In this document: positions 1-32,928 of the stretch, piece by piece
How the letters are laid out: every line of letters begins with the position of its first letter
Position numbering within the stretch: position 1 is the first letter of the stretch
From: an uncultured Lachnospiraceae bacterium
GTDB lineage: Bacteria; Bacillota; Clostridia; Lachnospirales; Lachnospiraceae
Direction of reading: 5' to 3'
Length of the DNA stretch: 32,928 nucleotides
Assembly: GCA_947625775.1 (NCBI GenBank)
Contig: CANQPM010000029.1
Span: 1-32,928, forward strand
The notes under the pieces: generated by a model
Database searches by the model: none
Told to the model about the DNA's origin: nothing
Seen by the model: the letters and a program-made list of their open reading frames with translations, nothing else
Translations under genes and position numbers: made by a program

Positions 1-144
1 GGCATTTAAGCCGACTGGCAATAAGTTGATATAAAGTTATCTCTGAAAAAATATAGTGCTAAATCTTAAAGACGGGATCGCTGGATTGGGATAAAGGAGG
101 GTGATATTTAAGAAAAATATTATTATTTTAGGATAAAATAAGTC
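1..144. other. Upstream stretch with no supported gene
   Basis: AT-rich sequence before the trigger factor promoter. I see no open frame with a credible start and ribosome site. A GGAGGG at about 106-111 precedes only a few codons. A weak A/T-only hairpin (AAAATAA, loop, TTATTTT) lies near 135-156 and could be the tail of an upstream terminator, but it is too A/T-rich to call. Confidence 0.3.
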
Positions 145-173
145 TTTTATTTTTTGATTGGTTATGTTATAAT
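145..173 (+). promoter_or_regulatory. Probable sigma-A promoter of the tig-clp block
   Basis: A perfect TATAAT at 168-173 is preceded by TGT, giving an extended -10 (TGnTATAAT). The -35 position 17 bases upstream is weak (TTTTAT, 145-150), which an extended -10 can compensate for. The predicted leader to the trigger factor start is about 105 bases. No CIRCE or CtsR-type operator was recognised around it. Confidence 0.5.
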
Positions 174-285
174 ATTAAAATGACTGTATAGAGATAGTAT
201 TATGCTGCGTGAGAGGGAAAATACATAAAGAGTATGCGCTGTGTTGTGGCGTTGGTGAGCAGTGTAGTAGGAATGGAGGATAAAG

Positions 286-1572
286 ATGAGTTTACAGGTA
301 GAAAAGTTGGAAGGAAATATGGCGAAGCTTACTATAGAGGTGGCTGAAGATGTTTTTGAGAAAGCGGTGGAGGAGGCTTATCAGAGAAATAAGAATAAGC
401 TCAGCGTGCCTGGTTTCCGTAAGGGGAAGGTTCCCCGCAAGATGCTTGAGCAGATGTATGGCAGGGATATTTTTTATGAGGATGCCGCAAATATTGTGAT
501 TCCGTCGGAGTATGCCAAGGCGGTTGATGAGTGTACGGAGGATATTGTGTCGCAGCCTGAAATTGGCGTGGAGCAGCTTGAGGCGGGAAAGCCTTTTATC
601 TTTACGGCGGAGGTTGCGCTTAAGCCTGAGGTAACTCTTGGAAAATACAAGGGTATAGAGGTTGAGAAGGCGGATTTGGAGGTCAGCGACGAGGAAGTTA
701 ATGAGGCTATAGACAAGGAGAGGGAGCAGAACGCTAGGACTGTATCAGTTGAGGACAGGGCTGTTAAGTCGGGTGACGTGGTGACGCTTGATTTTGAGGG
801 CTTTGTTGACGGCGTGGCGTTTGATGGCGGCAAGGGAGAGAATTATCCGCTTACGATTGGCTCTAATACATTTATTCCTGGCTTTGAGGATCAGCTTATT
901 GGAGCTGAGATTGACAAGGAGACAGAGGTTAATGTTACGTTTCCCGAGGATTATCAGGCAAAGGAGCTTGCGGGCAAGCCTGCTTTATTTAAGTGTACTG
1001 TAAAGGAAATTAAGGAGAAGGAGCTTCCTGAGCTTGATGATGAGTTTGCGAGCGAGGTTTCTGAGTTTGACACGCTTGCCGAGTATAAAGAGGACGTAAA
1101 GAAGAATCTTGCCGAGAGAAAGGCTGAGGACGCTAAGGCTGAGAAAGAGGAAAAGGTTGTTGACGCTATAATTGCCGACGCTAAGATGGATATTCCTGAG
1201 CCTATGATAACTACGCAGCAGCGGCAGATGATGGACGATTTTGCGCGCAGGATTCAGATGCAGGGTATTTCCATAGACCAGTATTTCCAGTTTACGGGGA
1301 CTACAAGGGAAGCTCTGATGGAGCAGATAAAGCCGCAGGCAGAGAAGCGCATAAAGTCAAGGCTTGTGCTTGAAGCGGTAGCAAAGGCTGAAGGCATAGA
1401 GGCAACTGATGATGAATACAATGAAGAATTGAAGAAGATGGCAGAGGATTACAAGATGAAGCTTGACGAGCTTGAGGATATGGTTGGCGAATATGAGAAG
1501 AAGGCAGTCAAGGAGGATATCTGCATAAGAAAGGCTGTAGATCTTGTAGTGGGGCAGGCTGTAGAGAAATAA
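286..1572 (+). CDS. tig: Trigger factor (ribosome-associated chaperone/PPIase)
   Basis: Cytosolic chaperone that docks at the ribosome exit tunnel and shields nascent chains. The 428-residue length fits the family. The N-terminal ribosome-binding signature GFRKGKVP is at residues 43-50. A central FKBP-type prolyl isomerase domain (about 155-245) starts with SGDVVTLDFEGFVDG. The Lys/Glu-rich C-terminal half is the helical substrate-cradling domain. The ATG start follows GGAGG at a normal spacing. It heads the conserved order tig-clpP-clpX-lon-engB, pairing folding with degradation. An extended -10 promoter lies about 110 bases upstream. Nothing is missing or broken. Confidence 0.97.
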   Translation: MSLQVEKLEGNMAKLTIEVAEDVFEKAVEEAYQRNKNKLSVPGFRKGKVPRKMLEQMYGRDIFYEDAANIVIPSEYAKAVDECTEDIVSQPEIGVEQLEAGKPFIFTAEVALKPEVTLGKYKGIEVEKADLEVSDEEVNEAIDKEREQNARTVSVEDRAVKSGDVVTLDFEGFVDGVAFDGGKGENYPLTIGSNTFIPGFEDQLIGAEIDKETEVNVTFPEDYQAKELAGKPALFKCTVKEIKEKELPELDDEFASEVSEFDTLAEYKEDVKKNLAERKAEDAKAEKEEKVVDAIIADAKMDIPEPMITTQQRQMMDDFARRIQMQGISIDQYFQFTGTTREALMEQIKPQAEKRIKSRLVLEAVAKAEGIEATDDEYNEELKKMAEDYKMKLDELEDMVGEYEKKAVKEDICIRKAVDLVVGQAVEK

Positions 1573-1680
1573 CGGCAGATGCGGCGTCTGGCTTGATTTG
1601 TTATGTTTAAAATAAAAGTATAGGTGTATAGATGAAGTAGAAAATGATTAGTTAAGGCAAACGGAAGTGGAGGTTTAATT

Positions 1681-2283
1681 ATGAGTTTAGTACCATATGT
1701 CATTGAACAGACAAGTCGCGGGGAGCGTTCCTATGATATTTATTCAAGGCTTTTAAAGGAGCGCATTATTTTCCTTGGAGAGGAAGTCAACGAGGTGACG
1801 GCTAGTCTGGTAGTAGCGCAGCTGCTGTTTTTGGAGGCTGAGGATCCTGACAAGGATGTGCAGCTTTACATCAACAGCCCTGGCGGTTCTGTCACGGCGG
1901 GAATGGCGATATATGACACTATGCGCTACATAAAATGCGATGTGTCCACCATATGTATAGGCATGGCGGCGAGCATGGGCGCGTTTCTGCTTGCGGGCGG
2001 TACGAAGGGCAAGCGGCTTGCGCTTCCGAATGCTGAGATTATGATACACCAGCCTCTTGGCGGAGCGCAGGGGCAGGCTACGGAGATTCAGATTGCGGCT
2101 AAGCATATCCTGCAGACAAAGGAAAAGCTCAACAGGATGCTTGCGGAAAACTGCGGGCAGCCGTATGACGTGGTTGCGGCTGACACTGAGCGCGACAACT
2201 GGAAGACGGCGCAGGAGGCGTGCGAATATGGCCTGATTGACAGGGTTATCACTGAAAGGTCTGAGCAAAAAGAAGATAAGTAG
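1681..2283 (+). CDS. clpP: ATP-dependent Clp protease proteolytic subunit ClpP
   Basis: Serine peptidase that forms the 14-subunit barrel fed by Clp ATPases in the cytosol. The 200-residue length is typical. The catalytic triad is visible: Ser98 in [11 protein letters not shown], His123 in MIHQPLGG and Asp172 in ERDNW. The glycine-rich substrate-binding strand [10 protein letters not shown] is at 65-74. GGAGG sits just before the ATG. It lies 108 bases after tig and 31 bases before clpX, so ClpP and its unfoldase are very probably co-transcribed. No processed propeptide beyond the usual short N-terminus is evident. Confidence 0.97.
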
Positions 2284-2314
2284 AATGATTGTAAGTTGAA
2301 TAAAAGGGAGAAGA

Positions 2315-3586
2315 ATGATGGCAGGAAAAAGCACTGATGGAAAGGTAAGATGTTCCTTCTGCAATAAGACGCAGGATCAGGTAAGAAAGCTTATTGCAGG
2401 GCCCGCGGGCGTTTATATTTGTGACGAGTGCGTGGATATTTGTGCTGATATTATTGATGAAGAATATGAAGATGAGCAGGTTGAGGGCGGTATAGACATC
2501 AATCTGCTAAAGCCCGCCGAGATAAAGGATTTCCTCGACGATTATGTTATCGGTCAGGAGGAGGCAAAAAAGGTTTTGTCCGTGGCGGTTTATAATCACT
2601 ATAAGCGCGTTATGGCGGATAAGGATTTAGACGTAGAGCTTCAAAAGAGCAATATTATTATGATAGGTCCTACAGGCTCTGGCAAGACGTATCTTGCGCA
2701 GACGCTTGCAAAGATTATAAATGTGCCGTTTGCGATAGCCGACGCGACTACCCTTACCGAGGCAGGCTATGTAGGCGAAGATGTGGAGAATATTCTGCTG
2801 AAGCTCATACAGGCGGCGGATTATGACATTGAGCGCGCGCAGTATGGCATTATCTATATTGACGAGATTGATAAGATTACAAAGAAAAGCGACAATGTAT
2901 CAATTACCAGGGATGTATCGGGTGAGGGCGTGCAGCAGGCGCTCTTGAAGATTATTGAGGGCACGGTGGCAAGCGTTCCTCCGCAGGGAGGAAGAAAGCA
3001 CCCGCATCAGGAGCTTATACAGATAGACACGACCAATATTCTGTTTATATGCGGCGGCGCATTTGACGGGCTTGACAAGATTGTAGAGGCGCGTCTTGAC
3101 CGCAAGTCAATAGGCTTTAACAAGGACATTTCCGAGAAGACACAGAGGGATATAGGAGCAGTTTTCAAGGAAGTAACGCCGCAGGACTTGACAAAGTATG
3201 GGCTTATTCCTGAGTTTGTGGGCAGAGTTCCTATCAATGTTACGCTTGACGGGCTTGATAAGGAAGCCTTGGTGCGCATACTTAAAGAGCCAAAGAGCGC
3301 GTTAATCAAGCAGTACCAGAAGCTGTTTGAGTTTGACAATGTCAAGCTCAGCTTTGAGCCCGATGCGATAGATGCGATTGCCGAGAAGGCTCTGGAGCGT
3401 AAGACAGGAGCAAGGGGCCTGCGCTCTATTCTGGAAAAAATTATGATGGATGTAATGTTTGAAATTCCCTCCGATGAGACTATCGAGAGCTGCGTAATCA
3501 CAAAAGAAGCAGTGGAGGGAACAAGCCAGCCTTTCGTGGTGCATCGCGAGGCAGTACGCACTGAGCGCGAGAAGAAGGCAAGATAA
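2315..3586 (+). CDS. clpX: ClpX unfoldase, ATPase subunit of ClpXP
   Basis: AAA+ unfoldase that recognises degradation tags and threads substrates into ClpP. The N-terminal C4 zinc-binding domain has Cys13, Cys16, Cys36 and Cys39. Walker A GPTGSGKT is at 118-125, followed by Walker [11 protein letters not shown]. The IGF loop that docks on ClpP is present (KSIGFNKD). Length is 423 residues, normal for the family. Two ATG codons stand in tandem (2315 and 2318); the upstream GGGAG is nearer to ideal spacing for the second, so the protein may start one residue later. A terminator follows directly. Confidence 0.97.
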
Positions 3587-3601
3587 TCGGATTTAAGTGT
3601 A

Positions 3602-3630
3602 AACGCTGCCTTTACAGGCGGCGTTTTTTG
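3602..3630 (+). terminator. Rho-independent terminator after clpX
   Basis: Stem AACGCTGCC (3602-3610), loop TTTACA, and GGCGGCGTT (3617-3625) with one G-U pair, running into a T tract to 3629. It ends the clpX transcript and suggests that lon is transcribed partly by read-through or from its own promoter. Confidence 0.85.
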
Positions 3631-3673
3631 AAATAAAAACCAGTAATTGAATAACTTGGGAAGTGAGATTTTA

Positions 3674-6022
3674 ATGAACGAATTTGAATTACCAATGGTG
3701 GCGCTTAGAGGCTTGACAGTGCTTCCGCATATGATTATACATTTTGATTTGAGCCGTGACATATCAAAAAGGGCGGTGGAGAAAGCGCTGGACGCAAATG
3801 AGGAGATCTTCCTTGTTGTGCAGAAAAACCAGGAGGCGGATATGCCTGCGAAGGAAGGTCTTTACAGTATGGGGACTGTCGCCGTAGTGAAGCAGGTGGC
3901 GTCTATTCCCAACAATATTGACCGTGTGATGGTGGAGGGCATTTCCAGGGCAAGGCTTATAGATTTGAAGGACAACGACGGCGAATATTTCAGCGCGGTA
4001 ATAGAGAATGCTGATTTGGCCGAGGATATGCTGGAGCCTGACGAGGAGGAGGCGCTCAAGCGCTCGTTGCAGGAGGTATTCTCTACATATGTGCGTTTTT
4101 ATCCAAAGATTGGCAAAAGCGTCAATAAATATTTCAATGATGAGAGCCGTCTTTCATTTCTGATAAACCAGACACTTATTAACACGCCCTTTTTGTATGA
4201 ACAGAAGCAGCGAATTTTTGAAATTGAGGACATAAAGACACAGTGCGAGGAGCTTATCGCGCTTATTATGAATGAGACGCAGATAGCGGCGATACGCGCG
4301 CAGCTTGCGGTAAAGCTCAAGGATAAGATAGACAAAAACCAGCGGGATTATATCCTGCGTGAGCAACTTGAATATATACGCGATGAGCTTGGCGGCGAGG
4401 ACCAGTACTCTGATGTAGAGCATTTTGAAAAGGCGCTGGAGAAGCTGAAGGCGGACAGCGAGGTAAAGCAGAAGATTAAGAAGGAAATCGCGCGTTTTAA
4501 AACCGTGATGGGGGCAAGCTCGGAGAGTGCGGTAGAGCGCGTTTATATAGAAACGCTTTTGGAGCTGCCGTGGAACAAGGTTTCAAAAGATTTGAACGAT
4601 ATTGACAGGGCAGAGGAGATTTTGGAGCGCGACCATTACGGGCTTGAAAAGGTAAAAGAGCGGATTATCGAATATTTGGCTGTCAGAAGCCTTACAAGCA
4701 AGGGCGAGGCGCCTATACTCTGCCTTGTAGGACCTCCCGGCACAGGCAAGACTTCAATCGCGAAGTCGATTGCGGAGGCGCTCAACAAAAAATATGTGCG
4801 CATATGTCTTGGCGGAGTGAGAGACGAGGCGGAGATACGCGGGCACAGAAAAACATATGTCGGCGCTATGCCTGGGCGCATCGCGGCTGGTCTGCGGCAG
4901 GCAGGCGTGAGCAATCCGCTTATGCTGCTTGACGAGATAGACAAGGTGAGCAGCGACTACAAGGGCGATACCTCCGCGGCGCTTTTGGAGGTGCTTGATC
5001 CCGAGCAGAATTGCCGTTTCAGGGACCATTATGTGGAGATACCGATTGACCTTTCGAGGGTTTTGTTCATAGCCACGGCAAATGATGCCGGCAACATACC
5101 GCGACCGCTGCTTGACCGTATGGACATCATAGAGGTCGGCAGTTATACATCAAATGAGAAGTTTCATATCGCTAAGCGCCATTTGCTTGGAAAGCAGCTG
5201 GAAAAGAACGGCTTGACGCGCGACCAGCTTGTGGTAAGCGACAACGCGATTAAAGGAATTATAGCAAACTATACGAGGGAGGCAGGCGTAAGAAACCTTG
5301 AAAGGCGGCTTGGCGCTGTATGCCGCAAGGCGGCGCTGGAAATACTCAGAAATAATGGCAAGTCAAAAACGACAAAGCCCATAAGGGTGACTGGGCAGAA
5401 TCTTGAAAAATATCTTGGCAAGCCGCGCTACAAGGTGGACATGGCAAACGAGGCAGATGACGTCGGTATTGTCAGGGGTTTGGCGTGGACCAGTGTAGGC
5501 GGCGATACATTGCAGATAGAGGTAAACATTATGCCTGGCAAGGGAGAAATCGAGCTTACGGGGCAGATGGGCGACGTTATGAAGGAGTCGGCAAAGACGG
5601 GAATAAGCTATATACGCTCGATAGCCTCAAATTATGGGATAAAGCCTAAATTTTTCAAGGAAAATGATTTTCATATACATATTCCCGAGGGAGCCGTGCC
5701 AAAAGACGGGCCTTCCGCGGGCATAACGATGGCTACGGCGCTTTTGTCCGCGATTACCAATACGCCCGTAAAGGCAAAGGTTGCGATGACAGGAGAGATT
5801 ACGCTTAGGGGCAGGGTGCTGCCTATAGGCGGCTTGAAGGAAAAGCTGATCGCGGCAAAGACAGCGGGCATTCTCACGGTGCTTGTGCCAAAGGAAAATG
5901 AAAGAGATGTGGCGGAAATTTCAAGTGAGATAAAGTCAGGGCTTGAGATATGCTTTGTCGAGAGCATGGACGAGGTGACAAAGCGGGCATTCAGCCGCGA
6001 GCCGCAGATAAACAAGGGCTGA
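3674..6022 (+). CDS. lon: Lon ATP-dependent protease (LonA type)
   Basis: Cytosolic AAA+ protease that degrades misfolded and regulatory proteins. The order is N-terminal substrate domain (about 1-300), AAA+ module with Walker A GPPGTGKT at 353-360 and Walker B LMLLDEIDKV, then the C-terminal peptidase with the Ser-Lys dyad: Ser681 in PKDGPSAG and Lys724 in GGLKEKL. An in-frame TTG at 3647 would add nine residues, but GGGAAGTGAG is spaced correctly for the ATG at 3674 and the protein then begins MNEFELPMVALRG, as LonA proteins do. That gives 782 residues. engB follows 48 bases downstream, the usual Firmicute neighbour. Confidence 0.96.
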   Translation: MNEFELPMVALRGLTVLPHMIIHFDLSRDISKRAVEKALDANEEIFLVVQKNQEADMPAKEGLYSMGTVAVVKQVASIPNNIDRVMVEGISRARLIDLKDNDGEYFSAVIENADLAEDMLEPDEEEALKRSLQEVFSTYVRFYPKIGKSVNKYFNDESRLSFLINQTLINTPFLYEQKQRIFEIEDIKTQCEELIALIMNETQIAAIRAQLAVKLKDKIDKNQRDYILREQLEYIRDELGGEDQYSDVEHFEKALEKLKADSEVKQKIKKEIARFKTVMGASSESAVERVYIETLLELPWNKVSKDLNDIDRAEEILERDHYGLEKVKERIIEYLAVRSLTSKGEAPILCLVGPPGTGKTSIAKSIAEALNKKYVRICLGGVRDEAEIRGHRKTYVGAMPGRIAAGLRQAGVSNPLMLLDEIDKVSSDYKGDTSAALLEVLDPEQNCRFRDHYVEIPIDLSRVLFIATANDAGNIPRPLLDRMDIIEVGSYTSNEKFHIAKRHLLGKQLEKNGLTRDQLVVSDNAIKGIIANYTREAGVRNLERRLGAVCRKAALEILRNNGKSKTTKPIRVTGQNLEKYLGKPRYKVDMANEADDVGIVRGLAWTSVGGDTLQIEVNIMPGKGEIELTGQMGDVMKESAKTGISYIRSIASNYGIKPKFFKENDFHIHIPEGAVPKDGPSAGITMATALLSAITNTPVKAKVAMTGEITLRGRVLPIGGLKEKLIAAKTAGILTVLVPKENERDVAEISSEIKSGLEICFVESMDEVTKRAFSREPQINKG

Positions 6023-6070
6023 AACCGTGAATATACTCCGTGCAGGGAGAATTTCGGAAACGAGGAAAAT

Positions 6071-6670
6071 ATGGTAATAAAAAATGCAGAGCTTGAAACT
6101 GTTATCGGAATAACGAGCAAAATACCGCAGAACAGCCTTCCCGAGATAGCCTTTGCGGGAAAGAGCAATGTAGGGAAATCATCGCTTATAAACGCTCTTA
6201 TGAACAGAAAATCGCTTGCGCGAACGAGCGCTCAGCCGGGGAAGACGCAGACTATTAATTTTTACAATATAAACAAGGAGCTTTATTTTGTCGATTTGCC
6301 AGGCTATGGCTATGCGAATGCAAACATAGAGGTAAAGGCAAAATGGGGTAAGATGGTTGAAAAATACCTGCGCCAGTCGAAGGTATTAAAGGCGGTGTTT
6401 CTGCTTGTGGATATAAGGCATGAGCCGTCGGCAAACGATAAGCAGATGTATGAGTGGATAAAGGCAAACGGCTATGCCCCTATTGTGATTGCGACAAAGG
6501 CGGACAAAATCAAGAGAAGCCAGCTTCAAAAACAACTTAGCATAGTGCGCACGGGGCTGGGGCTGCCACCAGAAAGTGCGCTTGTCCCGTTTTCAGCGCA
6601 GACAAAGCAGGGGCGTGAGGAAATTTACGGACTGATAGAGGGAGTTATAAATCAGGATGAAAAGCGGTAA
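6071..6670 (+). CDS. engB: Ribosome biogenesis GTPase EngB/YsxC/YihA
   Basis: Essential small GTPase that helps assemble the large ribosomal subunit. GTPase motifs are in order: G1 AGKSNVGKSS at 29-38, a switch segment with PGKTQTINFY, G3 DLPGYG and G4 ATKADK. The 199-residue length matches the family. GAGGAAAAT lies just before the ATG. It follows lon closely and its last codons overlap the start of the next gene by 14 bases, so translation of the two is probably coupled. An alternative name in Bacillus is ysxC. Confidence 0.96.
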   Translation: MVIKNAELETVIGITSKIPQNSLPEIAFAGKSNVGKSSLINALMNRKSLARTSAQPGKTQTINFYNINKELYFVDLPGYGYANANIEVKAKWGKMVEKYLRQSKVLKAVFLLVDIRHEPSANDKQMYEWIKANGYAPIVIATKADKIKRSQLQKQLSIVRTGLGLPPESALVPFSAQTKQGREEIYGLIEGVINQDEKR

Positions 6671-7823
6671 TAATAATATTAAGCTGATAGTAAATCTGCT
6701 GATTTCACTCGCTATACTGCTGCTGGCTATATTTGCGCTGCCAAGGCTTGTAGTGTTTTTTATGCCGTTTATAATAGGCTGGCTGATTTCCTGCATCGCT
6801 AATCCATTGGTGCTGTTTTTGGAGCACAGGATAAGGATTAAGCGTAAAATAGGGACAGTGCTTGTAATCGTCGGAAGTATTGCGGCGGTTATCTGTGTAG
6901 GGTATTTTGTGATACTGGTACTTTTCAGGCAGATTTACGGTTTTATAGCGGATATGCCTGAGATGTGGAGCGAGGTGCTTGAGGATCTGGAGCGCTTTGC
7001 AAATACCGCAAACCAGTATGTCGGGAATGTGTCGCCTAAGCTTACCGAGATGCTTAATAATCTGGGGAATGTTATAGGAGATGCGATAAGTGAAATTCCA
7101 GGCAGCATTGACTTTGGCGGCATGGGCTCGATGGTAGGCAGCATAGCCAACGTGATTATAGCCATTATAATGTGCGTGCTTTCGGCTTATTTTTTCATTG
7201 CCGACAGGGAGTGGTGCAATAAATTTTTTGAGCGCCATATACCGCACACCATCAGGAAAAAGTATGATGTTTTTTATATGAGCATCAGGCAGGCAGTCGG
7301 AGGGTATTTTAAGGCCCAGCTTAGGATTGAGATTTGGATTTATATTCTATTGCTGTTTGGGCTTACTATATTGAAGGTCAGATATTCGTTTATAATAGCT
7401 CTTCTGATTGCCGTTTTGGATTTTCTGCCAGTATTTGGAAGCGGTACGGTGCTTATGCCGTGGGCTGTGGTGTCGCTGCTTGGCGGCAATTATGTGAAGG
7501 CTGCGGGCTTTGTGGTAATATGGGGGATAAGCCAGCTGGTGCGCCAGTTTATACAGCCCAAGATTATGGGTGATTCTATAGGAATGGAGCCGATACCGAC
7601 ATTATTTCTTCTGTTTGTGGGCTACAGGCTTGCGGGAGTGGTAGGCATGCTTGTCGCTGTGCCGATAGGCATTATCATAGTAAATATGAATGAAGCGGGA
7701 TTTTTTGACACGCCGAAGTACAGCTTGAAAATTCTTGTCGCAAATATTAACAAATTCAGGCGGCTTAATGATGAGGACATGCTTGTGCTTGACGAGGAAA
7801 AGGAGAGCGACGGGGAAAAATAA
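6657..7823 (+). CDS. AI-2E/PerM family membrane protein (YtvI-like)
   Basis: Polytopic inner-membrane protein of the AI-2E transporter-like superfamily. The layout is two hydrophobic segments at about 12-50, one at 62-91, a soluble stretch, one at 159-187, then a cluster from about 225 to 345 containing the family-type segment LIAVLDFLPVFGSGTVLMP and QPKIMGDSIGMEPIPTLF. The 388-residue length fits. In spore formers the closest functional name is sporulation integral membrane protein YtvI, but other paralogues exist and the transported substrate is unknown. It overlaps engB by 14 bases and its stop codon abuts the truA start, so it sits inside an operon. The acidic C-terminal tail is unremarkable. 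Confidence 0.85.
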   Translation: MKSGNNNIKLIVNLLISLAILLLAIFALPRLVVFFMPFIIGWLISCIANPLVLFLEHRIRIKRKIGTVLVIVGSIAAVICVGYFVILVLFRQIYGFIADMPEMWSEVLEDLERFANTANQYVGNVSPKLTEMLNNLGNVIGDAISEIPGSIDFGGMGSMVGSIANVIIAIIMCVLSAYFFIADREWCNKFFERHIPHTIRKKYDVFYMSIRQAVGGYFKAQLRIEIWIYILLLFGLTILKVRYSFIIALLIAVLDFLPVFGSGTVLMPWAVVSLLGGNYVKAAGFVVIWGISQLVRQFIQPKIMGDSIGMEPIPTLFLLFVGYRLAGVVGMLVAVPIGIIIVNMNEAGFFDTPKYSLKILVANINKFRRLNDEDMLVLDEEKESDGEK

Positions 7824-8564
7824 ATGCGCAATTTTAAGATAATCATTCAGTATGAAGGGACACGCTATCAGGGCTGGCAGAGGCAGGACAGCACTGAAAA
7901 CACAATACAGGGAAGGCTAGAGAGGCTGCTTGGCAAAATGACGGGAAAAAGCTTTGTGCAGGTTGACGGTTCGGGGCGCACGGACTCAGGCGTGCATGCG
8001 CTCGGTCAGACGGCTAATTTTAAGCTTGACACGGATATGTCCGCGCAAGAGATTATGGATTACATTAACCGTTATCTGCCAGAGGACATAGGAGTCATAT
8101 CTATAGAGGAGGTCGGCGAGCGTTTTCACAGCAGGCTTAACGCCAAAGGCAAAACTTATGTGTACCGCATCTGGAATTCAGCGCTTCCGTGCGTGTTTGA
8201 GCGAAGGTATGTATATGAGCTTGCCGAGCCGCTCGATGTGGAAAAGATGAAGGCGGCAGCGCGTCGCTTAGTCGGGAGGCATGATTTTAAGGCGTTTACG
8301 TCGGCGAAGAAAAGTAAAAAGTCTACAGTGAGGACGATTGAAGCCATTGATATAGAAAAGCGAGGGCAGGAGGTAGTGATTACATATAGTGGTGACGGTT
8401 TTTTATATCATATGGCGCGGATTATTACGGGTACGCTTATTGAGGTAGGTTTAGGCAGGAGAAGGGCGGAGGATATTGAAGGGCTTCTTGAAAACGGCAC
8501 GCGTGAGGACGCGGGTGCGCTTGCGCCTGCTAAGGGGCTTTGTCTTGTAGAGGTGAGGTATTGA
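7824..8564 (+). CDS. truA: tRNA pseudouridine(38-40) synthase TruA
   Basis: Isomerises uridines 38-40 in the anticodon arm of tRNAs. The catalytic aspartate is Asp54 in GSGRTDSGVHALGQ, and the N-terminus KIIIQYEGTRYQGWQRQ and the C-terminal FLYHMARIITGTL are family hallmarks. The 246-residue length is typical. The ATG follows the preceding stop codon with no gap; the ribosome site is the weaker GACGGGG at the end of that gene. This is the last gene of the first plus-strand block. Confidence 0.96.
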   Translation: MRNFKIIIQYEGTRYQGWQRQDSTENTIQGRLERLLGKMTGKSFVQVDGSGRTDSGVHALGQTANFKLDTDMSAQEIMDYINRYLPEDIGVISIEEVGERFHSRLNAKGKTYVYRIWNSALPCVFERRYVYELAEPLDVEKMKAAARRLVGRHDFKAFTSAKKSKKSTVRTIEAIDIEKRGQEVVITYSGDGFLYHMARIITGTLIEVGLGRRRAEDIEGLLENGTREDAGALAPAKGLCLVEVRY

Positions 8565-8767
8565 ACAGAAAAAGGTTTATAATGCTGTCATTGATTATGG
8601 CGTTGACATATTTACGCGTGTAAGCAGGCATATTATTTAGTATGCTGATTAAGGAAATTGATTGGCATCAGGCATCATTGATGATTGTAGGGATGGGTTA
8701 ATGCCAAAAAAGAATATTTTTGCTGCTAAATGTAAAAAACAACACAACTGTACACTTAAAAAATATT
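8565..8767. other. Gene-free stretch between truA and the next terminator
   Basis: About 200 bases of AT-rich sequence. The only reading frame with any ribosome-site-like sequence runs 8701-8769 (23 codons including stop, Lys-rich, two Cys), which I do not call as a gene. A TTGACA at 8603-8608 and a TATTAT at 8631-8636 are 22 bases apart, too far for a standard promoter. The stretch is either a long truA 3' end or a small transcript ending at the terminator at 8768-8800. Together with the pdxS leader it makes the only gene-free stretch over 300 bases here. Confidence 0.4.
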
Positions 8768-8800
8768 AAAACTGACACTTTAAACAGTGTCAGTTTTCTT
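8768..8800 (+). terminator. Rho-independent terminator upstream of pdxS
   Basis: Perfect 12-bp stem AAAACTGACACT (8768-8779) with AGTGTCAGTTTT (8786-8797) around a six-base loop, followed by CTT. The flanking A and T runs make it usable in both directions. It lies about 200 bases past truA, so it ends a long 3' extension or a separate small RNA. Confidence 0.8.
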
Positions 8801-8888
8801 ATATTATAAAACACGATAAGAAAATGCGCATTATCTTTCAATCAGTAACCTGATGTTTATTGATGTTTATATTACAGACTTATATTGC

Positions 8889-8962
8889 AGACAAAGCCGA
8901 AGCCGTCAAAGCAAAAAACAGACGAAATCAAATTCGCAAAGCAATACCGCGCGGCTTTGTCT
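8889..8962 (+). promoter_or_regulatory. Long-range inverted repeat in the pdxS leader
   Basis: AGACAAAGCCG at 8889-8899 is perfectly complementary to CGGCTTTGTCT at 8952-8962, enclosing 52 bases. The 3' arm ends eight bases before the AGGA/GGAGG ribosome site of pdxS. It looks like the closing helix of a structured leader. It does not match a riboswitch class that I can name. Confidence 0.4.
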
Positions 8963-8981
8963 TCAAACGGAGGAACAACAC

Positions 8982-9869
8982 ATGGAAAATGAAAGATATA
9001 ACTTAAACAAAGAACTTGCCCAAATGTTAAAGGGCGGCGTAATCATGGACGTGACTACGCCAGAGCAGGCTGTCATCGCGCAAGAGGCGGGCGCATGCGC
9101 CGTTATGGCGCTTGAACGCATACCAGCGGACATAAGGGCGGCAGGCGGAGTAGCAAGAATGAGCGATCCAAAGATGATTAAGGAAATACAAAATGCGGTA
9201 TCTATCCCCGTCATGGCAAAATGCCGCATAGGGCATTTTGCGGAGGCGCAGATTTTAGAGGCGATAGAGATAGACTATATCGACGAAAGTGAAGTCCTTT
9301 CGCCCGCAGATGATGTATATCACATTGACAAAACTAAATTTAAAGTGCCGTTCGTATGCGGAGCAAAGGACTTAGGGGAGGCGCTGCGCCGTATCAGCGA
9401 GGGCGCGTCAATGATAAGGACGAAAGGTGAGCCGGGCACAGGCGATATAGTTCAGGCAGTGCGCCATATGCGCAGGATGAACAGTGAGATTGCACGCCTC
9501 ACATCAATGCGTGAGGACGAGCTTTTCAATGCCGCAAAGGAGCTTGGTGTTTCCTATGAGCTTGTCAGCTATGTCCATGAAAACGGCAGGCTGCCCGTAG
9601 TAAACTTCGCCGCAGGGGGAGTGGCGACGCCAGCGGACGCGGCGCTTATGATGCAGCTTGGCGCGGAAGGCGTATTCGTAGGTTCTGGCATTTTTAAGTC
9701 GGGTAATCCCCAAAAAAGAGCTGCGTCAATAGTCAAGGCAGTCACCAATTACAATGATGCAAAGCTTCTTGCGGAGCTTTCAGAGGACTTAGGCGAGGCA
9801 ATGGTAGGCATAAACGAGCAGGAAATAGAGCTGCTCATGTCCATTCGCGGTGAAAGCGGCGAGCGCTGA
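8982..9869 (+). CDS. pdxS: Pyridoxal 5'-phosphate synthase subunit PdxS
   Basis: Synthase subunit of the deoxyxylulose-5-phosphate-independent vitamin B6 pathway: condenses ribose 5-phosphate, glyceraldehyde 3-phosphate and ammonia (from PdxT) into PLP. A (beta/alpha)8 protein that forms a dodecamer. The two active-site lysines are visible: Lys80 in [10 protein letters not shown] and Lys148 in [11 protein letters not shown]. The frame is open upstream to 8853, but cggaggaacaac precedes the ATG at 8982, and [19 protein letters not shown] is the normal N-terminus, giving 295 residues. pdxT follows 76 bases downstream, with a stem-loop starting at the pdxS stop codon. Confidence 0.97.
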
Positions 9870-9913
9870 AAATCAGTAAAGCGCAGCAGTCCGCAGCCCG
9901 CTTTCGGATTTTC
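9868..9913 (+). repeat. Two-tier stem-loop between pdxS and pdxT
   Basis: Outer arms GAAAATC (9868-9874) and GATTTTC (9907-9913) and inner arms AAAGCG (9878-9883) and CGCTTT (9899-9904) nest around a 15-base loop. The structure overlaps the pdxS stop codon. No T tract follows, so a terminator is unlikely; an intercistronic processing or stability element is the more likely reading. Confidence 0.5.
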
Positions 9914-9945
9914 GCGGTAAAGACAGCGCAGAAATGGAGAAGCTC

Positions 9946-10560
9946 ATGAAAATAGCAGTTTTAGCCGTACAGGGCGCATTCGCCGAACATGAAAAAATGC
10001 TTTCCGATTTAGGCGAGGAGAGCATTGAGATACGAAAGAAAAGCGATTTGGAGCAGGACTTTGACGGGCTTATCCTGCCTGGCGGAGAGAGTACGGTGAT
10101 GGGAAAGCTGATAAGGGAGCTTGGCATATTTGACTGCCTGCGCGAAAAAATAGAAAACGGCATGCCGACGCTTGGCACATGCGCGGGGCTTATACTCATG
10201 GCAAAAAATATCGCGGGCGGCGAAAGCCCGCACCTTGCCACACTCCCCGTCACAGTGAAAAGAAACGCCTATGGCAGACAGATTGGCAGCTTTACCGCAA
10301 CAGAGCATGTATCAGGCATCGGCGAGATGCCGCTTACCTTTATAAGAGCGCCTTATGTGGAAAGCGTTGAAAAGGGCGTTGACGTGATTGCCACGGCAGG
10401 CGGGAAAATTGTCGGCGTAAAATACAAAAACCAGATAGGCGTGGCATTTCACCCCGAAGTCACAAAGAATACGGCATTTCACGAGTATTTTCTAAAAATG
10501 TGCGCCGCTTGCCTGCCTTCTGACACAGAGCAGCTTTCCTCCAATTTGCCAAGCCTGTAG
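9946..10560 (+). CDS. pdxT: Pyridoxal 5'-phosphate synthase glutaminase subunit PdxT
   Basis: Class I glutaminase that hydrolyses glutamine and channels ammonia to PdxS. The triad is Cys79 in GTCAGLIL, with His169 and Glu171 in AFHPEVT. LPGGEST at 44-50 is the family glutamine-site motif. An ATG at 9934 would add four residues, but GGAG lies correctly spaced before the ATG at 9946 and MKIAVLAVQGAF is the usual N-terminus. At 204 residues it has a C-terminal tail of about 15 residues beyond the usual end. Co-transcription with pdxS is expected. Confidence 0.96.
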   Translation: MKIAVLAVQGAFAEHEKMLSDLGEESIEIRKKSDLEQDFDGLILPGGESTVMGKLIRELGIFDCLREKIENGMPTLGTCAGLILMAKNIAGGESPHLATLPVTVKRNAYGRQIGSFTATEHVSGIGEMPLTFIRAPYVESVEKGVDVIATAGGKIVGVKYKNQIGVAFHPEVTKNTAFHEYFLKMCAACLPSDTEQLSSNLPSL

Positions 10561-10597
10561 AAAAAATCCTTATAGCATAATTTTTCCATAATTTTTG

Positions 10598-10632
10598 GCA
10601 ACAGAAACTCCGCAGAGCATATTTTCTGTTGC
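10598..10632. repeat. Hairpin downstream of pdxT
   Basis: GCAACAGAAA (10598-10607) pairs perfectly with TTTCTGTTGC (10623-10632) around a 15-base loop. It is flanked by a looser outer complementarity: CATAATTTTT copies near 10576-10596 against AAAAAATTATG near 10649-10659. No T tract follows the inner stem directly, so it is a poor terminator on either strand. It might be the 3' boundary of the pdx transcript. Confidence 0.45.
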
Positions 10633-10681
10633 TTAGCTCGGCGCTTGAAAAAATTATGTTAAAATTTATGAAAATTTTATG

Positions 10682-10710
10682 TTGCAGGTATAATACGGTT
10701 TTGGTAAAAT
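10682..10710 (+). promoter_or_regulatory. Candidate promoter of the phosphofructokinase gene
   Basis: TTGCAG (10682-10687), a 17-base spacer and TAAAAT (10705-10710). A perfect TATAAT also lies at 10689-10694, with a poor -35. Either would give a leader of about 40-60 bases. The choice between them cannot be made from sequence alone. Confidence 0.35.
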
Positions 10711-10756
10711 AGAGATAGCAATATTTTTTGTTATTTAATATTAGGAGGTATTTACA

Positions 10757-12004
10757 ATGTCCACAAAGCGCAATATCATCGTCGGTCAGTCAGGCGGTCC
10801 TACGTCGGTTATCAATTCAAGCCTTGCAGGCGTATATAAGACAGCACAGGAGAGAGGCTTCAACAAGGTATATGGAATGTTACATGGCATCGAAGGTCTT
10901 CTTGACGAGCAGTATGTAGACCTGTCTACGCAAATCCATACCTATATGGATATAGAGCTCTTAAAGAGAACTCCTTCCGCATTTTTGGGCTCATGCCGCT
11001 GCAAGCTTCCCGAGATTTACGAAAGCCCCGACACATACGAGAAAATATTCAGCATATTAGACAAGCTTGAAATCGAAGTATTCATCTATATCGGCGGCAA
11101 CGATTCAATGGATACCATCAAAAAGCTTTCAGATTACGCAATAGTTCACGGACACAGCCAGAAGTTCCTCGGCGTGCCCAAGACAATAGACAACGACCTT
11201 GCGCTCACAGATCATACTCCAGGATTTGGCAGCGCCGCAAAATATATAGCGGCTTCCACAAAGGAGATTATCCGTGATGCGCTTGGATTAAGCTACAACA
11301 AGGAAAATATCACAATCATAGAGGTTATGGGACGCAACGCAGGCTGGCTTACAGGCGCTACGGTACTCGCAAGGACAGAGGAGTGCGTAGGTCCTGATCT
11401 TATCTATCTGCCTGAGCTTACCTTTGACATGGACAAATTTACAGATACAGTCATGAATCTCTTAAAGAAGAAAAAGAACCTTGTCATCGCTGTTTCAGAG
11501 GGCATCAAGCTTGAAGACGGCAGATATGTATGCGAGCTTTCAGGCGGCGCTGATTATGTCGACGCGTTCGGCCACAAGCAGCTTCAGGGTACGGCGGCTT
11601 ACCTTGCAAATTACCTCGGCGCAAAGATTGGCTGCAAGACGAGGGCGGTTGAGTTTTCTACTTTGCAGAGAAGCGCATCGCACATCGCATCGCGTACAGA
11701 TATAGATGAGGCGTTTATGGTAGGCGGCGCGGCTGTCAAGGCGGCTGACGAGGGCGACACAGGCAAGATGGTTGTCATCGACAGAGTATCAGACGATCCG
11801 TACATGGCGGCGGCAGGCATTTATGATGTACATCGCATAGCAAACAATGAGAAGCTTGTGCCGAGAGAATGGATAAACAAGGATGGCAACTTCGTTACAC
11901 AGGAGTTTATCGACTATGTAAAACCGCTTATCCAAGGTTCATACCATCCGTTCATGGTAAACGGTCTGCCTCAGCATCTCGTTTTAAATATGAACAACAA
12001 GTAA
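10757..12004 (+). CDS. pfp: 6-phosphofructokinase, PPi-type signature
   Basis: Phosphorylates fructose 6-phosphate to the 1,6-bisphosphate in glycolysis. The residues that separate phosphoryl donors point to pyrophosphate: GGNDS at 113-117 has Asp where ATP enzymes have the second-motif Gly, and PKTIDND at 141-147 has Lys142 where ATP enzymes have Gly. A PPi enzyme would be reversible and save ATP. MGRNAGWL and the 415-residue length fit the longer PFK clade. AGGAGG lies nine bases before the ATG. The gene stands alone between a candidate promoter and a strong terminator. The donor assignment is inferred from known PFK families, not shown directly. Confidence 0.9.
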   Translation: MSTKRNIIVGQSGGPTSVINSSLAGVYKTAQERGFNKVYGMLHGIEGLLDEQYVDLSTQIHTYMDIELLKRTPSAFLGSCRCKLPEIYESPDTYEKIFSILDKLEIEVFIYIGGNDSMDTIKKLSDYAIVHGHSQKFLGVPKTIDNDLALTDHTPGFGSAAKYIAASTKEIIRDALGLSYNKENITIIEVMGRNAGWLTGATVLARTEECVGPDLIYLPELTFDMDKFTDTVMNLLKKKKNLVIAVSEGIKLEDGRYVCELSGGADYVDAFGHKQLQGTAAYLANYLGAKIGCKTRAVEFSTLQRSASHIASRTDIDEAFMVGGAAVKAADEGDTGKMVVIDRVSDDPYMAAAGIYDVHRIANNEKLVPREWINKDGNFVTQEFIDYVKPLIQGSYHPFMVNGLPQHLVLNMNNK

Positions 12005-12034
12005 AAAACGCCGTTTAAAGCATTGCTAAGACTA

Positions 12035-12066
12035 GGCTGCCGCGTCAGCGGCAGCCTGATTTTTTA
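12035..12066 (+). terminator. Strong terminator after the phosphofructokinase gene
   Basis: Perfect 9-bp GC-rich stem GGCTGCCGC (12035-12043) and GCGGCAGCC (12048-12056) with the tetraloop GTCA, followed by TGATTTTTTA. Confidence 0.93.
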
Positions 12067-12164
12067 TGCTGATTTATTCGGATATTTTTGCTGGCTGTCC
12101 AGACAGCAGACAGGCAAAGCATATGCGGAATGATTGATTTAAAAACAGTATTAGGAGGACACAC

Positions 12165-13340
12165 ATGGGCGCAGTAAAGACTGTAGAGGCGGAGGAACTC
12201 ATAAACTGGGAAAAGAAAAGTTATCTGCCGCTTGATATACGCGACAGGGGAGCGTTTGAGTATGGACATATGCCATATGCCGTAAACGTGCCGTATGATG
12301 AGCTTGAGGTGGAAATCAATAAAGCTGGCGGAGCGCTTTCGGACAAAAAAGAGAAAAAAATTGTCGTATATTGCCAGAAAGGAATTGTAAGCGCAGAGGC
12401 GTCAAGTCTTTTATCCGAAAGAGGCTTTGAAGTATATGAGCTGAAAGGCGGCTATCTCAATTGGCTTATGAAAAGCACTGAAAAGGCGCTTGGCTCTCCC
12501 GATGAAAAAAGCAGCGCGGACATAGAGCAGGATATAAGAAAGCGTTTCAGGAAAAGCCTGTGGTGCCGCTTTACAAAAGCGATAACGCAGTATGATCTGG
12601 TAAAAGAGGGCGACAAAATAGCGGTATGCATTTCAGGAGGCAAGGACTCGATGCTTATGGCAAAGCTCTTTCAGGAGCTGAAACGCCACGACAAATTTCC
12701 GTTTGAGCTTGTCTTTCTGGTGATGGATCCTGGCTACAGTCCTGCCAACAGAAAGCTTATAGAAAGCAATGCGGAGCGCCTCGGCATTCCGATAACGGTT
12801 TTTGAGACCGACATATTTGAAAGCGTATTCAATGTAGAAAAATCGCCCTGCTATCTGTGCGCCAGAATGAGACGCGGCCATCTTTACAGCAAGGCTCAGG
12901 AGCTTGGCTGCAATAAGATTGCGCTAGGACACCACTATGATGACGTTATCGAGACTATCCTTATGGGAATGCTTTACGGAGGTCAGATTCAGACAATGAT
13001 GCCAAAGCTTCACGGCACCAATTTTGAGGGAATGGAGCTTATCCGCCCGATGTATCTTATCCGTGAAAGCACCATCAAGGCATGGCGCGACTACAATAAC
13101 CTCCACTTTTTGCAGTGCGCCTGCAAATTTACCGAAACCTGCACGACCTGCGGGGACGCGGGCAGCAATTCTAAACGCCAGGAAGTAAAGCTGCTTATCA
13201 GGGAGCTTAAAAAAACAAATCCGTTTGTGGAGGGCAATATTTTTAAAAGCGTGGAAAACGTAAATTTAAGCACAATTGTAGCGTACAAAAAAGATGGGAT
13301 AAGGCATCATTTTCTTGATGATTATGATTCATGCCAATAG
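12165..13340 (+). CDS. Rhodanese domain fused to a TtcA-type tRNA sulfurtransferase-like ATPase
   Basis: Two domains in one chain. Residues 1-105 are a rhodanese module with putative persulfide Cys70 in VVYCQKGIVS. Residues about 125-370 are an N-type ATP pyrophosphatase with PP-loop SGGKDS at 157-162, CYLC (Cys229/Cys232), GHHYDDVIET and C-terminal Cys318, Cys320, Cys326 and Cys329. In TtcA proteins paired cysteines hold a 4Fe-4S cluster and the enzyme makes 2-thiocytidine at tRNA position 32. The fused rhodanese would supply sulfur directly. AGGAGG precedes the ATG. It converges on the next gene with only 21 bases between stop codons. The substrate is inferred; other TtcA/TilS-like thiolations are possible. 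Confidence 0.85.
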   Translation: MGAVKTVEAEELINWEKKSYLPLDIRDRGAFEYGHMPYAVNVPYDELEVEINKAGGALSDKKEKKIVVYCQKGIVSAEASSLLSERGFEVYELKGGYLNWLMKSTEKALGSPDEKSSADIEQDIRKRFRKSLWCRFTKAITQYDLVKEGDKIAVCISGGKDSMLMAKLFQELKRHDKFPFELVFLVMDPGYSPANRKLIESNAERLGIPITVFETDIFESVFNVEKSPCYLCARMRRGHLYSKAQELGCNKIALGHHYDDVIETILMGMLYGGQIQTMMPKLHGTNFEGMELIRPMYLIRESTIKAWRDYNNLHFLQCACKFTETCTTCGDAGSNSKRQEVKLLIRELKKTNPFVEGNIFKSVENVNLSTIVAYKKDGIRHHFLDDYDSCQ

Positions 13341-13361
13341 AAAACCTGCAGAGCATGACAG

Positions 13362-13895
13362 CTACTCCATATCATTCTGCTCATCTATCGGAGTCCACGC
13401 TTTTCCAAAGTCCACGTCTTTAAACAGCTGCGTAAGTCCTGTAAGCTGTTTTAGACGCAGAAGTTCGTCTTTGTCCATGCCAAGGTGCTTTGCGATCCAT
13501 GCGTCGGAGCGTCCGAGGTCGTTTAGCTCCTTGACGATATTGCTCATAAGGTCTACGTCATGCGAGCCCCTTGCGCGGTTGTGGCGGATGGTGCTTGCCA
13601 TGCGCTGGTCGAGGGGCTTGTCAATGACGGACACGGGCAGCATGCCGTTTTCCCGCTTGTATATGTCGGGATAGTCGAGCATGATGCGGTATCTGTGGAA
13701 ACCGTCGATTATTATGTAGCTGTCATCGGAGTCGTCGTGATAGCATACTATTGGCATTGTGTAGCCGTCTTCTTTTATGCTGTCATAAAGGAGCTTCAGC
13801 TCTGGCGGGGCTACTGAGTTTGGGTTGTAGTCGTTTGGCTTTATTTTGTCTATTGGTACGGAGATTATATTATATACGGGACTTTTGCCTTTCAT
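13362..13895 (-). CDS. ParB/sulfiredoxin-fold protein, IbrB-like
   Basis: 177 residues. An N-terminal ParB/Srx-fold domain has the opening motif VPIDKIKPNDYNPN and the nucleotide-site-like DGFHRYRI, where ParB proteins carry a GxxR box. It is followed by a helix-turn-helix-like segment GRSDAWIAKHLGMDKDELLRL at roughly residues 128-150. It lies 66 bases downstream of the PAPS-reductase-like gene on the same strand; this pairing is what characterises IbrA/IbrB. IbrB of E. coli is known as a co-activator of prophage eib genes, but the biochemistry is unsettled. The ribosome site (GTGAGG) is distant, so translation may be coupled to the gene before it. No parA or chromosome-partition genes are nearby. 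Confidence 0.75.
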   Translation of the reverse strand: MKGKSPVYNIISVPIDKIKPNDYNPNSVAPPELKLLYDSIKEDGYTMPIVCYHDDSDDSYIIIDGFHRYRIMLDYPDIYKRENGMLPVSVIDKPLDQRMASTIRHNRARGSHDVDLMSNIVKELNDLGRSDAWIAKHLGMDKDELLRLKQLTGLTQLFKDVDFGKAWTPIDEQNDME

Positions 13896-13961
13896 AGAAT
13901 ATGCGCCTCACTTTTATTGTCATTTTTAGTTATTATTAGTTATTTTTGTTATTTGTCGGTA

Positions 13962-15287
13962 TTACTTATCAAGTTCATCTATGCCATTGTACTTCTGCTT
14001 TAAGGCTTTTATAGCCTGCTGCTGCTGTCTTGTCAGCCCGAAGCCCATAAAGCGGCAGATATGGTCGTTCTTTAATATGCAGTAGCACATCCGCTTCCAG
14101 CTTGGGATATCCTTTGTGCTTTTGATGTCGTCTGTGTGGTCGGGTATATCGCCTATGAATATTATGCGTGAATTTTTCATGAGGGTGTAGTTGGAAACGC
14201 CGTTGCGCCTTATATTGTAGCCGTGTTCGATAAGCTCGTTTATGACCTCCTCGTCAAGTCCGCCGCCTACCTTGTGCCAAAATTCTATAGATGTCTCAAA
14301 TTTTTTGATGTAATTGTTTCTAAGGCGCGCAGGCAGCGTGCTGAGCAGGAATTTTGTATATGATTCCCATGTATGCCCCTCGGGGAGCGTAAGGCTTCTG
14401 TAGCCCATAGCCTTAGTCCTGCCGTATATCGCGCCGAAGTTTGCGCCTCTTACGCGCCCGACAAGCTTTGCCCATATTTCGGGATCGATTACGCGGTACA
14501 GGTGAAGGCTTTCCTTGGCGTGATCGTTGAACGGAGACGCCACACGCATCTGGTCTGGCTTTAAGCCTGCCATATAGTAGAGGTCATAGAGGCGGTTATA
14601 GTCATATCCAAATAAATAATTTGCATGCCACACGTCGCTGATCGTCCAGTCGTATATCGGAGAGGCGCACCAAACGTCTTTAAACTGCTTTGTGATCCAG
14701 CATTTGTCCTCATAACGGTATTTTTTGTTTAATATGCCGCTGTAACGCTGCAGCGATTCGTCGGCGCGTATGCCTAAAAGACAGATTGTCTTTTTGTAAT
14801 CGTGCGAGGAGCGATACCAGCGCCCGAACTGCTTGGCAAGGTCCTCCTGATGCATTTTGTATCGGTATGTGGCAATTGGGTTGTTGTTTATGTTTATCAC
14901 GTAGGGATGTTTTGGCATGGGGCGCACCCACGCGTCTTTTTTTGTATCGTCCCACGGATACCAGAACATTTCATAGCTGCTGAGCGCCGTGCGCGTCGCC
15001 ATAGGCAGGCATACCCAGTAGGGGTGTACATCGCCCTCTATGCGTTGGAAGGTGCGTTCTATGTATTCTGTAGTCACTGTGTACTGCGCCTCGAAATCTT
15101 GGTGAAAGACGCCGATTTTTTTGTCGGGATAGTATTTTTTCTGGAAATCCAAGGTGAGGTTTAGCAAGAGGCCGCTGTCTTTGCCGCCTGAAAATGAGAG
15201 GTAGATGTTGTCAAATTCCTCGAATATAAAATGCAGGCGCTCCTGGAGAGCGTCATATACGTTTTGGGTTGAGTATTCGCGTTTCAT
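13962..15287 (-). CDS. PAPS-reductase-family ATPase, IbrA-like
   Basis: 441 residues of the phosphoadenosine phosphosulfate reductase/N-type ATP pyrophosphatase superfamily. PP-loop SGGKDS is at 33-38, and LGIRADESLQRYSG matches the GxRxxES-type motif of this family. The long C-terminal part is typical of the IbrA group. The catalytic Cys-containing tail of true assimilatory PAPS reductases was not recognised, and no sulfate-assimilation genes are nearby. The frame is open upstream to 15461, but AGGTGA lies just before the ATG at 15287 and the extra N-terminus looks like translated promoter DNA. A TTGAAT/TACAAA promoter precedes it. It probably acts with the ParB-fold protein downstream; function unknown. 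Confidence 0.8.
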   Translation of the reverse strand: MKREYSTQNVYDALQERLHFIFEEFDNIYLSFSGGKDSGLLLNLTLDFQKKYYPDKKIGVFHQDFEAQYTVTTEYIERTFQRIEGDVHPYWVCLPMATRTALSSYEMFWYPWDDTKKDAWVRPMPKHPYVININNNPIATYRYKMHQEDLAKQFGRWYRSSHDYKKTICLLGIRADESLQRYSGILNKKYRYEDKCWITKQFKDVWCASPIYDWTISDVWHANYLFGYDYNRLYDLYYMAGLKPDQMRVASPFNDHAKESLHLYRVIDPEIWAKLVGRVRGANFGAIYGRTKAMGYRSLTLPEGHTWESYTKFLLSTLPARLRNNYIKKFETSIEFWHKVGGGLDEEVINELIEHGYNIRRNGVSNYTLMKNSRIIFIGDIPDHTDDIKSTKDIPSWKRMCYCILKNDHICRFMGFGLTRQQQQAIKALKQKYNGIDELDK

Positions 15288-15326
15288 TTTTTCACCTGCT
15301 GTCGGAAATTGTTGGAATAATATATA

Positions 15327-15355
15327 TTTGTACCACAAATTGCGACAAAATTCAA
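15327..15355 (-). promoter_or_regulatory. Candidate promoter of the IbrA/IbrB-like pair
   Basis: Reading the minus strand: TTGAAT (15355-15350), 17-base spacer, TACAAA (15332-15327). Four of six consensus matches in each box, about 35 bases before the chosen ATG. This also argues against the longer upstream start. Confidence 0.45.
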
Positions 15356-15387
15356 GAAATATTGGATTTGATTTTATCCAAAAGAGT

Positions 15388-15416
15388 TTCCGAATACACG
15401 AAAAATATGTTATAAT
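15388..15416 (+). promoter_or_regulatory. Candidate promoter of the GH3 gene
   Basis: Perfect TATAAT at 15411-15416 preceded by TGT (extended -10), with a weak TTCCGA at 15388-15393 at 17-base spacing. The leader to the GH3 ATG is about 95 bases. It diverges from the IbrA-side promoter. Confidence 0.5.
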
Positions 15417-15516
15417 CCTATAAAGGCTAATTTTGCCATTAGACAAACATAATAGCTGCAATAAATTTCACGCTTTTGCTAAAAAATAAAAAAATCTTTT
15501 CGGAGGACACGCACCC

Positions 15517-17610
15517 ATGACAAGACAAGAAGCCACCCAAAAAGCCACAGAGCTAGTATCAAAAATGACCGTCGAGGAAGCCGCCTCACAGCTAAAATAC
15601 GACTCCCCCGCAATAGAACGCTTAGGGATTCCCGAATACAACTGGTGGAACGAAGCGCTCCACGGCGTAGCTCGCGCAGGCACCGCAACCTGCTTCCCGC
15701 AGGCAATCGCCCTCGCCGCGACCTTCGACGATGACCTTTTGCTTGAAATTGCCAAATCCATCTCCTTGGAGGCGCGCGCCAAATACAACGAATTTTCCAA
15801 GCACGGCGACCGCTCAATATACAAGGGCGTCACAATGTGGACACCAAACATAAACATTTTCCGAGATCCGAGATGGGGACGCGGACAGGAAACCTACGGC
15901 GAAGACCCATATCTCACATCAGTGATGGGCTGCGCAATGGTAGAAGGTCTGCAGCAGGAAAAAGACGGTTACATGATGGCAGCCGCCTGCGCCAAGCATT
16001 TTGCAGTCCATTCAGGTCCCGAGGAGCTGCGCCACGAATTTGACGCAGAAGTATCGCAAAAAGACCTGTGGGAAACATATCTCCCCGCATTTGAGGCATG
16101 CGTAAAAAAAGCAGGCGTAGAGGCAGTGATGGGCGCATACAACCGCACAAATTCAGAGCCCTGCTGCGCGCATAAATACCTGATGGACGAAATACTTCGC
16201 GGCAAATGGGGATTTGAAGGGCATTTTGTGTCCGACTGTTGGGCGATAAGGGATTTCCACGAGCATCACCATGTGACAAACTGCCCCGAGGAGTCAGTTG
16301 AGCTTGCGCTCAAACGCGGCTGTGACTTAAATTGCGGCTGCACATACGAGCATGTGCTTGAAGCGTACAGACAGGGAAAAGTAACCCGCGAGGACATAGA
16401 CAGGAGTGCTATACGTCTTTTCACGACAAGATACCTGCTTGGACTCTTTGACAATTCAGAGCTTGACAAAATACCTTACAGCGTTGTAGGCTGCAGCGCT
16501 CATTTGGAGCTTGCGTACAAGGCGGCAGTGGAAAGCTGCGTGCTGCTCAAAAACGACGGAATACTTCCGCTCAAAAAAGACGCGTACAAAACAATAGCCG
16601 TAGTCGGTCCGAACGCCGACAGCAAAGACGCGCTTATAGGCAATTATTACGGCACGCCGCCGCGCACAGTCACTCTGCTTGACGGCATAAGCGCACTCTG
16701 CAGGGAGTACGGCATAGAGCTTCACTATTCAGAGGGCTCTCATCTGTACGACACTTTGGAGAACGCAAAGCCCTCACAGAAATACCGCGTCACAGAGGGC
16801 AGAATCGCGGCTGAAAATTCCGATCTTGTAATCGTCTGCACAGGACTTGACGCGACATTGGAGGGCGAGCAGGGCGACAGAGGCAATTATTTTGCAAGCG
16901 GCGATAAGCCAGACCTTCTTTTGCCGCCAAGCCAGCGCCTGCTGCTTGATGCAATCATCGAGACAAAAAAGCCATTTGTAATACTTAACGCGTCGGGAAG
17001 CGCTGTCGATTTGAGCGCATATGAGGAAAAAGCGAACGCAATAATCCAAGTGTGGTACCCAGGCGGAGAGGGCGGGCGCGCCGTTGCTGATATTCTTTTC
17101 GGAAACGCTGCGCCGCAGGGCAAGCTCCCTATTACCTTTTATTACAATGACAATGACCTTCCTCCAATGACAGACTATTCGATGAAAAGGAGAACCTACA
17201 GATACATAGAGCAGAAGCCGTGGAAACCGTTTGGATTTGGGCTCACATACGGCAGACTTGAAATTCTGAAAACGGCGGTGAACATTAAAGACTACAAAAC
17301 CGCGTCAGAGAGAGGCATAACGCTGACAGTAAAATGCGCAAATAAAAATGACACAAGTGTCAGTGATGTAATTCAAGTCTATGTCCGTGTGACAGGCACA
17401 GATAACGAAGTGCCAAACCATAAGCTTACAGCATTTAAACGTATAAGTTTAGAGCCTGCCCAGACAGCCGAATATGCGCTTTATATACCGCCTTATGCAT
17501 TTTCTACAGTTGATAGCAGTGGCGAAAGAAAAGCTGACGGCGACGGCGCAAAAATTTATATAGGATTTTCACAGCCAGATAAAGACGACAGTGATTATAT
17601 AGAAATATAG
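15517..17610 (+). CDS. Glycoside hydrolase family 3 beta-glucosidase/beta-xylosidase
   Basis: Retaining exo-glycosidase that releases beta-linked sugars from oligosaccharides. The N-terminal GH3 barrel carries MWTPNINIFRDPRWGRGQET and KHFAVHSGPE; the nucleophile is probably Asp240 in VSDCWAIRDF. A second alpha/beta domain (about 330-540) and a C-terminal fibronectin-III-like domain follow, ending a 697-residue chain. No signal peptide is seen, so it acts in the cytosol on imported oligosaccharides. GGAGG precedes the ATG. It is alone: no sugar transporter or LacI/AraC regulator lies beside it. The WTPNINIFRDPRWGRG signature favours a xylosidase-type subgroup, but specificity cannot be fixed from sequence. 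Confidence 0.9.
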   Translation: MTRQEATQKATELVSKMTVEEAASQLKYDSPAIERLGIPEYNWWNEALHGVARAGTATCFPQAIALAATFDDDLLLEIAKSISLEARAKYNEFSKHGDRSIYKGVTMWTPNINIFRDPRWGRGQETYGEDPYLTSVMGCAMVEGLQQEKDGYMMAAACAKHFAVHSGPEELRHEFDAEVSQKDLWETYLPAFEACVKKAGVEAVMGAYNRTNSEPCCAHKYLMDEILRGKWGFEGHFVSDCWAIRDFHEHHHVTNCPEESVELALKRGCDLNCGCTYEHVLEAYRQGKVTREDIDRSAIRLFTTRYLLGLFDNSELDKIPYSVVGCSAHLELAYKAAVESCVLLKNDGILPLKKDAYKTIAVVGPNADSKDALIGNYYGTPPRTVTLLDGISALCREYGIELHYSEGSHLYDTLENAKPSQKYRVTEGRIAAENSDLVIVCTGLDATLEGEQGDRGNYFASGDKPDLLLPPSQRLLLDAIIETKKPFVILNASGSAVDLSAYEEKANAIIQVWYPGGEGGRAVADILFGNAAPQGKLPITFYYNDNDLPPMTDYSMKRRTYRYIEQKPWKPFGFGLTYGRLEILKTAVNIKDYKTASERGITLTVKCANKNDTSVSDVIQVYVRVTGTDNEVPNHKLTAFKRISLEPAQTAEYALYIPPYAFSTVDSSGERKADGDGAKIYIGFSQPDKDDSDYIEI

Positions 17611-17701
17611 AAATATAAAAATTAATTTGAAAAATATTTCTAAGATGCCGAAAGAGCACCTCAAAATGCTAAAGCGGTATTTGGATTAAACGGAGGCATA
17701 A

Positions 17702-18463
17702 ATGGAAACAGGACAAAATGCGGACAAAATATTGGAGCGCGCGCTTGACATAGGCGAAGCAATGCTGCGCTCCGGCGCGGAGATACTCCGTATTGAGGAC
17801 ACGATAATCCGCATATGCAACGCCTACGGAGACGGCATTGTTGACGTTTTTACGATACTTTCCCTCATAATAGTGAGCTGGAAAACTCCCGACGGCAGGA
17901 GCATCACGCAGACACGGCGCATTTATTCATATTCCACGGATTTAGAACGCTTGGAGGAGCTGAATGCGCTTTCAAGGTACGTGTGCGCGAATAAGCCGCC
18001 AGTCGATGAAATTGAGGAGCGCGTAAATTCCATAATGTGCGGCGAGGACAAAAACAGAAAATATTTTAAGCTTGCGGGCTATGTGCTCACGGCAGCCGCA
18101 TTTGCGGTATTTTTCGGCGGAAACGTTAGGGACGGCATAGCGGCAGGGCTTGTCGGCATTATACTGTACGCATGGGATTTTGTCTTTGCGTCACACAGCA
18201 AAAACAGGGTAGTATATAGCTTAGTGAGCTCGATTGTCGCGGGCATAGCGTGTATATTTACCGTCAATGCGCATATTGGAGTAAACATCGACAGTGTTAT
18301 GATAGGCAGCATAATGATTTTGATTCCTGGAATAGGCATAGTAAACTCTCTGAGGGATATGATGAGGGGAGATATTATCACAGGAATACTACGGCTTGCT
18401 GAGGCGCTTATGATGGCTGTGGCAATAGCCGTCGGCTTTGGCATTGCGCTTGTGATTATCTAA
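17702..18463 (+). CDS. Threonine/serine exporter, ThrE N-terminal-domain subunit (YjjP-like)
   Basis: 253 residues. The soluble N-terminal part (RALDIGEAMLRSGAEILRIED) is the hallmark of the ThrE N-terminal family, followed by about five hydrophobic segments from residue 120 to the end. In Corynebacterium both halves are one protein; here, as in many Firmicutes and as YjjP/YjjB in E. coli, they are separate. GGAGG precedes the ATG. The partner subunit begins 31 bases downstream. The role is export of small hydroxy amino acids or, for YjjPB, succinate, so the substrate is open. Confidence 0.88.
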   Translation: METGQNADKILERALDIGEAMLRSGAEILRIEDTIIRICNAYGDGIVDVFTILSLIIVSWKTPDGRSITQTRRIYSYSTDLERLEELNALSRYVCANKPPVDEIEERVNSIMCGEDKNRKYFKLAGYVLTAAAFAVFFGGNVRDGIAAGLVGIILYAWDFVFASHSKNRVVYSLVSSIVAGIACIFTVNAHIGVNIDSVMIGSIMILIPGIGIVNSLRDMMRGDIITGILRLAEALMMAVAIAVGFGIALVII

Positions 18464-18494
18464 GCGGGCATTAAAAATCAGGAGGTTAGCGAAA

Positions 18495-19061
18495 GTGACA
18501 GCAAAAATAGCAGAATTTATGAATGATTACCTTGCGATACTTGTGTCAGTCCTTATCGGAACGCTTGGTTACAGCCTTTTATTCAACGTAAAGAAAAACC
18601 GCATAATCTATTGTTGTATAGGTGGCACGCTGACGACGCTTATATATTTCATCTGTGCGGAGAGTGGTTTTTCGCTGCTTGTGCAGAATATGATTCCCGC
18701 GGCGATAGCGACGTTTTACGCGGAGCTTATGGCAAGAATTGTAAAAGCGCCTGCCACGGTTTTTCTTATACCGTCTATAATACCGCTTGTACCGGGCGGC
18801 AGGCTTTACTATACGATGAGCGCGATGGTAGACGGGAATAAGCTAAAGGCAGACGTGCTTGGCGGTCAGACTGTACTGATTGCAATCGGGCTCGCCGTAG
18901 GCGTGGTGCTTGTTTCCGTGTGCTTTTACCAGATTGCAAGCCGCCCGCGCTACAATATAAGGTTTGAGCGCGGCGGACAGACTTCAGACAGGCAGAAGAC
19001 CGTGGAGAATAAAAGCGGCATTGCAGGAATAGGAAAAAGCGCGCAAAAACGTGAACCATAA
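18495..19061 (+). CDS. Threonine/serine exporter, ThrE C-terminal-domain subunit (YjjB-like)
   Basis: 188 residues with about five membrane segments and the family motif AATFYAELMARIVKAPATVFLIPSI (split here by its central helix) plus LVPGGRLYYTM. It starts at GTG with AGGAGG nine bases upstream; no ATG in frame fits as well. Together with the preceding gene it forms the complete two-part exporter. The C-terminal 25 residues are basic and hydrophilic. Confidence 0.87.
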   Translation: MTAKIAEFMNDYLAILVSVLIGTLGYSLLFNVKKNRIIYCCIGGTLTTLIYFICAESGFSLLVQNMIPAAIATFYAELMARIVKAPATVFLIPSIIPLVPGGRLYYTMSAMVDGNKLKADVLGGQTVLIAIGLAVGVVLVSVCFYQIASRPRYNIRFERGGQTSDRQKTVENKSGIAGIGKSAQKREP

Positions 19062-19104
19062 GCCGCGCCGCCGCATATAATAGGTAACAACGGCTATGAT
19101 ATGC

Positions 19105-19118
19105 GAGGTATAAGTTTG
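19105..19118 (+). promoter_or_regulatory. Ribosome site deciding a TTG start for the S8 peptidase
   Basis: GAGG at 19105-19108 stands seven bases before TTG at 19116. The in-frame ATG at 19101 has no ribosome site at a usable distance, and its codons overlap this site. Confidence 0.5.
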
Positions 19119-20843
19119 ACCTGCAGGGAACGTATTTTGTCAAATGACTACAGCGACTGGATTATAGACTTTACTTTAGACGATGGGAGCCTGCGGCAGA
19201 TAGGCGATGATTATTGTTACCACGTAGTAAACAGCAATCTTGTGATAGCCTATATAAATAAGACGGCGGCAATAAACAGCAATGCGGAGTTTAGAAGGTC
19301 ATTCTATTCATTCCTGCCAAAATGCTACGGGCTTATGGAAAGCCCGCCGAGTTTCCTCGGTCAAGGCATGAGCCTGAATACGCTCAGTCTTTCGGCATCA
19401 GGGATTCTGGAAATCCAAAGGCCGCCGCTCAGCCTTACTGGAAAAAACGTAGTCATAGGCTTTATAGACACGGGAATACGTTATCAGGAGCCTGTATTCA
19501 GAAACTTTGCGGGGAAAAGCCGTATTTTAAGCATATGGGACCAGACTATACAGACGGGAACTCCGCCAGAGGACTTTGAGTATGGCAGCGAGTACACAAA
19601 CGAGATGATTAACGAGGCGCTTGAAAGTGACAATCCATTTTCAATCGTGCCGAGCACCGACGTAAACGGTCACGGAAGCGCAATGGCAAGCGTGGCGGCG
19701 GGAAGCCCCATAGAGGGCGGAAGGTTTACAGGCGCTGCGCCCGACAGCGATATAGTTGTGGTAAAACTCAAGGAGGCAAAGCCGTACCTGCGCGACTACT
19801 ATAAAATACCGATGGGTGTGCCGTGCTACAGCGAGACGGACATAATTCAGGCGGTGCAGTACCTGCAGAAATATGTAGAGGTTTTAAGCCGCCCGCTTGT
19901 AGTCTGCCTTGGTATAGGCACGAGTACGGGCGACCATATGGGGCTTGGAATGCTTGGCAGCTATATGGATTATTTGAGCAGGCAGAAAAGCCGTGTCTTT
20001 GTAGTGGCAGTGGGCAATGAGGGCAATGCGGCGCACCATTTTCACGGCGAGATAAATATGCGCGAGACATATCAGGACGTGGAGCTTAGGGTGGGCGAAA
20101 ACGAAAACGGCTTTGTGATGGACGTGTGGGGCGATGCGCCCTATTTTTACAGTGCCACGATACGCACTCCCGGCGGCGAAAGCATAAGGTGGAACAACCC
20201 GCGCGGAAACGCCCCGCAGGAGTTTAATTTTGTGTATGAAAAAACGAGGATACTTATAGAATATCTGCTTGTTGAGCAGTCTTCGGGGGCAGAGCTTATC
20301 CGCATGAGATTTACAAATCCCACGGCGGGAGTGTGGAACATACGCGTAAATTCCGAGGGAATGGCTGTCGGCGGCGGCTTTGACATATGGCTGCCGATCA
20401 CGCAGTTTTTATTCTCGGAAACATATTTCCTTGAGCCCAGCCCGTACATCACAATCACTGAGCCTGGCTATGTATATGGCGTCGTCACGGTGGCAAATTA
20501 CCAGACGTCAAACAACAGCATTTATTCCTCGTCAGGCAGGGGTTATGCGCGGGACAATTTCGTAGTGCCCGATATCGCGGCGCCAGGGGTAAATGTGTCC
20601 ACGCCATTCGGCGAGCGCACGGGCTCAAGCATCTCAGCGGCGATAACGGCAGGCGGCTGCGCCCAGCTGATGCAGTGGGCGGTGGTGGAGGGCAATGATT
20701 TTCTCGTCAATTCGATAAACATAAGAAATTACCTGATACGCGGTGCAGAGAGAGACGATTTCCTTGAATATCCCAACCGCGAATGGGGCTATGGGCGGCT
20801 GAATATTGCGGGCGTGTTTGATTTTCTCGCAGGGCTTGGTTAG
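19116..20843 (+). CDS. S8 subtilisin-family serine peptidase (clostridial Csp-like)
   Basis: 575 residues from the TTG start (580 if ATG 19101 is used). From TTG the protein begins MTCRERILSNDYSDWI, which resembles clostridial S8 family N-termini. The triad is complete: Asp118 in GFIDTGIRY, His186 in NGHGSAMASVAAG and Ser505 in TGSSISAAITAG, with oxyanion Asn301 in VGNEGN. The usual Pro after the serine motif is replaced by Ala. A long insertion between about 305 and 470 is predicted beta-rich, as in CspB-type and related peptidases. No signal peptide is seen. Csp relatives process germination hydrolases, but similar peptidases occur in non-spore contexts, so the target is unknown. Confidence 0.87.
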   Translation: MTCRERILSNDYSDWIIDFTLDDGSLRQIGDDYCYHVVNSNLVIAYINKTAAINSNAEFRRSFYSFLPKCYGLMESPPSFLGQGMSLNTLSLSASGILEIQRPPLSLTGKNVVIGFIDTGIRYQEPVFRNFAGKSRILSIWDQTIQTGTPPEDFEYGSEYTNEMINEALESDNPFSIVPSTDVNGHGSAMASVAAGSPIEGGRFTGAAPDSDIVVVKLKEAKPYLRDYYKIPMGVPCYSETDIIQAVQYLQKYVEVLSRPLVVCLGIGTSTGDHMGLGMLGSYMDYLSRQKSRVFVVAVGNEGNAAHHFHGEINMRETYQDVELRVGENENGFVMDVWGDAPYFYSATIRTPGGESIRWNNPRGNAPQEFNFVYEKTRILIEYLLVEQSSGAELIRMRFTNPTAGVWNIRVNSEGMAVGGGFDIWLPITQFLFSETYFLEPSPYITITEPGYVYGVVTVANYQTSNNSIYSSSGRGYARDNFVVPDIAAPGVNVSTPFGERTGSSISAAITAGGCAQLMQWAVVEGNDFLVNSINIRNYLIRGAERDDFLEYPNREWGYGRLNIAGVFDFLAGLG

Positions 20844-20996
20844 CGCGTCTGCATATTTCCTATTGGTTTTAAATTTTTTATTTTTTAAATCAAAAATAAT
20901 GCATAATTTCCTCAAAAAACGGCAGAATAAAATAAACCCAGCGTGGTATTATATTATAAAACGCGTTTATACGCGCATTTATGATTGGAGGAAATT

Positions 20997-21944
20997 ATGA
21001 AGAAGGATTTAAAAGTAAGGAAATTTAATCACAAAGCAGTATTCGCGGCAGCGGCAATGACGCTTGCGCTTGGCGTAACGGCGTGCGGCAGCAATAAAAC
21101 AAATGAAAACAAGGATCCGCTTACAGGCGAGGATATGTCACAGCAGGAAAGCCAGAGCAGTGAGGCTTCGGGCAGTGAAGGCTCCTCGGAGGAGGGATCG
21201 GGCGAAGCCACAGGTGACCTAAGCGAGTTTGACGAAATGCTGCAGGACGGGCGCAACGACGCCAACAGCATTATCGACTATATCAATACAAATATAGTAG
21301 GCGCTGGCGTAAATGATGTAGAAAGGCTTGTTTCAGGGCTTTTAAGCTTTGGAGATGATATACGCGGCATTGACTTTACAAGGCTGAATGACAGCAGGCA
21401 GTATATGCCAGAGGATATGATAGCGTTTATGGACTTGATGAAGCTCGAGGCTGATACGCCGTCAATGGTTATGTCAGACAAGGAAAACCGCAGGGTGATC
21501 AACATGACGCTGTCGGAGATGCTTGAGCGCGCGCGCCTGTTTGAGCAGCACATTGAAAAATATCCCGATGCCGTCACCACAGAGGCGGCTGAACGTCTGT
21601 ACGAAGAAATAGCGACAAATGCCATTTCAGGCGGATATAACAAGACAGAGGGCATAGCGCATTACTATAAAGGCGATGACGAGAATGTCATTGACAGGGA
21701 AGCGCTGAAATACTATCAGCAGTTTGCCGAGGCAAACCCTGACAGCAACCTTGGGCAGATAGTTCAGGAATATATCGGACTTCTGCAGTCAAATGATTTT
21801 CAGATAGATGACAAGATGAACGATTTTTATATGAGCCTGCACCAGAAGCTTGACCTGCAAAACATTAAAAACGCATCACAAAATACAGGCAGTGACTCAT
21901 CAAATGATGCAGGCACAGTAATTGAAGGCACAGCTTCGAGATAA
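20997..21944 (+). CDS. Predicted lipoprotein of unknown function
   Basis: 315 residues. A basic N-terminus and hydrophobic stretch end in the lipobox LGVTAC, with lipidation at Cys30. A Ser/Glu/Gly-rich linker (about 40-75) follows, then a mostly helical domain to the C-terminus. GGAGGAAATT precedes the ATG at 20997; an upstream ATG at 20985 would add four residues and is less well placed. I do not recognise the folded domain. It is probably anchored on the outer face of the membrane with the linker spanning part of the wall. It stands alone between the S8 peptidase and a shared terminator. Confidence 0.8.
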   Translation: MKKDLKVRKFNHKAVFAAAAMTLALGVTACGSNKTNENKDPLTGEDMSQQESQSSEASGSEGSSEEGSGEATGDLSEFDEMLQDGRNDANSIIDYINTNIVGAGVNDVERLVSGLLSFGDDIRGIDFTRLNDSRQYMPEDMIAFMDLMKLEADTPSMVMSDKENRRVINMTLSEMLERARLFEQHIEKYPDAVTTEAAERLYEEIATNAISGGYNKTEGIAHYYKGDDENVIDREALKYYQQFAEANPDSNLGQIVQEYIGLLQSNDFQIDDKMNDFYMSLHQKLDLQNIKNASQNTGSDSSNDAGTVIEGTASR

Positions 21945-22009
21945 GCAGCCGATAAACCCAACACCATTGTAACAGTGACAGTGGCATCTGCCGCATTGCT
22001 CGCAACAAC

Positions 22010-22064
22010 AAAAACTCCCAAAAATCGGGGCTGGCTTTAGTCCCCGATTTTCAAGGGAGTTTTT
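22010..22064. terminator. Bidirectional terminator between the lipoprotein and carbamate kinase genes
   Basis: Nested stems: AAAAACTCCC (22010-22019) with GGGAGTTTTT (22055-22064), and AAAATCGGGG (22021-22030) with CCCCGATTTT (22042-22051), around an 11-base loop. T-rich tails appear on both strands, which suits the two converging genes. Confidence 0.93.
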
Positions 22065-22104
22065 AAACATTACGAAAGCAGGCGGAAGCTTTCCATAAGC
22101 GGTA

Positions 22105-23037
22105 TTAAGACGTGATGATTGTGCCTATTTTCTCGTCAATAGCGTACTGCGTCTTGTTGAGCGAGGTTATGATTACCCTGCCCGACGGCACAGCCTCAAG
22201 GTATGTGATAGCCGCCAGAATTTTCGGCAGCATGTCAGTTTCGCCGAAATGCCCTTCGGCTATATATTCTTTAGCCTTTGCGATATTCATTGCCGTGATG
22301 GGCTCCTCATTTTCCTTTCCGTAATTCAGATATACATAATCGACGCTTGTAAGTATCAAAAGCTCGTCTGCCTTTAAATCAGCCGCAAGCTTGCCCGCAA
22401 TGCTGTCCTTTTCGATAACGGCAGACGCGCCCTTTAAGATATGCTTCTGCTCAATGACGGGAATGCCGCCGCCTCCGCACGCTATTACAATCTGTCCCGC
22501 GTCTGCAAGCGTCTTTATCGCGTCGATTTCCACAATATCAATAGGCTTGGGCGCCGCCACAATCCTGCGGTAGCCCTCGCTTGTCTGTATTACGTAATTG
22601 CCCTTGTTTACCTCAATGTCTGCGTCTTCCTTTGACATATAGCGCCCGATAGCCTTTTTGGGCTCATAAAACGCCTCATCATACGGATCGACCGTGACCT
22701 GCGTGAGAATGGTGCTCACAGGTGTCGAAATGCCGCGGCTCAAAAGCTCCGATTTCAAGGAATTTTGAATATCATAGCCGACATATCCTTGGCTCATAGC
22801 CGAGCAGACGCACATAGGAGCGGGAGTGTAATCTATATAAATGCGCCTGAGTTCAGTCATAGCCTTGTGAATCATGCTGACCTGTGGACCGTTGCTGTGC
22901 GTGATGGTGAGCTGAAAATCAGCCTCCGCCAAATCAGCCAGCGCCCTCGCGGTATTTTTGACAGCGCCGAGCTGCGCCTGTATAGTAGAGCCAAGCGCCT
23001 CATGCCCCAATGCGACAACTACCTTCTTTTTGCTCAT
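22105..23037 (-). CDS. Carbamate kinase family protein (divergent, YqeA-like)
   Basis: 310 residues of the amino-acid-kinase fold. Carbamate kinases make ATP from carbamoyl phosphate and ADP. Matches include HSNGPQVSMI, AMSQGYVGYDIQNSL, ACGGGGIPVI, IEKDSIAGKLAADL and LPKILAA. The N-terminal glycine loop is unusual: GHEALG at about residues 11-16 replaces the common GGNAL, and the usual GSM before PK is TDM. The general pattern resembles YqeA-type paralogues rather than ArcC of the arginine deiminase pathway, and no arcA or argF neighbours exist. GAGGAAGAT precedes the ATG at 23037; the longer frame to 23067 is rejected. It diverges from a PfkB-family kinase. Carbamate kinase activity is probable but not certain. 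Confidence 0.85.
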   Translation of the reverse strand: MSKKKVVVALGHEALGSTIQAQLGAVKNTARALADLAEADFQLTITHSNGPQVSMIHKAMTELRRIYIDYTPAPMCVCSAMSQGYVGYDIQNSLKSELLSRGISTPVSTILTQVTVDPYDEAFYEPKKAIGRYMSKEDADIEVNKGNYVIQTSEGYRRIVAAPKPIDIVEIDAIKTLADAGQIVIACGGGGIPVIEQKHILKGASAVIEKDSIAGKLAADLKADELLILTSVDYVYLNYGKENEEPITAMNIAKAKEYIAEGHFGETDMLPKILAAITYLEAVPSGRVIITSLNKTQYAIDEKIGTIITS

Positions 23038-23095
23038 ATCTTCCTCATTTCCGCGCCCGCAGCGCAATTTATTTTCGTGAAAAATGTGATAATTA

Positions 23096-23124
23096 AGTAT
23101 ATCAAATTGTGCGGCATTTGTACA
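23096..23124 (-). promoter_or_regulatory. Candidate promoter of the carbamate kinase-like gene
   Basis: Minus strand: TGTACA (23124-23119), 17-base spacer, TATACT (23101-23096) preceded by TGA (extended -10). The leader is about 50 bases. It lies back to back with the PfkB-kinase promoter, 50 bases apart. Confidence 0.5.
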
Positions 23125-23174
23125 CTAAAACACGAAAAAATGTTGATTTTTCAATACATAACACTTGCTTTTGG

Positions 23175-23204
23175 TTGACAAGGCGAGATTGTTAATAATA
23201 TAAT
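23175..23204 (+). promoter_or_regulatory. Near-consensus sigma-A promoter of the PfkB-family kinase
   Basis: TTGACA (23175-23180), 18-base spacer, TATAAT (23199-23204): both boxes are perfect. Such a strong promoter normally needs control, and a dyad overlaps the expected transcription start. Confidence 0.75.
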
Positions 23205-23212
23205 AAAGTCAT

Positions 23213-23245
23213 AAACAAGTGATTAAAATAAATAATCATTTGTTT
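23213..23245. promoter_or_regulatory. 13-bp dyad at the start of the kinase transcript
   Basis: AAACAAGTGATTA (23213-23225) and TAATCATTTGTTT (23233-23245), one mismatch (a G-U pair in RNA), around AAATAAA. It begins at about +2 of the promoter. It may be an operator or a 5' stem that protects the mRNA. Confidence 0.55.
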
Positions 23246-23327
23246 GTAAACAGGAAATCGGATACTTATGCTGTGGGGGCAGTATATGTGTAATAGGGAT
23301 TATTGCGGCTGAAAGGGGGAATTCGAT

Positions 23328-24416
23328 ATGATGACGAGCAGAGAGGCACAGATTTACCAGTGGATAACTGAGGAGCCTATGATTTCTCAGGAGGAGCTTG
23401 CGGAGAAGGCTGGAATAAAGCGTTCGTCTGCGGCGGTCCACATTTCCAATCTGATGAAAAAAGGATATATCCTTGGCAAGGGCTATATTACAAACGGACC
23501 AAATTACTGCACTGTGATAGGCGGCGTAAACATTGACCTTGGCGGCGTGCCGTTTGACGAGCTGCCTGAAAAGAACGCAAGTGAGGGCAAGGTGCTGGTT
23601 TCACTTGGCGGAGTGGGCAGGAACATTGCGCACAATATGAGCCTGCTTGGTATGAACGTGAAGCTTATTACGGCGCTGGGAGACGACTTATACGGGCACA
23701 GAATAATTGAAAAGTGCGAGGCGCTGGGCATAGACCTGTCGGAGTCGCTGCGCACTGTCGATGAGAAGACGTCCACCTACATATATATAATAGGCAAGGA
23801 CAAAAAGCTGCGGCTTGGCGTTTCCGATATGCAGATATATGACAAAATTACGCCCGATTTTATAAGCGCCAAGATGGATTTAATTAACCACGGCAGGTTA
23901 GCCGTTATAGATACGAATATTCCAGAGGATACCATAAAATATATTGCGGATAACTGTAAAGTGCCGCTGTTTGCGGAGACGGTTTCGGGGCAGAAGGGCA
24001 AAAAGCTTCTGAGCGTGCTCGACAAGCTGCACACAATCACCCCGAGCAGGATTGAGGCGCAGGAGCTTAGCGGAGTGGAAATCAAGGACATGGCTTCATT
24101 AAAGCAGGCGTCAAACGCGATTCTTGCAAGGGGAGTGCGCAATGTATTCATCACGTTCTGCGAGCGGGGAGTGTTTTACTCAAACGGCGATGAGTCGGAT
24201 TTTATAAAGATAAAGGAGTGCAACATAGTCAACGGCAACGGCGCTGATGATGCGTTTATGGCGGGGCTTGTATTTTCGTATATGAGGCATCTGCCCATCA
24301 GGGAGACGGCGCTCGTCGGCACGGCGGCGGCATGCATTACCGCAGAGACTGAGGAGACAATAAGCAGCAAGATATCAATAGCAGAGCTTGCGCGCGTGGC
24401 GGAGCTTGAACTGTAG
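23328..24416 (+). CDS. PfkB-family kinase with N-terminal HTH (pseudouridine-kinase-like)
   Basis: 362 residues. Residues 1-58 are a winged helix-turn-helix (SQEELAEKAGIKRSSAAVHISNL, wing KGYILGKGYIT), then a PfkB/ribokinase-fold kinase beginning CTVIGGVNIDLGG. SLGGVGRNIAHNMSLLG is the substrate region found in pseudouridine kinases of the PsuK/YeiI type. The C-terminal signature reads NGNGADDAFMAG, with Asp in place of the usual Gly before the catalytic DAF; the catalytic Asp is kept. GAAAGGGGG precedes tandem ATG codons. No pseudouridine-5'-phosphate glycosidase (psuG) gene is adjacent, so the substrate may be another nucleoside or sugar. The HTH suggests DNA binding linked to substrate binding. 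Confidence 0.85.
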   Translation: MMTSREAQIYQWITEEPMISQEELAEKAGIKRSSAAVHISNLMKKGYILGKGYITNGPNYCTVIGGVNIDLGGVPFDELPEKNASEGKVLVSLGGVGRNIAHNMSLLGMNVKLITALGDDLYGHRIIEKCEALGIDLSESLRTVDEKTSTYIYIIGKDKKLRLGVSDMQIYDKITPDFISAKMDLINHGRLAVIDTNIPEDTIKYIADNCKVPLFAETVSGQKGKKLLSVLDKLHTITPSRIEAQELSGVEIKDMASLKQASNAILARGVRNVFITFCERGVFYSNGDESDFIKIKECNIVNGNGADDAFMAGLVFSYMRHLPIRETALVGTAAACITAETEETISSKISIAELARVAELEL

Positions 24417-24423
24417 AGATAAA

Positions 24424-24451
24424 ATTAAATAATAAAAATTAAATAATAAAA
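24424..24451. repeat. Tandem duplication of 14 bp
   Basis: ATTAAATAATAAAA occurs twice without a gap (24424-24437 and 24438-24451), just before the terminator stem. On the minus strand its complement provides the T-rich tail of that terminator. Confidence 0.7.
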
Positions 24452-24489
24452 ACGAAAACGCAGACTTTTTACGGTCTGCGTTTTCGCTT
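24448..24489. terminator. Bidirectional terminator between the PfkB kinase and HtrA genes
   Basis: Perfect 13-bp stem CGAAAACGCAGAC (24453-24465) and GTCTGCGTTTTCG (24474-24486), 8-base loop. The minus-strand side runs into TTTTTATTATTT, so it serves htrA best; the plus-strand tail is the shorter CTTT. Confidence 0.88.
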
Positions 24490-24562
24490 TACAAAAGGGG
24501 ATATGAGAAAAAAGTAAACAAAAAATTGATATAAGCTGTTTAAATAGTGTTAATGAATATTG

Positions 24563-26101
24563 TTAAGGCATAGGCCAGAAGCTGTCAAAAGCGTCATAAG
24601 GGAAGTTAAATCCGTTACCGTTATAATTGTTCTGCCCATCTTCCTCGCTGTCATCATCTTCACTCTCGGGCGCGTCGTCGCCTAATACGCTGCTGTTGCC
24701 AAGCGTAAGCGAGTAGCTCTGCTCTACATAACCGCTGTTGCTCTGCGTCATGGCTACGACATTTACTGTCTCACCCGCTTTGTAGTAAGCAAGGAGTGAT
24801 TTAAGTTCGCTCATTGATTTTACGGTCTGACCGTCAAACTTCGTAATGATGCTTCCCTTTGAAAGACCTGCCCTTTCAGCGGGAGAGTCCTCATATACAG
24901 TATTTACATAAATGCCTACAGGTATGCCATAAGTTTGTGAAATTTCGCTTGTCACGTCGGTACCGCCTATTCCGATATAGCCCTGGGATTTTTCATCTAC
25001 GACTTCCCTTGTTTCTTTAAGCATAAGCTCCTCGATTATGGACTGTACGTCTGAAATCGGAATTGCATAGCCCATGCCCTCGACAGAGCTTGACGCAACC
25101 TTTACGGAGTTAATGCCGATAAGCTCGCCTTTCATATTGAGGAGTGCGCCGCCAGAGTTGCCAGGATTTATGGCTGCGTCTGTCTGTATAAGCTTGTTGG
25201 TAATAGTGCCGCCGTTGTCATCGGAAACAGTTACTTCGCGGTTCAGCGCGCTGATGATGCCTCTCGTTACCGACTGGCCGTAGCCTAATGCGTTTCCTAT
25301 CGCGACAACCTCCTCGCCGAGTGCAAGATTTGATGAGTCGCCGATGGTTGCAATTTTTATCTGCGAGCGCATATCGTCAGTGATATCATCGAGCGATACA
25401 GAGATTACGGCTAAGTCTTTATCAGCGTCATAGCCTTTGATTTTGGCGCTTACAAGCGAGGGATTTTCGCTGTCCTCATCATAGCTGAAAACCACGCTGA
25501 GCTCGTTGCTGCCTGAAATTACATGGTAGTTTGTGACAATCAGAAGCTCCGTGTCATTCTGTCCTATTATAATGCCTGAGCCGCTTCCCTCGGTGTCCTG
25601 GCGGTATGTGCCAAACATTGTTCGCACCTCAGTCACTCCCTTGTTTGTGATTGATACGACGCTTGGCAGACAGTTCTTTGCTATGTCAGCTACTGTATTT
25701 GCTGTCGCCGTGTTATCGAAATTGACGTTTGATGATGAGAGAGCGCCTGTAGTGGTAGAGAGCGCGGGTGTGCCTGCATTGTTGGCATTGCTGTTATTGT
25801 TCTGCAGATTCTGCTGCGTCTGCTCAAGCTGTGTCTGCGTCTTGTGCATTTCACGCGTGGTCAGATAAGTCGGCACGCTGAAGGCAGCTCCCGCCGTAAG
25901 ACCGAAAAGCACTCCGCAGCATGCAAACGCCACGGCTTTTTTGAAAAACGGTCTTTTCTTTTTTTGCTTAACGCCTGCACCCGTCGGATTTGTCGGCTGG
26001 TTATATCCGTTGTTTGTCCCAGCGGTATAATAGTATTCGCGGTAAGCGTTCTGCTGCGAATTGGTTTCATTGTTTAAATTGTTTCCATTGTTCTCATACA
26101 T
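24563..26101 (-). CDS. HtrA/DegP-type membrane-anchored serine protease with PDZ domain
   Basis: 512 residues. A cytoplasmic Asn/Gln-rich N-terminus (1-47), a basic patch and one membrane segment (about 55-78) lead to a low-complexity linker, then a trypsin-like domain with His193 (VTNYHVISG), Asp229 (ADKDLAVI) and Ser316 (NPGNSGGALLN). A PDZ domain (about 385-475) and an acidic Asp/Glu tail rich in Asn and Phe follow. The type-II orientation puts the protease outside, where it handles misfolded exported proteins. GGAGG lies nine bases before the ATG at 26101; the upstream ATG (26116) overlaps that site and is rejected. It is monocistronic with its own terminator. No two-component regulator is adjacent. 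Confidence 0.93.
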   Translation of the reverse strand: MYENNGNNLNNETNSQQNAYREYYYTAGTNNGYNQPTNPTGAGVKQKKKRPFFKKAVAFACCGVLFGLTAGAAFSVPTYLTTREMHKTQTQLEQTQQNLQNNNSNANNAGTPALSTTTGALSSSNVNFDNTATANTVADIAKNCLPSVVSITNKGVTEVRTMFGTYRQDTEGSGSGIIIGQNDTELLIVTNYHVISGSNELSVVFSYDEDSENPSLVSAKIKGYDADKDLAVISVSLDDITDDMRSQIKIATIGDSSNLALGEEVVAIGNALGYGQSVTRGIISALNREVTVSDDNGGTITNKLIQTDAAINPGNSGGALLNMKGELIGINSVKVASSSVEGMGYAIPISDVQSIIEELMLKETREVVDEKSQGYIGIGGTDVTSEISQTYGIPVGIYVNTVYEDSPAERAGLSKGSIITKFDGQTVKSMSELKSLLAYYKAGETVNVVAMTQSNSGYVEQSYSLTLGNSSVLGDDAPESEDDDSEEDGQNNYNGNGFNFPYDAFDSFWPMP

Positions 26102-26183
26102 AATATATACCTCCATTTTATTTATTATTTAATTTATTTGTTTATTAATATGCATCTTGCCTTGTTTTGCTTTGTGATTATTA

Positions 26184-26209
26184 ATTTAAAACCAAATTGT
26201 GTTTTAAAT
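26184..26209. promoter_or_regulatory. Dyad in the htrA upstream region
   Basis: ATTTAAAAC (26184-26192) and GTTTTAAAT (26201-26209), perfect 9-bp arms around CAAATTGT. It lies 83 bases upstream of the htrA ATG in a 262-bp divergent region, a reasonable operator position. Being A/T-rich it could also arise by chance. Confidence 0.4.
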
Positions 26210-26305
26210 GTTATGCAAATGTGTATAATTTGTGAAAAAAACTGCGGAGGTAAATATTTACTTACTATTAGAATTAAAAAAACTATTTCATTTTTATTAA
26301 TATTG

Positions 26306-26314
26306 TGGTAGAAT
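26306..26314 (+). promoter_or_regulatory. Candidate extended -10 promoter of the surface-polymer cluster
   Basis: TGG directly before TAGAAT (26309-26314) gives an extended -10. No recognisable -35 is present at 17 bases. The leader is about 45 bases to the ATG at 26364. Confidence 0.35.
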
Positions 26315-26363
26315 AAAAAATCATAACATATTATATGTATAGTTTGCATGAGAAAGGAATCAC

Positions 26364-28904
26364 ATGAGAAAGCAAGGAAAGCTGTCAGCATTGGGAATTG
26401 TGCAGAAATTATATAAAGTTCATGATGATATCAGACAGAGCATAAACAATAAAGCTGCTGTTTACGCCATGCAGCTTTTGTCTGACTGCCAGCAGAGCGC
26501 CATCGAGCTTGGCAGCCTAATCGAGCAGACAGAGGGCGAAGGCTTTGTCACTGTAAAATATATAGAAGATTATTGCGAGCTTTTGTATAATAATTATCAG
26601 GCGCTTGACAATGCGGAAGAGGTTAATTCTAACAAGGTCTATAAGGTTCTTCGCAAATATCTTGTGCAAATCGAGAACAGCATAAGGAATGATATTTCAG
26701 TAAAGCTGGAGGCTGTATTTTTGCCGTATAAGGCTTCAATGTGGGATTCACTTGAGAGCATATGGAAGGCGGCGGATGCAGATCCTGATTGTGATGCATA
26801 TGTAGTTCCTATTCCATATTATGATAAAAATCCGGATGGTAGCTATAAAAAGGAGCATTATGAGGGAGGTTTATACCCTGATTATGTGCCGATTACGAGA
26901 TTTGATGAATATGATATTGCTAAAAGGCATCCTGATATTATTTTTATACATAATCCTTATGATAATAATAATTTGGTTACAAGTGTGCACCCTGATTTTT
27001 TTTCGGATAAGCTGAAGAAGTGTACGGAGTTGTTGGTGTATGTGCCGTATTATTCGACAACGGGCGACATGAGCGAAGGACAAAGGAGCTGCCCCGTGTA
27101 CTATAATGCGGATTATATTATCATACAGGCGGAGAAGTACAGAAGCTTTTTTGACGCGGCGCTGCCTCAGGACAAGCTTTTGGCGCTGGGCTCTCCTAAA
27201 TTTGACAGAGTTATAAATATATGTAAGAATCCGCCCGAACCGCCTGCCGATTGGAAAGAGAAAATGGCGGGAAAAAAGGTCTATTTTTACAATACAAGCA
27301 TAGGTGGTATACTTGGAAATACTGAAAAATTTTTGAAAAAAATGAAGTATGTGTTCAAATGCTTTGAAGGAAGAACGGACGCATGCCTGATATGGCGTCC
27401 TCATCCGCTTTTAGAGTCAACACTGGATTCGATGAGGATGATATATAAAGAAGAATTTCTCAGGATTAAGGAGCAGTTTATAAACAGTGGAACAGGTATA
27501 TATGACGAGACATCGGATATTACGAATACTATAGCGCTATGTGACGCATATGTCGGAGATCCGTGGACAAGCGTGACGTCATTGTTTGGCATTGCGGGCA
27601 AGCCGTTGTTTATATTGAATAATAACATTGATACTGTGCCAGCAGAGAACGACTGGCGGGGGCAGATTATTAGCGGATTTTCCGCTGTGGGAAGCCATAA
27701 GTGGCTGATAGTGTCAGGGACAAGGCTTTATCACTCGCCTGATGATAACTATAAGTATGAATATTATTGTGATTTGTCAGAGTATTCAGGCGGATATTAT
27801 TATTCACAGGTGATGGAGATAAACGATAAAAATTATGTCTGCCCTGCCAATGCGAATGATATCTTAGTAGTTGATGATAGGAAAATTGTAAAGCGTATCA
27901 GTCTGCATGTGCAACTTAAGGAGTCGGGGGCATTTTACGGTGCGCTAAGAAGCGGCGATTACCTGATCTTGTTGCCTAATAAATATCCTGCGATAGTGCG
28001 CTATAATACTGTTACTGAGAAACTTGATTATCTGAATAAAAATACGGACATTATTTTGGCTGTTGTGAACGGTGAAAGACGTTTCGGCGGCGCATGTGAA
28101 AAGGACGGGCACATATATATAGGTTCTCCTGTAAGCCCCAAGGCAGTTGATATTGAAGTCGCGACAGGCAAAGAAACGGTGTTGGAGATAAAATCCGCAA
28201 ATTATGGCGGCTGTATGATAATGCAGTGCGACGGTGAAAAAATGTGGATTATGCCATATACCGGAAATACGATCATATGTTGGGATCCCGCCGACGGCAG
28301 TACCACGAAATATGCCTGTCAGGTCGAAGGATTCGAGTGTATCAATCCGATTTTAGGATATAAGTGTGGTGACAGAGCTTTTGGACGCTGCGCTTTCTAT
28401 AACGATTATGTTTACGTTACGCCCTATTGGGGAAACGAGTATATCAGGATTAACAGGCAAAATGGCGAAATCGTGAAATGGCGTCCTCCGTTTGAGAGGA
28501 CAAGGAAGGCTGCCAACGGATATTTCTTTGCGGGGGCAGAGAGCACATTCATTTATGCAGTTGACGGAAAGAGCGCAGGCAGCGTATGGCGTCTGTTCTC
28601 GATATATGACAGAAGGCTGTACGACATAAATATTGAAACTAATGATTATAAGGAAATATCAGTTGAATTTGACTTAGAGGAATTAAAGGAAAAAGCGGAC
28701 GGATTTAGCGAATATTCGGAATGGTTGATGTATGCCTGTATGGAGGATGCGTTTAATTCCTTGCCTGACTTTTTGGATGGTAATATTACGGGAAATCAGT
28801 TCAATAGGGACAGACAGCTTAAGGCTTACAGCCAAATCGCGGCAAATTATGACGGCACATGCGGCGCGAAGGTATATGATTTTATGCGCGGAAAGCTTAA
28901 ATAG
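26364..28904 (+). CDS. CDP-glycerol glycerophosphotransferase-like protein with C-terminal propeller-like domain
   Basis: 846 residues with no signal peptide or membrane segment. Residues 1-112 are helical. Residues about 113-430 resemble the GT-B-like transferase fold of the CDP-glycerol glycerophosphotransferase family: LIWRPHPLLES (RPHP at 345-348) and CDAYVGDPWTSVTSLFGIAGKPLFIL, where the family usually has a SDVLITDYSS-like motif. From about 450 to 790 there are repeated beta-strand blocks (for example KDGHIYIGSPVSPKAV, CDGEKMWIMPYTG, YNDYVYVTPYWGN) that look like a propeller. GAAAGGA precedes the ATG. It heads a cluster with a cytidylyltransferase fusion, a GDPD and LicD. Transferase activity is inferred; the altered motif could mean a different donor or loss of activity. 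Confidence 0.7.
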   Translation: MRKQGKLSALGIVQKLYKVHDDIRQSINNKAAVYAMQLLSDCQQSAIELGSLIEQTEGEGFVTVKYIEDYCELLYNNYQALDNAEEVNSNKVYKVLRKYLVQIENSIRNDISVKLEAVFLPYKASMWDSLESIWKAADADPDCDAYVVPIPYYDKNPDGSYKKEHYEGGLYPDYVPITRFDEYDIAKRHPDIIFIHNPYDNNNLVTSVHPDFFSDKLKKCTELLVYVPYYSTTGDMSEGQRSCPVYYNADYIIIQAEKYRSFFDAALPQDKLLALGSPKFDRVINICKNPPEPPADWKEKMAGKKVYFYNTSIGGILGNTEKFLKKMKYVFKCFEGRTDACLIWRPHPLLESTLDSMRMIYKEEFLRIKEQFINSGTGIYDETSDITNTIALCDAYVGDPWTSVTSLFGIAGKPLFILNNNIDTVPAENDWRGQIISGFSAVGSHKWLIVSGTRLYHSPDDNYKYEYYCDLSEYSGGYYYSQVMEINDKNYVCPANANDILVVDDRKIVKRISLHVQLKESGAFYGALRSGDYLILLPNKYPAIVRYNTVTEKLDYLNKNTDIILAVVNGERRFGGACEKDGHIYIGSPVSPKAVDIEVATGKETVLEIKSANYGGCMIMQCDGEKMWIMPYTGNTIICWDPADGSTTKYACQVEGFECINPILGYKCGDRAFGRCAFYNDYVYVTPYWGNEYIRINRQNGEIVKWRPPFERTRKAANGYFFAGAESTFIYAVDGKSAGSVWRLFSIYDRRLYDINIETNDYKEISVEFDLEELKEKADGFSEYSEWLMYACMEDAFNSLPDFLDGNITGNQFNRDRQLKAYSQIAANYDGTCGAKVYDFMRGKLK

Positions 28905-28940
28905 GGCGTAAGTAACACATAAAAACAGGAGGCAGTAGTC

Positions 28941-30299
28941 ATGGTAAAAGTAATTACATACGGTACGTTTGACCTGTTTCACGAAGGTCATTACAGGCTG
29001 CTGCAGAGGGCAAAGCAACTTGGAGATTATCTGATAGTAGGCGTTACGACAGAGGAGTACGACCAGGCAAGAGGCAAATTAAATGTAATCGACTCGCTTG
29101 TGACAAGAATCGAAAATGTCAAAAAAACAGGGTTTGCCGATGAAGTGATCGTAGAAGAATCCGCAGGTCAGAAGTTTCAGGATATTAAGAAATATCATAT
29201 AGACATTTTCACTGTAGGTTCAGACTGGATTGGAAAATTTGATTATCTCAAGGATTACTGCAAGGTTGTATACCTTGAAAGGACAAAGAATATCTCAAGC
29301 ACAATGCTGCGAGAGCAGAATAAGCGCATACAGCGGATTGGAATCATAGGCACAGGCAGAATAGCGAAAAGGTTTATGCCAGAGGCGGCATGTGTCAGCG
29401 GAATAAGTGTTCAGGGGGTATACAATCCCCATATTGGCAGCGCTGAGAGTTTTGCAAAAAGCCACGATATAGATTGTTATGAAACATTAGATGATTTTTT
29501 CTCGGCGGTGGATGCTGTTTACATAGCGTCTCCGCATCAGACACACTATGGATATGTCCAAGCGGCGCTTGAGCATGGAAAGCACGTATTATGTGAGAAG
29601 CCGATGACGCTTGATAGGCGCCATGCAGAACAGCTCTTTAATATGGCAAAAGAACGTAATCTGATACTGTTCGAGGGAATAAAGACAGCATATTGCCCGG
29701 GATTTATCAAGCTTATGGGCATAGCCTGCAGCGGCGCGATAGGGAGTATTAAAAGTGTTGAGGCGTGTTTTACGAAACTTGAAGATGAGGACAGCAGGGA
29801 GCTTACCGATTTGAAGTATGGCGGGAGTATGTTGGAGCTTGGAAGCTATTGCCTGCTGCCGATAATAAAAATCCTTGGGGTTGATTATGAAAGGTTAAGC
29901 TTTGATACGGTCAATGGAGACAACAACCTTGATATATTGACAAAGGCATATTTTAAATATCCTAATGCTGTAGCGACGGCAACATGCGGACTTGGTGTAA
30001 AGTCGGAAGGGCAGCTTATCATATCGGGAACTAAAGGCTATATACTGGCGGAGGCGCCTTGGTGGAAAACGAATTATTTTGAGGTGCGCCATGAAAATCC
30101 CGATGATGTGGAGAAATTTTCGGCAAGATTTTTGGGTGACGGGCTTAGATATGAGATAAGCGATTTCCTGTCTATGATAAACGGAAGCGCAAAGAGCGAA
30201 TTTAAGCTGACGCGAAGCGAATCGGTCGCATTTGCTGATATAATGGGGAAATTTTTGGAGACGGAAAAGAGGAATTTAGATGAAAATCTGGGCGCATAG
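28941..30299 (+). CDS. Cytidylyltransferase fused to a Gfo/Idh/MocA oxidoreductase
   Basis: 452 residues, two enzymes in one chain. Residues 1-128 are a TagD-type nucleotidyltransferase: TYGTFDLFHEGH with HxGH at 14-17, and RTKNISST at 114-121, the second nucleotide motif. Glycerol-3-phosphate cytidylyltransferases of this type make CDP-glycerol from CTP. Residues about 130-445 are a Gfo/Idh/MocA NAD(P)-dependent oxidoreductase with GIIGTGRIA (134-142) and CEKPMTLD carrying the EKP motif at 219-221. AGGAGG precedes the ATG. It follows the transferase-like gene by 36 bases and overlaps the GDPD gene by 20. By analogy with fused ribitol-5-phosphate reductase/cytidylyltransferase enzymes it may make and activate a polyol phosphate, but this pairing of folds is different. 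Confidence 0.88.
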   Translation: MVKVITYGTFDLFHEGHYRLLQRAKQLGDYLIVGVTTEEYDQARGKLNVIDSLVTRIENVKKTGFADEVIVEESAGQKFQDIKKYHIDIFTVGSDWIGKFDYLKDYCKVVYLERTKNISSTMLREQNKRIQRIGIIGTGRIAKRFMPEAACVSGISVQGVYNPHIGSAESFAKSHDIDCYETLDDFFSAVDAVYIASPHQTHYGYVQAALEHGKHVLCEKPMTLDRRHAEQLFNMAKERNLILFEGIKTAYCPGFIKLMGIACSGAIGSIKSVEACFTKLEDEDSRELTDLKYGGSMLELGSYCLLPIIKILGVDYERLSFDTVNGDNNLDILTKAYFKYPNAVATATCGLGVKSEGQLIISGTKGYILAEAPWWKTNYFEVRHENPDDVEKFSARFLGDGLRYEISDFLSMINGSAKSEFKLTRSESVAFADIMGKFLETEKRNLDENLGA

Positions 30300-31008
30300 A
30301 GGGTGCAGTCAGAATTATCCGGAAAATACGCTGACATCATTTGAGAAAGCAATTCAAATCAAGGGATTGACAGGAATAGAGCTTGACATACAACTTACAA
30401 AGGACGGGCATATGGTGGTTATCCATGATGAAAAAGTGGATAGGACTACGAATGGCAGGGGCGAAGTGCGAAATTATGCACTGTCTGAATTAAAGAAGTT
30501 GAAGATTAATGCGGGTGAAGGCAGATTTGAACAGGTACCCACAATAGATGAAGTATTTGATTTGCTGGAGAAAAGCCTTAAAAGCGGGTTGAAACTAAAT
30601 ATAGAATTGAAGAACAGCATATTTCCATATGCGGGAATGGAGAAGCAGATAATAGATTTGGTATATAAAAGAGGTTTGCAGGACAGCATAGTGTATTCGT
30701 CGTTTAGCGCTTTGTCAATAGAACGCATAAGGCAGATAGATTCAAGCGCGGAAACGGGAATACTGGACAGCAAAGTGTCAGATTGCCTTTATAAGCTAAA
30801 GGGCGGCTGTGGGGCGGATGCGCTGCATCCGTTTTGGAGAGGGATTGACTTGCCAAAGGAAAAACTGGAAGGATATACGGTGAGGGCATGGCTTACAGGG
30901 CATTTATATCCCGAAAAGCCGACAGGGACGGTGCTTGATTTGAAAGCGTTGGAGAATATCGGCATTACGGATGTGTTTTTGAATGAGCCTGAGGCTTATT
31001 TGAAATAG
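30280..31008 (+). CDS. Glycerophosphodiester phosphodiesterase family protein
   Basis: 242 residues of the GDPD TIM-barrel family, which hydrolyses glycerophosphodiesters to glycerol 3-phosphate and an alcohol. Key residues are in place: His6-Arg7 in AHRGCSQNYPENT, Glu35 and Asp37 in IELDIQLTKDGH, His49 in VIHDEKVDRTTNG and ELKN near 115. No signal peptide, so it acts in the cytosol. It begins inside the last codons of the fusion gene (20-bp overlap, GAGGAATTTAG as ribosome site), which suggests coupled translation. In this context it may supply glycerol 3-phosphate to the cytidylyltransferase domain or trim a polymer precursor. Confidence 0.93.
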   Translation: MKIWAHRGCSQNYPENTLTSFEKAIQIKGLTGIELDIQLTKDGHMVVIHDEKVDRTTNGRGEVRNYALSELKKLKINAGEGRFEQVPTIDEVFDLLEKSLKSGLKLNIELKNSIFPYAGMEKQIIDLVYKRGLQDSIVYSSFSALSIERIRQIDSSAETGILDSKVSDCLYKLKGGCGADALHPFWRGIDLPKEKLEGYTVRAWLTGHLYPEKPTGTVLDLKALENIGITDVFLNEPEAYLK

Positions 31009-31021
31009 ATTAAAATGCACT

Positions 31022-31038
31022 TTGACAATTTCATACTT
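31022..31038 (+). repeat. 17-bp direct repeat, copy 1
   Basis: TTGACAATTTCATACTT, 13 bases after the GDPD stop codon. An identical copy lies at 32603-32619, 22 bases after the LicD stop codon. Each precedes a gene of the PD-(D/E)XK type. Confidence 0.8.
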
Positions 31039-31053
31039 TATATGAGGATTTGT

Positions 31054-31082
31054 TTGCCATAGCGATTTCGTTTTGGTATAAT
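31054..31082 (+). promoter_or_regulatory. Promoter of the Uma2 family gene
   Basis: TTGCCA (31054-31059), 17-base spacer, TATAAT (31077-31082) preceded by TGG (extended -10). The predicted start is only about 17 bases before the ATG at 31106, just enough for the ribosome site. Confidence 0.7.
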
Positions 31083-31105
31083 AATGGCAGAATGGAGGGA
31101 TGCGT

Positions 31106-31651
31106 ATGGCATTGGTACAGAGGGACAGGATAAGGGACGAGAAAATTAACGGTGTGATTTTTGATATGTCGCCGTCACCACGATATGAGCATAGTATTAT
31201 CAATGGGAATCTTTACGCAATAATCAAGACAGGACTGAAAGATAGTATCTGCAAAGTGTTTTATGGGGACATAGATTATGTATATAATCCGAACTCTGAT
31301 GATTATCTGGAGCCTGACATTATAATATGCTGCGATAAAAATCAGATAAGGGGAAATTCGTATTATGGCACGCCTAAATTTGTTGCGGAAATCATAAGCC
31401 CGTCAACTGCGAAAAGGGATAAGACCATAAAGAAAGACATTTATGAAAATGCTGGAGTTGATGAATACTGGATTATATCACCTATTGAAAGGGCATTGGA
31501 GATTTATCATCTTAAAAGTGGAAGATATGAGCTTGTTGATATGTATGTAGTGGAAGATGATGAAAAAAGCGAGCATTACAATCTAAAAACAGAAGTAACG
31601 CTCAGGTGCTTTCCGATAACCATGACGCTGGAAGAGATATTTGCAATATAA
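31106..31651 (+). CDS. Uma2 family PD-(D/E)XK nuclease-like protein (DUF820)
   Basis: 181 residues. The restriction-endonuclease-like core is seen as EPDIIICCD, GTPKFVAEIISPSTAKRDKTIKK and YENAGVDEYWII, giving the Asp, Glu-x-Ser and Lys positions of the Uma2 family. Such proteins are abundant in cyanobacteria and some Clostridia; their role is unproven, with links to mobile DNA and defence suggested. Two in-frame ATGs exist (31100 and 31106); GGAGGG abuts the first and is well spaced for the second, so 31106 is chosen. It has its own promoter and terminator within the surface cluster and looks like an inserted single-gene unit. Confidence 0.88.
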   Translation: MALVQRDRIRDEKINGVIFDMSPSPRYEHSIINGNLYAIIKTGLKDSICKVFYGDIDYVYNPNSDDYLEPDIIICCDKNQIRGNSYYGTPKFVAEIISPSTAKRDKTIKKDIYENAGVDEYWIISPIERALEIYHLKSGRYELVDMYVVEDDEKSEHYNLKTEVTLRCFPITMTLEEIFAI

Positions 31652-31684
31652 GGGAAAATATTAAGTAAAAAATATAGAGAAAAT

Positions 31685-31736
31685 AAATCCTGATATAAAG
31701 TATGAAATTTTTAGGTGCTTTATATCGGGATTTTTT
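31685..31736 (+). terminator. Terminator after the Uma2 family gene
   Basis: 16-bp stem AAATCCTGATATAAAG (31685-31700) and CTTTATATCGGGATTT (31718-31733), one G-U pair, 17-base loop, followed by TTTATAT. The ATG at 31702 lies in its loop, which argues against that start for the LicD gene. Confidence 0.85.
31691..31699 (+). promoter_or_regulatory. Possible extended -10 within the terminator arm, for licD
   Basis: TGATATAAA: TATAAA with TGn before it, and no clear -35. A start near 31705 would fall in the loop, so the resulting RNA would lack the 5' arm and escape the terminator. It is the only promoter-like element I see before the LicD gene. Confidence 0.3.
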
Positions 31737-31767
31737 ATATTTTAAAATATCATATGAAAGGGTAAGA

Positions 31768-32580
31768 ATGATACAGCTTGATGACAGGACGCTGCGGCAG
31801 GTTCAACTGATACAGCTTGAAATGCTTACGGAGGTTGACAGGATATGCAGGAAATGCGGAATTAAATACAATATAATAGCAGGTACGCTGCTCGGTGCAG
31901 TGCGCCACGGCGGGTATATACCGTGGGATGATGATGCGGATGTAGCACTGTTGCGTCCCGAATATGAAAAATTTCGCAAGGCATGCAGGACGGAGCTTGA
32001 TAAAACGCGGTTTGTTTTTCAAGACCATAGAAATACAAAAGGCTACCGTTGGGGATATGGGAAAATTCGCAGGAAAGATACGCTGTTTCTGCGTGAGCAT
32101 CAGGAGCATATGCCGTATATGCAGGGGATATTCATTGATGTATTCCCGCTTGATGGGGTGCCTGACAACTATATGCTGAGGAGTATGAAGAACTTTGAAT
32201 GTTTCTGCATACGCAAGCTTTTATGGGCAAGAGTCGGAAAATACGCAGAAAAGAATCTGCTTAAGCGAAAGATATACAGGCTTTTGGACAAAGTGCCTGA
32301 AAAGATGATTTTTAGCTATTATCATATGATGATACGCAGGGCGAACGGCAGGCGGACAAGAATGGTTAGGATACTTACTTTCCCGACGCCGAATAATGAG
32401 TACGGGTATTACAGGTGCTGGTATGAGAACAGCGCGGACACAGTATTTGAGGGAAAAGTGTTTAAAGGAATTAAGGACTATGACAGCTATCTGAGCTTTA
32501 AATTCGGCAGTTATATGGAACTGCCGCCGATAGAGAAAAGGAAGGTGCATCCGGTGAGCAGGATAAAATTGCTTGAGTGA
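31768..32580 (+). CDS. LicD family phosphotransferase
   Basis: 270 residues. LicD proteins use CDP-activated donors to attach phosphocholine or similar groups to teichoic acids and other surface glycans, on the cytosolic face. The nucleotidyltransferase-like core is clear: IIAGTLLGAVRHGGYIPW followed by the acidic run DDDADVALLR at 54-63. The rest (GYGKIRRKDTLFLREHQEHM, IFIDVFPLDGVPDN) fits the family. The frame is open from 31702, but that ATG lies in a terminator loop, while AAGGGTAAGA precedes the ATG at 31768 and the start MIQLDDRTLRQVQLIQLEML is typical. It belongs functionally with the upstream CDP-polyol genes, though a Uma2 unit separates them. No licA/licC choline genes are seen. Confidence 0.9.
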   Translation: MIQLDDRTLRQVQLIQLEMLTEVDRICRKCGIKYNIIAGTLLGAVRHGGYIPWDDDADVALLRPEYEKFRKACRTELDKTRFVFQDHRNTKGYRWGYGKIRRKDTLFLREHQEHMPYMQGIFIDVFPLDGVPDNYMLRSMKNFECFCIRKLLWARVGKYAEKNLLKRKIYRLLDKVPEKMIFSYYHMMIRRANGRRTRMVRILTFPTPNNEYGYYRCWYENSADTVFEGKVFKGIKDYDSYLSFKFGSYMELPPIEKRKVHPVSRIKLLE

Positions 32581-32602
32581 CGTTAATGGTATCAATTGTA
32601 CA

Positions 32603-32619
32603 TTGACAATTTCATACTT
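32603..32619 (+). repeat. 17-bp direct repeat, copy 2
   Basis: Identical to 31022-31038 (TTGACAATTTCATACTT). It lies 112 bases before the ATG of the partial gene at the window edge. Confidence 0.8.
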
Positions 32620-32653
32620 AAACGGTGAAAAGTGAAAAATTTTTATATAGCTA

Positions 32654-32682
32654 TTGACGAACGAATGTTTTTAATATAAGAT
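32654..32682 (+). promoter_or_regulatory. Candidate promoter of the gene at the window edge
   Basis: TTGACG (32654-32659), 17-base spacer, TAAGAT (32677-32682). A 7-bp inverted repeat, CGAATGT (32662-32668) and ACATTCG (32695-32701), brackets the -10 and the expected start, an operator-like placement. Confidence 0.45.
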
Positions 32683-32714
32683 AAATACAAACATACATTC
32701 GATAAGGAGGCTAT

Positions 32715-32928
32715 ATGGACAATATAAGAGGAAGCATGGAAGCATTAAATTCATTTCAACTGACAGAGGACATGCAGGGGTTGGATGATCAAAGCAAGCT
32801 GCTTTTGCACAGCAAGGAAGTTCTGGCAGTCATACTGCAGGGCGCGGTAAAGGAATACAAGGGCTATTCAAAGCAGGAAATCATGGGCTTCATAGAGGCT
32901 GACTCGCTCAGTGAAGACACGGAGGTAT
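32715..32928 (+). CDS. Partial gene, probable PD-(D/E)XK nuclease family transposase/Rpn-like protein
   Basis: The first 71 codons only; the frame is open at the window end. AAGGAGG lies five bases before the ATG. The visible part, with LLLHSKEVLAVILQGAVKEY and GYSKQEIMGFIEAD, resembles the N-terminus of the PD-(D/E)XK nuclease family 'transposase' group common in Lachnospiraceae, where this segment precedes the nuclease core. The catalytic residues lie beyond the window, so the call is provisional. Confidence 0.55.
   Translation, partial: MDNIRGSMEALNSFQLTEDMQGLDDQSKLLLHSKEVLAVILQGAVKEYKGYSKQEIMGFIEADSLSEDTEV

Follow-up and report, generated by a model that had tools for sequence, protein, structure and literature searches.

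At the end of a contig from an uncultured Lachnospiraceae bacterium lies an operon which, in a reading that we hold at close to even confidence, makes a CDP-activated polyol and transfers the phospho-polyol to the glycans of the flagellar filament. The window, i.e., the whole stretch of 32,928 nucleotides that was analysed, is an entire contig of a 3.75 Mb genome, and four ORFs of the operon, designated A, B, GDPD and LicD, are all open and run in the same direction between positions 26364 and 32580. The features of the locus are as follows.

26364..28904, + strand: gene A, 846 aa (ORF, profile comparison and model)
26697..27653, + strand: phosphotransferase-like region of A, with conserved IHNPYD and WRPHPL motifs (alignment and profile-profile comparison)
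27807..28481, + strand: beta-propeller region of A (structure model)
28941..30299, + strand: gene B, a fusion of 452 aa and candidate one-chain CDP-polyol synthase (Pfam and motifs)
28941..29315, + strand: TagD/GCT-type cytidylyltransferase domain of B, with HEGHY and RTKNISST (128.3 bits to 1coz)
29331..30299, + strand: Gfo/Idh/MocA reductase domain of B, with the GTGR NAD motif, the EKP catalytic lysine and the ELGSY tyrosine present
29976..30098, + strand: residues 346-386 of B (GTKGY..APWWKT), retained even in B proteins without the reductase motifs
30280..31008, + strand: GDPD, 242 aa, sharing 20 bp with the 3' end of B (Pfam)
31100..31651, + strand: Uma2-family protein (Pfam)
31702..32580, + strand: LicD-family phosphotransferase, 292 aa (Pfam)

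The original prediction had placed the four genes side by side and assigned them to these families, and this was borne out, the frames being open and B, GDPD and LicD scoring over their Pfam cut-offs. Absent from it was the fifth ORF, encoding the Uma2-family protein between GDPD and LicD; among the fetched loci Uma2 was found only in the window and in L014 and L015, its two closest relatives, and it is probably an insertion outside the conserved set. Since the contig stops 348 bp past LicD, any downstream partners are invisible here. The Pfam scan covered 25 ORFs of the window, leaving out three ORFs of at least 90 aa that overlap others or lie on the opposite strand, and its matches included trigger factor, ClpP, ClpX, Lon, PdxS/PdxT and HtrA. 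Elsewhere in the window, positions 19101-20840 encode a subtilase-family protein that resembles the CspC/CspBA germination pseudoproteases, with a score far under the cut-offs of those models.

Gene B is a candidate CDP-polyol synthase in one chain, judging from its domains and motifs. Its N-terminal part matched CTP_transf_like (68 bits) and its C-terminal part matched PF01408 GFO_IDH_MocA (100.9 bits) and PF22725 (30.2 bits), all over cut-off, and with these Pfam domains, the NAD motif and the EKP lysine all present the protein qualifies as a Gfo/Idh/MocA oxidoreductase. The N-terminal domain is closest to the glycerol-3-phosphate cytidylyltransferases 1coz, the B. subtilis-type enzyme, and 2b7l. 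The predicted structure of B was unusable (mean pLDDT 41.6, from 4 sequences). At E <= 1e-60, B was found in 56 of the 397 genomes sampled from the family of the window and in 13 of 391 genomes of the class, seven of these 13 lying outside the family. Of the 56, four (G267, G139, G112 and G252) have a match that is fragmentary or mainly to the reductase part, and two (G331 and G170) a partial one. Of 63 full-length B proteins, 39 retain the NAD motif together with the EKP lysine and are hereafter termed intact-type.

Gene A of the window gave no Pfam or NCBIfam match, including to PF04464 (Glyphos_transf, TagB/TagF), and a search of the A profile against PDB sequences returned no meaningful match. 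Its layout consists of an N-terminal helical bundle (~1-110), a remote TagF-type phosphotransferase domain (~112-430) and a C-terminal beta-propeller (~482-706). The N-terminal half aligned to a TagF-type profile with an hhalign probability of 92.2% (E 5.9e-7, 262 columns), the inputs being an alignment of 23 A relatives and one of 13 PF04464-type proteins, and 4 of the 23 A-family members matched PF04464 directly. The C-terminal half is a beta-propeller in the predicted model and by Foldseek, though the model is weak (mean pLDDT 55.9, 6 sequences) and usable only for the propeller and the N-terminal helices; the propeller is missing from shorter A relatives. Thus, the description of A as a glycerophosphotransferase-like/propeller protein holds only as a remote relationship. 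GenBank genomes yielded four relatives of the locus, 48-95% identical in A, and a more distant one, all from Lachnospiraceae. The host genome itself encodes a propeller-less A paralog on contig C11 (L012:7573-8994; 46% identity over 449 aa), which matches PF04464 and sits in a surface-polysaccharide cluster.

The remaining two enzymes were assigned directly, GDPD by PF03009 (116.6 bits) and LicD by PF04991 (123.4 bits), both over cut-off, LicD being the sole PF04991 match in the genome. LicD also gave a weak match (6kaj, E 6e-5) to fukutin-related protein, a CDP-ribitol user (PMC4873967).

The gene set recurs in other genomes, indicating that the grouping is more than chance. The original prediction had proposed to look for this, and the four genes were indeed found together: among the 39 intact-type loci, A immediately precedes B in 19, GDPD follows B at a distance of no more than three genes in 20, and LicD does so at no more than six genes in 18. 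The complete set is present in 12, counting the window and the two loci closest to it. In most loci with the conserved set, B is ~70% identical to that of the window. At one locus (L025) a different GDPD-domain protein occupies the place of GDPD.

The substrates, order of steps, product, acceptor and direction of the GDPD reaction are those that we infer, and the pathway would run as follows. The cytidylyltransferase domain of B would use CTP to activate a small keto- or aldose-phosphate, or the reduced form of it, and the Gfo/Idh/MocA domain on the same chain would reduce the carbonyl to give a CDP-polyol. In the C. jejuni HS:5 pathway, the formation of CDP-6-D-fructose precedes its reduction to CDP-6-D-glucitol (PMC10918830); by analogy, a ketose-phosphate might be activated first and then reduced on B, although the reduction might just as well come first. 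The phospho-polyol would next be passed to a glycan by A and/or LicD, forming a phosphodiester, and the propeller of A may hold the glycoprotein. GDPD could hydrolyse glycerophosphodiester-like products, either providing the phosphate precursor or trimming, a role that is a guess. The joint pathway put forward in the original prediction thus survives in part: the families are compatible with reduction, activation by CTP, transfer and hydrolysis, while its surface location is narrowed to a probably flagellar one by the flagellin counts that follow.

Flagellin was called with PF00669 at E <= 1e-30, which made 211 of the 397 family genomes positive. The gene-A family (E <= 1e-40) is present in 67 of the 397, and flagellin was found in all 67 as compared to 144 of the 330 others (Fisher 1.4e-21, a genome statistic computed without a tree); 58 genera contain the gene-A family, so that close kinship alone is an unlikely cause. 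Likewise, flagellin accompanies B in 31 of 31 genomes where B scores >500 bits, a cut chosen after the gap between 513 and 431 bits was seen, compared to 180 of the remaining 366, and genomes with a weaker B, which serve as an internal negative control, were at background (11/25). The link extends to the loci themselves: within the stretches fetched, which mostly span 19.5 kb and less where a contig ends, 9 of 34 intact-type loci have a flagellin when 1.1 were expected (P 8e-7, with each flagellin treated separately), the 34 being those left of 39 after dropping five that lacked a flagellin count, none of which has a flagellin in its stretch. Counting the flagellins listed, one lies within 10 kb of at least 9 of the 83 gene-A places. 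Furthermore, the order FliC, TPR-type GT2 glycosyltransferase, A, B was observed at four loci (L021, L022, L023 and L039) in three genomes, two of the loci sharing one. A separate locus (L018) carries a LicD-A fusion near a putative FliD, FliS and flagellin, the flagellin recognized by similarity and FliD and FliS by eye. An independent-pairs test for flagellin beside A, with 6 pairs on starred branches, gave no signal.

Other observations stand against the flagellar link. No flagellin was found on the window contig or in the stretches of L014 and L015, and the genomes of the window and these two closest relatives hold 9-12 flagellin-family matches away from the operon. A SigD-like motif before A in the window was at chance level with single-base shuffles as control, and with one mismatch the motif precedes 2 of 19 A genes. 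Co-occurrence with flagellin can follow kinship, and many of the 67 genomes hold only short or distant A relatives, which may have another job. Two genomes outside the family (G458 and G652) carry an intact-type B without flagellin, and in the host genome the flagellar island, on contig C19, includes a PF04464 gene of its own as well as AEP-type genes.

A gene group at L010:6661-14005 and L086 (host genome, C19) combines a PF04464 gene and an aminotransferase with a cytidylyltransferase fusion that matches TIGR01518 and with apparent phosphonate (2-aminoethylphosphonate-type) genes. It sits immediately ahead of genes for flagellar hook, flagellin and cap, and its phosphonate and flagellar assignments were made by eye from protein starts. 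The group may encode a second decoration of flagella, with phospho- or phosphono-groups.

The same chemistry could act on a capsule, wall or other surface polysaccharide, with flagellated species merely tending to carry it, an alternative that we consider unlikely, though far from negligible. It draws on the A paralog of the host, which lies among aminotransferase, pyruvyl transferase and GT2 genes, on the many B loci set amid capsule-type genes, on TagF-type genes (PF04464 family F5) at 13 of the first 50 loci, and on the two intact-type B genomes without flagellin outside the family; the flagellin counts for A (67/67), for B (31/31) and at the loci (9/34 against 1.1) speak against it. As to the donor, B might instead make ordinary CDP-glycerol for a teichoic-acid-like system, its reductase turning dihydroxyacetone phosphate into glycerol phosphate, and we regard this as doubtful, if with an appreciable chance. 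While 1coz and 2b7l are the nearest relatives of the N-terminal domain and the GDPD and TagF-like partners would suit such a system, B scored 116.3 bits (119.2 in the genome search), short of the 165.4-bit cut-off of TIGR01518, the glycerol-3-phosphate cytidylyltransferase equivalog model. In addition, intact-type B proteins have E at position 15 (37/39) and Y at position 18 (38/39), positions occupied in the known enzymes by W or Y and by I, respectively; and with ordinary G3P synthesis a dedicated reductase would be needless.

That the genes are chance neighbours, or hitch-hike loosely in one island while serving unrelated functions, is highly improbable: LicD, GDPD and A are each found without the others in some loci, but A before B at 19, GDPD after B at 20 and the full set at 12 of 39 loci, with B mostly ~70% identical, argue for a kept association. 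A phosphocholine (lic) reading was also entertained and dropped, no choline genes being seen among the scanned ORFs of the window.

Apart from the phospho-polyol operon as such, the B family offers a comparison of its own. The EKP lysine is lost in 24 of the 63 B proteins, nearly all of which also lack the NAD motif and the active tyrosine. In 21 of these degenerate proteins (three very divergent ones, L068, L070 and L078, being left out) and in all 39 intact ones, K354, G363, T364, G366, P373, W374, W375 and E385 are invariant, and the identity of degenerate B to that of the window is 65% in segment 346-386, 66% in the cytidylyltransferase and 33% in the NAD part. As the segment is kept where the reductase motifs are lost, it probably serves the cytidylyltransferase and not reduction catalysis. 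An aminotransferase of class I/II or V lies within three genes of B at 15 of 24 degenerate loci versus 2 of 39 intact ones; GDPD is found at 0 and A at 1 of the 24. On the tree, the reductase losses fall on just two branches, and an independent-pairs test of loss against aminotransferase yielded 2 pairs only and no signal, making this link a clade-level lead only. Possibly, the two B clades share a carbonyl precursor, which one would reduce and the other transaminate. At three loci (L041, L044 and L047) B is directly followed by another Gfo/Idh/MocA gene, which stands alone, resembles the C-terminal half of B and has intact motifs, and at L046 a similar gene with intact motifs lies a few genes away.

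A wider proposal, which we put forward tentatively and think rather doubtful, is that gene A represents a hitherto unrecognized, flagella-restricted phosphotransferase-propeller family that attaches CDP-activated polyols to flagellin glycans. The one-chain enzyme would provide the donor, its reductase would elsewhere have become a non-catalytic partner to the cytidylyltransferase while aminotransferases take over, and related operons would thereby switch between decorations with polyol-phosphate and with amino-polyol-phosphate.

Further gene combinations were seen at related loci. At L022:4493-7084, L031:1208-3706 and L039, LicD is followed by a TagD-like gene that stands alone and by a member of the PdxA family; at L022 and L031 a radical SAM/SPASM protein comes after these. 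L019:2348-5617, L055 and L058 carry an IspD-family gene paired with an SDR/epimerase, the same Pfam pair as in C. jejuni CDP-6-D-glucitol synthesis (PMC10918830). A glycyl radical enzyme (PF02901 and PF01228), with a possible activase recognized by eye, lies in a glycan cluster immediately past the operon at L016:7336-12771, and a 768-aa protein with a nucleotidyltransferase domain and an SHMT-like domain adjoins LicD at L024:17101-19404.

That flagellin can bear phosphodiester-linked small groups is documented for the b-type glycan of P. aeruginosa (PMC11833859) and the Type A glycan of C. difficile (PMC10714395). The latter, encoded by CD0240-CD0244, is one of the nearest known counterparts of the operon, having a phosphodiester for which a CDP-linked donor and a TagF-like transferase, CD0244, were proposed; it differs in an N-methyl-threonine donor part, a nucleotidyltransferase modelled on GDP-mannose pyrophosphorylase and a phosphoserine-phosphatase-like protein, whereas the operon has a TagD-type/Gfo fusion, GDPD and LicD, the families being set apart by description. 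C. jejuni HS5.18 and HS5.17, which make a CDP-polyol, resemble the candidate synthase B in combining a cytidylyltransferase with an NAD(P)H reductase, yet they are two chains, of PF01128 and of the SDR family PF01370 (PMC10918830), while B unites TagD-type and Gfo/Idh/MocA domains, unrelated to these, in one. The teichoic enzymes TagD and TagF share the cytidylyltransferase fold of B and the remote TagF-type region of A, but B falls under the TIGR01518 cut-off and the 25 scanned window ORFs lack the wall teichoic acid pathway set (TagO, TagA, TagB/F and TagGH together), as they lack any teichoic or choline gene. The lic phosphocholine system has the LicD family in common with the operon and differs by its choline kinase, CTP:phosphocholine cytidylyltransferase and choline transporter, which are absent from the scanned ORFs. 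The original prediction was right that TagO, TagGH and licABC are missing from these ORFs; the absence of TagA and TagB that it stated, like that of TagF-type genes, applies to the window only, as elsewhere the genome has a WecG/TagA-family gene (contig C6) and two PF04464 matches (C19 and C11).

CDP-polyol activation, phosphotransfer and phosphodiester modification of flagellin are thus known, while this set of genes and the architecture of the enzyme seem not to have been described in the open-licence papers searched, among which we found none on the cassette. Lachnospiraceae flagellins are abundant in the gut, and the literature found says little about their glycans. The B clades, with an intact reductase in one and a degenerate reductase beside aminotransferases in the other, provide a natural comparison, and the operon predicts a phosphate-bearing decoration of the filament and a donor synthase of new architecture, by which the unannotated gene A becomes a testable enzyme.
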